Shown: in pieces, positions 1 through 64,000 of the stretch
Layout: every line of letters begins with the position of its first letter
How positions within the stretch are numbered: position 1 is the stretch's first letter
Assembly (NCBI RefSeq): GCF_025996515.1
Contig: NZ_BLRH01000035.1
Span: 682,001-746,000, forward strand
From: Rhizohabitans arisaemae
Lineage (GTDB): Bacteria > Actinomycetota > Actinomycetes > Streptosporangiales > Streptosporangiaceae
Length of the DNA stretch: 64,000 bases
Direction of reading: 5' to 3'
Notes under the pieces: generated by a model
The model's database searches: none
What the model saw: only the letters and a program-made list of their open reading frames with translations
What the model was told of the DNA's origin: nothing
Made by a program: the position numbers and the translations under genes

Positions 1-975
1 GCCACCACCGGCGGCCAGCGGATCGAGCCGCTCGCCGAGGTCGACCCGGCCACCGTGCCCTACTTCTCCCTCGCCCTGCTGCCCAGCTCGCCGCCGCCCG
101 TCCCGCTCTCCCCGAGTCAGCTGCTGCCAAGCTTCCTGCTGCCCGTCGCCGCCTCGTCCGAGCCGGTGACCGAGCGGCCCGCCAAGCTCGTGGCGGACGA
201 GGTCGTAACCGCTCGGGAGGGGGCGCGGGGTCCGGGAGCGGTGGTGGTGGTCGGCCTCGGGCCGGGCGGGCGGATGTGGCTCACCCCCGAGGCGCAGGAC
301 GCCCTCGCCCGCGCGGACGTCCTGGTCGGCTACGGCCCGTACCTGGACCGGGTGCCGCCCAACCCACGCCAGCGGCGGTACCCGACCGACAACCGGGTGG
401 AGGCCGAGCGCGCCGCGCACGCGCTGGAACTCGCCGCCGCCGGATCCCGGGTCGCGGTCGTCTCCTCCGGCGACCCCGGCGTGTTCGCCATGGCCAGCGC
501 GGTGCTGGAGGCCGCCTGCGAGCCGAGGTTCACCGCCGTCCCGGTCCACATCGTGCCCGGGCTCACCGCGGCCCAAGCCGTCGCGGGCCGGGCAGGCGCA
601 CCGCTCGGGCACGACTACTGCGTGCTGTCCCTCTCCGACCTGCTCAAACCCTGGGAGGTCGTCGCCGAACGGATCACGGCGGCGGCCAAGGCCGACCTGG
701 TCCTGGCCATCTACAACCCGGCCTCGCGTAGCCGCACCTGGCAGGTCGCGGCGGCGCGGGACCTGCTGCTGGCGCACCGCGCGCCGCAGACCCCCGTCGT
801 GATCGGCCGTTCGGTCGGCGGGCCCGGGGAGAGCCTGCGGATCACCACCCTCGGCGAGCTCGACCCGGCCGAGGTGGACATGCGCTGCCTGCTCGTCGTC
901 GGCTCCTCCACCACCAAGGTCGTCGACCGGGACGGCGGGCCCGTGGTCTTCACCCCCCGGCGCTACCCGGCGTGA
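1..975 (+). CDS. cobIJ: CobIJ fusion, C-terminal part: end of precorrin-2 C20-methyltransferase plus complete precorrin-3B C17-methyltransferase
   Basis: The reading frame is open from the first base, so the 5' part lies outside the window. The first ~31 residues (ending VPYFSLALLP) look like the C-terminus of CobI; after a Pro-rich linker a full CobJ/CbiH domain begins near base 235, with the SAM-binding GLGPGG loop at 253-270 and the GDPGVF and YNPASRSR motifs typical of this methyltransferase family. CobJ methylates C17 and drives ring contraction in corrin synthesis; the fused CobIJ form is common in actinobacteria. The 3' end overlaps the convergent cobK gene by 13 bases. The fusion is inferred from the continuous frame. 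Confidence 0.9.
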   Translation, partial: ATTGGQRIEPLAEVDPATVPYFSLALLPSSPPPVPLSPSQLLPSFLLPVAASSEPVTERPAKLVADEVVTAREGARGPGAVVVVGLGPGGRMWLTPEAQDALARADVLVGYGPYLDRVPPNPRQRRYPTDNRVEAERAAHALELAAAGSRVAVVSSGDPGVFAMASAVLEAACEPRFTAVPVHIVPGLTAAQAVAGRAGAPLGHDYCVLSLSDLLKPWEVVAERITAAAKADLVLAIYNPASRSRTWQVAAARDLLLAHRAPQTPVVIGRSVGGPGESLRITTLGELDPAEVDMRCLLVVGSSTTKVVDRDGGPVVFTPRRYPA

Positions 976-1715
976 GCGCCGAGCCAGGCCACCGCCTCCG
1001 CGACCGTCCGCACGGACGGCACCCGCGGCGGTGCCGGCGGACGCTCGACCATCACCACCGGGAGCCCCAGCTCACGCGCCGCGACCAGCTTCGCCGTGGT
1101 CATCGCGCCGCCGCTGTCCTTGGTGACCACGACGTCGATCCGGTGCCCGCGCAGGAGCGCGAGCTCCCCGTCGGGCGTGAACGGCCCCCGGCTGAGCAGC
1201 ACCTCCAGGTTCGCCGGGAACGGCGGCTCGGGCGGGTCCACCGATCGGGCCAGGAACCACAGGCCGTCCAGGGGGGCGAAGACCGGCAGGCTCCGCCGGC
1301 CCGTCGTCAGGAACACCCGGCGTCCCAGCGCCGGCAGCAGTTCGGCCGCGGCGGCGAGCGAGGCGGTACGGCGCCAGTCGTCGCCCGGGCCTTCCGTCCA
1401 GCCCGGCCTGCGCAGGATCAGCAGCGGGACGCCGGGTCCGGGCCGGGCCAGGCGGACCGCCTCGGCCGCCGACGCGGTCATCCGGGCCGCGAACGGATGG
1501 GTGGCGTCGATCACGGCGTCGATCCGGTGCGCAAGGAGCCAGTCGGCGAGACCTCCCGCCCCGCCGAAACCGCCCTCACGTACTTCGCCGACGGGCAACC
1601 GCGGGTTGGTCACCCGGCCCGCCAGCGAGGAGACCACGTGCAGCCGGGGGTCTTCGGCGAGGACCGCGGCGAGCGCCCGCGCCTCGGCCGTACCGCCCAG
1701 AATCAACACGTTCAT
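963..1715 (-). CDS. cobK: Precorrin-6A reductase CobK/CbiJ
   Basis: 250-residue NAD(P)H-dependent reductase of the corrin macrocycle in the cytoplasm. The N-terminus MNVLILGGTAEAR carries the family nucleotide-binding motif and DATHPFA near residue 70 is the conserved CobK signature; length is normal for the family. ATG at 1715-1713. It is transcribed divergently from cbiD, and its first ~90 bases plus the intergenic region exist in two further degenerate tandem copies between 1800 and 2087. Those copies lack 12 bases relative to this gene (the stretch encoding VLAE), so they are not recent duplicates of this exact allele. Confidence 0.93.
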   Translation of the reverse strand: MNVLILGGTAEARALAAVLAEDPRLHVVSSLAGRVTNPRLPVGEVREGGFGGAGGLADWLLAHRIDAVIDATHPFAARMTASAAEAVRLARPGPGVPLLILRRPGWTEGPGDDWRRTASLAAAAELLPALGRRVFLTTGRRSLPVFAPLDGLWFLARSVDPPEPPFPANLEVLLSRGPFTPDGELALLRGHRIDVVVTKDSGGAMTTAKLVAARELGLPVVMVERPPAPPRVPSVRTVAEAVAWLGAHAG

Positions 1716-1744
1716 CAGGGCGACCCCTCTCCTGCGGCCCGCCG

Positions 1745-1918
1745 ATGAGCACGCAGCCGCGGTACGGGTGGACCACCGGCGCGTGCGCCACGGTGGGCAC
1801 CACCGGTCGGCGAGGAGATCACGTGCAGACGGGGGTCGGCGGCGAGTGCCCGCGCCTCGGCCTTACCGCCCGGAATCAAGACTTTCACCCTGTCCCTTTC
1901 CCGGCGGTGCGTCGATGA
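1745..1918 (+). CDS. Short upstream ORF 1: duplicated cbiD start fused to antisense cobK remnant
   Basis: 57-codon ORF beginning with the CbiD-like residues MSTQPRYGWTTGACATV and then reading through an antisense copy of the cobK 5' end. Its TGA stop overlaps the ATG of upstream ORF 2 as ATGA (1915-1918). It cannot make a functional CbiD. It may be untranslated debris of the tandem duplication, or a leader ORF whose translation feeds ribosomes to the next start. No strong Shine-Dalgarno is visible before 1745. Confidence 0.45.
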   Translation: MSTQPRYGWTTGACATVGTTGRRGDHVQTGVGGECPRLGLTARNQDFHPVPFPAVRR

Positions 1919-2091
1919 GCACGCAGCCGCGGTATGGGTGGACCACCGGCGCGTGCGCCACGGTGGGCACCACCGGTCGGCGAGGAGATCACGTGCGGCC
2001 GGGGGTCCGCGGCGAGCGTCCGCGCCTTGGCTGGACGGCCCGGAATCAGCACGTTCATCAGGGTGACCCCTTTCCCGGGGCCTGCCGGTGA
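1915..2091 (+). CDS. Short upstream ORF 2, overlapping cbiD start
   Basis: 58-codon ORF, again beginning MSTQPRYGWTTGACATV and ending in antisense cobK sequence. Its TGA stop (2089-2091) overlaps the GTG start of cbiD (2088-2090) as GTGA, the arrangement normally seen for translational coupling. The chain uORF1-ATGA-uORF2-GTGA-cbiD results because both repeat lengths leave the same frame shift (170 and 173, each 2 modulo 3). Whether it is translated is unknown. Confidence 0.5.
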   Translation: MSTQPRYGWTTGACATVGTTGRRGDHVRPGVRGERPRLGWTARNQHVHQGDPFPGACR

Positions 2092-3164
2092 GCACGCAAT
2101 TGCGGTTTGGGTGGACCACCGGCGCGTGCGCCACGGCGGCGACCGTCGCGGCCTACACCGCGCTGCTCACCGGGGAGTTCCCCGACCCGGTGGAGATCCT
2201 GCTGCCCAAGGGGCAGCGGCCCGCCTTCGCCCTCGCCCGGGAGGCGCTGACGGCCGCCTCGGCGAGCGCGTCCGTGGTCAAGGACGCGGGCGACGACCCG
2301 GACGTGACCCACGGCGCGTTGATCACCTCGACGGTACGGCACGGCGCCCCCGGGAGCGGGGTCGTCTTCACCGCCGGACCCGGGGTCGGCACCGTGACCA
2401 AGCCGGGCCTCCCCCTCGACGTGGGCGAACCCGCGATCAACCCGGTGCCCCGCCTGATGATGCGTGAGCACGTGGCCGAGGTCGCCGGGCGGTACGGCGG
2501 GACCGGGGACGTGGTCGTGGAGATCTCCGTCGCGGACGGGGAGGAACTGGCCCGCAAGACCTGGAACCCGCGACTCGGCATCCTGGGCGGGCTGTCCATT
2601 CTCGGCACCACCGGCATCGTGGTGCCCTACTCCTGCTCGGCGTGGATCGACAGCATCCGGCGCGGCGTCGACGTGGCCCGGGCCGCGGGCCGTACCCACG
2701 TCGCGGGCTGCACCGGAAGCACCTCCGAACGCGTCGCCGCCGAGCTGTACGGGCTGCCCGAGGACGCGCTGCTCGACATGGGCGACTTCGCCGGCGCCGT
2801 GCTGAAGTACCTGCGCCGGCATCCGGTGCCCCGGCTCACCGTCGCGGGCGGGATCGGCAAGCTCGCCAAGCTGGCCGACGGCCATCTCGACCTGCACTCC
2901 AGCCGGTCGCAGGTGAGCAACGCCTTCCTCGCCGGACTCGCGGGCGAGGCGGGCGGCGACGCCGGGCTGGTCGTGCGGATCACCGGGGCGAACACCGCGC
3001 TGGAGACCCTGCGGCTGTGCCAGGCCGCCGGCCTGCCCATCGGGGACCTCGTCGCCGGACGTGCCCGGCGGACCGCCCTGGACGTCCTGCGCGGTGCGCC
3101 CGTCGATGTGGACGTCGTGGTCGTCGATCGGGCGGGCGTGATCGTGGGGCGTGCGGGTCCCTAG
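2088..3164 (+). CDS. cbiD: Cobalt-precorrin-5B C1-methyltransferase CbiD
   Basis: 358 residues, GTG start. CbiD methylates C1 and removes the C20-derived two-carbon unit in the early-cobalt route to cobalamin. The N-terminal FGWTTGACATAA motif (residues 7-18) is the hallmark of the family, followed by the conserved VEILLPKG segment and, near the C-terminus, HSSRSQV. Length fits the family. The GTG is chosen because CbiD homology begins exactly there and the upstream ORF terminates on it. The stop is 11 bp from the convergent cobM stop. Confidence 0.94.
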   Translation: MSTQLRFGWTTGACATAATVAAYTALLTGEFPDPVEILLPKGQRPAFALAREALTAASASASVVKDAGDDPDVTHGALITSTVRHGAPGSGVVFTAGPGVGTVTKPGLPLDVGEPAINPVPRLMMREHVAEVAGRYGGTGDVVVEISVADGEELARKTWNPRLGILGGLSILGTTGIVVPYSCSAWIDSIRRGVDVARAAGRTHVAGCTGSTSERVAAELYGLPEDALLDMGDFAGAVLKYLRRHPVPRLTVAGGIGKLAKLADGHLDLHSSRSQVSNAFLAGLAGEAGGDAGLVVRITGANTALETLRLCQAAGLPIGDLVAGRARRTALDVLRGAPVDVDVVVVDRAGVIVGRAGP

Positions 3165-3175
3165 GGCACACCCGG

Positions 3176-3919
3176 TCAGGTGCGGCATCGGGCGGCCGAG
3201 TAGAGGTGGCTGTCGGGGAATCCCTCCGCGGCCAGCGCCCGCCCGACCACGATCACGGCGGTCCGGACGATCCCCGCGTCCCGCACGAGGCCCGCGATGT
3301 CGCCCAGCGTGCCCCGCAGGACCACCTCGTCCGGGCGGCTCGCGTAGGCCACCACCGCCGCCGGGCAGTCCGTCCCGTAGCCGGGGATCAGCTCCTCGGC
3401 CACCGCCTCGATCCGCTGGACGGCCAGGTGGAGCACGATCGTCGCCCCGCTCCGGCCGAGCGTGGCCAGGTCCTCTCCCTCGGGCATGGGCGTCGCGCGG
3501 GCCGAGGTCCGGGTCAGGATGATCGTCTGACTCACCCCGGGGACGGTGAACTCGCGTTTCAGCGCGGCCGCGGCCGCCGCGAACGCCGGGACACCCGGCA
3601 CCACCTCGTACGGCACCCCGGCCGCGTCCAGCCGCCGCATCTGCTCGGCCATCGCGCTGAACACCGACGGGTCACCCGAGTGCAGGCGGGCCACGTCCAG
3701 CTCCGCGGTGTGCGCGGCGACCAGCTCGGCGACGATGCCGTCCAGGGTCATCCGGGCCGTGTCCACCAGGCGCGCCCCGGGCGGGCAGACGTCCAGCAGC
3801 TCCGCCGGGACCAGGGAGCCCGCGTACAGGCAGACCGGGGCGGCGGCGATCAGCCGGTGCCCGCGCAGGGTGATCAGGTCGGCCGCGCCCGGTCCCGCCC
3901 CGATGAAGTACACCGTCAT
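3176..3919 (-). CDS. cobM: Precorrin-4 C11-methyltransferase CobM/CbiF
   Basis: 247-residue SAM-dependent methyltransferase that methylates C11 of the corrin ring. MTVYFIGAGPGAADLITLRG at the N-terminus holds the SAM-binding GAGPG loop, and GDPSVF (about residue 87) is the second family motif. Its ATG overlaps the cobL stop as ATGA (3916-3919), so it is the last gene of a minus-strand operon PPOX-cobL-cobM. A longer open frame extends upstream but runs inside cobL in another frame and shows no family residues. Confidence 0.94.
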   Translation of the reverse strand: MTVYFIGAGPGAADLITLRGHRLIAAAPVCLYAGSLVPAELLDVCPPGARLVDTARMTLDGIVAELVAAHTAELDVARLHSGDPSVFSAMAEQMRRLDAAGVPYEVVPGVPAFAAAAAALKREFTVPGVSQTIILTRTSARATPMPEGEDLATLGRSGATIVLHLAVQRIEAVAEELIPGYGTDCPAAVVAYASRPDEVVLRGTLGDIAGLVRDAGIVRTAVIVVGRALAAEGFPDSHLYSAARCRT

Positions 3920-5130
3920 CCGGTCTCCTTGGTCAGCGTCCATACGGTCACCGGCATCATCGCCCGCCAGCCGGTGAAGGCGCCGACCGGGGCGGCCCGC
4001 TGCACCGAAAGCCGGAGCAGATCCCCGCCGCGGCGGGCGTACCACCCGGCCACCACCGCCTCGGACTCCACCGTCACCGCGTTCACCACCAGCCTGCCGC
4101 CCGGCCGCAGCGCCGCCAGGCACGCCTCGATCAGGCCGGGTACCGTCGCGCCGCCGCCCACGAAGACCGCGTCCGGCCGGTCGAGCCCGGCCAGGGCCGC
4201 GGGCGCCGCACCCACCACGACCGAAAGGCCCGGGACCCCGAGGGCGGCGGCGTTGCGCCGTACCCGATCCGCCCGGTCCGGCCGGCTCTCCACCCCGATC
4301 GCGCGGCAGGCCGGATGGGTGCGCATCCACTCGATCGCCACGCTGCCCGCCCCCGCGCCGACGTCCCACAGCAGTTCACCCGGGACCGGGGCGAGCCGGG
4401 AGAGCGTCACGGCCCGGACCTCCCGCTTGGTGAGCTGCCCGTCGTGCTCGAACGCGTCGTCCGGCAGGCCGGGCACGCGGGGCAGCACCGCCGTGCCCGG
4501 GTCCGCGCGGCACTCCACCGCGACGACGTTGAGCGGGTCGGCCCGGGCGACCGGCCAATCGCGCGCCGACGCGCGGCGGACCCGTTCGCCGGGTCCGCCG
4601 AGCCGTTCGAGGAGGGTCAGCGCGCTGGCGCCGTACCCGCGATCGGTCAGCCGGGCGGCCACCTCGGCGGGGGAGTCCCCGCCGGCGCTGAGCACCAGGA
4701 TCCGCCGGTTCGGCTGGATCAGCGGGTACATCGGCTCGATCGCGCGGCCGACCAGGCTCACCACCTCGGTCCGCTCCACCGCCCAGCCCAGCCGGGCGCA
4801 GGCCAGCGAGATCGACGACGGATGCGGCAGGACGATGATCCGCTCCGGGCCGACCAGCCGGGCGAGGACCGTTCCAACCCCGAAGAACATGGGATCGCCG
4901 CTCGCGAGTACGCAGATTCGTCGTCCGTCGTGCTCGGCGAGGAGCGCGGGCAGGGCCGGCAGCATCGGCGAGGGCCACACGACCCGCTCCGCCCCGGTAT
5001 CCGGAACCAGGTCCAGCTGGCGGGCGCCGCCCATGAGCACCTCGGCCTCGCCGATCTCCCGCCGGGCCGAGGGGGACAGGCCGTCCCAGCCGTCGGCGCC
5101 GACCCCCACGACCCGGATCGGTTCAGACAT
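3916..5130 (-). CDS. cobL: Precorrin-6Y C5,15-methyltransferase (decarboxylating) CobL (CbiE-CbiT fusion)
   Basis: 404 residues with two domains: an N-terminal tetrapyrrole methylase (CbiE type, VVGVGADGWDGLS at residues 7-19, GDPMFFG) and a C-terminal class I methyltransferase (CbiT type, LLWDVGAGAGSVAIEW with the SAM loop). It methylates C5 and C15 and decarboxylates the ring-C acetate side chain. Overlaps cobM by 4 and the upstream PPOX gene by 8 bases, so the three are probably co-transcribed and translationally coupled. Confidence 0.94.
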   Translation of the reverse strand: MSEPIRVVGVGADGWDGLSPSARREIGEAEVLMGGARQLDLVPDTGAERVVWPSPMLPALPALLAEHDGRRICVLASGDPMFFGVGTVLARLVGPERIIVLPHPSSISLACARLGWAVERTEVVSLVGRAIEPMYPLIQPNRRILVLSAGGDSPAEVAARLTDRGYGASALTLLERLGGPGERVRRASARDWPVARADPLNVVAVECRADPGTAVLPRVPGLPDDAFEHDGQLTKREVRAVTLSRLAPVPGELLWDVGAGAGSVAIEWMRTHPACRAIGVESRPDRADRVRRNAAALGVPGLSVVVGAAPAALAGLDRPDAVFVGGGATVPGLIEACLAALRPGGRLVVNAVTVESEAVVAGWYARRGGDLLRLSVQRAAPVGAFTGWRAMMPVTVWTLTKETG

Positions 5131-5533
5131 TGCCCAGAACCCGGGTGATCTCTATGTGGATCACCACGCGCTCGGGGTTCGGGCGGGGCGTGCGGTAACG
5201 CTCGGCGTAGCGGCGCTCGGCGTCGGCGACCTCCTCCGCGGAGTCGAGCACCCTGGCCCGGCCCTCCAGCGTCGACCAGCGGCGCCCGTCCACCTGGCAG
5301 ACGGCCACCGCGGCGCCCTGCTCCGCGGCGCCGATCCGGCGGGCCTTGTAGGAGCCGCGGGAGGTGATCACCCGGGCGGTCGCGGAGTCCGCGTCGAGCG
5401 TCACCCCCACCGGGACCACATGGAGGGTCCCGTCCGGGCGGACCGTGCTCAACGTGCACAGGTGACGCTCCCGCCAGAACGCGCGGAACCCCTCACCACG
5501 CTCTCGAATCTCCACGAGCCCCCCTGAAGTCAT
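5123..5533 (-). CDS. PPOX-class flavin/F420-type split-barrel protein
   Basis: 136 residues resembling the small pyridoxamine-5'-phosphate-oxidase-like split-barrel proteins annotated in actinobacteria as F420-dependent (FWRERHLCTLSTVRPDGTLHVVPV near the start; late RVVIHIEITRV strand). Likely binds F420, FMN or heme; the substrate is unknown. It is the first gene of the minus-strand run with cobL (8-bp overlap) and cobM, suggesting a role linked to corrin metabolism, but this is only context. A GTG a few codons in, after GGGGGG, is an alternative start. Confidence 0.75.
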   Translation of the reverse strand: MTSGGLVEIRERGEGFRAFWRERHLCTLSTVRPDGTLHVVPVGVTLDADSATARVITSRGSYKARRIGAAEQGAAVAVCQVDGRRWSTLEGRARVLDSAEEVADAERRYAERYRTPRPNPERVVIHIEITRVLGNV

Positions 5534-5610
5534 GTCCGCGACATGCTAGCCGCAGGGCCGTACCGCGTTCCGCACGGGACGTCGTCCGCCGCCGAAGGTC
5601 CCAAGAAACC

Positions 5611-5624
5611 GGGACCATCGCTCC
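5611..5624. promoter_or_regulatory. Possible DevR/DosR-type box upstream of doxX-like gene
   Basis: GGGACCATCGCTCC differs by one base from an ideal dyad GGGACCATCGGTCC, the shape of actinobacterial DevR/DosR dormancy boxes. A further inverted pair GGTCCC/GGGACC lies at 5597-5616. It is ~97 bp before the DoxX start. The assignment rests on motif resemblance only. Confidence 0.3.
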
Positions 5625-5720
5625 GTTGGCGGGAGCCGTACGACACTGCCCGCGAAATCCGGAAAACGGTGTGATTGAGGCAGCGCGAAGGAGATCGCGA
5701 AGAGGCAGAAGGAGCCGGAG

Positions 5721-6278
5721 ATGGCCGTCATCGAGGGACGCAACCAGACCACCGCACGTCGCGACCACCGCCAGGCCGGCGGCACGGTCCGTCCCGCGGC
5801 CGTGGACCGGGTCTGGGCCGTCACCCGCATCGCAATGGGATGGATCTTCTTCTGGGCGTTTCTCGACAAGACCTTCGGCTGGGGTTTCGCCACCCCCGCG
5901 AACCGCGCCTGGATCGAGGGAGGGAGCCCGACCACCGGCTTCCTGAAGGGGGCCTCCGACGGGGCCCTGGGCGGATTCTTCGGCGGGCTCGCCGGGCAGG
6001 CCTGGGTCGACTGGCTGTTCATGGCCGGTCTGCTCGGAGTCGGCGTCGCGCTCCTGCTGGGGATCGGGATGCGGGTCGCGGCCGCCGCCGGCGGACTCCT
6101 GCTGCTGATGATGTGGGCGGCCGCCCTGCCGCTCGCGACCAACCCCTTCATGGACGACCACCTCGTCTACCTGCTGGTTCTCATCGGGCTGGCCCTCGCC
6201 GGCGCCGGTGACACCTGGGGCCTGGGCAGATGGTGGAGCGGGACCGATCCGGTACGGCGCCTGCCGCTGCTGAAGTGA
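5721..6278 (+). CDS. DoxX/DoxD-family membrane protein
   Basis: 185 residues with four predicted membrane helices (about residues 32-50, 98-118, 119-140, 150-168) and a conserved FFWAFLDKTFGWGFATP segment between the first helix and a long loop, as in DoxX/TQO-small-subunit-like proteins. Such proteins are integral membrane parts of respiratory or redox systems; no specific partner is encoded beside it. GGAG precedes the ATG. A perfect hairpin terminator follows 8 bases after the stop, so it is probably monocistronic. A possible dormancy-type operator lies upstream. Confidence 0.7.
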   Translation: MAVIEGRNQTTARRDHRQAGGTVRPAAVDRVWAVTRIAMGWIFFWAFLDKTFGWGFATPANRAWIEGGSPTTGFLKGASDGALGGFFGGLAGQAWVDWLFMAGLLGVGVALLLGIGMRVAAAAGGLLLLMMWAAALPLATNPFMDDHLVYLLVLIGLALAGAGDTWGLGRWWSGTDPVRRLPLLK

Positions 6279-6286
6279 ACCCCGCG

Positions 6287-6326
6287 GCGAGACGGCCCGT
6301 CCCCCGTCGGGGACGGGCCGTCTCGC
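6287..6326 (+). terminator. Strong hairpin terminator after doxX-like gene
   Basis: Perfect 16-bp stem (6289-6304 with 6309-6324), extended by two pairs at the base, with a 4-base CGTC loop. No U-tract, as is usual in high-GC actinobacteria. Confidence 0.85.
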
Positions 6327-6524
6327 TCGCCGGGGACCTTGGCCACCACGGCCGGGGACGTTCGCCGTTCGCGGGTCCGTCGGCCGAGGGGGACACTGGA
6401 GGAGGGGACACGTTCACAGGGGGCGGACCGGCTGTGCGCCGCCGGGCGTGTGCACCGATGAAACCCGCCTCCCGATGCTGTTTACCTTTGGATTTGTTTA
6501 CATTCGCGGCGGAGGGGGAACGTC

Positions 6525-7190
6525 ATGCCGCTCAGTGTCAAAGACGTGATGGGGGATGTCGCGATCGCCGTGCTGGAGCAGACGACCTTCGCCGACATCG
6601 TGGCGGTCATGGCGCGCTACCGGGTGGGCGCGGTCACCGTCGTGGACGGGGAACGCCGCCCGGTGGGCGTCGTCTCCGAGGACGATCTGCTGCTCAGGGA
6701 GACCGAGGCCGACCGCCGTGACCCCTCGGGCTTCCAGAACGTGCGGAGCCGCAACGAGTATGCCAAGACGGCCGGTGTCACCGCCGCACAGATCATGACA
6801 AGCCCGCCGATCGTCGTCACACCGGGGACGGCCGCGCGCATGGCGGCGCAGATCATGCACGAGAACAAGATCAAGCAGCTCCCGGTGATCGACCCGATGG
6901 ACGGTCACATCGTCGGCACAATCCTGCGATCCGACCTGCTCAAGGTCTTCAACCGCCCGGTGATCGAGCTGTACGGCGAGATCGTCACGGTGCTGAAGGA
7001 CCAGGTGCTCGTCGATCCGGAGCGACTGCTCATCGACATCCGGGACGGCATGGTCAGCGTCGCCGGGATCGTCGAGCGACACTCCCAGATCGCGCACCTC
7101 ACCGAGGCGATCCGCCGGATCGAAGGCGTCGTCGACCTACGGGTCGACCTCGCCTACGACCGCGACGACGTCGGCCTGCCCCCGGAATGA
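6525..7190 (+). CDS. CBS-pair and BON domain protein
   Basis: 221 residues: two CBS motifs (about residues 4-60 and 85-145) forming one Bateman module, expected to bind adenine nucleotides, followed by a BON domain (about 150-215). CBS-BON proteins are cytoplasmic putative energy/stress sensors often induced in dormancy. GGAGGGGG lies 6 bases before the ATG. The upstream stretch holds an AT-rich patch (about 6478-6505) in otherwise GC-rich DNA, likely the promoter. Next to a DUF1876 protein and a DoxX protein, this suggests a small stress block. Confidence 0.85.
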   Translation: MPLSVKDVMGDVAIAVLEQTTFADIVAVMARYRVGAVTVVDGERRPVGVVSEDDLLLRETEADRRDPSGFQNVRSRNEYAKTAGVTAAQIMTSPPIVVTPGTAARMAAQIMHENKIKQLPVIDPMDGHIVGTILRSDLLKVFNRPVIELYGEIVTVLKDQVLVDPERLLIDIRDGMVSVAGIVERHSQIAHLTEAIRRIEGVVDLRVDLAYDRDDVGLPPE

Positions 7191-7210
7191 CCCGGGTCCG
7201 TACCCCGACC

Positions 7211-7480
7211 TCAGCCGGATCGATGCATCGCCCCGGCCATCTGGGCCACGTCGTCGGCCGCGTCGCCGATCAGTTTGGCGGCGAGGTCGGAGAGGGCCCG
7301 TCCCACGGCCAGCTCGTCGCCGATCTCCGGTACCGGCCGGTCGACGGGGTTGCGCCGAGCGCGTCCGACGCTCTCGTGCCGAAGGCCGTTCCCCGTCGAG
7401 AGCACGACCCGGGCCATGGTCACGGAATCGTCGTCGTCTTCGGTGATATAGATCTGCACGTCCCACTGCTTGGCTTCCAT
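7211..7480 (-). CDS. DUF1876 (dsRBD-like) small protein
   Basis: 89 residues. The pattern of an N-terminal acidic strand (WDVQIYITEDDDD), then ARRNPVDRPVPEIGDELAVG and a C-terminal helix SDLAAKLIGDAADDV matches the DUF1876 family of small actinobacterial proteins, usually found beside CBS or universal-stress genes. Biochemical role unknown. A strong GGGAGG precedes the chosen ATG at 7480; the open frame continues upstream but without family residues. Convergent with the CBS-BON gene. Confidence 0.82.
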   Translation of the reverse strand: MEAKQWDVQIYITEDDDDSVTMARVVLSTGNGLRHESVGRARRNPVDRPVPEIGDELAVGRALSDLAAKLIGDAADDVAQMAGAMHRSG

Positions 7481-7624
7481 CGCGAACACCTCCCATCCCA
7501 TCCTCAATGAAGCCACAGCACTTTTGACCGGTTTCGTCCTGAAATTTGCGTATTTAGTAAGAATATGTGTCTCAATTGGGGGATATCTAAAGTCAAGGGC
7601 GCATGAGGACACGGGGAGATCGGG

Positions 7625-8293
7625 ATGCGCGTCGTGGTCGCCGGAGGACACGGAAAGATCGGGCTTCGGGTGGAGCGGCTGCTCACGGGACGCGGGGATG
7701 AGGCGTCCGGTCTGATCCGCAACCCCGATCAGGTACCGGCGGTCCAGCGCACCGGGGCGCACGCCGTTCTTTGCGACCTGGAGCGGATCGACGTCGACGG
7801 GCTCCTTCCCCACCTGGACGGTGCGGACGGGGTCGTGTTCGCGGCGGGCGCGGGTCCGGGGAGCGGGCCGGCCAGAAAGAACACCGTCGACCGGGGCGCG
7901 GCCGTGCTGCTGGCCCAGGCCTGCGAGCGGGCGGGTGTGCGCAGGTTCCTCCAGATCTCGTCGAAAGGGGCGGGTGTTCCCCCGCGGCCCGCGGCCGATG
8001 AGAGCTGGGCCGTCTACATCACCGCCAAGACCGAGGCGGAAGACGACCTCCGCGGGCGCAACCTGGACTGGACCATCCTGCGTCCGGGGATTCTCACCGA
8101 CGAGCCCGGCACGGGGCTCGTCGACCTGGCGGAGCCACCCATGCCCCACGGCAAGGTCTCCCGCGACGACGTGGCGAAGGTGGTCGTCGCGCTGCTGGAC
8201 GCCCCCGACACCCGGCATCTGACCCTGGAGGTCATCGGCGGCGCCACTCCCATCCGGTACGCGGTGCACGCGGTGGTCACCATTCTGGGCTGA
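7625..8293 (+). CDS. NAD(P)-binding atypical short-chain dehydrogenase (NmrA/YwnB-like)
   Basis: 222 residues with N-terminal Rossmann motif VVVAGGHGKIG (residues 3-13), central strand FLQISSKGAG and the YITAKTEAED segment holding the Tyr-x3-Lys-like pair. This is the single-domain NAD(P)H-binding family related to YwnB/YhfK and flavin reductase-like proteins; substrate unknown. GGGGAG precedes the ATG. The upstream region (7500-7620) is AT-rich and probably holds its promoter and that of the divergent DUF1876 gene. A shared hairpin separates it from the convergent tetR gene. Confidence 0.8.
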   Translation: MRVVVAGGHGKIGLRVERLLTGRGDEASGLIRNPDQVPAVQRTGAHAVLCDLERIDVDGLLPHLDGADGVVFAAGAGPGSGPARKNTVDRGAAVLLAQACERAGVRRFLQISSKGAGVPPRPAADESWAVYITAKTEAEDDLRGRNLDWTILRPGILTDEPGTGLVDLAEPPMPHGKVSRDDVAKVVVALLDAPDTRHLTLEVIGGATPIRYAVHAVVTILG

Positions 8294-8312
8294 TCCGTTG
8301 CGGCGATCAGCC
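8288..8312. terminator. Bidirectional hairpin between SDR and tetR stops
   Basis: 8-bp perfect stem GGCTGATC/GATCAGCC (8288-8295 and 8305-8312), 9-base loop. It overlaps both stop regions and could end transcription from either side. Confidence 0.6.
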
Positions 8313-8945
8313 GTGGACGTGGTGGATGTCGCCCGTCATCCTGCGGCTGTGCTCAAGCAGCTTGGGGTAGTCGGAGGCTATGCCCTGCAGCAACGCCTCG
8401 ACGGCCCGCTCGACCTCGGAGCCGGTGGTGGGGGCGTGACCGAAGAAGGCGCGGTAGTGCACGAGCGACCCGAGCATGTCCAGCACCAGGTCGTGGTCGA
8501 CGTCGTCCCTCAGGTCGCCGCGGGCCTGGGCCTGCCTCAGCATCCGGCCGACTGCCGCGCGCGGCGGGTCGAACAGCACACGCATGAAGGTCTGCCGGAG
8601 CTCGGGGTCGGCGGTGCAGTCGGCGAAGAGCGGGCCGAGGACGTCGGGCCGGATGCGCCGGAACGCCGCCGTGAACACGTCGATCCCCTCGTTGAGGTCG
8701 CAGACGGTGCAGCCGGTGTCGGGCGTGGTGACCTCGCCGAGGCGCGCGGCCAGCGCGGCGAGGACGAGATGGCGGCTTGACGGCCAGCGGCGATAGATCG
8801 CGGGCTTGGTGGCCTCGGCCCGCCGCGCGACCTCCTCCAGGGTGAGCCGCCGGTACCCGACCTCGTCCAAGACGGCGAGTGTCGCCTTCAGTACGGCCTG
8901 GTCGATGTGCGGGTCGCGGGGACGTCCGGCCCGGGCGGGTTCCAT
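8307..8945 (-). CDS. TetR-family repressor
   Basis: 212 residues; N-terminal TetR HTH (about residues 14-60, LTLEEVARRAEATKPAIYRRW) and an all-helical ligand-binding C-terminal half containing a TetR_C-type FADCTADPELR segment. Divergent from an EmrB/QacA-type MFS pump with only 67 bp between its start and the likely pump start, and an inverted repeat lies in that gap, so it most likely represses the pump and itself until an exported compound binds. Confidence 0.88.
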   Translation of the reverse strand: MEPARAGRPRDPHIDQAVLKATLAVLDEVGYRRLTLEEVARRAEATKPAIYRRWPSSRHLVLAALAARLGEVTTPDTGCTVCDLNEGIDVFTAAFRRIRPDVLGPLFADCTADPELRQTFMRVLFDPPRAAVGRMLRQAQARGDLRDDVDHDLVLDMLGSLVHYRAFFGHAPTTGSEVERAVEALLQGIASDYPKLLEHSRRMTGDIHHVHG

Positions 8946-8965
8946 GACGCCATTCTAGCGATATG

Positions 8966-8983
8966 TTACGGTACGGCTCGTAA
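8966..8983. promoter_or_regulatory. Candidate TetR operator
   Basis: Inverted repeat TTACG-N8-CGTAA between the divergent tetR and MFS genes. Its right half covers the upstream in-frame ATG at 8983, which argues that the pump starts at 9013 instead. Confidence 0.45.
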
Positions 8984-9012
8984 TGAAAATCCCAGGAAAC
9001 GGGAGTGAATCC

Positions 9013-10656
9013 ATGTCCGGGCACCCCATACCGGCGAAGGCGGGCCGACGCGAATGGATCGGCCTCGCCGGACTCGCCCTGCCCACCCTGCTGGTGGCGA
9101 TGGATCTGTCGGTGCTGATCCTGGCCACCCCGGCGCTCGCGGCCGACCTCCGGCCGAGCGCCACCCAGTTGCTGTGGATCACCGACGTGTACGGGTTCCT
9201 CATCGCCGGATCGTTGATCACCATGGGCACGCTGGGCGATCGCATCGGACGGCGGCGCCTGCTGCTCATCGGCTCGGCGGCCTTCGGGCTCACCAGCCTT
9301 CTCGCCGCCTTCTCCACCAGCGCCGAGATGCTCATCGTGGCCCGTGCCCTGCTCGGTGTGGCCGGGGCCACGCTCATGCCCTCCACCCTCGCCCTGCTCC
9401 GCACCATGTTCGCCGACTCCGGGCAGCGCACCGTGGCCGTCGGCGTCTGGGTCGCCGTGTTCACCGGGGGGACCGTCGCCGGGCCGCTGCTGGCCGGTGC
9501 GCTCCTGGAGCACTTCTGGTGGGGGTCGGTGTTTCTGCCGAACCTGCCGGTGATGGCCCTGCTGCTCATCGCCGCGCCGCGGTTGCTCCCGGAGACCCGC
9601 GATCCCGATCCCGGACGGTTCGACCTGCTCAGCGCGGCCCTGTCCGTGGTGGCCGTACTATTGGTGATCTACGGTGTAAAGCGGGTCGCCGAGGACGGGC
9701 CGCACATCGAGGCCGCGGCGGCGATCGTCTGCGGAGTCCTCGTCGGGGGGATCTTCGTGATCCGGCAGCGCCGGCTCACCCATCCGCTGATGGACCTCGG
9801 CCTGTTCCGGGTGACCGCGTTCGGCGTCTCCGTGGGGATCAACGTCCTTATCGGGGTGGTGATGGCCGGGATCTTCCTGTTCGTCGCGCAGCACCTGCAG
9901 CTGGTGCTGGGGATCAGCCCGTTCGAGGCGGGTCTGTGGCTTCTGCCGCAGACCGCGGGGATCATCACGGCGTCCCTGCTCACCACGGTGATCGTCCGGT
10001 GGGTACGGCCCGTCCACCTGGTGAGCGCGGGCCTGGCCCTGGCGACCGCCGGACTGCTGGTCCTGGCCCAGGTGGACGGGGACACGGGCCTCGCCGTGGT
10101 CATCGGCGGCTCGGTCCTGCTGGGCGTGGGCGTCGCGCCCGCGTCCACCCTGAGCACCGACCTCATCGTCGGCTCGGCGCCGCCGGAACGGGCGGGAGCC
10201 GCATCGGCGATCTCCGAGACCGCCGGTGAACTGGGCAACGCACTCGGCATCGCGGTGCTCGGCAGCCTGGGCGTGGCCGTGTACCGCACCACCATGGCCG
10301 GGGCCGTTCCGCCCGCCGTCGCCCCCGAAGCCGCCGACGCGGCACGGGACAGCCTGAACGGCGCGATAGGCGCCGCGGCCGGGCTGCCCCCGGGCGCCGC
10401 CGCCGAGCTCCTCGACGACGCCCGTACGGCGTTCACGGCGGGGTTTCAGCTCAGTGCGGTCGCGGGCGCCGTGGCCACGCTGACGGCGGCGATCATCGCG
10501 GCGCTCCTGCTTCGGCGCGTCCGGCGGGACGCCGAGGAACCCGTGCCTGCGGCGGCACCCGCGGCGGGGAAGACGAGCGGTGACGCCGGCACGCCGGCCT
10601 GTTTGTCGGCAATATCAAACGAGGTCGGTGACTCCGATAGGTCGGCGCATGAATAG
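9013..10656 (+). CDS. DHA2-family (EmrB/QacA type, 14-helix) MFS drug exporter
   Basis: About 547 residues with roughly 14 hydrophobic segments. Early AMDLSVLILATPALAADL and GDRIGRRRLLLIG are MFS motifs D1 and A; the antiporter motif C appears in AGATLMPSTLALL. It is expected to export drugs or dyes with proton antiport in the cytoplasmic membrane. The start at 9013 is preferred because GGAG sits 10 bases upstream; an in-frame ATG at 8983 overlaps the probable operator. Controlled by the divergent TetR protein. Confidence 0.88.
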   Translation: MSGHPIPAKAGRREWIGLAGLALPTLLVAMDLSVLILATPALAADLRPSATQLLWITDVYGFLIAGSLITMGTLGDRIGRRRLLLIGSAAFGLTSLLAAFSTSAEMLIVARALLGVAGATLMPSTLALLRTMFADSGQRTVAVGVWVAVFTGGTVAGPLLAGALLEHFWWGSVFLPNLPVMALLLIAAPRLLPETRDPDPGRFDLLSAALSVVAVLLVIYGVKRVAEDGPHIEAAAAIVCGVLVGGIFVIRQRRLTHPLMDLGLFRVTAFGVSVGINVLIGVVMAGIFLFVAQHLQLVLGISPFEAGLWLLPQTAGIITASLLTTVIVRWVRPVHLVSAGLALATAGLLVLAQVDGDTGLAVVIGGSVLLGVGVAPASTLSTDLIVGSAPPERAGAASAISETAGELGNALGIAVLGSLGVAVYRTTMAGAVPPAVAPEAADAARDSLNGAIGAAAGLPPGAAAELLDDARTAFTAGFQLSAVAGAVATLTAAIIAALLLRRVRRDAEEPVPAAAPAAGKTSGDAGTPACLSAISNEVGDSDRSAHE

Positions 10657-10820
10657 ATAATTTGTCCGAGTAAATGGGCGAGTGCAAAGAAATATGAAAT
10701 GTTGATCGGCGTAGCCACTCCACGGAGCCGAATCCGGCATATGGGTCGACAGCCGATGGAGCCGAAAACTACGTTCAAAAGCTGACGACGATGGCCGAAG
10801 CCTCTCCTAGGGTGGGCCGG

Positions 10821-11951
10821 ATGAGGGTCACCCGGGCTCGTCTCACGGATACGGCGTTGGCGCTGGCCGGGATTCCCGTCCTGCTGGCCGGGACCATGGT
10901 GTCCGCGCGGACGCGTGTTCCACCGTTTCAGGCGCTGGATCCCCTGGCGTACATTCTCCTGGTCCTCGCCGCGTCGGCGTTGCTCTTCCTGTCGCGACAC
11001 CCGATTCCGGTGCTCGCCGTGACGCTGGCCTGCAGTGCGGGGATGCTGATCGAGCACTATCCGTACGGACCGGTGTTCCTGCCGCTCTGCCTCGCCCTCG
11101 CCGCGGTCGTGATCCGGCACGGGGTGCCGGTGGGGCTGGCGGCGTACGCGGTGACCGCCCTGACGCTGCCGATCGGCGACGCGATCGGATCCGGCCCGGG
11201 TCGGTCCTGGACGGAGGGCATCCCGTGGAGCACGGTGATGCTCGTTCCCTTCGCCGCCGGGGTGGCGGTCCGGACGGTCCGGGAGCGGTGGGCGGACCAG
11301 GCGAAGATCGCGGAGGAACTGCGTGTGCTCCGGGCGCAGGAGGAGAGGCTGGCGATCGTCCGGGAGATCCACGATGTGGTCGGGCACAGCCTCGGCGTGA
11401 TCAGCATGCGGGCGGGAGTGGCGCTGCATGTCGCCGAGCGGTCCCCGGGCGAGGCGCTGGAGGCGTTGCGGGCGATCCGGACGGCCAGCGGAGAGGCGCT
11501 CGGCGAGTTGCGCTCCACCCTCGACGTCGTCAGGGAGCTGCGGCCGCCGCCCGGGCCGGCCGAGGTGGGTGGGCTGGTGGAGTCGGTGCGGGCGGCCGGA
11601 CAGCGGGTCGACCTGCGCCTGCGGGGGGATCCGGGAGGGCTGCCGCTGGTCGCCGGGCACGCGGTGTACCGGATCGTTCAGGAGTCGCTCACCAATGTGA
11701 CCAGGCACGCGGGTCCGGCACGGGCGACCGTGGAAATCGACTACGGCTCCGAAGAGGTTCACGTCTCGGTCGTCGACGACGGGAAGGGATGCGGAGCCAT
11801 CGGGGCGGGCAACGGGATCACCGGGATGCGGGAGCGGGCGGCGGCCCTCGACGGCACACTGGTCTGCGGTCCGGGGCGGGAGGGCGGATTCGAGGTGCGC
11901 GCGCGGCTGCCGGTGAGCCGCCGGACCAGGGGAGGGGAGGGGGACGGGTGA
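10821..11951 (+). CDS. NarL-class sensor histidine kinase
   Basis: 376 residues (ATG at 10791 is an alternative, weaker start). About five membrane helices (residues 8-150) with no large extracellular domain, then a HisKA_3 dimerisation helix with phospho-acceptor His184 in REIHDVVGHSLGV, then an HATPase domain (VYRIVQESLTNVTRHA N-box, DDGKG, GNGITGMRERA G-box). It should autophosphorylate and pass phosphate to the next gene, which it overlaps as GTGA. A stretch of low GC (10657-10720) precedes it and is probably its promoter region. Confidence 0.9.
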   Translation: MRVTRARLTDTALALAGIPVLLAGTMVSARTRVPPFQALDPLAYILLVLAASALLFLSRHPIPVLAVTLACSAGMLIEHYPYGPVFLPLCLALAAVVIRHGVPVGLAAYAVTALTLPIGDAIGSGPGRSWTEGIPWSTVMLVPFAAGVAVRTVRERWADQAKIAEELRVLRAQEERLAIVREIHDVVGHSLGVISMRAGVALHVAERSPGEALEALRAIRTASGEALGELRSTLDVVRELRPPPGPAEVGGLVESVRAAGQRVDLRLRGDPGGLPLVAGHAVYRIVQESLTNVTRHAGPARATVEIDYGSEEVHVSVVDDGKGCGAIGAGNGITGMRERAAALDGTLVCGPGREGGFEVRARLPVSRRTRGGEGDG

Positions 11952-12598
11952 TCGGAGTGCTGATCGTCGACGACCAGTCCCTCATCCGTATCGGTCTGCG
12001 TGTTCTCATCGACGGGGAGGACGACCTGTGTGTCGCCGGGGAGGCCGAGGACGGCCGGCGGGCCGTCGAGCTCGCCCGCCGCCTGCGGCCCGATGTGGTG
12101 CTCATGGACATTCGGATGCCGGGCTGGGACGGGCTGGCCGCCCTTCGGGAGATCAAGTCCGATCCGGCGCTCTCGGACGTCCATGTGGTGATGCTGACGA
12201 TGCTCGAGGTCGACGAGTACGTCTTCGAGGCGCTGCGGAGCGGGGCGAGCGGCTTCCTGGTCAAGGACGCCGAGCCGCAGGAGGTGCTCCGGGCGATCAG
12301 GGTGGTGGGTGGCGGCGGCTCCCTCCTCTCTCCCTCGGTGACCCGGCGGGTGATCGACGAGCTGGCGGCCCGTCCGGCACCGCCTGTACCGCATCGCAGG
12401 TTGCACGCCCTGACGGCCAGGGAGAGGGAGATCGTCGGGCTGGTGGGGGAGGGGCTGACCAACGACGAGATCGCCGCCCGCCTGGTGGTGAGTCCGGCGA
12501 CGGTCCGCACCCATGTGGGACGCGCCATGGTGAAGCTCGAAGCCCGGGACCGGGCACGCCTGGTGGTGATCGCCTTCCAGTCCGGCCTCGTACGTTGA
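11948..12598 (+). CDS. NarL/FixJ response regulator
   Basis: 216 residues, GTG start overlapping the kinase stop. Receiver domain with acidic pair DD (8-9), phospho-acceptor Asp54 in VLMDIRMPG and Lys in FLVKDAE, then a GerE/LuxR HTH (about residues 148-205, LTAREREIVGLVGEGLTNDEI). Paired with the preceding kinase; the MMPL gene 55 bp downstream is the probable target or operon partner. Confidence 0.93.
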   Translation: MIGVLIVDDQSLIRIGLRVLIDGEDDLCVAGEAEDGRRAVELARRLRPDVVLMDIRMPGWDGLAALREIKSDPALSDVHVVMLTMLEVDEYVFEALRSGASGFLVKDAEPQEVLRAIRVVGGGGSLLSPSVTRRVIDELAARPAPPVPHRRLHALTAREREIVGLVGEGLTNDEIAARLVVSPATVRTHVGRAMVKLEARDRARLVVIAFQSGLVR

Positions 12599-12653
12599 AC
12601 AAGGTACGGCGAAAGCCGCTGCAGCGCTGACGACGCGTGCGCCGTACCCCATC

Positions 12654-14705
12654 ATGCTCTGCGGCATGAAATGGATAACCGGCCGCCGTTCCAAGTGGCT
12701 TGTGATCGTGGTCTGGCTGCTCCTGGCGCTCCCCATCGCCAGATTGGGAGCCGATATCCGCGACATTCAGCAGAACAACTTCGCGCAGTTCACCCCGTCG
12801 AGCGTGGACTCCACCCAGGTCCGGGAGATCCTGGCCGCCCGGTCGGGAAGTCAGGAGATGGCGGGCATCGTCGTGTACGCCAGGGAGTCCGGGCTGACCG
12901 ACGGGGACCGGGCGGTCGTCAAACGTGACCACCCCGGGGTGGAGACCTATCCCTCGGACGACGGTAAGGCCGTGGTGGCGGTGGTCCCCATCGACGGCAC
13001 CGACGAGAGCCAGGCCTACGACAGACTCCACTCCCTCCGGGAGCAGGTCCATCGGGACGTTCCGGACGGGTTGCGGGTGGAGGTGACCGGCCCGGCCGGC
13101 TTCTTCGTCGACAGCGCCGACGCCTTCCTCGACGCGGACCTCACCCTGCTCCTGGTGACCTTGGGCGCGGTGGCGTTCTTCCTGCTGGTCATCTACCGCA
13201 GCCCGATACTGTGGCTGCTCCCGTTGCTGGTGGTCGGCCTCTCCAGTGTGCTCTCCCAGGGGTTGGTCTACCTGCTGGCCAAGCACGCCGGGATCGTGGT
13301 CACGGGGATGAGCTCCGGCATTCTGACCGCGCTCGTCTTCGGCGCCGGCACCGACTACGCCCTGCTGCTGATCTCCCGGTACCGCGAGGAGCTGCGGGGA
13401 CAGGCCGACCGGCATGCGGCGATGGCCACCGCCCTCCGCGCCGCGTTTCCGGCGCTGGCCGCGTCGGCGGCGACGGTCGCGCTCGGCGTGCTCTGCCTGC
13501 TCGTGGCGGACGTGCGCTCCAGCGCGAGCCTCGGGCCGGTCGCCGCGGTGGGTGTGCTCTGCGCGTTCCTGGCGATGACGACGTTCCTCCCGGCGCTGCT
13601 GCTCGTCTTCGGCCGGTGGGTCTTCTGGCCGCTCGTTCCCCGGCCGGGACAGCGGGAGCGGACCGGCGTGTGGGGCCGGGTCGGCACGCTGGTCGGGAGA
13701 AAGCCCCGGGCGGTCTGGGTGGGCACCGTGCTCGGGCTCGTCGTTCTCACCCTTGGTCTCACCACCGCGAAGATCGGGATTCCGGGCTCGGAGGCCTACC
13801 ATCAGCCGCCGGAGTCGATCAGGGGACAGCATTTGATCTCCGCGCACTTCCCCGGGGGCTCGACGGCTCCGGCGGACGTCGTCACCGACGCGGCGAACGC
13901 CGACCGGGTGTCCAAGATCGCCGCAGCCACCCCGGGAGTGGCCCGGTTGCTCCCCGCCGAGACCCTCGACGGCGGTGTGGCCCATCTTCGGGTGATCTTG
14001 AACGACGCGCCGGAGAGCGACCGCGCCGGGGAGACGATCTCGCGACTCCGCACCGCCTTCGAGGGGATCCCCGGTACGCGGGTGGGCGGGATCACGGCGA
14101 CCCAGGTCGACACCGCGGCGGCCCATCGCCGCGATCTCACGCTGGTGATTCCGCTCGCCTTGCTGGTGATCTTCCTCGTGCTCGTGGTTCTGCTGCGCTC
14201 CCTGGTCGCCCCGCTCCTGCTGATCGTCACGGTGGTGCTCACCTTCGGCGCGGTCCTCGGCGCCGGATGGCTCCTCTTCGACCGGGTCCTGGGTTTCCCC
14301 GCCCTTGGCTACGACGCGATCCTGCTCGGTTTCGTCTTCCTGGTCGCACTCGGCGTCGACTACAACATTTTCATGGTCGGGCGGATCCGCGAGGAGACCC
14401 GGCGGCTGGGGGATCCCCGTACGGGAGTGCTCCGGGGCCTGGCGTTGACCGGTTCGGTCATCACCGGTGCCGGTCTGGTGCTGGCCGCGACCTTCTCGGC
14501 GCTCACCGTCCTCCCGCTGGTGTGGGCGGTGGAGTTCGGCGTCCTGGTGGCCTTCGGGGTGATCCTCGACACCTTTCTCGTCCGCTCCGTGCTGCTGCCC
14601 GCGCTCATGCTGGACGTCGGCGAGCGTTTCTGGTGGCCGTCGAGGAAATCGCGGTACGGGCTGGAAGCCGGCGTCGAGCCGGTGCGCGCCGCCGAGCCCG
14701 CATAG
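12654..14705 (+). CDS. MMPL/RND-superfamily membrane transporter
   Basis: 683 residues in the MMPL pattern: one N-terminal helix, an extracellular loop (about 35-165), a block of five helices (about 165-330), a further helix near 365, a second extracellular loop (about 385-490) and five helices near the end. Conserved GAGTDYALLLISRYREEL and GVDYNIFMVGRIREE carry the membrane Asp-Tyr pairs thought to relay protons. Likely exports lipids or antimicrobial compounds. ATG at 12666 is an equally good start. It follows the two-component genes and ends at a strong terminator. Confidence 0.9.
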   Translation: MLCGMKWITGRRSKWLVIVVWLLLALPIARLGADIRDIQQNNFAQFTPSSVDSTQVREILAARSGSQEMAGIVVYARESGLTDGDRAVVKRDHPGVETYPSDDGKAVVAVVPIDGTDESQAYDRLHSLREQVHRDVPDGLRVEVTGPAGFFVDSADAFLDADLTLLLVTLGAVAFFLLVIYRSPILWLLPLLVVGLSSVLSQGLVYLLAKHAGIVVTGMSSGILTALVFGAGTDYALLLISRYREELRGQADRHAAMATALRAAFPALAASAATVALGVLCLLVADVRSSASLGPVAAVGVLCAFLAMTTFLPALLLVFGRWVFWPLVPRPGQRERTGVWGRVGTLVGRKPRAVWVGTVLGLVVLTLGLTTAKIGIPGSEAYHQPPESIRGQHLISAHFPGGSTAPADVVTDAANADRVSKIAAATPGVARLLPAETLDGGVAHLRVILNDAPESDRAGETISRLRTAFEGIPGTRVGGITATQVDTAAAHRRDLTLVIPLALLVIFLVLVVLLRSLVAPLLLIVTVVLTFGAVLGAGWLLFDRVLGFPALGYDAILLGFVFLVALGVDYNIFMVGRIREETRRLGDPRTGVLRGLALTGSVITGAGLVLAATFSALTVLPLVWAVEFGVLVAFGVILDTFLVRSVLLPALMLDVGERFWWPSRKSRYGLEAGVEPVRAAEPA

Positions 14706-14737
14706 GTGATCAACCGGGGCGGTCGCCTATGCGGGCT
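14695..14737. terminator. Bidirectional terminator between MMPL and ASCH genes
   Basis: Perfect 12-bp stem (14695-14706 AGCCCGCATAGG, 14726-14737 complement) that contains the MMPL stop codon and lies just past the convergent ASCH stop; 19-base loop. Confidence 0.75.
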
Positions 14738-14748
14738 TTCGGCAGGCT

Positions 14749-15345
14749 TCAGGCCGTACCTGTTCCGTCGGCCAGGTGGGCCACGACCGAGTGGCCGCGT
14801 GGGGAGAGCCGGTAACCGGTTCCGAGGCTTTCGGTGAGGCCCAGCTCCTTGAGTTTGCGGACGTCGCGTTTGAGCGCGAGCTTGTCGCGGCCCAGCCGCT
14901 CGGCGAGCACCGCGGCCGGGGTGGCGGGCAGCTCCCCGACGAGGCGGAGCAGGTCCGCGGTCCAGGGCCCGCTCCGGGAAGCCGTGTCGAGCCGGGTCAG
15001 CCTCCGGCGGATCTCGGCCAGGTCGTCGGCTTCGACGTCGGCCTGCTCGCGCAGGGCGATCCGGGGGTCCGGCCCGGCCAGGTGCAGTCCTATCCGGTAG
15101 AGGTCCCCGTCGGGGAACCCGGCCAGCTCCCGCCGGAGTTCGTCGAGGGAGGGGTATCCCGCGCGCCGGGCTTCCCCGGCGGTCACCGAGTCCTCGCCGA
15201 TCCGCTCGACCGTGTCGATCTCGACGACGCCGACGGAGGTGCGCACCCGGCTGCCCGGGCGCACGGTGCTCCGCTTCCAGCGGCGGAAGGCCAGCGTGAC
15301 GGTCCCGTCCGCGATGCCTTCCAGGGTGCGCTGCTTGAACAACAT
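14749..15345 (-). CDS. ASCH-domain protein with C-terminal winged-helix region
   Basis: 198 residues from the ATG at 15345, which has GGAGGAG in front; an upstream in-frame ATG lacks this. The N-terminal part (LFKQRTLEGIADGTVTLAFRRWKR and a following beta-rich segment) fits the ASCH fold, a PUA-like module predicted to bind RNA. The C-terminal half (about 115-190) has AAVLAERLGRDKLALKRDVRKLKELGL, a MarR/ArsR-like winged helix. A nucleic-acid-binding regulator or RNA-related factor is likely; the target is unknown. Divergent from a PNKP-like phosphatase gene. Confidence 0.72.
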   Translation of the reverse strand: MLFKQRTLEGIADGTVTLAFRRWKRSTVRPGSRVRTSVGVVEIDTVERIGEDSVTAGEARRAGYPSLDELRRELAGFPDGDLYRIGLHLAGPDPRIALREQADVEADDLAEIRRRLTRLDTASRSGPWTADLLRLVGELPATPAAVLAERLGRDKLALKRDVRKLKELGLTESLGTGYRLSPRGHSVVAHLADGTGTA

Positions 15346-15435
15346 GGCTCTCCTCCGTCCCGCTGACCGCACTGTAAGGCAGCCCCCGGGAAAATTCGGC
15401 GGGGTAGAGGGATCTGCCCGATACGATCCGCAGTT

Positions 15436-15861
15436 ATGGCTGAACGTCCCCTCTGGCTGATCGACATCGACGGCACCGTCGCCCTGCGCGACGGGCGTGG
15501 CCCGTACGACTGGGATCGCGTCGGGGAGGACGTGCCGAACCGTCCGGTGGTCGCGGTCGTCCGATCACTGATCGCGGCCGGCTATCCGATCGCCTACGTG
15601 TCGGGCCGCCCGGAGCGGTGCCGCCGGCAGACCGAGATGTGGCTGAGGGCCAATGTGGGACGGCCGGACGCGGTCGAGGGACTGTGGATGCGCCGGAACG
15701 GAGACCGGAGGAAGGACACCGTGGTCAAGCGGGAGATCTTCACGCAGCACTTCGGGAACCGCGAGGTCATGGGAGTGATCGACGACCGGGAGAGCGTCGT
15801 CCGCATGTGGCGGGACGAACTGGGGCTCACCGTGCTCCAGTGCGCGGAGGGCCGGTTCTGA
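15436..15861 (+). CDS. HAD-superfamily phosphatase resembling the 3'-phosphatase domain of polynucleotide kinase
   Basis: 141 residues. HAD motif I is LIDIDGTVALRDG (residues 8-20, Asp nucleophile DxDGT), motif II is in YVSGRPE, and the late GVIDDRESVVRMWRDEL supplies the acidic motif IV. The layout resembles stand-alone 3'-phosphatase domains of T4-type Pnkp used in RNA/DNA end healing, without the kinase domain. The stop shares one base with the start of a nucleotidyltransferase gene (TGATG), indicating a coupled pair. Confidence 0.72.
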   Translation: MAERPLWLIDIDGTVALRDGRGPYDWDRVGEDVPNRPVVAVVRSLIAAGYPIAYVSGRPERCRRQTEMWLRANVGRPDAVEGLWMRRNGDRRKDTVVKREIFTQHFGNREVMGVIDDRESVVRMWRDELGLTVLQCAEGRF

Positions 15862-16661
15862 TGAGCGCGCACGGGTGGGCGAAGCACGGCGGCCCGGAGT
15901 TCGCCGAGATCGCGGAGCGGTACACGATCCTGCGCTGCCAGGTCGGTTCCGGCCTGCACGGTACGGCGATCGCCGGGACCGACGACCGCGACGAGATGGG
16001 GATCTGCGCCGAGCCGCCGGCCTATGTGATCGGTCTGCGCAGGTTCGAGCAGTACATCTTCCGCAGTCAGCCCGAGGGGGTCAGGTCCGGGCACGGGGAC
16101 CTCGACTTGACCGTCTACGGTCTCCGCAAGTGGCTCAGACTGGCGCTGGACGGCAATCCGACCGTCCTGCTCACGTTGTTCGTCCCGGAATCGGAGATCG
16201 TCTCGATCAATGAGCTGGGCCGTGAGCTGCTCGACGAGGGCCCGGGCTTTATTTTGTCCCGGCAGGCCGGCCACCGCTTCCTCGGATATCTGCACAGCCA
16301 GCGGGAGCGCATGGTGGACCATCCGAACGGGAAGCGCACCAACCGGCCCGAGCTCATCGAGCGGTACGGATACGACACCAAGTTCGCGGGCCACATGATC
16401 CGGCTGGGCGTGCAGGGGGTGGAGCTCCTGGAGGAGGGGCGGATCACCCTGCCGATGCCGGAGCCCTGGCGGTCCACGATCGTCTCAGTGCGCAAGGGCG
16501 AGCACTCCAGGGACGAGGCGCTGGACATGGCCGCCGAACTGGAGTCGCGGATCGGCCGCCTCATCGGCTCGTCGAAGCTCCCCGAGTTCCCGGACCGGGA
16601 CCGCGCCGACGCCTGGCTGGTCGACGCGTACCGCCGTACGTGGGCCGCGGCCGGACACTGA
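15861..16661 (+). CDS. COG3541-type predicted nucleotidyltransferase
   Basis: 266 residues. The motif VGSGLHGTAIAGTDDRDEMGI (about residues 27-47) is the pol-beta-type nucleotidyltransferase signature G-S-x-x-x-G with the acidic DDRD in place of the usual SDxD. The rest (YGLRKWLRLALDGNPTVLLTLFVP, later GHMIRLGVQGVELL) matches the COG3541 family, also common in actinobacteriophages. Its substrate is unknown; transfer of nucleotides to an RNA or DNA end would suit the coupled 3'-phosphatase-like gene. Start at ATG 15861 directly on the preceding stop. Confidence 0.75.
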   Translation: MSAHGWAKHGGPEFAEIAERYTILRCQVGSGLHGTAIAGTDDRDEMGICAEPPAYVIGLRRFEQYIFRSQPEGVRSGHGDLDLTVYGLRKWLRLALDGNPTVLLTLFVPESEIVSINELGRELLDEGPGFILSRQAGHRFLGYLHSQRERMVDHPNGKRTNRPELIERYGYDTKFAGHMIRLGVQGVELLEEGRITLPMPEPWRSTIVSVRKGEHSRDEALDMAAELESRIGRLIGSSKLPEFPDRDRADAWLVDAYRRTWAAAGH

Positions 16662-16710
16662 CGGACGGTACGGGGCGCGGTGGGTCATGATGGGGGGGAG
16701 GAGGTTGCCC

Positions 16711-17112
16711 ATGGACCGGCCGGTGCTCGTCTACGACGGAGACTGCGCGTTCTGCACCACTTCTGTGAAGTTCATCGAGCGCCGTATGCGGCTCGACGCC
16801 CGGATCGTCCCCTGGCAGTTCGCCGACCTCGCCGCGCTCGGGGTCACCCGGGAGCGGGCCGAGTACGAGCTCCTGTGGGTCGAGCGGGCCGGCCGGGTGT
16901 ACGGCGGAGCGCAGGCCGTCGCCAAGGTGCTGCTCGCCGCGGGCCTGCCGTGGTCGCCGGCCGGGCTGCTGCTGCGCCTCCCACCGCTGCGCTGGCCGGC
17001 CCACTGGGCGTACCGGCTCGTCGCCGGCAACCGCCACCGCCTCCCCGGCGGCACCCCGGCCTGCTCCCTCCCCGCCGCCGAACGCGCGAAAACCGCTCCC
17101 GACGGAGACTGA
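16711..17112 (+). CDS. DCC-family thiol-disulfide oxidoreductase-like protein (DUF393)
   Basis: 133 residues; N-terminal LVYDGDCAFCTTSVKFIERR is the DCC signature (D-x-D-C-x-x-C), with WQFADLAALGV and GGAQAVAKVL further on. Family members are thioredoxin-like and of uncertain function. The ATG at 16711 is preferred over one at 16687 because GGGAGGAGG lies 7 bases before it. It is on the same strand as the neighbouring phosphatase and nucleotidyltransferase. Confidence 0.82.
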   Translation: MDRPVLVYDGDCAFCTTSVKFIERRMRLDARIVPWQFADLAALGVTRERAEYELLWVERAGRVYGGAQAVAKVLLAAGLPWSPAGLLLRLPPLRWPAHWAYRLVAGNRHRLPGGTPACSLPAAERAKTAPDGD

Positions 17113-17211
17113 TCCCGGGCAGCGGTACCAAGACTGGCGTGATTTGTCGGGCATATCACATAGCCTCCCGGTCATCGGTCGTTGGGACTTGAGTGATTGG
17201 TGGGGCGTGTG

Positions 17212-18636
17212 GTGGCACAGAACACGTATCTGGAGCTCTCCGAGGACGGCGGAGGGGCGCACAAGTACTACGAGGTGATCGTCTCCGGGCTGGACGTGAC
17301 GATCACGTACGGACGGATCGGCGAGACCGGGCAGACCAAGACGTCGACCTTCGCCACGGCGGAGAAGGCGCTGGCCGCGGCGACGAAGAAGATCGGTGAG
17401 AAGACCCGCAAGGGTTACGCGCCCGCGGTCCGCGGGGTCCGGCAGCGACGCGCCGTCAGCAGGCGGGTCATCCAGAGCACCCGGTCGACGGCGCGGCAGG
17501 CGCCGGTGCTCTGGCGTTTCGCCAGCGGGGCCGCGGCCTTCGGCATCTTCATCGACGAGAACCGCTGCTGGGTGGGGAACCAGAACGGGGACGTCTACAC
17601 GGTCACCCACGGGGGAGAGGTCACCGGCCGCTTCCGGTTGCCCGACGGTGTGAAGTGCATCGTCGCCGACGACTTCTGGATCTACGCGGGTGCCGACGAC
17701 GGCAAGGTCTACGACCTGAGCGGCAAGGTGCCGCGGGTCGCCTACGAGATCGCCGAGGACGTCGACATCTACTGGCTGGACATCGACGACGGGGTGCTCG
17801 GCGTGTCCGACCGGGGCGGCCGGATCACCACGATCAACCATGAGGACGAGTTCCAGTGGGCACGCAGCGGAGCCGGCGACTACGCCTGGATGGTCCGCTG
17901 CGACCGGGACGCGGTCTACCACGGGCACTCCAAGGGGGTCGCGCGCTACGCGGCGGCCGACGGGAGCCCGGTCTGGCACACCCCCACCAACGGCGACGTG
18001 CTGTTCGGCTGGCAGGAGCGGAGTTCGGTCTACGCGGGCACCTCGCGGGGCAAGGTGTACCGGCTGGGCAAGGCCGACGGTGCCGTCGAGGCCGTCTACA
18101 CGTGTGACGCCGCGGTGTTCTCCTGCGCCACCGCTCCGGACGGCCGCTATGTCTTCGCCGGGGACAGCAGCTCCTCGGTCTACTGTTTCGATCAGGGCGG
18201 CGAGCTCCTCTGGAAGCTCGCCACCGGGTGCGGCTCCGCCTTCTCCATGCAGTTCCTGGACGACCGCCTCTACATCGTCACCACCGACGGCACGCTCGCC
18301 TGCATCGACGCGAGCGAGCAGGCGATCCACGCCGCGCAGGCGGGCACGGTTCCGGTGCCGTTGGACGTGAAGGCGGCGGCGGGGCTGGCCGCGGTGGAGC
18401 CCACGGTGACGCTGGAGGTCGCGGCGCAGTCCGACGAGGGGGTGGTCGTGGAGTGCGTCCGCGAGGGGGACAAGCTCCGGGTCCGCGTGGTGAGCCCGGG
18501 TTACGAGTCCGGGTGGTACGTCCAGTTCCCCAAGAACGTCCGGGAGGCGGGCGCCCGCTACCTGGTGGACGGAGTGCGTTCGTCGGGACGCGGGGGTTTC
18601 TACCGGTCCTACGGCGAAATCAAGCGCCTGCTCTGA
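17212..18636 (+). CDS. WGR-domain beta-propeller protein
   Basis: About 474 residues. Residues 1-70 form a WGR domain (KYYEVIVSGLDVTITYGRIGETGQT, with Tyr for the usual Trp), the nucleic-acid-binding module of PARPs and MolR proteins. Residues 95-330 are a PQQ/WD-like propeller with repeats such as YAGADDGKVYDLSG, YAGTSRGKVYRLG and FAGDSSSSVYCFD. The last ~85 residues form a separate basic domain ending GFYRSYGEIKRLL. No enzyme motif is visible, so a scaffold or sensor is likely. GTG 17212 is chosen for GGTGGGG upstream; TTG 17197 and GTG 17200 or 17209 are also possible. Confidence 0.7.
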   Translation: MAQNTYLELSEDGGGAHKYYEVIVSGLDVTITYGRIGETGQTKTSTFATAEKALAAATKKIGEKTRKGYAPAVRGVRQRRAVSRRVIQSTRSTARQAPVLWRFASGAAAFGIFIDENRCWVGNQNGDVYTVTHGGEVTGRFRLPDGVKCIVADDFWIYAGADDGKVYDLSGKVPRVAYEIAEDVDIYWLDIDDGVLGVSDRGGRITTINHEDEFQWARSGAGDYAWMVRCDRDAVYHGHSKGVARYAAADGSPVWHTPTNGDVLFGWQERSSVYAGTSRGKVYRLGKADGAVEAVYTCDAAVFSCATAPDGRYVFAGDSSSSVYCFDQGGELLWKLATGCGSAFSMQFLDDRLYIVTTDGTLACIDASEQAIHAAQAGTVPVPLDVKAAAGLAAVEPTVTLEVAAQSDEGVVVECVREGDKLRVRVVSPGYESGWYVQFPKNVREAGARYLVDGVRSSGRGGFYRSYGEIKRLL

Positions 18637-18649
18637 CGGTCGGCGGTAC

Positions 18650-18696
18650 GGGCTGCGCCGGGGTGATCCCGGTCTCGTCGTGGTGCGGCGCAGCCC
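18650..18696 (+). terminator. Hairpin terminator after WGR gene
   Basis: Perfect 11-bp stem GGGCTGCGCCG/CGGCGCAGCCC (18650-18660, 18686-18696) starting 13 bases past the stop; followed by AAAA rather than U's. Confidence 0.65.
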
Positions 18697-18820
18697 AAAA
18701 GCGGGTAGCCGAGTACCGGGGGATAGTGGCCGGATCGGCGGTCTTAGGATGATTGCGTCTTGAAGAGCCAGAGTCGTTGGTCCTCTGCGCGGAAGTGAGC
18801 CGGAGAGGGGAACGTCGCGG

Positions 18821-20122
18821 ATGTGGCGCTGGGCACGCGCGTTGCGCCGTATCGATCGGACATCCCCCGCCGATCCGGTCAGCGGTGTGGATCGCGGTGT
18901 GAGCCGGACCTTCGCCGCGTTGCGCGTGCGGAACTTCCGGCTGTGGGCGGGCGGCCAGCTGCTCAGCCTGATCGGGACCTGGATGCAGGCGATCGCCCAG
19001 GGCTGGCTCATCCTGGAGTTGTCCGGGTCGGGGGTGGTGCTCGGGCTGGTGGTCGCCGCGCAGTTTCTCCCGGTTCTGCTGCTGGGGCCGTACGGAGGCC
19101 TGATCGCCGACCGGGTGCCCAAGCGGCGTCTGCTCATGGTGACGCAGAGCGCGCTGGCGGTGCTCGCCCTCGGCCTGGGCCTGCTGACGATCACCGGTGC
19201 GGTCCGGATCTGGATGGTCTTCGGGTTCGCCCTGGCCTTCGGCCTGGTGAACACCGTGGACAATCCGGGCAGGCAGAGCTTTGTGCCGGAGATGGTGGAC
19301 CGGCCCCTGGTACGCAACGCGGTGACCCTCAACAGCGTCATGGTCAACTCCAGCCGGGCGCTCGGCCCCGCCGTGGCGGGGGTGCTGGTCGCGACGGTGG
19401 GTGTCGGCGTCTGCTTCCTGATCAACGCCGCGAGCTTCGCGGCGGTCCTCGTCGCGCTGGCGCTGATGCGGGAATCGGAGCTCTTCGCCGGTGAGCCGGT
19501 GGCGCGGGAGCGCGGGCAGCTCCGACAGGGCCTGAGGTATGTACGGCGGACGCCGGGCCTGCTGGTGCCGCTGCTGATGATGGCCTTGGTGGGCACGCTC
19601 GCCTACGAGTTCCAGGTGGTCTTGCCGCTGATGGCGCAGGTCACGCTGGGGGGTGGGGCCGAGGCCTACGGTTTCATGACCTCGGCCATGGGCGCGGGCG
19701 CGGTGGTGGGCGGGCTGGCCATCGCGACGTGGGCGCGGACGGGGCTGGGTCCGCTCACGGTGGCGGCGTTCGCGTTCGGCGTGGCCATCCTCGCCGCGGC
19801 GGCGATGCCGACCCTTTCCACGGAGCTGGCGGTGCTCGCCCTGGTCGGGGCGGCGAGCACCGGCTTTCTCGCCACCGGCAACGCGACCTTGCAGCTCACC
19901 AGCGAGCCGAGGTTTCGCGGGCGGGTGATGGCCCTGTGGTCGGTGACGTTCCTCGGCAGCACCCCGATCGGCGGTCCGATCGTGGGTTTCGTCGCCGAGT
20001 ACTTCGGCCCCCGGTACGCGCTGGGCCTGGGCGGGGTGGCCTGCCTGCTCGCGGGCGTGCTCGGCCTGCTCTTCCTGCGCCGGATCCCGCACGCCGAGCG
20101 CCGGATCGACGAGAGCGCCTGA
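18821..20122 (+). CDS. MFS exporter of the EntS/MFS_3 type
   Basis: 433 residues with about 12 membrane helices. The start FAALRVRNFRLWAGGQLLSLIGTWMQ, then LIADRVPKRRLL (motif A) and DNPGRQSFVPEMV, are typical of the enterobactin-exporter-like subfamily. It probably exports a small molecule such as a siderophore or drug; no biosynthetic genes are nearby. It ends 27 bp before a PadR regulator on the same strand. Confidence 0.85.
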   Translation: MWRWARALRRIDRTSPADPVSGVDRGVSRTFAALRVRNFRLWAGGQLLSLIGTWMQAIAQGWLILELSGSGVVLGLVVAAQFLPVLLLGPYGGLIADRVPKRRLLMVTQSALAVLALGLGLLTITGAVRIWMVFGFALAFGLVNTVDNPGRQSFVPEMVDRPLVRNAVTLNSVMVNSSRALGPAVAGVLVATVGVGVCFLINAASFAAVLVALALMRESELFAGEPVARERGQLRQGLRYVRRTPGLLVPLLMMALVGTLAYEFQVVLPLMAQVTLGGGAEAYGFMTSAMGAGAVVGGLAIATWARTGLGPLTVAAFAFGVAILAAAAMPTLSTELAVLALVGAASTGFLATGNATLQLTSEPRFRGRVMALWSVTFLGSTPIGGPIVGFVAEYFGPRYALGLGGVACLLAGVLGLLFLRRIPHAERRIDESA

Positions 20123-20149
20123 GGCTCGCTATATCTTGTCTCCCGATGT

Positions 20150-20515
20150 ATGGTGTCGACCATGGGTTCAAAGACGATGACGGAACCGGCGTTCTTCATC
20201 CTCACCGCGCTGGTCGACGAGCCCCGGCACGGCTACGGGATCGTTCAGGAGGTGGCCGAGCTCTCCGGCGGGCGGGTGCAGCTCAAGATCGGCACTCTCT
20301 ACGGCGTGCTCGACCGGCTCACCGCGGAGGGACTGGTGGAGCTGGACCGGGAGGAGGTCTGGCAGGGCCGGTTGCGCCGCTACTACCGGATCACCGAGCC
20401 CGGCGCGCACGCCCTCGACGCCGAGGCCGTACGGCTGGCGGAGAACGCCAGAAGCGCACTGGACCGGTTGCAGGGCCGCCACGGTGCGGTCCGGATCGCG
20501 GGAGGCCTGGCATGA
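20150..20515 (+). CDS. PadR-family transcriptional regulator
   Basis: About 121 residues; start uncertain (ATG at 20150, 20162 or 20177, none with a clear ribosome site, so a leaderless message is possible). TEPAFFILTALVDEPRHGYGIVQEV with GTLYGVLDRLTAEGLV is the PadR winged helix. The stop overlaps the next gene as ATGA. PadR regulators commonly control a following membrane protein and an adjacent transporter. Confidence 0.88.
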   Translation: MVSTMGSKTMTEPAFFILTALVDEPRHGYGIVQEVAELSGGRVQLKIGTLYGVLDRLTAEGLVELDREEVWQGRLRRYYRITEPGAHALDAEAVRLAENARSALDRLQGRHGAVRIAGGLA

Positions 20516-21564
20516 GCCTGCTGGAGGAGCGGTACCGCCGGGTGCTGCGCGTGCTCCCCGCCTCCTATCGCGCCGAGCGCGAGGAGGAGATGGTCGACGC
20601 CTTCCTGGAGAGCGTCGGGGAGATCGCCGACGCCGACGAGCGCAAGCCCCGCTGGTCGGAGGTCGCCAGTGTCGTGGCGCTCTCCGTCCGGGTCCGCCTC
20701 GGCGGGATCGGCGCCGCCCCGCGCGCCTTCGCCGCGGGCGAGACGGTCCGGCTCGTCGCGCTCCTCGGGCTGCTGTTGAACGCGGTGCTGAGCGCCATGC
20801 ATCTGGGGTGGCTGCTCCGGGTGGCCGGGGTGTTCGGCCCCATCCCGGACTTCGGCCCCGGATTCGGTCTCGGCTGGTCGTCACCCGGGTCCGTCCCGAT
20901 CGTCGAGGGACTGGCGAGCGTCGCGTGGATCACGGCCTACGCGGCGTTGATCGGTGGCAGGCCCGGCGTGGCGAGGGCGGCGGCGCTCCTGGCACTCCTT
21001 CCCGCCGGCTGGGATCTGGCCGTCGACGTGGTGGCCGCGGTGAGCAGTGCGAATCCCGACCGGATCAGCGTGCTTTACCTGCTGTTCGGCGTGATTCCGG
21101 CCCTGGCGTTGCTCGCCGGTTTCCATCGGGACGCCCCGCCGGTCCACCGCGCGAGGTGGATGATCGCGGTACCCGTCGCGACGGGTGTCCCGCTCTGGCT
21201 GCTGGGCGCTTCGCTGCTGGGCTGGAAGCCGGCCCCCCTTGCCTGGATCTGGGCGGACACGTGGGGGATCGCCGGTTTGATCGTGGTCGTCGCGGGTGTG
21301 GTCTGCCTGGCCGTCCACCGTTTCAGCCCGGGGCGCCGGACCCCGGCCTGGCCCCTGGCGCTGGCGGTCCTGGCGCTCTTGCTCCTGCCCCTCCGGGTCC
21401 AGGCGTCGATCGACTACCTGTCCGTTCCGGAGCTGCGCGGTCAGGCCCCCCTGGTCGTCGCGCTCACCGCCGCCTTGCTCCTGGTCGCGGGGGCCTTGCT
21501 GATCTCGGGCGTCCGATCGGCGCGGCGACTGCCCAAGGATCCGGCCGCTCCCCGGCCGGCGTGA
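20512..21564 (+). CDS. Multi-pass membrane protein partner of PadR regulator
   Basis: 350 residues. A soluble N-terminal segment (1-75: LLEERYRRVLRVLPASYRAEREEEMVDAFLE) resembles the helical cytoplasmic module common in PadR-partner membrane proteins; about eight hydrophobic segments follow. No enzymatic motif is evident. Start overlaps the PadR stop (ATGA), so the two are translationally coupled, a frequent actinobacterial pairing of unknown mechanism, possibly a membrane-stress sensor. Confidence 0.7.
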   Translation: MSLLEERYRRVLRVLPASYRAEREEEMVDAFLESVGEIADADERKPRWSEVASVVALSVRVRLGGIGAAPRAFAAGETVRLVALLGLLLNAVLSAMHLGWLLRVAGVFGPIPDFGPGFGLGWSSPGSVPIVEGLASVAWITAYAALIGGRPGVARAAALLALLPAGWDLAVDVVAAVSSANPDRISVLYLLFGVIPALALLAGFHRDAPPVHRARWMIAVPVATGVPLWLLGASLLGWKPAPLAWIWADTWGIAGLIVVVAGVVCLAVHRFSPGRRTPAWPLALAVLALLLLPLRVQASIDYLSVPELRGQAPLVVALTAALLLVAGALLISGVRSARRLPKDPAAPRPA

Positions 21565-21667
21565 CCGGGGCCGACGCCCGTCCCACGCACCCCACCCCAA
21601 AGCGCGAAATTTCCTATAGTGGCATGAAATGTCCACTTCTCGTGCTGGTACGGCTGCGCCGGGCGGA

Positions 21668-22855
21668 TCACGGCCGTCCGGGGCCGAGCTCGTCCGCCCG
21701 GAGCGCGAGGAGCACGTCGGCCCGGACCAGCTCGGCCGGGCTCGCCGCCCCGAGGAGCTGAAGGATCCGCCGCAGCCGGTAGCTGACCGTGTTGTCGTGC
21801 ACCGCGAGGCGCTGGGCGGTGATCCTGGTGGACAGCCCGGCGGCGAGGAACACCCGGAGCGTCTCGATCAGCACGGGACTCTGCCGCAGCGGGGTCAGGA
21901 CGGCCTCGGTGAGCCGACGGGCGTCGAGCGGGTTCTCGATGAGGAAGACCTCGGGGATGACCCGTTCGAAGGGGACGACGGTCCGGTCGGCGCCCATCCG
22001 CAGCCCGGCTTCGAGGGCGGTGAGCGCCTCCCGGCAGGAGGCCCCGGCCTCGCCGAGCCGGGGACGGGGTTCGCCCAGCCCGACCACCAGCCCGGCCGGG
22101 ATTCCCGGCCTGGTCGCGGCCCGGGCCAGCGCCTGCGCGACCCCGGGCGCGTCGGCGAAGACCAGGACCATGGTGGAGCCCTTGCCTCCGGCGAGGACCC
22201 GGCTGCGCAGGCGCGGGCGGAGCGCGTCCAGGACGGTGGACTGGGCCCGGGTGAGGGCGAGCAGCGGCGACTCCTCGGACATGCCGATGGCGGCGGCGCG
22301 GTGCGGCACCTGGGCCCGTACCCCGACGAGCCGGGCCCGTTCCTCCACCTCGGCCGGGTCCAGCGGCTCCCCGCCGGCGAGCCGGGAGACCAGGTCGGTG
22401 GCGATCTGATCGAGGTGGGCGGCGGCGGTGCTCCGGGTCCGCCGGTAGGCGTCGGTGGACGCCTCGATCATGATGTCGGTGACGGCGGCGAGGTTCTGGC
22501 TGAGCTCGGTGAACGGGACGGGGCCGAGCGGCGGCCCGGTCGCGGTGAGCCGGCGGAGCAGCAGTCGTTCGGCCGCGTGCCAGGAGGCCACCACGGCTTC
22601 GACGGGGACCCCCTGGACCGCCCGCCGCTCGCCGAGCCCGGCCGCCGGCCCGAGTTCGGCCGGGGTGGGGCCGCGCCGCTCCGAGAGGGCGGTGAGCATC
22701 GCCCGGATGTTGGGGGCGACCACGTCGGCGAGGTCCTCGACATCCATCCGGGCCTGGTCGTAGCCGGGGAGCCGCTCCCAGACGGCGGCGAGCAGGGCCG
22801 CGGCCAGCTCGTCCACCTCGTCCAGCAGAATCCGCGCGCGTTGTGTCAGATCCAC
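21668..22855 (-). CDS. PucR-family transcriptional regulator
   Basis: 395 residues with an N-terminal helical sensor part (about 1-150), a central GGDEF-like fold remnant (about 160-290) and the C-terminal PucR HTH (LAAGLSTRITAQRLAVHDNTVSYRLRRI, about 340-370). PucR-type activators respond to purine, allantoin or amino-acid metabolites. It is divergent from a five-gene permease/oxidoreductase/hydrolase operon with 114 bp between the starts, and is the obvious candidate regulator of that operon. Confidence 0.85.
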   Translation of the reverse strand: MDLTQRARILLDEVDELAAALLAAVWERLPGYDQARMDVEDLADVVAPNIRAMLTALSERRGPTPAELGPAAGLGERRAVQGVPVEAVVASWHAAERLLLRRLTATGPPLGPVPFTELSQNLAAVTDIMIEASTDAYRRTRSTAAAHLDQIATDLVSRLAGGEPLDPAEVEERARLVGVRAQVPHRAAAIGMSEESPLLALTRAQSTVLDALRPRLRSRVLAGGKGSTMVLVFADAPGVAQALARAATRPGIPAGLVVGLGEPRPRLGEAGASCREALTALEAGLRMGADRTVVPFERVIPEVFLIENPLDARRLTEAVLTPLRQSPVLIETLRVFLAAGLSTRITAQRLAVHDNTVSYRLRRILQLLGAASPAELVRADVLLALRADELGPGRP

Positions 22856-22882
22856 AAATCAGGCCCTCCCATCTTCCGGTTC

Positions 22883-22910
22883 GGCCACGTAGTAGGACCG
22901 ACATGTGGCC
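22883..22910. promoter_or_regulatory. Candidate PucR operator
   Basis: Inverted repeat GGCCAC-N16-GTGGCC in the divergent gap between pucR and the permease gene, 60 bp before the permease start. Function inferred from position and symmetry. Confidence 0.35.
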
Positions 22911-22969
22911 ATGGACTATGGGATATCACAGGCCAGATCCCCCAGCGGGCCTAGGTGAGGAGGACCTTC

Positions 22970-24310
22970 GTGAGTACCCGGGTCGCCAGCAAGGAGTCGG
23001 TCGCCACCGATCTCGACGATCACGCGTTGGAGCCGGTGCCCGCGCACCGGCGGCAGAGCCTGCTGAAGATGATCATTGTCCAGATCGGCTGGAACATCAG
23101 CGTCAGCAGCTTCCTGGTCGGGGGAGTGGTCGGCGGCGGCACCACCTTCGCCGAGGGCATGACCGCCATCCTGGTCGGAAACCTGATCCTGGTGGCGGTG
23201 TCCTCCCTGATCGGCCTGGTCGGCTACCGGACCGGCCTGTCCAGCTACCTCGCCGCCCGGGTGGTGTTCGGGCGGTACGGCGCCGTGGTGGTCTCGCTGC
23301 TGCTCGGCGTGCTCGCCATGGGGTTCATCGGCGTGCTGATGGACACCTGGAGCGGGGCGGTGAACAAGCTCATCCCGGCCATCCCCACCTGGGGCTTCAC
23401 CCTGACCTTCGGCATCGCCATCACCACGACGGCGATCCTCGGCTTCAAGGGTCTGGCCAAGTTCTCCGCCATCGCGGTCCCCATCGAGGTCGCCATCGCG
23501 CTGCTGGCCCTCTACAAGATCGGTGGTGGTGAGGGCGGCTTCGCCGAGGTCGTCGCGCAGACCCCCGCGGTGCCCATCGGGTTCGCGGTGGCCGTCGGCG
23601 CGGTCATCTCCACCTGGATCACCGGCGCCGCGCTCGTCAGCGACGTGGCCAGGTTCGCCATCCGTCCCCGGGACGTGATCATCTCCTGCTTCTTCGGCTT
23701 CGTCATCGGCGCGGGCGTCTTCGAGACCATCGCCACGGTGTCGGCCATGTCCGTCGGCAACAGCAACTTCGTCATCGTCATGCAGGGCCTCGGGCTGCTC
23801 GCCCCGGCGGCGGTGATGCTCGTGCTCGCCCTCTGGAACACCGCGGACAACAACCTCTACTCCGCCTCGCTCGCCTTCACCAACGCCTCCAACACCATGG
23901 GGATCCGGATCGGCAAGCCCGTCTGGACCATCGTGTCGATCATCATCGCGGTCGGGGTGGCCTTCGCCGGGTTCGCCGGTCAGTTCCTGGTCTTCCTCCA
24001 GATCATCGGCCTCATCGCCCCGCCGTTCGCCGGAGTGCTGATCGCGCACTTCTGGATTCTGGCCCGCCGGGGCACCGGCGCCGAGCTCCTCGCCGCCGCA
24101 CCGAAGATCCGGATCGAGGCGCTGGCCGCCTGGGTGATCGCCGCACTGCTCTCGAAGTACACGGGCCTGCTCGTCGTGGACGCCATCGAAGGACTGGTCT
24201 ACGGATTCGCCTCGTACGCCGTCCTGGGTCTCGCGGTCGCCTCCCTGGGGCGCGGCGGCTCGGCCCGGGATCGGCGCGCGCAGGCCGTACAGGAAGGAAA
24301 CGCCTCATGA
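22970..24310 (+). CDS. NCS1-family cytosine/purine-type permease
   Basis: 446 residues, GTG start with GAGGAGGA 6 bases upstream. About 12 membrane helices. MIIVQIGWNISVSSFLVGG in helix 1 and WNTADNNLYSASLAFTN in helix 8 match CodB-like NCS1 transporters, which import nucleobases, hydantoins, allantoin or thiamine with H+ or Na+. First gene of an operon in which every following gene overlaps the previous one by 4 bases, so its solute should be the operon's substrate. Confidence 0.9.
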   Translation: MSTRVASKESVATDLDDHALEPVPAHRRQSLLKMIIVQIGWNISVSSFLVGGVVGGGTTFAEGMTAILVGNLILVAVSSLIGLVGYRTGLSSYLAARVVFGRYGAVVVSLLLGVLAMGFIGVLMDTWSGAVNKLIPAIPTWGFTLTFGIAITTTAILGFKGLAKFSAIAVPIEVAIALLALYKIGGGEGGFAEVVAQTPAVPIGFAVAVGAVISTWITGAALVSDVARFAIRPRDVIISCFFGFVIGAGVFETIATVSAMSVGNSNFVIVMQGLGLLAPAAVMLVLALWNTADNNLYSASLAFTNASNTMGIRIGKPVWTIVSIIIAVGVAFAGFAGQFLVFLQIIGLIAPPFAGVLIAHFWILARRGTGAELLAAAPKIRIEALAAWVIAALLSKYTGLLVVDAIEGLVYGFASYAVLGLAVASLGRGGSARDRRAQAVQEGNAS

Positions 24311-25308
24311 AGTTCGGCCTCGGAGTGCCGACGGGAACCGAGGGGTTGATGTACCCCGTCCCGTACGCCGACGTCCACGAGGCGGTGGAACTGGCGCTCG
24401 CGGCCGAGCGGCTGGGCTTCGACTCGGTCTGGGGCAACGACCACGTGACCACCCAGCGGTACGTCCGCGCCGAGTTCGACGAGCCGCCCAGGTACTACGA
24501 CCCGTTCTCCTACCTCAGCTTCGTCGCCGCGCTGACCACGCGTATCCGCCTCGCCACGGCGATCATGGTGCTTCCGTTCCGGAACCCGGTGGTCGCCGCC
24601 AAGCAGGCCGCCACGCTCGACCGCCTCTCCGGGGGCCGGGCGGTGCTCGGGGTCGGCATCGGGGCCTACCGCGAGGAGTACGAGGCGATGAACCCCGAGG
24701 TGAAGCTGCACCGGGGTGAGCACGCCGCCGAGGCGATCCAGGGTCTGCGGGCGCTGTTCACCGAGCGGGAGGCGACCTTCCGCGGACGCTGGGTGAACTT
24801 CGCCGACGTCCAGTCCTTCCCCAAGCCGGTCCAGGAGACGCTGCCCATCCTGTCGGGCGGGAACGCCCCGGCCTGCCGCACCCGCGCCGCCCTGTACGCC
24901 GAGGGCTGGCTGCCCGCCTGCCTCACCCCCGCCGAGGTGGCGGCGGGCCGCGCCGACATCGCCGCGCAGGCCGAGGCCGCCGGGCGGGTGCTGCCCGCCG
25001 GGTTCGAGGTCGCCCTCCAGGTCGCGGTGAGCATCGCCCCGACCCACGAGGAGGCGTGGGCCAGGTTCCGCGCCTCCCAGCTCCACAACCACCTCGTCTC
25101 CCTCTCCAAGACCACGCTGAAGGACCAGGGCGTGGAGAACCTGGCCGCGCGCAACCTCATCGGCACTCCGGAAAGCGTCGCCGAGCAGGTGGAGGCCTAC
25201 CGCCAGGCCGGGGTCGACACCCTGGCCGGCCTGCTGTTCGCCGCCAACACGGTGCCGGAGACCCTGGACATGATGGCGGAGTTCGGCGAGACGGTGATCA
25301 ACCGATGA
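24307..25308 (+). CDS. LLM-class flavin/F420-dependent oxidoreductase (first of two)
   Basis: 333 residues of the bacterial-luciferase-like (TIM barrel) family: FGLGVPTGTEG, AAERLGFDSVWGNDHV, RLATAIMVLPFRNPVVAAKQAATLDRLSGGR and GVGIGAYREEYEA are canonical. Members oxidise or reduce with FMN or F420, including FMN monooxygenases such as RutA that open pyrimidine rings. ATGA overlaps with the permease upstream and the M24 gene downstream. Which flavin is used cannot be told from sequence alone. Confidence 0.87.
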   Translation: MKFGLGVPTGTEGLMYPVPYADVHEAVELALAAERLGFDSVWGNDHVTTQRYVRAEFDEPPRYYDPFSYLSFVAALTTRIRLATAIMVLPFRNPVVAAKQAATLDRLSGGRAVLGVGIGAYREEYEAMNPEVKLHRGEHAAEAIQGLRALFTEREATFRGRWVNFADVQSFPKPVQETLPILSGGNAPACRTRAALYAEGWLPACLTPAEVAAGRADIAAQAEAAGRVLPAGFEVALQVAVSIAPTHEEAWARFRASQLHNHLVSLSKTTLKDQGVENLAARNLIGTPESVAEQVEAYRQAGVDTLAGLLFAANTVPETLDMMAEFGETVINR

Positions 25309-26465
25309 CGGATCTCCGCACGCTGAACGATCGTCGCCTGGTACGGCTGCGCGGCGCGCTCGCCGAGGCGCCCTTCGACGCGGTCGTCCTCACGAGCCCC
25401 GAGAGCGTGCTCTACGCCACCGGGTACCGGAGCGTGGCCGGGCCGATGTTCCGGGCGCACCGGATGGCGGCCGTGGTCACCGGGGACGACCTCTGGCTGG
25501 TCTGCCCGGCCGCCGACACCGCCCCGGCCGCCGACTCCGGGGTGCCGGAGGACCGGCTGGTCCCGTTCGGCCGGTTCTACTTCGAGTCCGAGGGGCCGTC
25601 CCCGCTCAGCGAGATGGCCGACCGCAACACCGACCTGTACGCCGCGCTCGCGGTCGCCCTGCGGGAGGCCGGCCCCGGCCTGCGCTACGGCGTGGAGGGG
25701 CTTGTCGCCGACCCGGGCCTGGCCGCCGTCGCCGGGGAGGCCTCCGTCGAGGCGGAGGGCTGGGCGTCGGCCGTACGCGGCGCCAAACTCCCCGGGGAGC
25801 TGGAGCTGCTGCGGCATTCCGCGCTGCTGGCGGAGGCCGGCATCCAGGCGGCGATCGACGCGGCCCGTCCCGGGATCACCGAGCGGGAACTCGCCGGGAT
25901 CGTCGCCGCGACCATGGTCGCCGGGGGTGGTGAACCGCGGTTCGTCGTCGCGGTGACCGGCCCGCGCTCGGCGCTCGCGGACGCGCATCCGACCGACCGC
26001 TCCTGGGCTCCGGGGGAGCTCGCCCGGTTCGACGTGGGCTGCGTGTACCACGGCTACTGGTCCGACATCGGGCGGACCGCCGTACTCGGCGAACCCGACG
26101 CCCTGCAGACCGCGAACTACGCGGCGATCCTGGACGGCCTGGACGAACAGGTCCGGCTCGCGAAACCGGGGGTTCCCGCCGTGGAGGTCTTCGACGTCGC
26201 CATGGAGGGGGTACGGCGCGGCGGCGTCACGCCGTACCGGCGCCAGCACTGCGGGCACGGGATCGGCCTCTCGGTCTACGAACCGCCGATCATCGCGCCG
26301 GGGGTGGGATCCGAGCTCGCCGAGGGTATGACCTTCTGCTTCGAGACCCCGTACTACAAGCTCGGCTGGGGCGGCATGATGGTGGAGGACACGCTCGTGG
26401 TGACCGGGTCCGGCGTGGACCTCTTCACCCATGCCCCGCGCACGCTCCCGGTGGTGCCCGCGTGA
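25305..26465 (+). CDS. M24-family metallohydrolase (creatinase/Xaa-Pro peptidase fold)
   Basis: 386 residues: creatinase N-terminal domain (1-150) and pita-bread C-terminal domain. The five metal ligands are all present: Asp243 (FDVG), Asp254 (SDIGRT), His318 (HCGHGIG), Glu347 (FETPYY) and Glu361 (VEDT), so it is expected to be a dinuclear metal enzyme, i.e. an aminopeptidase/prolidase or a related C-N hydrolase rather than a metal-free creatinase. Coupled by ATGA and GTGA overlaps to its neighbours, it probably cleaves an amide intermediate of the pathway. Confidence 0.87.
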   Translation: MTDLRTLNDRRLVRLRGALAEAPFDAVVLTSPESVLYATGYRSVAGPMFRAHRMAAVVTGDDLWLVCPAADTAPAADSGVPEDRLVPFGRFYFESEGPSPLSEMADRNTDLYAALAVALREAGPGLRYGVEGLVADPGLAAVAGEASVEAEGWASAVRGAKLPGELELLRHSALLAEAGIQAAIDAARPGITERELAGIVAATMVAGGGEPRFVVAVTGPRSALADAHPTDRSWAPGELARFDVGCVYHGYWSDIGRTAVLGEPDALQTANYAAILDGLDEQVRLAKPGVPAVEVFDVAMEGVRRGGVTPYRRQHCGHGIGLSVYEPPIIAPGVGSELAEGMTFCFETPYYKLGWGGMMVEDTLVVTGSGVDLFTHAPRTLPVVPA

Positions 26466-27715
26466 CCCGCTACCTGAACCGGCTCGCCTGCCTGCGCTGC
26501 GCGGCGCCGTACGACGATCCGGCCCTTGAGCTCATCGGACGGGGCTGCCCCGCCTGCGAGCGGGACGGTGTGCCGTCGAACGTCCTGCCGGTGTACGAGG
26601 TGTCCGCCGCGGCAGTGCTGCCCGTCGACCGTTCCCAGCCCGGTCTGTTCCGCTACCGGGCGTTGCTTCCCCTCCGTCCGGAGACGCCGGCGGTGAGCCT
26701 CAATGAGGGCACCACCCCCTTGGTCCCGCTGGAGCGCACGGCGGAGCGGCTCGGACTCGGCGCCGTCCACGTCAAGGACGAGACCCGCAACCCGACCTGG
26801 TCGTACAAGGACCGGCTCGCCGCGGTCGCCACGGCCAAGGCCGTCGAGCTGGGGGTGGAGGCGGTGGTCGTCGCGAGCACCGGCAACCACGGCGCGGCGG
26901 TCGCGGCCTACGCGGCCCGCGCCGGGCTGCCCTGCGTCGTCCTCACCCTGGCGTCGGTGCCTCCGGCGATGAAGACCCTCATGCAGGTGTACGGCGCGCG
27001 GGTCGTGGCGCTGGAACGCCCGCCGGACCGGTGGAGCCTCATGCGCGAGCTGGTCGCCGAGCGCGGCTGGCTCCCCATGTCGGGCCACGCCAACCCGCCC
27101 GTCGGCTCGATCCCCTACGGCGTGGACGGCTACAAGACGATCGCCTACGAGATCTTCGAGCAGCTCGGCGACGTCCCCGACGTGGTGATCGTGCCCGCGG
27201 CCTACTCCGACGGCCTGGCCGGGGTCTGGCGCGGTTTCGCCGACCTGGCCGCCCTCGGCGTCGCCCGGCGGACCCCGCGGATGGTGGCCGCGGAGCCGTT
27301 CGGCCCGCTCGCCCGCGCCCTGGCGGAGGGCACCGACACCGCGGGACCCGTGCCCGTCACCGGCTCGGTCGCGTTCTCCATCGCCTCGCCGTACGGCACC
27401 TATCAGGGTCTGGACGCGCTGCGGGCCTCCGGCGGGCACGCGGTCCCGGTCCCCGGGGACGCGCGGACCCTCGACGCGCAGCACCGGCTCGGACGTGAAG
27501 GCCTCTACCCGGAGGCGTCGTCGGCCGTCGCGCTGCTCGCGCTGGAGGAGCTCGTCGCCTCCGGCGCGGTCGCCGCCGGGGAGCACGTCGTCCTCGTCGG
27601 CACCTCCACCGGACTGAAGGACGTCGGCGCCACCGCGGGCACCCTGCCCCCGGTGCCGGTCGTGGAGCCCACGCTGCGGGCGCTCGACGCGGCGCTCGCC
27701 GGGGAGGCCCCGTGA
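26462..27715 (+). CDS. Threonine-synthase-like PLP (fold type II) enzyme
   Basis: 417 residues, GTG start. The N-terminus has a Cys4 zinc-ribbon-like set (Cys10, 13, 29, 32), then a fold II PLP domain with Schiff-base Lys116 in NPTWSYKDRLA, substrate loop STGNHGAAVAAYAA (139-152) and PLP-contacting GTSTGLKD near the C-terminus. It resembles threonine synthases and related beta-eliminating lyases/ammonia lyases. In a permease-monooxygenase-hydrolase operon a catabolic lyase is more likely than threonine biosynthesis, but this is context only. Confidence 0.8.
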   Translation: MTRYLNRLACLRCAAPYDDPALELIGRGCPACERDGVPSNVLPVYEVSAAAVLPVDRSQPGLFRYRALLPLRPETPAVSLNEGTTPLVPLERTAERLGLGAVHVKDETRNPTWSYKDRLAAVATAKAVELGVEAVVVASTGNHGAAVAAYAARAGLPCVVLTLASVPPAMKTLMQVYGARVVALERPPDRWSLMRELVAERGWLPMSGHANPPVGSIPYGVDGYKTIAYEIFEQLGDVPDVVIVPAAYSDGLAGVWRGFADLAALGVARRTPRMVAAEPFGPLARALAEGTDTAGPVPVTGSVAFSIASPYGTYQGLDALRASGGHAVPVPGDARTLDAQHRLGREGLYPEASSAVALLALEELVASGAVAAGEHVVLVGTSTGLKDVGATAGTLPPVPVVEPTLRALDAALAGEAP

Positions 27716-28677
27716 GGCTCGCCTTCTCGATCTCCGGGCATCGGGACGCCGCGGACGCGGTGGCGGTCGCCAGGCTCGCCGAGGGCGCCGGGTTCGACAC
27801 CGTGTGGATCACCGAGGACTACTGCGAGCGCGGCGCGTTCGCGGTGGCCGGGGCGATCGCCGCCTCGACCGGGCGGATCCGGGTGGGCATCGGCGTCGTC
27901 AACCCCTACACCCGGCATCCGGCGCTCATCGCGATGGAGCTCGCGGCGCTTGAGGAGATCGGCGGCGGCCGGACGATCCTCGGCCTCGGCGCCAGCAACG
28001 CGCATTGGATGAGCGATCGGCTCGGCATCCCCTTCGACCACCCGATCGGCAGGCTCGCCGAGTCGATGGAGGTCATCCGGGGGATGATGACCGGGTCGCC
28101 CACCCGGGTCGACGGCGCGCACTTCCGGGTGGACGCGGCGCTCTCCTTCACACCCCCGCGGACCGTCCCGCCGATCGTGCTCGGGGTGAAGGGTCCGCGC
28201 GCGCTCGGGCTCGCCGCCGAGCGGGCGGACGGGCTCCTGCTGTCCTTTCTCTCCTCGCCTCCCTACGTCGCCTCGGTGCGCGAGCGGGTGGGGCCCCGGA
28301 TGGAGCTCGCCGCCTACATCGGGGTCTCGGTGGACGGGGACGCCGCGGCGGCGCGGGACCGGATCCGCCCCATGGTCGCCACCTTCCTCGGCGTCCACGG
28401 CGACCACGAGATCACCCGGACCGCGGGGCTCGGCCCCGAGCTGTGCGCGCGGTTCCGCGAAGGCTGGCTCGCCGGCGCCCCCCGCGTCGACCTCGTCGAC
28501 GACGGGTTGCTCGACCTGTTCACCGCGTCCGGTACGGCGCGGGACGCGGGCGACGCGCTGGCGCGGTTCGCCGCGGCGGGGCTCGACGTCGCGGTGGTCC
28601 GGGACGACGGGGGCGCCGACCCCGGGCTGCTGATGCGTACGGCGGCCCGCCTGTGGCCGGACCACCCGGAGACCTGA
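27712..28677 (+). CDS. LLM-class flavin/F420-dependent oxidoreductase (second of two)
   Basis: 321 residues, GTG start overlapping the PLP-enzyme stop. Luciferase-like barrel: AEGAGFDTVWITEDYCERGAF, RIRVGIGVVNPYTRHPALIAMELAALEEIGGGR and LGLGASNAHWM. More similar in layout to F420-dependent methylene-H4MPT-reductase-like proteins than to RutA-type enzymes. Last gene of the operon, followed by hairpins. Two different LLM enzymes in one operon suggests two redox steps on the imported compound or its product. Confidence 0.85.
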   Translation: MRLAFSISGHRDAADAVAVARLAEGAGFDTVWITEDYCERGAFAVAGAIAASTGRIRVGIGVVNPYTRHPALIAMELAALEEIGGGRTILGLGASNAHWMSDRLGIPFDHPIGRLAESMEVIRGMMTGSPTRVDGAHFRVDAALSFTPPRTVPPIVLGVKGPRALGLAAERADGLLLSFLSSPPYVASVRERVGPRMELAAYIGVSVDGDAAAARDRIRPMVATFLGVHGDHEITRTAGLGPELCARFREGWLAGAPRVDLVDDGLLDLFTASGTARDAGDALARFAAAGLDVAVVRDDGGADPGLLMRTAARLWPDHPET

Positions 28678-29039
28678 GGGGCTCGGGGCCGGTCCTCCGG
28701 CCGGCGTGTCGCGCGGGTTCCGGCGTCCCGGCGCGACACGTCGGCCCCGGAGTCCGGCGGTTGAGGTTACCTCGGGCCGCGCCTGGCTCGAACTGGTATT
28801 CTTCATGGCCGTGCAGGCGACCCTCTCACCCGTCGCCGGGGGTCGATCTGCGGCCTTCGCGGCCTTGGTGATCTCTGTCTCCACGGTCGCCGCGCATCCC
28901 GCGCTCCGGTGGCCGGTCCGCCTGGGGTCTTGCTCCCGAATAGATCACCGGATATGTTCCGTTCCTTGCGGTGTGCTGATGACGACCTCTCGCCGCACCG
29001 ACAACACCCGCCGGCGTGATGTGAGGTGGGACGGCCGAG
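28678..29039. other. 362-bp intergenic region with terminator hairpins
   Basis: Starts with two alternative hairpins: GGCCGG/CCGGCC (28687-28702) and a 14-bp stem (28701-28714 with 28731-28744, one G-T pair), which should terminate the LLM operon. The rest contains an open frame on the plus strand (28706-29047) with no recognisable features, which I do not call a gene, and the promoter region of the DUF4253 gene. Confidence 0.65.
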
Positions 29040-29876
29040 ATGGATGAAGGCGAGCGTCGATCCGCGCTCCCCGAGAACCTGCACGAGCTGTTTCCCGACG
29101 GAGGCGGCGGGCGGGTGCTGCGGGTGGGGCTCCCCGAGGGCTCCCTGGTCTGGCCGGACGTCAACTATCCCCAGCATCAGATCCCGGACCGCCCCGCCTA
29201 CTGGGTGAGCGAGGACCGGGCCACCGGCGCGCTCTGGGCCCGGCTCCGCGCGGAGCATCCGCGGTCGGGCCTGTGGCCGCTCCTCCTCGACGACTCCGCG
29301 CAGGCGTGGTCCACCGGGCAGATCGCCCCGGAGCCGGTCAAGGAGATCGACAACTACGACGCGGGGGCCTTCCTCGCCGAGGTGTGGACCGACGTGGTGG
29401 ACGCCCAGGGGGGCGCCGACGACGAGTTCGAGGACTTGGCCCCGTTCGGCCGGGAGTGCCCCGGGCTGGCCGGGGCCGGGGTGCTCATGGAGGATCCCGG
29501 CGTCGTCGCCGACTGGTACGCGCGCATTCTCGGCGACCGGGGGATGCCGGTGGGCCTGGTCGCGGTCGAGCGGGGCGCCGACGCCCTGGCGGCCATGGGG
29601 TGGCAGGGGGCGCTCAACCACAACGCGTGGACCGCGCCGCTCGCCGCCGTCGTCCGCAGCTGGGAGGAGCGGTTCGGGGCGCGGGTGGTCGCGGTCGGGT
29701 TCAACTGCCTGGAACTGAGCGTCGCGGCCCCGCCGGTCACGACGCGTCACGCCCTCCACGTGGCCGCGGAGCACTGGGCCTTCTGCCCGGAGAACCTCGT
29801 TCAGGGGCCCGGCACCCTCGCCGGGTACGCCGAGGAGATTCGCAATCGCAACACCTGGTCGTTCTGGTGGGATTGA
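29040..29876 (+). CDS. DUF4253 protein
   Basis: 278 residues. The C-terminal half (about 175-278) carries the DUF4253 hallmarks: WTAPLAAVVRSWEERFGARVVAVGFNCLELSVAAPP, HVAAEHWAFCPENLVQ and the terminal WSFWWD. The N-terminal half is acidic and variable. Function unknown; the family is widespread in actinobacteria and sometimes linked to contact-toxin immunity loci, which I cannot confirm here. No neighbour suggests a toxin. Followed by a strong terminator. Confidence 0.8.
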   Translation: MDEGERRSALPENLHELFPDGGGGRVLRVGLPEGSLVWPDVNYPQHQIPDRPAYWVSEDRATGALWARLRAEHPRSGLWPLLLDDSAQAWSTGQIAPEPVKEIDNYDAGAFLAEVWTDVVDAQGGADDEFEDLAPFGRECPGLAGAGVLMEDPGVVADWYARILGDRGMPVGLVAVERGADALAAMGWQGALNHNAWTAPLAAVVRSWEERFGARVVAVGFNCLELSVAAPPVTTRHALHVAAEHWAFCPENLVQGPGTLAGYAEEIRNRNTWSFWWD

Positions 29877-29883
29877 CGGTAAA

Positions 29884-29916
29884 GCGCCCCTGGACTCCGG
29901 CGGAGACCAGGGGCGC
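29884..29916. terminator. Terminator between convergent DUF4253 and secreted-protein genes
   Basis: 10-bp perfect stem GCGCCCCTGG/CCAGGGGCGC (29884-29893, 29907-29916) with an inner 4-bp stem in the loop; lies 7 bp past one stop and 9 bp before the opposing stop. Confidence 0.8.
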
Positions 29917-29925
29917 GGTCGACGG

Positions 29926-30501
29926 TTATCGGGTGACGGGCCGGGCCAGTCTCTCCAGCGCGGCTTTCAGCGCCGCTTCGTTCTTGGTGAAGAAGTCGGC
30001 GGTGGCCACGCAGTTCTGCTGCCACCACTGCACGTATTCGGAGATGTGCGGGAGTACCACGGGTATCGCGACTCTGAGGGCGTTCGCCTGAAAGGCGTCG
30101 CGTACCGTCTTGTCGCAGGCGTTCTTCGTCGGGCCGGTCTGGACCAGGGCGGCGTGGACGACAATGCGGAGATCCTTGGCCAGACTCGGGGGGAGAGCCG
30201 GATAGGAGCCGGCCTCCCAGAGCCGGAAGACCTCCCCGATGAACTCGCCACCTCGGTGCAGCGGGATGTTCGTCCCGGGCCTGCAGATGCTCTGCAGGGT
30301 GTGCTCCAGCCGGTCGCCCACGGTCAGGACGATACCGAGCTCCCGTTTGCAGTCCGCGGGATTCGCCGCCGTCGCGCATCCGGCGGCGGCCGGACCGGCC
30401 GGCGCCGCCTGCGCCCACGCGCCCGAGGCGAGAACGGCGGAAACGGCGAGGGCGGCGAAGGTTCCCGTGCCCGCGGTGAGAATTCGAGTTATGTGGCTCA
30501 C
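29926..30501 (-). CDS. Secreted protein of unknown function
   Basis: 191 residues from GTG 30501, which has GGGAGG 6 bases upstream. Residues 1-38 are a signal peptide with a basic start, hydrophobic ALAVSAVLASG core and AWA-Q cleavage site. The mature part has four cysteines (two close together at CATAANPADC, then one in SICRPG and one in KNACDK, plus one near QNC) and helices; an EYVQWWQQNC segment is notable. I do not recognise the family. It is divergent from a secreted peptidase operon, so an accessory or inhibitor role is conceivable. Confidence 0.6.
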   Translation of the reverse strand: MSHITRILTAGTGTFAALAVSAVLASGAWAQAAPAGPAAAGCATAANPADCKRELGIVLTVGDRLEHTLQSICRPGTNIPLHRGGEFIGEVFRLWEAGSYPALPPSLAKDLRIVVHAALVQTGPTKNACDKTVRDAFQANALRVAIPVVLPHISEYVQWWQQNCVATADFFTKNEAALKAALERLARPVTR

Positions 30502-31391
30502 ATATCCTCCCGGTGAGAGATTCAGCGCCCGAAATCGCGGGCGCACGCTCTACCCTTCCCGGTTCACACACCCCGACGAGGGCCTTGGCTCTCATTTGGA
30601 GATTGGGGGGTGCAATTCGTGCGCGGTTCGCGGTAAAAAGACCCGACACTGACTTGGCTCTGAGCCAGGCTACGGTCATTGGTCCAGCATGTACGTTTTT
30701 CGCGGTTATATCTGGAATTTTGAGGCGCTGAGTGGAGAAAGTGGCTGTTCGGTATTCACGCCGAGAGATCGGGATTTCTCAGCCTCTGTCGGTGTGAAGG
30801 AGAATCCCCCAGACTTTCCATCGGAGCGGGGGCGTGGGTGTGTACGGCCGACCGTGGCGGCAAGGCTTCGGCGGTCACTCCGTGTGAGCACGGGACCCGG
30901 GCGGGCGACTGGAGCGCGGGTGTGGCGTTCGGTTTCGCGGTGGGGGGACGCAGTCCATTTCGGGTGTCCGATATGTCGGCGGTCGCCGGCCGGGTGGACG
31001 GGGCCGGCGCGGGACCCGCGACCGGCGTCGGAGAAGGAGGTGGAACGTTCTTTCCCATGGACCGCAATGTTCACTTATATTGGCTGAACGGTTCTGAACT
31101 GCTGGTATGTGAGTGGTGCGAGTCGTCTGCGGGTAATCGCTAAGCCCGGTCACTCGTCCGTGTGCTCTGGATACTGAATATTCAGGCCACGGCTCGGTGG
31201 GCGAAACACCCGCCGGGGTGAGCCCAGCGTAGAGGCTCCGTCACATCACCGAGTTAAGGGTGTGCCGTCAAGTCGTTAAGACTATTGAACGAACCTGCCT
31301 GAACAATCTTGCGCGCCCCCGCCGTCGAGCCGGAATCTCGCTGGCGAAACACCCCGCTCACGTCTTATCCCCCCAACGTGAAGGGAGCGAG
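30502..31391. other. 890-bp intergenic region upstream of secreted peptidase operon
   Basis: No convincing gene. Lower GC than the surroundings around 30590-30800 and 31060-31310. Contains a 7-bp hairpin GCGCCCG/CGGGCGC (30525-30544) in the leader of the divergent secreted gene, paired GTTCA/TGAAC half-sites (31069-31099), a perfect 12-bp palindrome (31174-31185) and a 12-base direct repeat GGCGAAACACCC (31200 and 31343). It probably holds the divergent promoters and a long leader for the peptidase operon. Confidence 0.5.
31174..31185. promoter_or_regulatory. Palindrome CTGAATATTCAG, candidate operator
   Basis: Perfect AT-centred 12-bp palindrome in GC-rich DNA, 207 bp before the M23 peptidase start. 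No known regulator is assigned. Confidence 0.35.
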
Positions 31392-32444
31392 ATGAGGTTT
31401 CGAGGACGCTTCTGGACCGCCACCGCCGTCGGTGCACTGGTCCTGTCCGCAGGAATGATCCCTACGGCAGCCAGCGCGGCGCCACCGAGCCTGAACGACA
31501 CCCTCAACGCCGCCATGCTGCAGAAGAGCCAGAACAAGGCTTACGCGGCTAACGCGGTCGGTGAGAAGCAGACCCAGGTCAGCGTGCAGCGCGAGAACGG
31601 CGCTTGGGCGTTCGGTACGTCGGGGATCCTGGCGCCGTCCGGTCAGGACACCTACCCGGAGGCCTGGATCTTCGTCGCCAGGAACGGCCCGAGCGGATGG
31701 AAGGTGGCACTGGAAGGAACCCCCGAGTTCGCCGGCATGATCGCTCAGTCGCCCGACGGCCTGGTGGGCAAGGCGGAGAAGAAGACCTTCGCCAACCACA
31801 CCGCCAACGCCCTCAAGCTCGCCCAGGCCGGGGCGGTCGGGGCGCCGGAGGCACACGGCGAGGGTGACGGGCACGCGCACGGGACGGACGCCGCCGGCGG
31901 CGCCGCCGCCGCGGCCCCGATCCAGACCGGGCTCATGCTGCCGTTCGCCGAGGGCGACAGCTGGGCCATCATCGGTGGCCCGCACGGCTGGAGCGGCCAG
32001 TCGCGGCCGTTCAGCTCCATCGACCTGAACAAGGTCTTCGGTTCGGGCGCCTACCAGATTCTGGCCGCACAGTCCGGTCGTGCCTACGACATGTGCAACA
32101 ACGGCGGGCACGTCCGGATCATCCACGACAACGGGTGGACCACCGAGTACTACCACCTCGCCAACGAGATCCGGCCCACCGGCCAGCAGATCGCCAAGGG
32201 CACCTATCTCGGCATGACGAGCGTCCGCATCCCCTGCGGTGGCTCGGCCGGGAGCAACCACGTCCACTTCGCCATCAAGCAGGGCACCTCCTGGGTTCCG
32301 CTCGCCGGCAAGATCGTCGGTGGCTGGGACTACTACGAGGGCGCCCAGGCCTACGGCGGCGGCGCCCGCCGCAACGGCGTCTCCGTGGGCGTCCGCGGCA
32401 AGATCCAGAACTACGGCACCGGCACCGGCGAGCCGCCGACCGGC

Positions 32445-35812
<3,368 letters not shown>

Positions 35813-35926
35813 ACCCGCAGTTAGCTTGATTTATACAGATTTATCAAATTTGAGATGGATATCGTGGGGTTCCTGGAAGAAGATGAGGGCTGTGTAACGG
35901 CCGTCGAGTTCTCCTGGAGCCCTGCG

Positions 35927-36883
35927 ATGTCACGGCGCACCAATCCATCGGGGGTTATTGCTGGAGGAGGCTCCGAACTGGAAGAAGCCCTCCGTGCGGG
36001 CCCCTTCGACCGAGCGCTGCAACTGGCGATTCAGTCGCGGGGGTTGAGTCTTGACCGCATCCACTCACGACTGGTCGAACGGGGGATCCCGGTCAGCGTC
36101 GCGAGCCTGAGCTACTGGCAGCGCGGGCTCTGCAGGCCGGAACGGACCCAGTCGTTGCGTGCGGTGCGCGCGATTGAAGAGATCTTGGAGTTGCAACCGG
36201 ACTCCCTGGTCACACTGATCGGGCCCCGGCGTCCGCGTGGACGCTGGCTGGGACATGTTCCAGGCTCGCTTACTTATAGGGAGATATGTCCGGTATATAC
36301 CGGATTGAGTGATCTCCTGGAAAAGATAAACAATCCGGTCGACGGCCAGCTGGAAACGCTCAGCCACCACGAGCGTTACATGGTCGGTTCGCGGAGGGAG
36401 GAACTCGCCGCCCGGTCACGCGTGGTGTTCCGGGCCCGGCAAGATGGCGTCGACCGCTATGTCGCCATCCATCACAATGAAAACCTCGCGGCGGCCCCGG
36501 ACGGATTCACCAGCGATTTCTGCAGGGTGGGGCGGGTCCGTGCCGATCCGGCCGCCGGTCTCACCGCCGTCGAGCTCATCTTCGACCACCCGCTGGCCGA
36601 AGGGGAGACCTATCTGGTCGAGTACGAGTTCTCCTACAAGAGCGGCGGTCCCGAGGCCGCTCAGTACGTCCGGGGGTTCCGCTTCCCGACCAGGGAGTAT
36701 CTCCTTCAGGTCCGCTTCGACAAGGCGGCCGTGCCACCGCGCTGCTACCAGATCTGGCAGCCCAACGTCGGCACGCCCCCGGTCGACCGGTCCGAGCTCC
36801 GTCTCAACAACTGGAACTCGGTCCACATCTTCGAGTTCGAGTCCCAGCCCGGGGTGCACGGGATCCGATGGGAGTGGAGCTGA
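35927..36883 (+). CDS. HTH (XRE-like) protein with C-terminal beta-rich sensor region
   Basis: 318 residues from ATG 35927 (GGAG 8 bases upstream); ATG 35855 in the AT-rich leader is an alternative. Residues ~20-110 form an XRE-like DNA-binding part (RALQLAIQSRGLSLDRIHSRLVERGIPVSVASLSYWQRG). The remainder (120-318) is beta-rich with many aromatic residues (ETYLVEYEFSYKSGG, RCYQIWQPNVG, HIFEFESQPGVHGIRWEWS) and no known enzyme motif, probably a ligand- or protein-sensing domain. Lies just after the peptidase operon but behind its own AT-rich promoter region. Confidence 0.65.
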   Translation: MSRRTNPSGVIAGGGSELEEALRAGPFDRALQLAIQSRGLSLDRIHSRLVERGIPVSVASLSYWQRGLCRPERTQSLRAVRAIEEILELQPDSLVTLIGPRRPRGRWLGHVPGSLTYREICPVYTGLSDLLEKINNPVDGQLETLSHHERYMVGSRREELAARSRVVFRARQDGVDRYVAIHHNENLAAAPDGFTSDFCRVGRVRADPAAGLTAVELIFDHPLAEGETYLVEYEFSYKSGGPEAAQYVRGFRFPTREYLLQVRFDKAAVPPRCYQIWQPNVGTPPVDRSELRLNNWNSVHIFEFESQPGVHGIRWEWS

Positions 36884-37042
36884 CCTTGACGTGACGGGGC
36901 CGTCGATCCGGGTGCACCGGGTCGGCGGCCCTTCGCCGTACCTCCAGGTGATCCACCCTTTATCACCCGAATGTGATGATTCGATCGCTCTATGTGGTTT
37001 ATAGGGTGATTTGAGGAGATGATCGGGAGAAGCGGGGGGAGT

Positions 37043-37582
37043 ATGGGAGAAGACCGGCCGACTGACGGGCTACGGAACCCCCCTCCGATCGGACCCGGGC
37101 ACCGCGTATCTTCCGTACGGCGGAACCGGCTCGTGGTGGACTCCGGCCGGTTGTGGTCGGGTGGCATGGCGACCGCGCTGGCCACCGCGACGACCGCGCT
37201 GGTGGCCCTGCTCGTCGCCCGGGGAGTCTTCCGGGTCGGGGTCTGGCTGCCCGACGGGGACCGGAGCCTGGTGGACGCCTCCTTGGGCCGGCTGATGCTC
37301 ATCTCCGCCATCGCGGCCCTGCTCGCCACCGCGTTCCTGCACACGCTGCTGGTGACCGCGTCCAGACCGCGCAGGCTCTTCACCGGCACCGTCGCGTTGA
37401 TCACCGCGGTCGCGGCGCTCTGGCCGTTCGGCGGGGGAGGACCGTTCGCCGGCCAGGTCGCCGCCGCCGCGGTCGCGTTCGCCGTCGGGGCGACGATCTG
37501 CGGGCTGCTCAACGTCGCCGCGGCGTCCTCCACCCGGGTCCGGCCCCCGCCCCCGCGTCCGGCCAAGCCGTTTCAGTCCTGA
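37043..37582 (+). CDS. DUF6069-like four-helix membrane protein
   Basis: About 179 residues (ATG 37019 also possible). Four hydrophobic segments (about 40-62, 80-100, 112-128, 135-158), with the pattern SGGMATALATATTALVALLVARGVF and DASLGRLMLISAIAALLATAFLHTLL, as in small actinobacterial DUF6069-type proteins. Function unknown. Convergent with the Ser/Thr kinase gene, 30 bp between stops. Confidence 0.65.
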   Translation: MGEDRPTDGLRNPPPIGPGHRVSSVRRNRLVVDSGRLWSGGMATALATATTALVALLVARGVFRVGVWLPDGDRSLVDASLGRLMLISAIAALLATAFLHTLLVTASRPRRLFTGTVALITAVAALWPFGGGGPFAGQVAAAAVAFAVGATICGLLNVAAASSTRVRPPPPRPAKPFQS

Positions 37583-37612
37583 CGGGCCGCACTCCACGTC
37601 GGTCGCCCGCCG

Positions 37613-40030
37613 TCACACCTTCACCGCGTACAAGCCGTCGTCGGCGCGGTTGAGAGAGGCGACACCGAAGTAGGCGACTCCGTCGAACACGGCCGGCTTC
37701 GAGACCACTTGTTCGTGGTGTACGTCGAAACGCCATCGCCGGCGGCCGTCGGCGGCGTTCACGGCGTACAGTCCGGATCCGGCTCCGACGTAGACGGCTC
37801 CGCCGTTCAGCACGGGCGTCGACACGAAACCCCCGTCGAAGCTGAAGTGCCATCGCGCGCTTCGGCGATCGATGTCCAAGGCGTGCAGCCCCGACCCGCT
37901 CGTGAAGAAGAGAACCCCTTGTGCCGCCGTCGGAGTGGAGCTGCCTTGCGTCTTGAAACTCCATTGCTCTCGCCCTGTGGCGGGGTCCAATGCGCTCATC
38001 GTCCCACTGCGGATGACTTCGACGGCGAATTTGGGCACGGAGACGCCGTAGAGGACTCCGTTGATCAAGGCGGGGGCCGATTCCACAATGCCTTGGGCGA
38101 AACTCCAGCGCTCACTTCCGCCGACGGTGTCCAGGGCGTAAAGTTTGCCGTCGTCGCCGCCGATGTAGACGATGCCTCCGGCGACCGCCGGGGACGAGCG
38201 CAAGTCGCCTCTTCCGACGGTGCGGCTCCACCGTTCACCGCCCGTGGCGGTGTCCACCGCGTACAGTTTGCCGTTGTTGCCGCTGACGTAGACGGTTCCT
38301 TCGGCCACCGCCGGGGTCGAGAACACGGTGCCGCCGGTGGCGAAGCTCCACCGTTCACGGCCGGTGGCGGTGTCCACGGCGTACAGTTCGTTCCCCGAGC
38401 CGGTGTAGAGGACTCCGTCTACCACCACCGGTGAGGAGTGCGTCGGGGACTGAGCCACCTTGAGGTCCCATCGCACGTGCCCGGTGGCGGCGTCCACGGC
38501 GGACACCGTACCGAATCTGCTGATGACGTAGACCACCCCGTCGCGCACCACCGGCGGCCCGTCGACGGGTCCGACGGCGGAGACGGACCACCACTTGAGC
38601 CCGGGAACGGAGGGCCGGGGGCCGGGGCTCGGGCCGAACGTCGACGTGGGCCGGCCCCTGACGGTCCCGGGAGCGTCGTTTATTCGGAGGAGTGAGCCAA
38701 GGAGGCCGGCCGTGGCCACGCCGGTGAGGCCGAGCAGGATACGTCGGCGAGAGTAGCCTCTGGCGAGTTCGGGCGCGGGCGCGTCCACGACGAAGGCCGC
38801 CGCCGAACCCGAACCGTGGTAAACGCGGATGGCGGCCCGTTCCCGGTGGGGCGGATTCGCGTCGGCGTCCGTGGGCGGCGGCTCAGGCGCGGACCGGGTT
38901 CGCGGTTCGGCCGGTTCCCTGTCGACCAAGGTCCGCGGGGCGGCGACCGCGGTCGGCGGATCGGCCGCCGAACCTGGACCGTGGTGCTCCCGGAGGGTGG
39001 CCGGTTCCCGGTAGGGGGGCGGATTCGCGTCGGCGTCCGTGGGCGGCGGCTCAGGCGCGGACCGGGTTCGCGGTTCGGCCGGTTCCCTGTCGACCAAGGT
39101 CCGCGGGGCGGCCGGGACGTCGGGGGCCGTGACCGGCAGGGGCCTGGAGACGCGGGTCCGTACGCCCTCGGCGACCGCCGCGGGGAGCCAGGTGCTGTCC
39201 GTGAACCGCCCGTCCACGGTGATGTTCGCGGCCACCTCGTCCAGCAGCGCCGTCACGGTCGGCCGTTCCTCGGGTTGTTTGGCGAGGCACCGGGCGATCA
39301 GGGCTCGCAGCCGGGGCGGGACCGATGTGAGGTCCGGCTCCTCGTGCACGGTGCGATACCACTGCCCCTGCCATGAGCCGCCGCCGAAGGGGCCGGTTCC
39401 GGTGGCGGCGAACGCCAGCACCGATCCCAGGCAGAACACGTCACCGGCCGGCCCGACAGAGGCCCCGGTCAGCTGCTCCGGCGACACGAAACCGGGTGTG
39501 CCGAGCGCGAGACCCGTTCCGGTCATCCGGCTGCCCTCGGTGGCCAGCGAGATCCCGAAGTCGATGACCCGGGGTCCGTCGTCGGCCAGCAGCACGTTGG
39601 ACGGCTTCAGGTCCCGGTGGACGACCCCGGCGGCGTGTATCGACCCCAGAGCCTCGGCCAGCCCGGTGGCGAGGGCCAGCACGTACGCCTCGTCCCAAGG
39701 CCCGTACTCGCTCACCGCCTCGTCGAGTGACATCCCGGGGATGTACGCCGTCGCGAGCCACGGTGGGGATGCCGCCGGATCGGCGTCCACGACCCCCGCG
39801 GTGAAGAAGCCGCTGACGGTACGGGCGTGGGCGACTTCGCGGGCGAACCGCTTGCGAAACCCGGGATCGTCGCTCAACTCGGGCCGGATGATCTTTACGG
39901 CGACCGCCCGGCCGCTCCGCGAACGCCCGAGATAGACCCGGCCCATTCCACCCGCGCCCAGCCGCGTGACGATGCGATAGCCCCCGATCCGCTCGGGATC
40001 CCCCGCCTGCAGCGCTTCGAACTCCGGCAT
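37613..40030 (-). CDS. Membrane-anchored Ser/Thr protein kinase with extracytoplasmic PQQ-type propeller
   Basis: 805 residues from ATG 40030 (GGAG 6 bases before; homology to actinobacterial kinases starts at DPERIGGYRIV). Kinase domain ~17-270 with glycine loop LGAGGMG, Lys46, catalytic HRD 138-140 and DFG 157-159, so active. A Pro-rich linker (~300-410) contains a 32-residue sequence repeated twice, then a TM segment (RRRILLGLTGVATAGLLGSLL) and seven or more PQQ-like blades (LYAVDTATGRERWSF and similar). The propeller probably senses an extracellular ligand. Confidence 0.9.
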   Translation of the reverse strand: MPEFEALQAGDPERIGGYRIVTRLGAGGMGRVYLGRSRSGRAVAVKIIRPELSDDPGFRKRFAREVAHARTVSGFFTAGVVDADPAASPPWLATAYIPGMSLDEAVSEYGPWDEAYVLALATGLAEALGSIHAAGVVHRDLKPSNVLLADDGPRVIDFGISLATEGSRMTGTGLALGTPGFVSPEQLTGASVGPAGDVFCLGSVLAFAATGTGPFGGGSWQGQWYRTVHEEPDLTSVPPRLRALIARCLAKQPEERPTVTALLDEVAANITVDGRFTDSTWLPAAVAEGVRTRVSRPLPVTAPDVPAAPRTLVDREPAEPRTRSAPEPPPTDADANPPPYREPATLREHHGPGSAADPPTAVAAPRTLVDREPAEPRTRSAPEPPPTDADANPPHRERAAIRVYHGSGSAAAFVVDAPAPELARGYSRRRILLGLTGVATAGLLGSLLRINDAPGTVRGRPTSTFGPSPGPRPSVPGLKWWSVSAVGPVDGPPVVRDGVVYVISRFGTVSAVDAATGHVRWDLKVAQSPTHSSPVVVDGVLYTGSGNELYAVDTATGRERWSFATGGTVFSTPAVAEGTVYVSGNNGKLYAVDTATGGERWSRTVGRGDLRSSPAVAGGIVYIGGDDGKLYALDTVGGSERWSFAQGIVESAPALINGVLYGVSVPKFAVEVIRSGTMSALDPATGREQWSFKTQGSSTPTAAQGVLFFTSGSGLHALDIDRRSARWHFSFDGGFVSTPVLNGGAVYVGAGSGLYAVNAADGRRRWRFDVHHEQVVSKPAVFDGVAYFGVASLNRADDGLYAVKV
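38850..39112. repeat. Perfect 95-bp direct repeat inside kinase linker
   Basis: Bases 38850-38944 and 39018-39112 are identical, 168 bp apart (in frame), encoding the repeated linker that begins APRTLVDREPAEPRTRS. Identity at silent positions means recent duplication or ongoing homogenisation. Confidence 0.9.
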
Positions 40031-40189
40031 CTGTCGCTCCTCGGCGTCCCCCACCCGGTACTGGTGATCAGTACGATATTCCGATAGATCGATCATTAGA
40101 TTGGATAATTGGGGGATTCTCGGCAGGCCCGAAAGGGTTACCGCAGCGCCGCGCGTGCGAACCCGTGATCGGTCACCGCATGCCCGGGC

Positions 40190-41077
40190 TCAGCTCGCGA
40201 GGTGCCCGGCGAGCCCCGCGATGTCCGCGGGCCCGGTACGGCAGCAGCCGCCGATCAGCAGCGCGCCCTCGGTGAGCCAGGAGGCGACCGCCTCGCGCCC
40301 GAGCGATGGGCGATCGGACCACGTACGAGTGGTCTCATCCCATTCACCCCCGTTGGGGTAGGCCACCCCGGGTTTTCCGGTGACCGCGCGAGCCTGCCGC
40401 AACGCGGGTCCGACCTCCTCCGGCGCGCAGCAGTTGACGCCGACCGCGATCACCTGGTCGACGCCGGCGGCGACCGAGAACGCCTCCTCCAGGCTCTGCC
40501 CGGCCCGGGTCCGCCCGCCGTCGACCGTGTAGGAGAGCCAGACCGGCAGCCCGGCCCGGCCCGCCGCGTCGATCAGCGCGGCGCCCTCGTCCGCGTCGGG
40601 GACGGTCTCCAGCGCCAGGACGTCCGCCCCCGCCTCGGCGAGCACCTCGATCCGGGGGAGGTGGAAGCGGGTGAGTTCGGCGACCGACAGTCCGTACCGC
40701 CCCCGATACTCGGACCCGTCGGCGAGCATCGCCCCGTAGGGCCCGACCGACGCGGCGATCCACAGCGGCCGTCCGTCGCCGGCGTCCCCGGCGCGGGTAC
40801 GGGCCTGGGCGGCGAGCCGTACCGAGGTCCGCAGCAGTTCGGCCGTCTCGGCGCGGCCGAATCCCCGGGCGGCGAGCCCCTCGAAGGTCGCCTGGTAGCT
40901 CGCGGTCGTGGCGACCTGCGCCCCGGCCCGGAAGTAGGCGAGGTGGACGTCGGCGATCGCCTGCGGCGCGTCGATGAGGAGCCGCGCCGACCAGAGCGGG
41001 TCGGACAGGTCGTGCCCTCGGGCGCCGAGTTCGCTGGCGAGCCCGCCGTCCAGCGCAGTCGGGATCACCGGTCTCAT
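40190..41077 (-). CDS. mmuM: Homocysteine S-methyltransferase
   Basis: 295 residues of the MmuM/BHMT family, which makes methionine from homocysteine using S-methylmethionine or SAM. N-terminal LDGGLASELGARGHDL, the TTASYQAT strand and the zinc cysteines (NCCAPEEV near 226 and GGCCRTGP near 280, giving the Cys...CysCys set) are all present. Length is typical. On the same strand as, and 159 bp upstream of, the kinase start; probably separately transcribed. Confidence 0.93.
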   Translation of the reverse strand: MRPVIPTALDGGLASELGARGHDLSDPLWSARLLIDAPQAIADVHLAYFRAGAQVATTASYQATFEGLAARGFGRAETAELLRTSVRLAAQARTRAGDAGDGRPLWIAASVGPYGAMLADGSEYRGRYGLSVAELTRFHLPRIEVLAEAGADVLALETVPDADEGAALIDAAGRAGLPVWLSYTVDGGRTRAGQSLEEAFSVAAGVDQVIAVGVNCCAPEEVGPALRQARAVTGKPGVAYPNGGEWDETTRTWSDRPSLGREAVASWLTEGALLIGGCCRTGPADIAGLAGHLAS

Positions 41078-41170
41078 GGGCCGAGTCTAGGCGGCCCGCC
41101 GTACCGCCCGATGGACAAGGCGCCCAGGGCATTTATATTGCAAGGAGACCGGAAACTGGGGGTACACATC

Positions 41171-42385
41171 GTGTCACTACGCGACGACGCCAGCGCGCTT
41201 CAGGACGATCTCGTACGGCTCCGCCACGACCTGCACCGGGAGCCGGAGCTCGGGCTCAGCCTCCCGCGAACCCAGGAGCGGGTGCTCACCGCGTTGCAGG
41301 GTCTCCCGTTGGAGATCTCCCTCGGGGAGCGGCTCAGCTCGATCACCGCGGTGCTGCGCGGATCCCAGCCGGGGCCGACGGTCCTGCTCCGCGGGGACAT
41401 GGACGCGCTCCCGCTGACCGAGAGCCCGGACGGCGACCGGCCCGTCTCGCAGGCGGAGGGCCGGATGCACGCCTGCGGCCACGACCTGCACACCACGATG
41501 CTCGCCGGGGCGGCCACCCTGCTGTCGGGGCGGCGGGACTCCCTCAAGGGGGACGTGGTCTTCATGTTCCAGCCCGGCGAGGAGGGCCACCACGGCGCCA
41601 AGATCATGATTGAGGAGGGCGTGCTCGACGCCACGGGCAGCCGTCCCGTCGCCGCCTACGCCCTGCACGTGGTCTCCTCGCTCCTCGCACGCGGCCGGTT
41701 CCTCTCCCGTCCCGGGCCGATGATGGCGGCCGCGGACACCGTCCACGTGACCGTGCGGGGACTGGGCGGGCACGCCGCGGTGCCCTACCGCGCCAAAGAC
41801 CCCATCCCGGTCGCCTGCGAGATGGTGACCGCGATGCAGACCATGGTGACGCGGGCGTTCGACGTGTTCGACCCGGTCGTGGTCACCGTCGGCAGCTTCC
41901 ACGCCGGCACCGTCGACAACATCATCCCCGACCAGGCCCGCTTCGACGCGACGCTGCGCACCTTCTCCGAGGCCAACCACGCCGCCATCGAGGAGCGGGT
42001 GGTCGGCCTCATCCGCGGGATCGCCGCCGCCCACGGCCTGGAGGTGGAGATCGAGTACCGGCCGGGCTACCCGGTGACGGTCAACGACGCCGCCGAGGTG
42101 GAGTTCGTCGCCGGGACCGTGCGCGAGGTGTACGGCGAGGAACGCTATCTCCCCTCCCCCCAGCCGTTCACCGGCGCCGAGGACTTCTCCTTCGTCAGCG
42201 GGGAGGTCCCCGGCGCGTTCGTCGCCCTCGGGGCCTGCCCCGCGGACCGGGACCCCGCGAACGCGCCGTACAACCACGCCCCCGACGCCGCCTTCGACGA
42301 CTCGGTCCTCGGCGACGGCGCCTCCCTCCTCGCCGAACTCGCCCTCCGCCGCCTCGCCACCACCGGGCCCGCCCCCGACGCGTAG
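41171..42385 (+). CDS. M20-family amidohydrolase (hippurate/IAA-amino acid hydrolase type)
   Basis: 404 residues from GTG 41171, with GGGGG 8 bases upstream and a TATATT-like -10 at about 41133. Metal-binding HACGHDLH (about residue 98-105), FQPGEEGHHGAK with the catalytic Glu, and the dimerisation lid GLGGHAAVPYRAKDP are diagnostic. Cytosolic hydrolysis of N-acyl or aryl-amide amino acids is expected. Its stop codon lies within the first unit of the structured repeat described below. Confidence 0.9.
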   Translation: MSLRDDASALQDDLVRLRHDLHREPELGLSLPRTQERVLTALQGLPLEISLGERLSSITAVLRGSQPGPTVLLRGDMDALPLTESPDGDRPVSQAEGRMHACGHDLHTTMLAGAATLLSGRRDSLKGDVVFMFQPGEEGHHGAKIMIEEGVLDATGSRPVAAYALHVVSSLLARGRFLSRPGPMMAAADTVHVTVRGLGGHAAVPYRAKDPIPVACEMVTAMQTMVTRAFDVFDPVVVTVGSFHAGTVDNIIPDQARFDATLRTFSEANHAAIEERVVGLIRGIAAAHGLEVEIEYRPGYPVTVNDAAEVEFVAGTVREVYGEERYLPSPQPFTGAEDFSFVSGEVPGAFVALGACPADRDPANAPYNHAPDAAFDDSVLGDGASLLAELALRRLATTGPAPDA

Positions 42386-42528
42386 CCCCGCTCCGGAAGC
42401 CGAATCATGGCCGGTAAGCCCGAGACCCCCACGGGCTTACCGGGTTCGGGTCGTGGGTACGGCTGTTGCGCTAGGTCCGCACTTCTCGCGGCGCGGTGGC
42501 TTTCCGCCGCCCCGCCGGTACCCGGCGT
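42382..42528 (+). repeat. Structured intergenic repeat, unit 1
   Basis: About 147 bp beginning at the M20 stop with GTAGCCCCGCTCCGGAAG. Contains a perfect 12-bp hairpin (42411-42422 with 42432-42443), a GGGTTCGGGTCGTGGGTACG element, then TAGGTCCGCACTTCTCGCG and a small CGGTGG/CCGCCG hairpin with a CTTT loop. Homologous units follow directly. Confidence 0.8.
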
Positions 42529-42684
42529 GTGACCCCGCTCCGGGGGTCAGGTCGTGGTTGGCAAGTCTGAGGTTCCCTGCGGGCTTGCCGGGTTCGAGTC
42601 GTAGGCACAGCTGTTGCTTAAGTGCGTTAGGTCCCCGCTGCTCGCTCTGCAGCGGCTTTCCGCTGTCCCATCCGCCCCCGGCGC
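42529..42684 (+). repeat. Structured intergenic repeat, unit 2
   Basis: About 156 bp with the same order of parts: GTGACCCCGCTCC start, 10-bp hairpin GGCAAGTCTG/CGGGCTTGCC (42560-42589), GGGTTCGAGTCGTAGGCAC, a diverged TTAGGTCCCCGCTGCTCGC and a CAGCGG-CTTT-CCGCTG hairpin. A T-A pair of unit 1 is replaced by C-G here (TAAG/CTTA to CAAG/CTTG), so the stem is kept while the sequence changes. Confidence 0.8.
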
Positions 42685-42960
42685 GTAGCCCCGCTCCGGA
42701 AGTCGGATCATGGCCGGTAAGCCTGAGGTTCCCTCCGGGCTCACCGGGTTCCGGTCGCAAGTACGGCTGGATCTTAGGTGCCGGTCGCGCTACGTCCGCA
42801 CTTCTCGCGTCGCGCTCTTTGCGGCGCGAGAATGCGCGCGGCGGTTGGTGCCGCGCGGTCTTTGCGCGGCACCAACCGACCGCGGTCGATGTCAAAAAAC
42901 ACTGTTCTTGTAAGCGTGATCGCACCTAACGCGGTATCGCACGTCCACGGTTGTCACCGG
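42685..42960 (+). repeat. Structured intergenic repeat, unit 3 with long 3' tail (copy E1)
   Basis: Starts like units 1 and 2 (GTAGCCCCGCTCCGGAAG), with hairpin I at 42714-42747, then a 200-bp tail 42761-42960: hairpin A (12 bp, 42802-42813/42821-42832), hairpin B (15 bp, 42842-42856/42864-42878, loop ending CTTT), palindrome CGACCGCGGTCG (42877-42888), then AT-rich ACTGTTCTTGTAAGC and GGTATCGCACGTCCACGG. The tail recurs at 45431-45629. Short open frames across it encode nothing recognisable. Confidence 0.85.
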
Positions 42961-43067
42961 GACGGCTCTTACCTGCCCGAGCCCCGCACCTGAGACCCGG
43001 CAAGCCGAGGCGCCCGCCCCGCGACGATCAGGGCCGAGCGATACGGCGTGGAGCGGTTAGGATTCGT

Positions 43068-43283
43068 ATGGTGTTGTTTCTCGAGATTTTCGGAGTGCTG
43101 GTCGCGATCCAGGGTTTCGGATCGGCCGCGTCGGAGCTGTTCGGCAAGGGCCGCAGCTGGGGTCTGATGGGGATTGCGGAGGACTTTCAACCCTTTTCCG
43201 GCATCCTGATCGGCTTGCTGGGGGTCCTGCTCATCGTGGCGGGGGAGAAGGGCCGCCGGGCCAATCGAGCGAAGAGACAATAA
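43068..43283 (+). CDS. Small two-helix membrane protein
   Basis: 71 residues: a first hydrophobic segment MVLFLEIFGVLVAIQGFGSAASELF, a short polar link (GKGRSWGLMGIAEDFQPF) and a second helix SGILIGLLGVLLIVAGE, with a basic tail RRANRAKRQ. No family recognised. Start at ATG 43068 (AGGA 6 bases before) because the sequence upstream is repeat-like and non-coding in character. Same strand as the SBP56 gene 74 bp downstream. Confidence 0.6.
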   Translation: MVLFLEIFGVLVAIQGFGSAASELFGKGRSWGLMGIAEDFQPFSGILIGLLGVLLIVAGEKGRRANRAKRQ

Positions 43284-43357
43284 CGGTATTCCCCATTGAC
43301 TTGGCGGGGAATAGCGGTTGATTCTGGGGTTCCGGACCGACCCCTAAGGACGTCGTC

Positions 43358-44749
43358 TTGTCTCTGTGGAAGCCTGACCCCACGTTCTATCCCTCCCCTC
43401 GTGACGCAGCCTCCGGCCCCCGGGAGAAGCTCGCCTACGTCGGGGCGTTCGATCGATCGGCGGAGCGGCCTGACGCGATAACCGTCGTGGACACCGACCC
43501 GGAGTCACCGTCCTACGGCACCGTGGTCGGCTGGACCGATCTGCCCCACACCGGAGACGAGCTCCACCACTTCGGCTGGAACGCCTGCAGCAGCGCGCTC
43601 TGCCCGTACGCCCCCCACCCGCACACCGAGCGGCGCTATCTGATCGTTCCCGGGCTGCGTTCGTCGCGGATCTACGTGCTCGACACCAAGGATCGGGTCG
43701 CCCCCGAGGTCGTGAAGGTGCTCCAGCCGGAGGAACTGGCCAAACGGGCCGGCTACTCACGGCCGCACACCGTGCACTGCGGACCGGACGGGCTGTACGT
43801 CTCCGCGCTCGGCGGCGCGAACGGCGAGGACGGACCCGGGGGCATCGCCCTCCTGGACCACAGGTCGTTCGAGGTGCTCGGCCGGTTCGAGGTCGACCGC
43901 GGATCCCAGTATCTGGCCTACGACTTCTGGTGGCACCTCAACCACGACGTGCTCGTCTCCTCGGAGTGGGGGACACCGAGCATGATCGAGGACGGGATCG
44001 TCGGCGAGCTGCTCCTCGGACGGCAGTACGGCCATCGGCTGCACTTCTGGGACCTGCGCCGGCGTAGGCACCTCCAGGCGGTGGACCTCGGCGACCAGTA
44101 CCAGATGGCGCTGGAACTCCGGCCCGCCCACGATCCGACGAAGACCTACGGGTTCGTCGGCGTCGTGGTGAGCGTCGAGGACCTGTCCGCCTCCGTCTGG
44201 GTCTGGTACCGGGACGGCGCCGAGTGGGCGGTCCGCAAGGTGATCGACATTCCCGCCGAGCCCGCTTCGGCCGACGACCTGCCGCCGGTGCTCAAGCCGT
44301 TCGGCGCGGTTCCGCCGCTGGTGACCGACATCGACCTCTCGGTGGACGACCGGTACCTCTACGTGTCGTGCTGGGGGACCGGGGAGCTCAAGCAGTACGA
44401 CGTGACCAACCCGTTCGAGCCGATCGAGGTGGGGTCGGTGCGGCTCGGGGGCATCGTCCGGCGCACCCCCCATCCGGCCCGGCCCGATGAGCCGCGGGCG
44501 GGCGGGCCGCAGATGGTCGAGGTGAGCAGGGACGGCAGGCGGGTCTACGTGACCAACTCGCTCTACGGCTCCTGGGACGACCAGTTCTACCCCGACGGGG
44601 TGGGCGGCTGGATGGCCAGGCTCGACGTGGCGGACGGCGGCGGCCTGACCGTGGACGAGCGGTTCTACCCCGACTTCCGGGGGCTCCGGCCCCATCAGAC
44701 CCGGCTCCAGGGCGGCGACGCGTCCTCCGACTCGTACTGCTACCCGTAG
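43358..44749 (+). CDS. SBP56 selenium-binding protein family, probable methanethiol oxidase
   Basis: 463 residues, TTG start with AAGGA 8 bases upstream. The whole chain fits SBP56/SELENBP1: DPTFYPSPRDA, ELHHFGWNACSSALCPY, HTVHCGPDG, DFWWHLNHDVLVSSEWGTP, FYPDGVGGWM and QTRLQGGDASSDSYCYP. Bacterial members (MtoX) are copper-dependent methanethiol oxidases giving formaldehyde, H2S and H2O2. No signal peptide is visible, unlike some periplasmic MtoX, so cytosolic. Located 9 bp before a membrane protein gene that is probably co-transcribed. Confidence 0.9.
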   Translation: MSLWKPDPTFYPSPRDAASGPREKLAYVGAFDRSAERPDAITVVDTDPESPSYGTVVGWTDLPHTGDELHHFGWNACSSALCPYAPHPHTERRYLIVPGLRSSRIYVLDTKDRVAPEVVKVLQPEELAKRAGYSRPHTVHCGPDGLYVSALGGANGEDGPGGIALLDHRSFEVLGRFEVDRGSQYLAYDFWWHLNHDVLVSSEWGTPSMIEDGIVGELLLGRQYGHRLHFWDLRRRRHLQAVDLGDQYQMALELRPAHDPTKTYGFVGVVVSVEDLSASVWVWYRDGAEWAVRKVIDIPAEPASADDLPPVLKPFGAVPPLVTDIDLSVDDRYLYVSCWGTGELKQYDVTNPFEPIEVGSVRLGGIVRRTPHPARPDEPRAGGPQMVEVSRDGRRVYVTNSLYGSWDDQFYPDGVGGWMARLDVADGGGLTVDERFYPDFRGLRPHQTRLQGGDASSDSYCYP

Positions 44750-44758
44750 AGCCCGTCC

Positions 44759-45385
44759 GTGACGATCACCACGGTGCTCCTGCTCGGCGCCTTCCACGGA
44801 CTCAACCCGGCGATGGGCTGGCTCTTCGCGGTCGCGCGAGGACTGCAGGAGCGCAGCCGCGATCTGCTGCTCCAATCCCTGCCGGTGATCGCGCTCGGGC
44901 ATCTCGGCTCGGTGGCGCTGGTCGCGGTCGTCGTCGGCGTCACCGGTTCGGTGCTCACCGGAGGCGTCGTCGCGATCGGCGGGGGTGTGCTCCTGGTCGC
45001 GTTCGGGCTGTGGCGGCTCCTCTCCCGCAGGCACTTCCGCTGGGTGGGGATGCGTCTCTCCCTGACGCAGCTCGCCGGATGGTCGTTCCTCATGTCGTCG
45101 GCGCACGGGGCGGGGTTCATGCTCCTCCCCGTGCTCACCAGCGTGGAGGTCACCGGGGCACCGGGCCCGCACAGCACGCACGCGCTCTCCGGGGCACTCT
45201 CCGGCGGTCTGGCCGTGGCCGCGATCCACACGCTCGCGATGTTCACCGTCGCCGGGGTGATCGCCGTGATCGTCTACGAGTTCCTCGGCGTGACCGTACT
45301 CCGCCGCGCCTGGTTCAACCTCGACCGCATGTGGGCCGTCGCCCTCGTCGCCGCAGGCGCCATCACCATCGCCACCAATTGGTAG
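44759..45385 (+). CDS. Six-helix membrane protein linked to SBP56
   Basis: 208 residues, GTG start. About six membrane helices; the first holds LLLGAFHGLNPAMGWLFAVARGLQ, a His-containing motif reminiscent of metal transporters, and a second His-rich point MSSAHGAGFMLLPVL. Gene order right after SBP56 suggests a role in supplying or handling its metal cofactor or substrate; this is inference. It ends one base before the second structured repeat locus begins. Confidence 0.6.
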   Translation: MTITTVLLLGAFHGLNPAMGWLFAVARGLQERSRDLLLQSLPVIALGHLGSVALVAVVVGVTGSVLTGGVVAIGGGVLLVAFGLWRLLSRRHFRWVGMRLSLTQLAGWSFLMSSAHGAGFMLLPVLTSVEVTGAPGPHSTHALSGALSGGLAVAAIHTLAMFTVAGVIAVIVYEFLGVTVLRRAWFNLDRMWAVALVAAGAITIATNW

Positions 45386-45629
45386 CCAGCCCTGGTAATC
45401 CCTGCAAGGTTTCCACATCCGTGGTTGCGAGTGCGGCTGGATCCTAGGGCTGGTCGCGCTACGTCCGCACTTCTCGCGCCGCGTACTCTGCGGCGCGAGA
45501 ATGCGCGCGGCGGTTCGCGCCGGACGCCCTTTGTCCGGCGCGAACCGACCGCGGTCGATGTCAGAAAATACTGTTCTTGTAAGCTCGGGTTCCCTTAACG
45601 GGGTATCGCACGTCCACGGTTGTCACCGG
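45386..45629 (+). repeat. Structured intergenic repeat, second locus (copy E2)
   Basis: A degenerate unit start (45386-45430) is followed by a 199-bp tail 45431-45629 colinear with 42761-42960 in the same orientation. Hairpin A (45471-45482/45490-45501) and hairpin B (45511-45525/45533-45547) are perfect. Compared with E1, hairpin B has four paired substitutions that each keep pairing (G-C to C-G, T-A to C-G, C-G to G-C, G-C to A-T). The CGACCGCGGTCG palindrome (45546-45557) and CTGTTCTTGTAAGC are conserved. Confidence 0.88.
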
Positions 45630-45679
45630 AATCGTGTGCACGCGCGGGAGCCGACCACGCTGTTCCCTTGGTAGGCCTC

Positions 45680-46594
45680 TCAGCGGGAGATCAACGACCT
45701 CAGGAAGAAGGCGACGTTGGCGGGGCGTTCGGCGAGGCGGCGCATGAAGTAGCCGTACCAGTCCTGGCCGAAGGGGACGTACACCCGGACGGCGGAGCCT
45801 TCGTCGACGAGCCGGCGCTGGGTTTTGGCGCGGATGCCGTACAGCATCTGGAACTCGTAGCTGTCGGGGGTGCGGCCGTACGTGATCATCGCGAGGTGCT
45901 TGGCCACCTCGATCATCCGCTCGTCGTGGGTCGCGATCATGGGTCGCCCCGCGCCCGCCATGAGGATCTTCATGCAGCGGATGTAGGCCCGGTCGACTCC
46001 GGCCTTGCTCTGGATCGCGACGGAGGGCGGCTCCTTGTAGGCGCCTTTGACGAGCCGGACCCGTGAGCCGGCTCGGGAGAGTTCCCGGCAGTCCTCCTCG
46101 GTCCGGTACAGGTACGCCTGCAGCGCCACCCCGACCCAGGGGAATTCGGCGCGGAGCGTGTGGAGGATCGACAGCGTGGAGTCGATCGTGGTGTGGTCCT
46201 CCATGTCCAGGGTGACCAGGATGTTCCGCGCCGCCGCGGCCCGGCAGATCTGGTGCGCGTGCTCCAGCGCGATCTTCTCCCCGTCGCCGGGGAGGGCCTG
46301 GCCGAGGGCCGACAGTTTCAGGGAGACCTCGGAACCGGGTTCGAGCCGTTCGATCAGCGCGAGGTAGGCGTCCCGGATCGCCTCGGCCTGCGGCAGGTCC
46401 AGGGTGTCCTCACCGAGGACGTCGATGGTGACGTCCATCCCGGCGCCGGCGAGCCGCCCGACCACGTCGACGACCTCGTCCAGCTCCTCGCCGGCCACGA
46501 ATCGGTCGACGACACGGCGGGTCAGGGGGGATCCGGCGATTAGCCGGCGGGCCGCGGCGCTCCGTGATGCGCGGAGGAGAATGGATGCGAGCAT
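45680..46594 (-). CDS. putB: Proline dehydrogenase (monofunctional)
   Basis: 304 residues of the FAD-dependent proline dehydrogenase barrel, which oxidises proline to pyrroline-5-carboxylate. Recognisable: VSLKLSALG, LVTLDMEDHTTIDSTL, GVALQAYLYRTEEDC, RLVKGAYKEP, IATHDERMI and YEFQMLYGIR, the substrate- and FAD-binding strands. The ATG at 46594 gives a standard length. Divergent from a PucR-type gene; no pyrroline-5-carboxylate dehydrogenase lies in the window. Confidence 0.93.
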   Translation of the reverse strand: MLASILLRASRSAAARRLIAGSPLTRRVVDRFVAGEELDEVVDVVGRLAGAGMDVTIDVLGEDTLDLPQAEAIRDAYLALIERLEPGSEVSLKLSALGQALPGDGEKIALEHAHQICRAAAARNILVTLDMEDHTTIDSTLSILHTLRAEFPWVGVALQAYLYRTEEDCRELSRAGSRVRLVKGAYKEPPSVAIQSKAGVDRAYIRCMKILMAGAGRPMIATHDERMIEVAKHLAMITYGRTPDSYEFQMLYGIRAKTQRRLVDEGSAVRVYVPFGQDWYGYFMRRLAERPANVAFFLRSLISR

Positions 46595-46672
46595 GTCTGG
46601 ACGGTATGTCCGGGGCGTCACCGGGGAACATCGACAGACGCCACGAATCATTCATACATATGCTCAAGAGCG

Positions 46673-47707
46673 ATGGAACTGCAGGATCTCGTCGACGAGG
46701 TGTCGAGGGTTCTCGGCGGACCGGCCACCCTGGAGGACAGGGCCCTCCGCCTGCTCGCCTATGCCCCGCACGCCACCCCGCTGGACGCCGTGCGTCAGGC
46801 GTCGATCCTGCGCCGGGAGGCCTCCCCGGCGGTACGCCGGCATTTCCAGCGGTACGGGATCGACCGTGCGGTCGCCCCGGTCCGCATCCCGGCGGACCCG
46901 GAGGCCGGGGTGCTCGGCCGGATCTGCGTCCCGGTCCGGCAGGGCTCGGTGATCCGGGGCTTTCTCTGGGTGCTGGACGAGGGTCAGGAGATCGACGAGC
47001 GGCGGCTGCGCCCCCTGGTGGAGCGGCTCGCCGTTCTGCTGGCCGGGGAGGCGCGGGACCGCGCCGGGCAGGGCAGGCTCGTCCGCGATCTGCTCACCGG
47101 GCCGGAGGAGGCCCGGGCGGCGGCGGGGGACCGGCTCGTGGATCTCCGGCTGCTCGTTCCGGGACGGCACTACCAGGTCGCCGTGGCGGCGCCTTCGGCC
47201 CCGCTCGGCGAGGGAGCCGCGGCGCTCGGCTGGGTCGGCGAGGACGCCACGGCGCTGATTCTGCGGGAGGGCGAGACGGTGGCGGCGGGGGGGATCGGCG
47301 GGGTGCGCACCCAGCCGCACGAGCTGGCGGAGAGCTGGCGCGAGGCCCGGGACGCGGCCGAGGTCGCCCGGGTCGTCCCCTCCTTCAGGCCGGTCGCCCG
47401 CTGGTCCGAGCTCGGGGTCTACCGCACACTCATCCGGCTCCGCGACGCCGATCTGCGCGGCGCGGTGGCGGGCCCGGTGCGCAGGCTGCTCGACGCCGGT
47501 GACCTCGAACTGATCCACACGGTCGAGACGTTCCTCGATCGGGCGGGTCACGTGCAGGAGAGCGCCAGGGAACTCAGCATCCACCGGCAGACCCTCTACT
47601 ACCGCCTGGAGAAGGTGAGCCGGATCACCGGGCTGGACCTCGACGACGGCCGGGCCCGGCTCGAACTCCACCTGGCGTTGAAGGCCGCCCACCTGGTGGA
47701 CCGCTGA
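46673..47707 (+). CDS. PucR-type activator, probably of proline dehydrogenase
   Basis: 344 residues with C-terminal PucR HTH (ESARELSIHRQTLYYRLEKVSRITGLDL, about 300-330) and a GAF-like or helical N-terminal half. Divergent from the proline dehydrogenase gene with 78 bp between starts, the usual arrangement of PucR-like activators that induce proline catabolism. The intergenic stretch includes an AT-rich ATTCATACATATG segment (46648-46660) likely to be promoter. Confidence 0.83.
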   Translation: MELQDLVDEVSRVLGGPATLEDRALRLLAYAPHATPLDAVRQASILRREASPAVRRHFQRYGIDRAVAPVRIPADPEAGVLGRICVPVRQGSVIRGFLWVLDEGQEIDERRLRPLVERLAVLLAGEARDRAGQGRLVRDLLTGPEEARAAAGDRLVDLRLLVPGRHYQVAVAAPSAPLGEGAAALGWVGEDATALILREGETVAAGGIGGVRTQPHELAESWREARDAAEVARVVPSFRPVARWSELGVYRTLIRLRDADLRGAVAGPVRRLLDAGDLELIHTVETFLDRAGHVQESARELSIHRQTLYYRLEKVSRITGLDLDDGRARLELHLALKAAHLVDR

Positions 47708-47713
47708 CGCCGG

Positions 47714-48550
47714 CTAGGTGAAGATCTCCGGCGGCGGGACGGGGACGGGGATCTCCTGGCCGTCGCGGATCGGCGGGAGCGCGCCGCGGAACCGGTCGAG
47801 CTCCTCGTCGTGGACGACCCGCCCGCGGGGGATGGAGCCCGCGCTCCGCCGTACCAGCGTCTCGATCGGCAGGGGCTCGCCGGAGGCGGCGACGATGAGG
47901 TTGCCGAAGTGGCGGCCGCGCAGGACGCCCGGATCGGCGACGACGGCGACGTGGGGGAACACGGAGCGGATCGTGGCGACCAGCCGCCGGGCGAAGGGCA
48001 GCGGCGGCCCGTCGGCGACGTTGACCAGGTACGTCCCGGTGGGGCGCAGGACCCGGAGCACGTCGTGGAGGAACTCCAAGGTGACCAGGTCGCCGGGGAT
48101 CCGCGCGCCGATGAAGGCGTCGAGGATCACCAGGTCGGATTCGCCGTCCCGCAGCGCGGCGAGCCCGCTCCGGCCGTCGGTGATCCGGATTTTGATCCGG
48201 GGCGGGGCCAGCTGGCTGCGGACCAGTTCGACCAGGGCGCCGTCCGGCTCGATGACGATCTGGCGGGATCCCGGGCGGGTTTTCGCCACGTAGCGCGGGA
48301 GGGTGCAGGCGCCGCCGCCGATGTGGACGACGTCGATCGCCCCCTCGGGCTCCAGGCAGTCGATCACGTCCGCCATATGCCGCACATACTCGAAATCCAG
48401 GTATGTCGGATCGGAGAGGTCCACGTAGGACTGGGGCACCCCGTTGACGCTGAGCAGCCAGCCGTCCTCGCGGTCGAGGTCGTGCAGAATCTCGGCTTGC
48501 CCGGAGCCGATGCTATACAGACCCGGTATCGGGCTGGTCTTACGTTTCAT
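47714..48550 (-). CDS. Spermidine-synthase-like class I methyltransferase-fold protein
   Basis: 278 residues. VVHIGGGACTLPRYVAKTRPGSRQIVIEPD is the nucleotide (SAM/dcSAM) loop and DLVILDAFIGARIP the catalytic-site strand of spermidine synthase-like proteins; the chain lacks a clear polyamine-site Asp-Ala-Phe-Tyr set, so true spermidine synthesis is doubtful. ATG 48550 follows a perfect TATAAT by 9 bases, implying a leaderless mRNA. Divergent from a penicillin-binding protein gene. Confidence 0.78.
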   Translation of the reverse strand: MKRKTSPIPGLYSIGSGQAEILHDLDREDGWLLSVNGVPQSYVDLSDPTYLDFEYVRHMADVIDCLEPEGAIDVVHIGGGACTLPRYVAKTRPGSRQIVIEPDGALVELVRSQLAPPRIKIRITDGRSGLAALRDGESDLVILDAFIGARIPGDLVTLEFLHDVLRVLRPTGTYLVNVADGPPLPFARRLVATIRSVFPHVAVVADPGVLRGRHFGNLIVAASGEPLPIETLVRRSAGSIPRGRVVHDEELDRFRGALPPIRDGQEIPVPVPPPEIFT

Positions 48551-48577
48551 CCCTGGTGGATTATACGATCTGCCGCG
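48551..48577. promoter_or_regulatory. 27-bp divergent promoter for two leaderless genes
   Basis: The entire gap between two divergent ATGs. Minus strand has TATAAT (48560-48565) 9 bases before its start; plus strand reads TTATACGAT over the same bases, 8 bases before the other start. Both transcripts would lack a Shine-Dalgarno, and -35 elements would fall inside the opposing coding region. Confidence 0.6.
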
Positions 48578-50284
48578 ATGCGCACACGCGGACTGCTCGT
48601 GCTCTTCGCAGGCTTCGTCGGCATCGTCCTGGTAGCCGGTGGGGCGATCGTCACGCTGTCCCTGCGCGTGTCGGGCAGCCCCGAGGCGACCTCGCGCGAC
48701 TACTTCGACGCCTGGGACGACGGGGACTTCACCGCGATGCGGCGGCTCACGGCCGATCCGCCCGCCGATTTCGAACAGCGGCACACGTCCCTCGACGCCG
48801 ATCTCCGGGTCGAGGTCACCCGGGTGGAGCCCGGCTCCCTGCGCAAGACCGGGGAGGAGGCGAGCGTCACGTTCACGGTGACGCGTGAACTCGCCTCGAT
48901 CGGCTCGTGGAGCCATGAGTCCACGCTGCACCTGGCCGTCGTCGACCGGCGCTGGAAGGTGGTCTGGTTTCCGGCCACCCTGCATCCGGCGCTCACCCCG
49001 GGCGGCAGGCTCCGGTTGACCGAGTTCCCCCCGCCGCCTGCGCCGGAGCCCGACCCGCCCGTCACCTTCGACCCCGGCGTGCAGGGCCCGCCCGAACCCG
49101 TGGACCGCAACGGGCGGCCGCTGCCGGTCGGGACCGGGGCGGAGCGGCACATCCGCGCGCTCGCCGCCCGCTTTCCGGTGGCCGCCGAGCCCGCGCCGCC
49201 CCTGGCGGAGTCGTCGGCGCCCCCGCCGGTCCGCAAGAGCGCCTGGGCGATCGAGCTGGAGGTCGACGGCAGGATCGCGCGGCGCCTGCGGCTGTTCGGG
49301 GAGATCCCCCTCCCCCTGCCGCCGAGGCCCGTCGAATCGCCTCGGCCCCAGCCGAAGCCGCGGCGCGCCGGACTCAGGACGACGCTGGACGCGGGGCTGG
49401 TCCGGGCCGCCGACCGGGCCCTGGCGGGGGTGGGCCGGGCGGCGCTCGTCGCCGTCCAAGCCTCGACCGGGGAGATCCTGGCCGTGGCCGACACCCTGCC
49501 GCAGGAGACGGGGGCCTTTCTCGGCAGATATCCTCCGGGCTCCACGTTCAAGGTGGTCACCGCGGCGGCGCTGCTCGCCGGGGGGATGGGCCCGGAGACC
49601 CCCGTCGCCTGCCCCGGCACGGTCGTCGCGGGGCAGCGGGAGTTCGTGAACCCGGGCCGGTTCGACCTGGGGACGGTCCCGTTGCGCAGGGCGTTCGCGC
49701 AGTCGTGCAACACCACGTTCACCCGGCTGGCGGTGGAGCGGGCGGGAGCCGACGCGCTCCTCGCCCAGGCGCGGGTCTTCGGCTTCGTGGACGGGCCCGT
49801 CTATCCGGGGGTGCCCGCGGTACGGGCCGACTTCCCCGCCCCGACGGGGCCCGCCGACCTGGCGGAGGCGTCCATCGGGCAGGGCAGGGTGCTGGCCAGC
49901 CCGCTCTCCATGGCGCTGGTGGCCGCGGCCGTGGCGAACGGCACCTGGCGCCCGCCCCGGCTCGTCGCGGCCGCGCTGGCGAACCGGACCGGGCAGGCGG
50001 CGGCCCCCCGGGCGCTCGACCCCGCGATCCTGCCGGGGCTGCGCTCCCTGATGAGCGCGGTGGTGACGGACGCGAACGGTACGGCGGCCGGGGCGGGCCT
50101 GCCGTCCGGGGTCGCCGGGAAAACCGGTACGGCCGAGTTCGACGGGTCCGGGGGCCGGGGGGAGCACGCCTGGTTCCTCGGGTACCGGGAGGATCTGGCG
50201 TTCGCGGTCTTCGTGGCGGGCGGCGGGTCGGGTGGCCAGGTCGCGGCGCCGATCGCCGCGCGGTTCCTGGCGGGGGTTCGGTAG
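48578..50284 (+). CDS. Penicillin-binding protein (class B-like transpeptidase with MecA_N domain)
   Basis: 568 residues: N-terminal TM anchor (6-28), NTF2-like MecA_N domain (about 30-140), a shortened Pro-rich middle part and a C-terminal transpeptidase domain with Ser322 in STFK, SCN at 376-378 and KTGT at 515-518. It should cross-link peptidoglycan outside the membrane, like PBPA/MecA-type enzymes; MecA_N-bearing proteins are often beta-lactam tolerant. Start ATG 48578, apparently leaderless. Confidence 0.9.
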   Translation: MRTRGLLVLFAGFVGIVLVAGGAIVTLSLRVSGSPEATSRDYFDAWDDGDFTAMRRLTADPPADFEQRHTSLDADLRVEVTRVEPGSLRKTGEEASVTFTVTRELASIGSWSHESTLHLAVVDRRWKVVWFPATLHPALTPGGRLRLTEFPPPPAPEPDPPVTFDPGVQGPPEPVDRNGRPLPVGTGAERHIRALAARFPVAAEPAPPLAESSAPPPVRKSAWAIELEVDGRIARRLRLFGEIPLPLPPRPVESPRPQPKPRRAGLRTTLDAGLVRAADRALAGVGRAALVAVQASTGEILAVADTLPQETGAFLGRYPPGSTFKVVTAAALLAGGMGPETPVACPGTVVAGQREFVNPGRFDLGTVPLRRAFAQSCNTTFTRLAVERAGADALLAQARVFGFVDGPVYPGVPAVRADFPAPTGPADLAEASIGQGRVLASPLSMALVAAAVANGTWRPPRLVAAALANRTGQAAAPRALDPAILPGLRSLMSAVVTDANGTAAGAGLPSGVAGKTGTAEFDGSGGRGEHAWFLGYREDLAFAVFVAGGGSGGQVAAPIAARFLAGVR

Positions 50285-50367
50285 CGAGGTTTGCCATCGG
50301 TGCCGGGGGCCGTAGCCTTGGCGGTGCCGCCCCGGTCCGGTGTGTGGGGCGAGACGGGGAGGAAGCC

Positions 50368-50622
50368 GTGAAGCTGAAGCTGGATCTCCACGACATCTAC
50401 AACAAGGGCCAGAGCATCGACCGCGCGCTGCAGGGCATCATCGACGAGGCGGTGGCGAAGCGGGCCCCGCTCATTGAGATCATCCCCGGGAAAGGCTCAG
50501 GCCAGCTCAAGAAGCGGGTGATCCGGTTTCTGGAGCAGAAGGAGATCAAGGCGCTGTACCACCGGCTGGAGAAGGACTCCAAGAACTTCGGGCGGCTGTT
50601 CGTTCATTTCCGGTGGAAGTGA
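50368..50622 (+). CDS. Small Smr-domain protein
   Basis: 84 residues, GTG with GGGGAGGA 4 bases upstream. LKLDLHDIYNKGQSIDRALQGIIDEAV (LDLHDI motif), IEIIPGKGSGQLKKRVIRFL (PGKGSG) match the Smr domain of MutS2-like proteins, here alone and minimal in size. Smr domains act as endonucleases or RNA-binding modules; the D-L-H and G-K-G motifs are intact. Convergent with the LuxR-type HTH gene, 6 bp between stops. Confidence 0.85.
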   Translation: MKLKLDLHDIYNKGQSIDRALQGIIDEAVAKRAPLIEIIPGKGSGQLKKRVIRFLEQKEIKALYHRLEKDSKNFGRLFVHFRWK

Positions 50623-50628
50623 ACGGGT

Positions 50629-50883
50629 TCAAGTCTCCCCGGTCTGGGGGATCGGCGCTTCGGGGACGGCGGAGCCGCGCCAGAGGTCGATGGCCGACGG
50701 GCGGGACGCCACCCCGAGTTTGCCGTAGATCCGGTTGACGTGGTTCTTCACGGTCTTCTCGCTGAGGAAGAGCCTGCGGGCGATCTCCCCGTTCGAGAAC
50801 CCGGCGGCGATCAGGTCCATGACCTCGGCCTCACGCCTGCTCAGTCCCAGCCCGGTCTCGAACGCTGTGTCATCGACTCTCAT
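50629..50883 (-). CDS. Stand-alone LuxR/GerE-type HTH protein
   Basis: 84 residues from ATG 50883 (GGAGG 5 bases before). [45 protein letters not shown] is a full GerE HTH; there is no receiver or sensor domain, only a short acidic N-terminal lead. Such single-domain LuxR regulators occur in actinobacteria as developmental or orphan regulators. The target is unknown. Longer upstream starts exist but run into DNA without a ribosome site. Confidence 0.8.
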
Positions 50884-51078
50884 TCGGCCTCCGGGACACG
50901 ACATAATCATGCCGCTGGCCCCCCGAACTGGCGGCTTTAGCCTCCGTAGCTGACAGCGAGCATATAGGCGGATGTCCGGAAACGCGCGATCTTTCATAGA
51001 CGGCCTGGTGCCGGGCGGGGAAGGGAGTCCCTCCTCAAAGCGAAAGTGGCCGGTCCCTGAGGAACCGGCCACTTTCAG

Positions 51079-51154
51079 TGGGGTGAGTGATGGGACTTGA
51101 ACCCACGACATCCAGGACCACAACCTGGCGCTCTGCCAGCTGAGCTACACCCAC
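51079..51154 (-). tRNA. tRNA-His (anticodon GTG)
   Basis: Cloverleaf folds on the minus strand: acceptor GTGGGTG/CACTCAC (one G-T), anticodon stem CCAGG-CCTGG with loop TTGTGGT, T arm GTGGGTTCAAGTCCCAT, discriminator C and encoded CCA at 51079-51081. Base 51155 supplies the G(-1) that is diagnostic for tRNA-His. Confidence 0.97.
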
Positions 51155-51229
51155 CAAGCCCGCCGTGATCGAACCGAACGCGGCGTATGTAGAAAGTGTA
51201 GCGGGCCCGACGCCCGACTTGCGACGTGG

Positions 51230-51853
51230 TTAGGTCTCCGACACGCGGGAGTTTTCCGATTCGGCGAGAATCGCCCCCGCGACGTCACGCGCCGTGGCCG
51301 AGTCGGGGCCGGGCTGGGGGACGAACACGGCCGCCCGGTAGTACCGCATCTCCAGGATGCTCTCCATGATGTCGGCGAGCGCCCGGTGGCCGCCGGTCTT
51401 CTCGGGCGCGGCGAAGTAGACCCGCGGATACCAGCGGCGGACCAGTTCCTTGACCGACGACACGTCGACCATCCGGTAGTGCAGGTAGGCGTCGAGCGCA
51501 GGCATGTCGCGGACGATGAACGACCGGTCGGTGGCGATGGAGTTCCCGCAGAGGGGGGCCTTCTTCGCCTCGGGCACGTGGCCCCGGATGTAGTCCAGGA
51601 CCAGGGCTTCGGCCTCGGCCACGGTCACCCCGGTGCCGAGCTGGGCGAGCAGCCCGGAGGCGGTGTGCATCTCCCGGACGACCTGCGTCATCTGGTCCAG
51701 GGACTCCGGTGGCGGCTTGATGATCACATCGACCCCCGCGTCCAGCGGGTTGAGCTCACTGTCGGTGACGACGCAGGCCACCTCGACGAGGGTGTCCCGC
51801 TCCAGGTCGAGCCCGGTCATCTCACAGTCGATCCACACCAGCCGGTCGTTCAT
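51230..51853 (-). CDS. orn: Oligoribonuclease
   Basis: 207-residue DEDDh 3'-5' exonuclease that degrades nanoRNAs and the pGpG product of c-di-GMP turnover. [10 protein letters not shown] (Asp9, Glu11), the [13 protein letters not shown] segment with the third Asp, and [11 protein letters not shown] with the fourth Asp and the catalytic His are intact. ATG 51853. Adjacent to tRNA-His, a conserved actinobacterial arrangement. Confidence 0.95.
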
Positions 51854-51873
51854 GTCTCCAGCGTAGTGTGCGT

Positions 51874-53043
51874 TCAGGGTGCCACCGCGAGAGAGCCGAG
51901 GATCCGATCCACGTTCGCCGTCCCCAGGTTGTCGGGCATCGAGATGTAGAGCACCCCGGGACGCTGCCCGGCGCCGCGGTCGACCACGACGATCGCGAGC
52001 GTCTCGGTCGACCACTTCCACCGCTTGGCCTTGGCCTCGTTGAAGGTCAGCTTGGCTTTGACCAGCCAGCCGTCGCGCCCGCCGACCTTGATGGCCTTGT
52101 CCTCGACACCTTCGGCCTCGTGCTTCTCCGGATAGTAGTTCCGGTTGAAGTACGAGAGCAGGCTTCGCGCGGAGGCCTTCAGGTCGTCCGGCCCGCCGTA
52201 GGAGATCCGCCTGGCCAGCGGCCCGGAGTAGGCGTTGCCGATCCAGTCGTTCTGCCCCTTGTAGCCCTCGTGGGAGACCTTCTGGAACCCAGCGGTCCAC
52301 CCCTGCTCCTGCGGGTTGTCGCTGTTCACCTCGTCGCTGTTCGGGATCCGCCAGCCGTCGGTGAGGAAGGTGTAGCTGAGGCCGGCCTGCGGGTCGACGA
52401 TCTTCCCGTCGACCGGCCGGGGGAGGGCCCCTCCGGTGGGAAGGTCCGGGGGGATCGTGGTCGGCGGCGTCGTCGGCGGCTCGGTGGTCGGCGGGGCCTC
52501 CGGCGTCGGGGTGACGGTGACGGCCGGCGGGAGGGCGTTCGGTTCGGTCGGCGTGCTCGTCCCGGTCAGGGAGATGATGAGCACCACCACGACGACGACC
52601 GCGACCGCGGCGGAACCGCCGATGATCCACGGGAGGAGGCTTTTGCCGCCCGGCTGGTTGGGCATCACCGAGGTGTCGCCCCGCCACGCCTCACCCGCGC
52701 CCCATTGCGGGCCCGGCTGGGCCGGGGACGACGCCTGCCCCTGCCATCCTCCGGGGCCCTGCGGGGGACCCTGGCCGTAGCCCCACTGCCCGGCGCCTTG
52801 CCCGGGGGCGCTGTGGGCCGCGCCGCCCTGCCAGGAGGGGGGCTGTCCGGGGCCCGAGGGGCTCTGCCCCTGAGGGGCGGGCGCACCCCAGGAGGGCTGC
52901 GGCGGCTGGGCCTGCGGGCCCGCGGGTGTCGTCGGCTCCACGGGGTGGGTGGCTTCGGTCCACTGGTTGCCGTCCCACCAGCGCAGGAGGCCCGGCACGC
53001 CGTACGGATCGGGGTGCCAGCCGGGAGGGGTCTGCGTGGTCAT
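51874..53043 (-). CDS. DUF2510 membrane protein with extracytoplasmic domain
   Basis: 389 residues. N-terminal DUF2510 ([25 protein letters not shown]), a Pro/Gln/Gly-rich cytoplasmic linker to ~130, one TM helix ([24 protein letters not shown]), a Thr/Pro-rich stalk and an extracellular domain of ~180 residues with no enzyme motif. Function unknown; such proteins are often Ser/Thr-kinase substrates or envelope factors, and three kinase-like genes follow upstream on the same strand. Confidence 0.75.
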
Positions 53044-53104
53044 GGCGCCAGGGTAGGGCAGTCGCTGGAATATCCGTGTAAAAGAGTGAAATGCCGTGTT
53101 CGGT

Positions 53105-54547
53105 CTAGCATCGGAACCGCACCGTCCCCTTGGCGCTTAGCGGGTCGCCGGGCTGCACGAGTGGAGAGGTGATCCGCAGGGTCAGCGTCTCCCTGCCCTC
53201 GCCGCTGCCCTTGGGGGTCAGGACGAAGGGAACCCGCACCGACGTCTGATCGGCGCTGACCCGTTCCTCCTGCTTCCCCCTGGGCTGATCGCCCTGGAAC
53301 CACTCGTAGGTGATCAGGCCCGCCTCCCCGTTGGTCGCGATCACCCCGTGCAGTCTGACCCCGTCCTCGTCGCAGCCCTGGACGCCCTTCGGCGCCTCCA
53401 CTTTGACGCTCTGCACCACCAGCGGCGGCATGGGCCGGAGCAGCCACCAGGCGACCCCGGCGACGATCAGCGCCATGATCAGCATGGTGATCACGGGGAG
53501 GACGCGCCCGCGCCGCCGGACCGCCCTCCGCTTCCCTTTGCTCTGCGCGCCCGGCCGTTCCGCCTCCCGGGTCTGCCCCTGCTGCCAGATCTCCGCGGCC
53601 CGGGTCTTGGCCTGCGTCTGGGTGGGCACCCCGGGGCCGAAGCGCATCTGCACCTCCCCGGTGGCCGTCCGGCTTGAGCCCGTGTCGGCCGTACCGGCGT
53701 CGAAACCCGGTGGGGTACGGGCGTCGCCGGGTCCGGGCCCGCCCGCCGACGTGACCCGCAGCAGCGTCACGGCCTCGGGGGCGTACCCCTGCGGGAACGG
53801 CTGCTCCCCGGTGAACTCCCGCGTGGGGATCGGGGCCGCGAGCCGGTTCGCCGAGTCGATCAGGGCGGTACGGGTGGTGAAGCCCCCGGGGAGCCGGTCG
53901 CGTCCGGCGAGCAAGGCGTCCCGCGCGGCGACCAGACCGCGGGACTCCGCCGTCGCCGCGCAGTGGGCCAGCAGCGCGGCGGCCTGCCGGTCCGGGCCGG
54001 CCCAGGCGTCGGCGAGGCCGCGGGCGAGCGTGGCCCACGCGGCGACGTCCGCGTGCGCCGGCACCGTCTCGCCGCGCAGGGCGACGGCGAGCCCGGCCTC
54101 GTTCAGCAGGGCGGCGCCGTCGGAGTCGATCACGATCGTCCCGGCGTGCAGCGCGCCGTGCACCAGGCCCGAGGCGTGCAGCGAGAGCAGGGTCTGCAGG
54201 GTCTCGATGAGAACGGTCGCCGCGCTCCCGGCGTCGGGGCCGGGTCCGGTCGCCCCCAGCTCGGCCAGGGTCGGCGTGGCCGGGCGCGCGGAGAGCAGCC
54301 AGACCTTGCCCTCCGCGCCGACCAGGTCGGCGACCGGAACCAGGCCGGTCACGCCCGACTGGGTGAGGTGCCGGACCGCGGTGACCGCGGCGACGAGTCG
54401 TGCGGGGGCGCCGGGGACGGCGAGCAGGCCGGGGTCGATCAGCAGCGCTCCCGCCGCGGAGCCGTCCGGTGCCAGCGCGGCGTCCCAGCCGCCGAGTTCC
54501 GAAGATCGAGGTCGCCCTGCCAGCAGATAGCCCGCGACAGACGTCAT
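53105..54547 (-). CDS. Membrane-anchored pseudokinase with extracytoplasmic Ig-like domain
   Basis: 480 residues from ATG 54547 (AAGGCGG upstream). The kinase-like fold (about 5-270) lacks catalysis: no ATP-binding Lys, HRD replaced by HGA (130-132 in LVHGALHAGTIVID) and DFG by NEA (149-151). Then a basic juxtamembrane part, TM helix VLPVITMLIMALIVAGVAWWLL and a C-terminal Ig-like domain with two cysteines (GCDEDG ... RFRC) that resembles the end of the kinase at 56241-58580. Probably a regulatory scaffold like other MviN/Fha-type pseudokinases. Confidence 0.8.
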   Translation of the reverse strand: MTSVAGYLLAGRPRSSELGGWDAALAPDGSAAGALLIDPGLLAVPGAPARLVAAVTAVRHLTQSGVTGLVPVADLVGAEGKVWLLSARPATPTLAELGATGPGPDAGSAATVLIETLQTLLSLHASGLVHGALHAGTIVIDSDGAALLNEAGLAVALRGETVPAHADVAAWATLARGLADAWAGPDRQAAALLAHCAATAESRGLVAARDALLAGRDRLPGGFTTRTALIDSANRLAAPIPTREFTGEQPFPQGYAPEAVTLLRVTSAGGPGPGDARTPPGFDAGTADTGSSRTATGEVQMRFGPGVPTQTQAKTRAAEIWQQGQTREAERPGAQSKGKRRAVRRRGRVLPVITMLIMALIVAGVAWWLLRPMPPLVVQSVKVEAPKGVQGCDEDGVRLHGVIATNGEAGLITYEWFQGDQPRGKQEERVSADQTSVRVPFVLTPKGSGEGRETLTLRITSPLVQPGDPLSAKGTVRFRC

Positions 54548-54616
54548 CGATGTACCGCCTTCCATCCGGCCGTCACCTCAGTGTCACTGTTTCCACGGCC
54601 CCGGTCACGCGCGAAC

Positions 54617-56068
54617 TTAATCGGGAGTCCCGGGCGGCGACGACGGGTCGGGCGGGGTCGTGGTCGGAGGCGTCGGGGACGGCGTCGTGGGCGTGGGGGT
54701 AGGCGTGGGCCGCGGGGGCCTGGGCCGGGGCGGGGGTTCGGTGACCACCGGGGGCTCCGCGGACGGCGTCGGCGACGGGGTGCGGCTCGGCGTCGGCCTC
54801 GGGGTCGGCTTGGGGGTGGGCGTGGGACTCTGCGACGCGGTGGGTGCCAGCTGCGGGGGTTTCGTCGTGGGCGCCGCCGAGGTGCTCGGCGCCGTGCTGG
54901 GCGTCGGCTCGGGCGACTCCGTCGGCTCCTCGGACGTCGGCTCGTCGCTGACCGCGGGCTCCACGGTGGGCAGGGTCGGCGCCGGGTCCGTCGCCTGGAT
55001 GAGCCGGTCGGCCGACCGCAGCTCGGGCGAACCGCCCGAGGTGGCCAGGACCGTGATGACGGTCGCGGCGACGGCCAGGGTGCCGACCCCGACGGCGATC
55101 TTCACGGCGTTCGCGCCCAGGAAGCGCCGGGTGGCGGCGCCCGCCTGGGTCAGTTCGGTGACGCCGACCGTGGTGCCGCCGGCGGGCCCGGGCTCGCTGC
55201 TCAGCGGGAACAGCGCCGCGAGCAGGCCGGCCGAGCCGGCCAGGCGCCGGCGGCCGCGGTCCTCCCAGTCGGGTCCGTACCCGGCGAGTGCCACGCTCTC
55301 CAGCAGGTTGACGAAGGCGCGGGCGTCGCGGGGGCGGTCGGCGGGGTTCTTGGCGAGTCCCTGGGCGATGATCGGCTGGAGCGGGGGCGGGACCTCCTCG
55401 ATCGGGACCGGCGCCACCTGGTGCTGCCGCGCGAGCGCGGCGAGGTGCTGGGAGCGGTACGGGCGGGTGCCGGTGAGGCATTCGAAGAAGACCGCGGTCG
55501 CGGCGTAGACGTCGGTCGAGGGCCCGGCGGGTGTCCCGGCCCACTGTTCGGGGGCCATGTAGGCGGGGGTGCCCGCCGTATCCGCCTGCTCTCCGGACCG
55601 GGAGGCGATGCCGAAGTCGACGAGCTTGGTGGTGCCGTCCTGCTCCACCATGACGTTCTCGGGCTTGTAGTCGCGGTGGACGACGCCCCGGGCGTGCGCC
55701 GCCGCGAGCCCGAGCAGGGAGCCCTTCAGGACGGTGAGCGCGGCCTCGGGGCCGGTGGGGCCCTCCGAGCCGAGGAGCATCCGGAGCGAGACCCCGTCCA
55801 CGAGCTCCATGACGATCGCCGCTCCGGCGTCGGACTCCACGTACTCGTAGAGCCGGGCCACATGCGGGTCGTCGAGGCGGATCATCATCCGCGCCTCGGC
55901 CCGGAAGCGGCCGAGGAAGTCGTCGTCGTCCCGGAGCTTCCCGGAGAGGTACTTGATGGCGACGGGTACCTCGCCGGTCACGTGCTCGGCGAGGACGACC
56001 CGTCCGCTCGCCCCGGCGCCCAGTTCTCGGATCTCCGAGTACCCGGGTACCGACCAATGTTCCTGCAT
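54617..56068 (-). CDS. Membrane Ser/Thr protein kinase with Pro/Thr-rich tail
   Basis: 483 residues from ATG 56068. Active-looking kinase domain (about 10-265): AIKYL Lys39, HRD 131-133 followed by YKPENVM, DFG 151-153, TPAYMAPEQW activation segment. A TM helix (VKIAVGVGTLAVAATVITVLA) follows near 345, then ~130 residues of Pro/Thr/Ser repeats (PTPTPKPTPRPTPS and similar) with no folded domain, probably a wall-spanning or glycosylated stalk. Closely similar to the next kinase, so a paralogous pair. Confidence 0.9.
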   Translation of the reverse strand: MQEHWSVPGYSEIRELGAGASGRVVLAEHVTGEVPVAIKYLSGKLRDDDDFLGRFRAEARMMIRLDDPHVARLYEYVESDAGAAIVMELVDGVSLRMLLGSEGPTGPEAALTVLKGSLLGLAAAHARGVVHRDYKPENVMVEQDGTTKLVDFGIASRSGEQADTAGTPAYMAPEQWAGTPAGPSTDVYAATAVFFECLTGTRPYRSQHLAALARQHQVAPVPIEEVPPPLQPIIAQGLAKNPADRPRDARAFVNLLESVALAGYGPDWEDRGRRRLAGSAGLLAALFPLSSEPGPAGGTTVGVTELTQAGAATRRFLGANAVKIAVGVGTLAVAATVITVLATSGGSPELRSADRLIQATDPAPTLPTVEPAVSDEPTSEEPTESPEPTPSTAPSTSAAPTTKPPQLAPTASQSPTPTPKPTPRPTPSRTPSPTPSAEPPVVTEPPPRPRPPRPTPTPTPTTPSPTPPTTTPPDPSSPPGTPD

Positions 56069-56240
56069 GAAAGGATCCCCCTGCCGATCCGGCCGTCTGA
56101 GTGGTTTTGCGGAGACCCCCCTGGAACACACCCCACCAGCACGGTAGCGTCCCAAACGCGGTGTTGATTCGCAGCTTTATCACGAAATAGTTACCACATT
56201 TTGCTGTTTGGTGTGAGAGTCGGCCACATGTCAGCATCGA

Positions 56241-58580
56241 TCACCCGATGCCGCTCGGGCTTGGCGTCCTCGGGGAGGCTGCGGTGCAGGTCAGCGAGAT
56301 CTCGGCCCGGTTCGACGTCGTCGCCCCGGCCGCGCCGACGATCCGGATCGCCCGCCAGTGGCGGCCGGTGACGCCGAGCCGCCAGGAGGAGGAGACCTTC
56401 CGGCTCTGCGGTCCGGGCCCGGTGAACTCCAGGGTCTGGATCCGCGCCGCGGAGCCGTCGCCGTCGACCCACTGGTAGCGCACGGTCGCCGGGCCGCCCG
56501 AGACCGAGATCTCCCCGGAGAAGGCGAACATGGCCGGACAGGAGCCGCGGTGCTCGGCCGGGGAGGCCGTGACCTTGGCGGTCACCCGCGGCGCGCAGGC
56601 GGGTACCCGGTACTCGGCGACCGTCGGGCCGCCGGGGAGCGCCGGCTTGGTGGCGACCCTGACCCGGACGGTCCGGCCGCAGGGGCGGGAGGGCAGGTCG
56701 GCGGTGAACGTCCGGGTGTAGGAGGCGGCGCCGTCCAGCCGGGCGGGCACCCCGGGGATGCGGACGGCCGGCCGAGGATCTACGAGGCCCGCCTCGAGCG
56801 TGATCGGGCCCGGCTTGTCCGCCCGCACGGTGACCGTGAGCCGGACGCGTGCGCTCGGGGCCGGATCCATGGCGACCTTCGCCGTGACGCCGGTCACCTT
56901 GACCTGACAGGGCGGGGCGGACACGCTCTTGGCCGTCCTCTCGCGCTGGGCCGAGGCGGTCACCCCCCACCGGGTGCCGCACAGGGGCTCGTTCAGGGTG
57001 AATCGGATCTCCCGCCGGTAGTTCGTCCGGCCGGAGAGGGGGATCGACCGGGTGTGCACCACGGCCCCGCCCACGGTGAAAGCCACCTCGATCTTCACGG
57101 CGGCCTTGCCGGCCGTGGTGACCGTGAGCGTCGCGGAGGCGACCTGGGCGGCCCCGCCGGCGGGCGCGGCCGGGGCCAGAGCCGAAACCTCCGCCACGTG
57201 GCTGTGCGGAGGATCCGGGGCGGGCAGGATCGGGCCGGACCCGAGATACCGTACGGCCCGGACGGGCGGGCCCGCCCGTCCGGCGGAGGGCGCACCGCTC
57301 TCCACCAGCTTCAGATCGCTGATCACGATGCCGGTGACCGTCCCGCCCGCCGGTACGGAAGGGCTGGGCGAGACCGTCGGCGAACTCGTTTCCGCGGGGG
57401 TGGGGGAGGGCTCTGCGGACGGTGTGACGGGGGGCGCCACACCGGGGTCGGAGGTGGCCGGCGGCGCCGGGTCGGGCGGCTGGCCGCCCTGGCCGGTCGG
57501 GGGCGCGCCGTGCGCCGAGGTCGTGGGGGCCGGCCCGTCCCCCGCCACCGGAACCTCGTCGGACCCGGACATCAGGTATCCGGTGACGGCGGCGGCCACC
57601 ACGACCGCGACCGCGGCGGCGGCGAGCTTGACCCCGCCCCGGCGGACCGAGGCGGTCACCGATTCGAGCACGGTCCGGGAGAACGTGGTGCCCGCGGACG
57701 GGGTCGGCGCCGCCGCCCCGGGGAAGAGGGCGACGAGCGATCCGGCGAGTGCGGCGAGGGCCCGGAGGCCGTTGCGTTCCCAGTCCTGGCCGTAGGCGCC
57801 GGCGGCGACACGCTCCAGCTCGGCGAGGAACGCGGTGGCGGTCAGCGGGCGGTCGGCGGGGTTCTTGGCCAGGCCGTGGTGGATCAGTTCGCGCAGCGGC
57901 GGCGGCGCCTCGTCCGCCGGGACGGGGGCGTTCTGATGCTGGTGCATGAGGGCGGCCTGGTGGACGGCCTGGAAGGGCCGCCGTCCGGTGACGCACTCAT
58001 AGAAGACGGCCGTGGCGGCGTAGACGTCGCTCGCCTGGGAGGCGGCCCCGCCGGTCCACTGCTCGGGCGCCATGTAGGCGGGGGTGCCCGCCGCGGTGGT
58101 CAGCTCGCCGCTGCGCACGGCGATGCCGAAGTCCACGAGCCTGCTCCGGCCGTCCGCCTGGACGAGGATGTTCTCCGGCTTGTAGTCGCGGTGCACGATC
58201 CCCTGGGCGTGCGCGGCGGCCAGGCCGCGCAGCGAGCCCGCCAGGACGGCCAGGGCGGCTTCCGGCCCGGTGGAGCCGTGCTCGCGGACGAGCGCCCGGA
58301 GCGGCGCCCCCTCCACGAGCTCCATGACGATAGCGGCCCCGGCGTCGGTCTCCACGTACTCGTACATCCGGACGATGTTCGGGTCGGTCATCTCCACCAG
58401 GAGCGCCGCCTCGTCCCGGAACCGGGTCAGGAACCAGGGGTCGGCGCGGAGCCGTCCGGACAGGTATTTGATGGCGACCGGAACACCGCTTGAGTCGTGG
58501 GAGGCGAGCACGACCCGGCCGCCCCCGCCTGCACCGAGATCCCTGACCTCGGTGTACCCCGACACCGTCCAGTCGCTCAT
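56241..58580 (-). CDS. Membrane Ser/Thr protein kinase with large extracytoplasmic region
   Basis: 779 residues. Kinase domain 9-270 with Lys38, HRD 130-132 and DFG 150-152, very similar to the downstream paralogue (shared TPAYMAPEQW, FYECVTGRRPF). TM helix LAAAAVAVVVAAAVTGYLM near 320, Pro/Thr/Ser stalk, then about 380 residues of beta-rich extracellular sequence, apparently three to four Ig-like modules, the last bounded by CPAMFAFSGEISVSGG and a terminal LTC. Likely a sensor of wall or surface ligands. Confidence 0.88.
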   Translation of the reverse strand: MSDWTVSGYTEVRDLGAGGGGRVVLASHDSSGVPVAIKYLSGRLRADPWFLTRFRDEAALLVEMTDPNIVRMYEYVETDAGAAIVMELVEGAPLRALVREHGSTGPEAALAVLAGSLRGLAAAHAQGIVHRDYKPENILVQADGRSRLVDFGIAVRSGELTTAAGTPAYMAPEQWTGGAASQASDVYAATAVFYECVTGRRPFQAVHQAALMHQHQNAPVPADEAPPPLRELIHHGLAKNPADRPLTATAFLAELERVAAGAYGQDWERNGLRALAALAGSLVALFPGAAAPTPSAGTTFSRTVLESVTASVRRGGVKLAAAAVAVVVAAAVTGYLMSGSDEVPVAGDGPAPTTSAHGAPPTGQGGQPPDPAPPATSDPGVAPPVTPSAEPSPTPAETSSPTVSPSPSVPAGGTVTGIVISDLKLVESGAPSAGRAGPPVRAVRYLGSGPILPAPDPPHSHVAEVSALAPAAPAGGAAQVASATLTVTTAGKAAVKIEVAFTVGGAVVHTRSIPLSGRTNYRREIRFTLNEPLCGTRWGVTASAQRERTAKSVSAPPCQVKVTGVTAKVAMDPAPSARVRLTVTVRADKPGPITLEAGLVDPRPAVRIPGVPARLDGAASYTRTFTADLPSRPCGRTVRVRVATKPALPGGPTVAEYRVPACAPRVTAKVTASPAEHRGSCPAMFAFSGEISVSGGPATVRYQWVDGDGSAARIQTLEFTGPGPQSRKVSSSWRLGVTGRHWRAIRIVGAAGATTSNRAEISLTCTAASPRTPSPSGIG

Positions 58581-58695
58581 GGCGCGCTCCGCTCACCGTG
58601 CCGAGCGTGGTCGAGCCGGCTGTCCCGGTTCCGTCGGGGCCGCGATCCCCGGCACGCTCACCCGTACAGCCTGGCCCCCCTCGGTTGCAGTGGGG

Positions 58696-59331
58696 TTACA
58701 AACGTCTTGCTATATGTTCCGGCACCTCAAGCCCCGGGGCGAGCCGGGGGTCGGGTACGGGCTCGCCCCAGCTCACGGCGAGGGGCAGCACGCCCGCCCA
58801 GGTCGGGAGCGCGTAGTCCTCCTCCTCGTCCGAGGGCGGGCCCTGCCGGACCTTGACGGAGGACTCGTCGAGGGAGAGCGCGAGGACGGTGGTGGCGGCG
58901 AGCTCCTTGCGGTTCGGGCGGCGGGTGGCGTCCCACTGGCCGGGCACGAGGTGTTCGGTGAGGTCGCGCAGGGCCGCCAGATGCTCGTCGGGGTCCTCGA
59001 CGAGCCGCGGGACACCGTAGATCATCGCGGATCGGTAGTTGGCGGAGTGGTGGAAGACCGAGCGGGCCAGGACCAGGCCGTCCAGGTGGGTGACGGTGAC
59101 GCAGACCTCGCCGCCGGCGTGCAGGGACCTGCTTCCGGTGGAGCCGTGCAGATACATCGTGTCGCCGCTGCGGCCGTACAGCGTCGGCACGACCATCGGC
59201 GAGCCGTCGACGATCACGCCGAGGTGGCAGATGAGACCGGCGTCGAGGATCGCGTGCAGCTGGGCGCGGTCGGTGCCGGCGCGCTCCCGGAGGCGGTGGA
59301 GGCGGGTCCTGGGCGTGGATGAGAGGCTCAT
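58696..59331 (-). CDS. Pyridoxamine-5'-phosphate-oxidase-related flavin-binding protein (COG3467-like)
   Basis: 211 residues from ATG 59331. Split-barrel features: GLICHLGVIVDGSPMVVPTLYGRSGDTMYLHGSTGSRSL, VCVTVTHLDGLVLARSVFHHSANYRS, VPGQWDATRRPNRKELAATTVLAL, typical of the flavin-nucleotide-binding family that neighbours MocR/PdxR regulators. May take part in B6 vitamer interconversion. Divergent from the MocR gene with AAAGTGG-type operator repeats in the 69-bp gap. Confidence 0.85.
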   Translation of the reverse strand: MSLSSTPRTRLHRLRERAGTDRAQLHAILDAGLICHLGVIVDGSPMVVPTLYGRSGDTMYLHGSTGSRSLHAGGEVCVTVTHLDGLVLARSVFHHSANYRSAMIYGVPRLVEDPDEHLAALRDLTEHLVPGQWDATRRPNRKELAATTVLALSLDESSVKVRQGPPSDEEEDYALPTWAGVLPLAVSWGEPVPDPRLAPGLEVPEHIARRL

Positions 59332-59351
59332 GCCACGTACGCTACGACTTG

Positions 59352-59403
59352 AGTGGACTGGCATTAGAGGTCCACTTTGTCGAAGTTCTGGAGGACCACT
59401 TTG
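59352..59403. promoter_or_regulatory. PdxR/MocR operator repeats
   Basis: Inverted repeat AGTGGAC-N11-GTCCACT (59352-59376) and a direct repeat CCACTTTG (59372-59379, 59396-59403). Read on the minus strand the sites are AAAGTGGACCTCTA and AAAGTGGTCCTCC, close to the AAAGTGG-based motif I recall for actinobacterial PdxR. Confidence 0.6.
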
Positions 59404-60867
59404 CCGCGCGGGAGCGTCGACCTGCCCCTCGTCCTCGACCGTGACCTGGCCGAGCCGCTCACGGTCCAGCTGACCGATCAGCTCCGTGCGGCGATGCGTT
59501 CGGGTGCCGTCGAGGCCGGGGAACGCCTGCCGTCCACCCGCGAGCTCGCCAGGATCCTCGGCGTCAGCCGTACCGTCGTCACCGACGCCTACGAGCAGCT
59601 CTACGCGGAGGGCTGGCTGGAAGGCCGCCACGGCTCCGGCACCTTCGTCGCCGACGTCCTGATAAAGGACCTGAGAAGCGGTGCGGCGGAAAGGCCCGGC
59701 CCCACGGAGCGCGCGGTGGAGCGCGCCAAGCCGGAGATCGCCGCCGACCTCCGGCCGGGCCGGGCGTGGGTCCGCGACATCGACCCGGCGGTGTGGCGGC
59801 GGGCCTGGCGGCTCGTCGCCGACTACCTCCCCGGCGACGAGCCCGATCCGTACGGGCTGCCCGGCCTGCGCCGAGCGCTCGCCGAGCACCTGCGCCGGGC
59901 CCGGGGCATCCACATCGGGCCGGAGAGCGTCATGGTCACCCGCAGCACCGCCAACGGGATCGACATGATCGGGGCGACGCTCGTCAAACCGGGCGACCGG
60001 GTCGGCGTGGAGGAGCCCGGCTACATCGCGGCCCGCACGGTGCTGCGGGCCCGCGGCGCCGAGGTCGTCCCCTGCGCGGTGGACGAGCACGGCGTGGTCG
60101 TGGAGGAACTGCCCGCGGACCTCACCCTGATCTACACCACCCCGGCGCACCAGTACCCGCTCGGGGGGCGCCTGCCGGTCCCCCGCCGGGGGCGGCTGCT
60201 CGACTGGGCCCGCCGGACCGGGGCCTACGTCGTGGAGGACGACTACGACGCCGAGTTCCGGTACGACGTCGCGCCGCTGCCCGCGCTCTACAGCCTCGAC
60301 CCCGACCGGGTGATCCTGCTCGGCACGCTGTCGAAGTCCTTCGTCCACGACCTCGGCATCGGCTGGCTGGTCACCCCGCCGAGGCTCCTGCGCAGGATCG
60401 CCCACACCCGGCTGATGCTGGACGACCGCACCCCCGGCCCCACCCAGGAGGCGGCGCGGATCCTGCTGGAGCGCGGCGACCTCGATCGGCACCTGCGCCG
60501 GATGCGGCTGGAGTACGGGCGCCGCCGCGCGGCCGTCGTCGAGGCCCTCGGCGACGTGGTACGGCTGCGCGGGGAAACCGCGGGACTCCATGTCGTGGCG
60601 GAGCTGCCCGCGCAGGCCGTACGGCGGGTGGTGCGGGAAGCGGCCGAGCAGGGCATCCTCCTTGACACCCTGGAACGGCACCATGGGGGGCCGTCACGCG
60701 TGCACGGCCTGGTGATCGGCTACGGCTCGGCGTCGCTGACCGAGATCAAACGGGCGTGCCCAGTGCTGCGCCGGATTCTTGCAGGTTCCGCGCCCAGCGT
60801 TCGGGAACGTTCAAGGTCTCCTCTCGGGGGCGAGGCACCTCCACCAGAGGTGTCTCGGGTCCGGTGA
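59401..60867 (+). CDS. pdxR: MocR/PdxR-family regulator (GntR HTH + aminotransferase-like domain)
   Basis: About 488 residues from TTG 59401 (GGAGG 6 bases upstream; TTG 59377 is an alternative). N-terminal GntR winged helix (EPLTVQLTDQLRAAMRSGAVEAGERLPSTRELARILGVSR), then a fold-type I aminotransferase domain with PLP Lys in LGTLSKSFVHDLGIGWL and the NPxxxYPxG-like TPAHQYPLGG. MocR proteins bind PLP as effector. Divergence from a PNPOx-like gene and the operator match suggest control of B6 metabolism. The last ~40 residues overlap the convergent gene and may be non-conserved. Confidence 0.87.
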   Translation: MPRGSVDLPLVLDRDLAEPLTVQLTDQLRAAMRSGAVEAGERLPSTRELARILGVSRTVVTDAYEQLYAEGWLEGRHGSGTFVADVLIKDLRSGAAERPGPTERAVERAKPEIAADLRPGRAWVRDIDPAVWRRAWRLVADYLPGDEPDPYGLPGLRRALAEHLRRARGIHIGPESVMVTRSTANGIDMIGATLVKPGDRVGVEEPGYIAARTVLRARGAEVVPCAVDEHGVVVEELPADLTLIYTTPAHQYPLGGRLPVPRRGRLLDWARRTGAYVVEDDYDAEFRYDVAPLPALYSLDPDRVILLGTLSKSFVHDLGIGWLVTPPRLLRRIAHTRLMLDDRTPGPTQEAARILLERGDLDRHLRRMRLEYGRRRAAVVEALGDVVRLRGETAGLHVVAELPAQAVRRVVREAAEQGILLDTLERHHGGPSRVHGLVIGYGSASLTEIKRACPVLRRILAGSAPSVRERSRSPLGGEAPPPEVSRVR

Positions 60868-61408
60868 TCCTGCGGATGTCGACGGAGCCGGGATCGGCGT
60901 CTTCGGCGCCCGGCACCTGGGAGTGGCCGAAGTGGCCACCTCGCGCCCAGAGTCGTCTGCTGTGACCGGTGCCGAACGAGTGCGGGTACGGCAGCGGCGG
61001 TCCGGCGGGCCAGCGCGGGGGCACCCCCCACATGTCCAGCCAGGTCAGGATCCGGTCGAGGCCGTTGAGCTCACCGTCGGTGAAGGGCTCGGCCAGCGAG
61101 CCGATCACCTGGATCTGGGCGCACACCCGGCCTTCCCGGTTGGTGTCGAGCTCTCCTTCCCGTCGTCGCAGGCCGCACGCCGCCCGGGTGGGCGGCAGCA
61201 TCTGCACGATCTGATCCATCACCGGGTTCCAGACCAGGTGCGCCGGCCTGTCTAGTTGAGCGAGTCGTTGTGCCACCGACTTCGCCGTGACCTTGCTCGG
61301 GTCGGCGGTCCAGGTGAACCAGACCGCTCGTGGGGCACCTCCAATCATGGCTCCACCGTCCTTCGGAACGGTGATCCGACCGGCATGCGGCAGCCACGCT
61401 AGGGCCAC
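60746..61408 (-). CDS. Amidase-like protein, possibly catalytically degenerate
   Basis: 220 residues from GTG 61408 (AGGAGG 4 bases before); longer starts to 61555 are possible. RAVWFTWTADPS, HLVWNPVMDQIVQMLPPTRAACGL and GGHFGHSQVPGAEDADPGSVDI follow the order of N-acetylmuramoyl-L-alanine amidase (amidase_2) motifs, but the first zinc His (usually HTT) is absent. An inactive wall-binding homologue or a different enzyme is possible. No signal peptide. Its 3' end overlaps the MocR gene by 122 bases on the opposite strand. Confidence 0.5.
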   Translation of the reverse strand: MALAWLPHAGRITVPKDGGAMIGGAPRAVWFTWTADPSKVTAKSVAQRLAQLDRPAHLVWNPVMDQIVQMLPPTRAACGLRRREGELDTNREGRVCAQIQVIGSLAEPFTDGELNGLDRILTWLDMWGVPPRWPAGPPLPYPHSFGTGHSRRLWARGGHFGHSQVPGAEDADPGSVDIRRITGPETPLVEVPRPREETLNVPERWARNLQESGAALGTPV

Positions 61409-61592
61409 ATCTCCTCCTGAGGCGTCCTCGGTCCGCTCGTTTTCTACCCCCAAGCCACCGTGTCGACTCTCCGGTTTCGCCCGTTTTCTGGCTGATTTCA
61501 GGATGTTGGGGGTAGATGGGAGAGTCCTGGGAAACTCACACATCAATGGGCACAATGAGGGATCCCGGCGGCCTTCCGGGGTGGACGCCCCG

Positions 61593-61982
61593 TCAGGTAC
61601 GGCCGGCCAGGCGGCGCGATCTCCGCCTGCCGAGGGCGTCCCGGACCAGCGCCCAGAGCGCGGCCCACGTGGTCAGCCCCGCCAGCACCATGAGCACGTC
61701 GGCGGCCTCGAACCGGCCCAGCAGGAAGAACGTCTCGCTCACCAGGACGCCGAGCGAGACGCTGAGCGCCAGCGCCAGGGCGGTCGCCTCCAGCGGGTTC
61801 GCGACGTAACCCTTGCGGCTGAGCATCGGGCGGATCGCGGCCACCACCGCGAAACCGGGGCCGAGCAGCAGGAAGGTGAGGGAGGCCACCAGGCGTACCG
61901 GCCCGGGGGCGCTCTGGACGACCGTCAGGGTGAGCCAGCCCGACGCGGCCAGCAGCAGGAAGAGCGTTCTGGGTACCCTCAC
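61593..61982 (-). CDS. Four-helix membrane protein
   Basis: 129 residues, GTG start overlapping the upstream gene's stop (GTGA). Hydrophobic segments at about 5-22, 30-50, 65-88 and 92-112; basic C-terminus RRRSRRLAGRT. No family recognised with confidence; the LLLGPGFAVVAAIRP segment recalls DUF1616-type membrane proteins associated with surface polysaccharide loci. Coupled to the large membrane protein upstream. Confidence 0.65.
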   Translation of the reverse strand: MRVPRTLFLLLAASGWLTLTVVQSAPGPVRLVASLTFLLLGPGFAVVAAIRPMLSRKGYVANPLEATALALALSVSLGVLVSETFFLLGRFEAADVLMVLAGLTTWAALWALVRDALGRRRSRRLAGRT

Positions 61983-64000
61983 GACCCGCCTCCGTCGGCT
62001 CGGGTCGGCGGCACGAACTGGTAGATCACGCCGCCGGAGTTCCTGGCGAAGACCCGGAACCTGCCGGAGTCCGCCACCGCCTTCTCTATCCGGGCCACCG
62101 TGCCGGCGGGGAAGATGCCCGCGGTCTCGGTGGCGAAGCGCTGGGTCCGGTTCAGGACGAGGTAGGAGCGTGCCCCGGGCGGCACCCGCGACATCAGCCG
62201 GATCAGCGCATCCGCCGGATCGGCCAGCAGCTCGGGCAGGGTGGGCACGAAGGCGGGGATGCCCTCCCGCTTGGCGGGGAGCTCGTCCAGCCAGGTCTGC
62301 TCGAACCGCTCGTAGAAGTCGTACGCGCGCGGCAGGAAGAACGTCGGCGCGACGATCTGGGAGCCCTGTGGGGCGGCCTGGTGCAGCCGCCGGACCAGCT
62401 GCGCCTCGGAGGTGGTGAAGTAGTTGGTCTGCTCCTTGCCGTAGTTCCCGAAGAGGAAGCCGGCGATCATGCCGACGAGTACGACGGGCAGGACGGCGAG
62501 CCGGATCCAGGAGCGGCGGGAGGGCAGGAACAGGGCCGCCGCCAGGAACGCCGCCGCCGGGAGCGCGAAGAGGTAGACCCGGAAGATGATCTCTCCGCCA
62601 TACCCGCCGCCCGCGAAGAACGGCAGCGGGGCCAGGCCCAGCATGAGCAGCGGAAGCATCGGCCGGCGCAACTGCCGGAGTCTGCGCAGCAGCCCGGCGA
62701 CGGCCAGCAGCCAGACCCCGGCCGAGAGCGCCCGGTCGGCGAGCGCGACGATCACCTGTCCCGGGGCGACCGAACCGCCCAGCTCGATGAAGCCCTGGCC
62801 CACGTTGCCCCCGGGGTCGCCGAGCTCGGCGAGAATGTCCGCGAAACGGCTCTGCAGCAGCTCAAACGCGACCCAGAGGTCCCAGCCGACCACGATCAGG
62901 CCGGTGGCGACCAGGAGCCCGAGGTTCCGATGGCGCCGGAGCAGGAAGAGCGCGCCGAGCGCGGCCACCAGGATCAGCGGGGTCAGCTGATGGGTGGAGG
63001 CGATCGCGACGATCACCGGCAGCAGCACGAGGAACCAGGCGAACCGCGTCCTCCGGCCGGACGGCTCGGGCGGGACGGCCGCCAGATCCCCCTGCGGGGG
63101 TCTGCCGATCCGCCGCTCGGCCAGCCCCCGGGTGAACCGTCGGAGCACGATCCCCAGCGTGACCAGGTAGAGCAGGAGCGCGGTGGCCTGCGGCGAATAG
63201 TAGTCCTGGCCCACCCAGGAGCAGGCGTAGAAGACGAAGACCCCGCCCCAGACCAGCTGCCTGCTCCGGGTCACCGTGCGATAGATCAGCAGCAGCGGGA
63301 TCAGCATCGCCGCGTTGAAGAAGGCGGGCGCCCACTCCGCCAGGGCGAGGGTGGCGTCCTGCACCCCGGTGGCCCGGGCGATCAGCGCGGTGAACGAGAA
63401 GAAGCCGGGCCACTGGCTGTAGGCGGCGAGCGCCCCGCCGTCGGGGTCGGTCGCGCCGTGCCGCAGAAAGTAGTCGATCACCGAGACGTGTTTCCACGCC
63501 CACGAGTACCGCAGCTCCGGATAGAGGATCGCCGGGGTGGCGTGGAGTATCGCGATCAGGCCGAGCACGTACCCGGAGAGCCACACGGCGCCCGTCCGGC
63601 CCAGCGCGGTCACAAAACCCGCGGTGAGCACCACCAGGGCGGCGAAGTAGGTCACCGGGAGGACGGTCAGCAGCCCGAGGTCGGTCATCTCGCCGAGCGG
63701 CACCGACCGCAGGGAGAGCGCCCAGAGCAGCAGCGCCAGCGGGAGCGGAAGCTTGGCCGCGAGCCTGCCCGCCCGTCCCGCCCTCCGCTCCGGACGGGCC
63801 TTCGTCTCCGCCGGTACGGGCTGAGCCTGCGGTACGGGCTGAGCCTGCGGTACGGGCTGCGCCTGCGGTACGGGCTGAGCCGGGACACCGGGCGCGGGGG
63901 CCCGGCTCGGGCTCGTCCGGGGGGCGAAGGGGGAGAAGGCCGGTTCGGCGAACATCCCGGTCCCCCGCAACCGGCCGGCCAGATAGCCCAGCACGGTCGC
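61979..64000 (-). CDS. Large polytopic membrane protein (GT-C glycosyltransferase-like), 5' end probably outside the window
   Basis: At least 671 residues; frame is open to the window edge, so the true start may lie beyond 64000 (GTG 63994 is the first candidate inside). A Pro/Gln-rich N-terminal part with VPQAQP repeats is followed by about 12-13 membrane helices and a C-terminal extracytoplasmic domain. WAWKHVSVIDYFLRHGATDPDGGALAAYSQWPGFF is a long first loop with acidic residues as in GT-C enzymes. Probably involved in surface glycan assembly; substrate unknown. Confidence 0.7.
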   Translation of the reverse strand, partial: ATVLGYLAGRLRGTGMFAEPAFSPFAPRTSPSRAPAPGVPAQPVPQAQPVPQAQPVPQAQPVPAETKARPERRAGRAGRLAAKLPLPLALLLWALSLRSVPLGEMTDLGLLTVLPVTYFAALVVLTAGFVTALGRTGAVWLSGYVLGLIAILHATPAILYPELRYSWAWKHVSVIDYFLRHGATDPDGGALAAYSQWPGFFSFTALIARATGVQDATLALAEWAPAFFNAAMLIPLLLIYRTVTRSRQLVWGGVFVFYACSWVGQDYYSPQATALLLYLVTLGIVLRRFTRGLAERRIGRPPQGDLAAVPPEPSGRRTRFAWFLVLLPVIVAIASTHQLTPLILVAALGALFLLRRHRNLGLLVATGLIVVGWDLWVAFELLQSRFADILAELGDPGGNVGQGFIELGGSVAPGQVIVALADRALSAGVWLLAVAGLLRRLRQLRRPMLPLLMLGLAPLPFFAGGGYGGEIIFRVYLFALPAAAFLAAALFLPSRRSWIRLAVLPVVLVGMIAGFLFGNYGKEQTNYFTTSEAQLVRRLHQAAPQGSQIVAPTFFLPRAYDFYERFEQTWLDELPAKREGIPAFVPTLPELLADPADALIRLMSRVPPGARSYLVLNRTQRFATETAGIFPAGTVARIEKAVADSGRFRVFARNSGGVIYQFVPPTRADGGGS
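63813..63884. repeat. Four tandem 18-bp repeats encoding VPQAQP
   Basis: GGTACGGGCTGAGCCTGC repeated at 63813, 63831, 63849 (one change) and 63867 (partly diverged). In-frame, so copy number changes would alter only the Pro/Gln-rich cytoplasmic tail. Confidence 0.9.

Follow-up and report, generated by a model that had tools for sequence, protein, structure and literature searches.

The repeat units at the locus

The window, which is the whole stretch of 64,000 nucleotides from Rhizohabitans arisaemae that was analysed, carries two copies of a non-coding unit of ~200 bp, here called P. The first copy is flanked by an M20 peptidase gene on one side and a small plus-strand ORF on the other. The second lies between two convergent genes, at 44759–45385 (+) and 45680–46651 (−, proline dehydrogenase). 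The features are as follows.

42382..42752, +, three tandem ~150-bp connector units (starts 42382, 42529 and 42685; direct repeats D2–D4)
42412–42442, 42558–42591 and 42714–42747, +, H hairpins of the connector units (folds −20 to −21.5 kcal/mol)
42753..42960, +, P copy 1, 208 bp (model match 150.7 bits; best of 51 genome matches)
42798..42835, +, hairpin A of P copy 1 (structure and covariation; helix 2)
42837..42884, +, hairpin B of P copy 1 (lower stem covaries independently; helix 3)
42885..42959, +, 3' tail of P copy 1 (conserved; matches Q tails on the opposite strand)
45423..45629, +, P copy 2, 207 bp (model match 154 bits)
45467..45504, +, hairpin A of P copy 2 (copy alignment and covariation)
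45506..45553, +, hairpin B of P copy 2 (inverted repeat and covariation)
45554..45628, +, 3' tail of P copy 2 (copy alignment)

An earlier note on this DNA had described a ~200-bp element common to the two loci, and alignment gave 86% identity over 181 bp. Both copies folded far better than their dinucleotide shuffles (z = −8.0 and −4.7). The 15-bp arms of hairpin B, at 42842–42856/42864–42878 in copy 1 and 45511–45525/45533–45547 in copy 2, are 100% complementary within each copy. As the note had reported, four pairs of this stem differ between the copies, all by double, pairing-preserving changes, and hairpin A keeps its pairing where T-G becomes C-G. The second, covarying hairpin noted in the three upstream units was also recovered, being of the GGTAAG/CTTACC type in each and GGCAAG/CTTGCC in unit 2. 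The connector units are composed of a small connector hairpin, H, and a P-like 5' segment, which carries a small CTTT-loop hairpin in the first two; the third unit runs into P copy 1.

A dispersed family of P and Q units

The repeat family proved larger than the two copies originally claimed and far beyond chance. Searched with a covariance model that had been trained on 41 copies of P, the 8.33-Mb genome (63 contigs) yielded 41 strong, full-length matches and some five of lower score, thus about 46 in all, and a DNA search of the same genome with P gave 51 matches; the census was taken from searches of this genome's own contigs. Pairwise identity among P copies averaged 77% and reached 90% in the best pair, which gives no sign of recent movement. 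Unit lengths varied one base at a time, and the variants were reticulate, with all four combinations present in 94% of distant two-state column pairs. The H hairpin was recognisable 5' of P in at least 27 of the 41 copies.

A second, related unit, Q, was seen in the flanks of P. A 201-bp Q query returned 25 matches, 16 of which were essentially full units, and at most Q loci a P lies ~45–80 bp 3' of Q in the same orientation. The conserved parts of the P 3' tail (an A-run, CACTGTTCTTGTAAGC, GGTATCGCACGTCC and GGTTGTCACC) are common to Q in inverted orientation: an inverted copy of the tail lies at Q's outer end, as indicated by opposite-strand matches of the P model (E down to 1e-9) and by tail alignment. 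Taken on the minus strand, Q is thus related to P through the tail. A QP locus is a ~480-bp compound of two head-to-head units with their tails pointing outward, and these inverted tails produce a terminal-inverted-repeat layout. Such pairing occurs at some loci; most copies are P alone, without a clear terminal repeat. In Q (L023 1241–1440, L064 1330–1530 and others), a hypervariable, covarying hairpin is flanked by the internal-loop strands CGTCTTCCCTC and CTCAGTCCAGA, which hardly vary, and the internal loop looks like a candidate binding loop.

Gene context

Gene calls were made with a purpose-written codon-usage gene finder rather than a curated annotation. None of the 41 P copies overlapped a predicted gene; 29 lay in convergent spacers, nine in tandem and two in divergent ones, and one was undetermined. 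Counted by occupied spacers, 25 of about 35 were convergent, versus 11 among the window's 56 gene pairs with the same finder (binomial P about 5e-11 against the window rate and 1e-8 against one quarter).

Covariation and strand

The covariation alignment of P comprised 38 full copies and a structure of 40 pairs, with 500 shuffles as the null. Pairing was found in 96.3% of the 1,510 stem cells versus 89.9% in the shuffles, double changes occurred in 20 of the 40 stem pairs, and the covariation score was 0.240 versus 0.127; none of these three values was reached by any of the 500 shuffles. When the partner was slid along the alignment, stem pairing fell to 31–45%. The hairpin B helix showed double changes in 14 of 20 pairs, with 98.1% of cells paired. 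Pair-breaking singletons occupied 14 of 2,647 stem cells, and shuffle z-scores in P were near −7. The unpaired segments were also conserved among copies.

A phylogeny-aware null was generated by placing the substitutions of each column anew on a FastTree tree, which is rough because the copies reticulate. Seven column pairs out of 21,945 were significant; three, including the two highest, are proposed stem base pairs, and two more neighbour one. When only the proposed P stems were considered, 20 of 27 testable pairs gave p <= 0.05. The summed stem covariation was 426 in P (null maximum 81) and 199 in Q (null maximum 85). The covariation thus stays significant in the larger alignment of 38 P copies, and the earlier proposal that structure rather than protein is conserved holds, with any one frame open in at most 11 of 37 copies. 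With no frame open in most copies, a protein-coding reading was rejected. A long-range TTAGG/CYTAA helix in P is conserved yet lacks covariation, so it is not claimed.

Two forms of hairpin A occur: in one every position pairs, and in the other, seen in ~10 copies (L073, L015, L011, L072, L026 and others), an A-G mismatch is conserved. Stem B contains persistent G-U pairs. Columns 114–127 read GC in 24 copies and CG in 14, a transversion-type double change with no intermediates seen. By parsimony, stems A and B of P underwent 30 changes to G-U versus 13 to A-C (P 0.014), and the Q stems three versus eight (not significant). These counts hint weakly at a folded plus strand in P and a folded minus strand in Q, which agrees with the homology of the tails. 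A strand asymmetry in the folding energy of P looked striking and was attributed by shuffles mostly to base composition. Neither terminator motifs, including a U-tract pattern, nor promoter motifs were found in the elements, the promoter scan covering sigma-70 types.

Insertion and distribution among genomes

This genome and six others among 24 examined carry an FtsY gene followed by an ammonium transporter gene (amt). The ftsY–amt spacer measures 742 bp here, where it holds a truncated P and a Q, versus 157–247 bp in the six others, one of which is from the same family; no element was present in the parts of the short spacers that were viewed. The difference in length indicates that at least this copy was inserted. 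It is one supporting instance of insertion rather than a survey.

The earlier suggestion to seek relatives in related genomes was taken up by building the covariance model and searching with it; among 343 genomes of the taxonomic family, the repeats were found in this one only. Neither the model nor a 278-nt consensus, for which two candidates were scored per genome, detected a copy in the 342 others. Across 395 genomes of the class, the matches were single hairpins and none was a copy. A 19-base exact pattern matched three times over GTDB, about the number expected by chance, and none of the matches was element-like outside the pattern; very near relatives may be hidden from this search, in which the genus is represented by one genome. 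Plasmid and phage collections gave no match, and viral contigs gave one P-pattern match that was not element-like and none for Q. A match in another actinobacterial genome (G251) that looked full-length turned out to be an unrelated hairpin. That genome contains a dispersed perfect hairpin of its own, GTGGTGGGTCGTGCCGCG-TAGT-CGCGGCACGACCCACCAC (L090, L095, L097).

Comparison with known repeat classes

The statement that no described family matches agrees with our searches. In the window, tRNA-His was the only Rfam match above the gathering threshold; the loci with P and Q gave sub-threshold matches only, and literature searches found no matching family.

The BOX, RUP and SPRITE elements of Streptococcus pneumoniae resemble P/Q in having tens of copies, an intergenic location, strong folding, a convergent bias and no coding capacity (PMC3049150). 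These elements and IS elements are over-represented between convergent pneumococcal genes, which the authors read as a sign of mobile elements (PMC3049150). The modular layout is also shared with BOX, the comparison with its boxA-boxB-boxC modules covering layout and gene context. P/Q differs from all three in its GC-rich host and element, its ~200-bp multi-hairpin units, its head-to-head P and Q, and the lack of a detected target duplication.

REP and REPIN sequences likewise consist of dispersed palindromic units and inverted pairs with compensatory hairpin changes, and prefer unidirectional and convergent spacers (PMC3116915, PMC3733652). REP, however, is a palindrome of 20–40 bp with GTAG or CGTC ends, whereas the P/Q units are ~200 bp long with two main hairpins. 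Searches for a Y1 (RAYT, PF01797) transposase gave no match in this genome and gave matches in control genomes; a REP/RAYT origin was therefore rejected. Bacterial MITEs (NEMIS, ERIC, Nezha, RUP) share with P/Q the size class, the non-coding and folded character, the position next to genes and, in the QP compounds, inverted ends. Unlike them, P/Q has no consistent target duplication and no parent transposon with the same ends, and P stands alone in the majority of copies, whose terminal inverted repeats are poor. The longest words shared between flanks matched the null, except in one copy with a 14-bp repeat. No autonomous transposon with P/Q tails was found among the 63 contigs of the assembly, from which such a partner may be missing: all tail matches were P or Q, bar one at a contig end. 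Likenesses of the closing stems to retrons, attC sites and group II introns were considered from sequence only, had no tool support and were set aside. P/Q works like MITEs, BOX elements and REPINs and fails tested defining features of each, and membership in any of them is not claimed.

Interpretation

The earlier note offered an ncRNA, a MITE-like mobile element or a REP-like structural repeat. The MITE/BOX/REP-like repeat fits best, and the number of copies speaks against a classical single-locus ncRNA. The repeat reading is preferred because of the many copies, the inserted state in one syntenic spacer and the preference for convergent spacers. P/Q is a newly seen family of a known class of small structured genomic repeats, not a gene. 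We consider it probable that the elements form a lineage-specific family of the MITE/BOX/REPIN type, small and non-coding and with no autonomy of their own, in which one or two homologous multi-hairpin units (P, and Q on the opposite strand) are combined with connector hairpins. They would have spread through copying by an enzyme supplied in trans, other than a Y1 transposase, and the folded single strand would be what the mobilising enzyme or the host recognises. Copies may have been retained mostly where no promoter is harmed; those retained would be included at transcript 3' ends, a position from which such hairpins are able to end transcription or shield the mRNA. The elements may act directly at these ends.

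Such a role is central to a different account, which we regard as unlikely, in which each copy is a host-useful RNA element that terminates convergent transcripts (in both directions) or stabilises their 3' ends, with its structure selected at every locus. The strong convergent bias speaks for it, as do the few pair-breaking stem singletons (14/2,647), the z-scores near −7 in P, the greater tolerance of the P strand for G-U than for A-C, and the QP loci, which present one sense-oriented unit to each converging transcript. The convergent bias is, however, shared by parasitic repeats and IS elements (PMC3049150), several copies have tandem or divergent gene neighbours, there is no U-tract terminator pattern, and 342 related genomes do without the element. 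The conserved unpaired segments and the conserved internal-loop strands of Q would also suit a multicopy family of trans-acting small RNA genes. That possibility is barely credible given about 46 copies at 77% mean identity, the modular truncated and hybrid copies, the lack of a promoter-like site in a sigma-70-type scan and the lack of an Rfam match.

The covariation itself permits an unselected origin. Paired changes can also come from conversion between arms or copies, and covariation among paralogues alone is no proof of RNA function. Compensatory changes are common in REPIN hairpins (PMC3116915), which means that the covariation here is insufficient on its own to infer an RNA gene. Arm template switching and inter-copy gene conversion could regenerate perfect palindromes, making the double changes mutational. 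The reticulate variants (94% of distant two-state column pairs) and several transversion-type double changes without intermediates, such as columns 114–127, are consistent with this process. Arm copying would, however, remove the fixed A-G mismatch of ~10 hairpin A copies and the persistent G-U pairs of stem B, and it leaves the conservation of the unpaired segments unexplained; we find this origin very improbable. It is decidedly unlikely, too, that P/Q represents a new kind of mobile element in which folded RNA or single-stranded DNA is recognised by a non-Y1 enzyme and paired P and Q serve as ends.

For actinobacteria, P/Q is an additional repeat family, well populated and strongly covarying, and the genome has no Y1 transposase that would explain it. 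The family also illustrates that copies within one genome can covary without being RNA genes. If the units have indeed moved, their mobiliser is open to discovery. If they are kept for function, P/Q marks a lineage-specific way to end or protect convergent transcripts.

Shortened and hybrid copies were observed at L069 (around 1500–1640) and L062 (1780–1930), with the 5' half of P fused to a Q half and lone tandem P 5' halves, which suggests recombination or deletion between units. The density of P was uneven across the genome, with eight strong copies on contig C13 (0.42 Mb) versus two on contig C33 (1.49 Mb).
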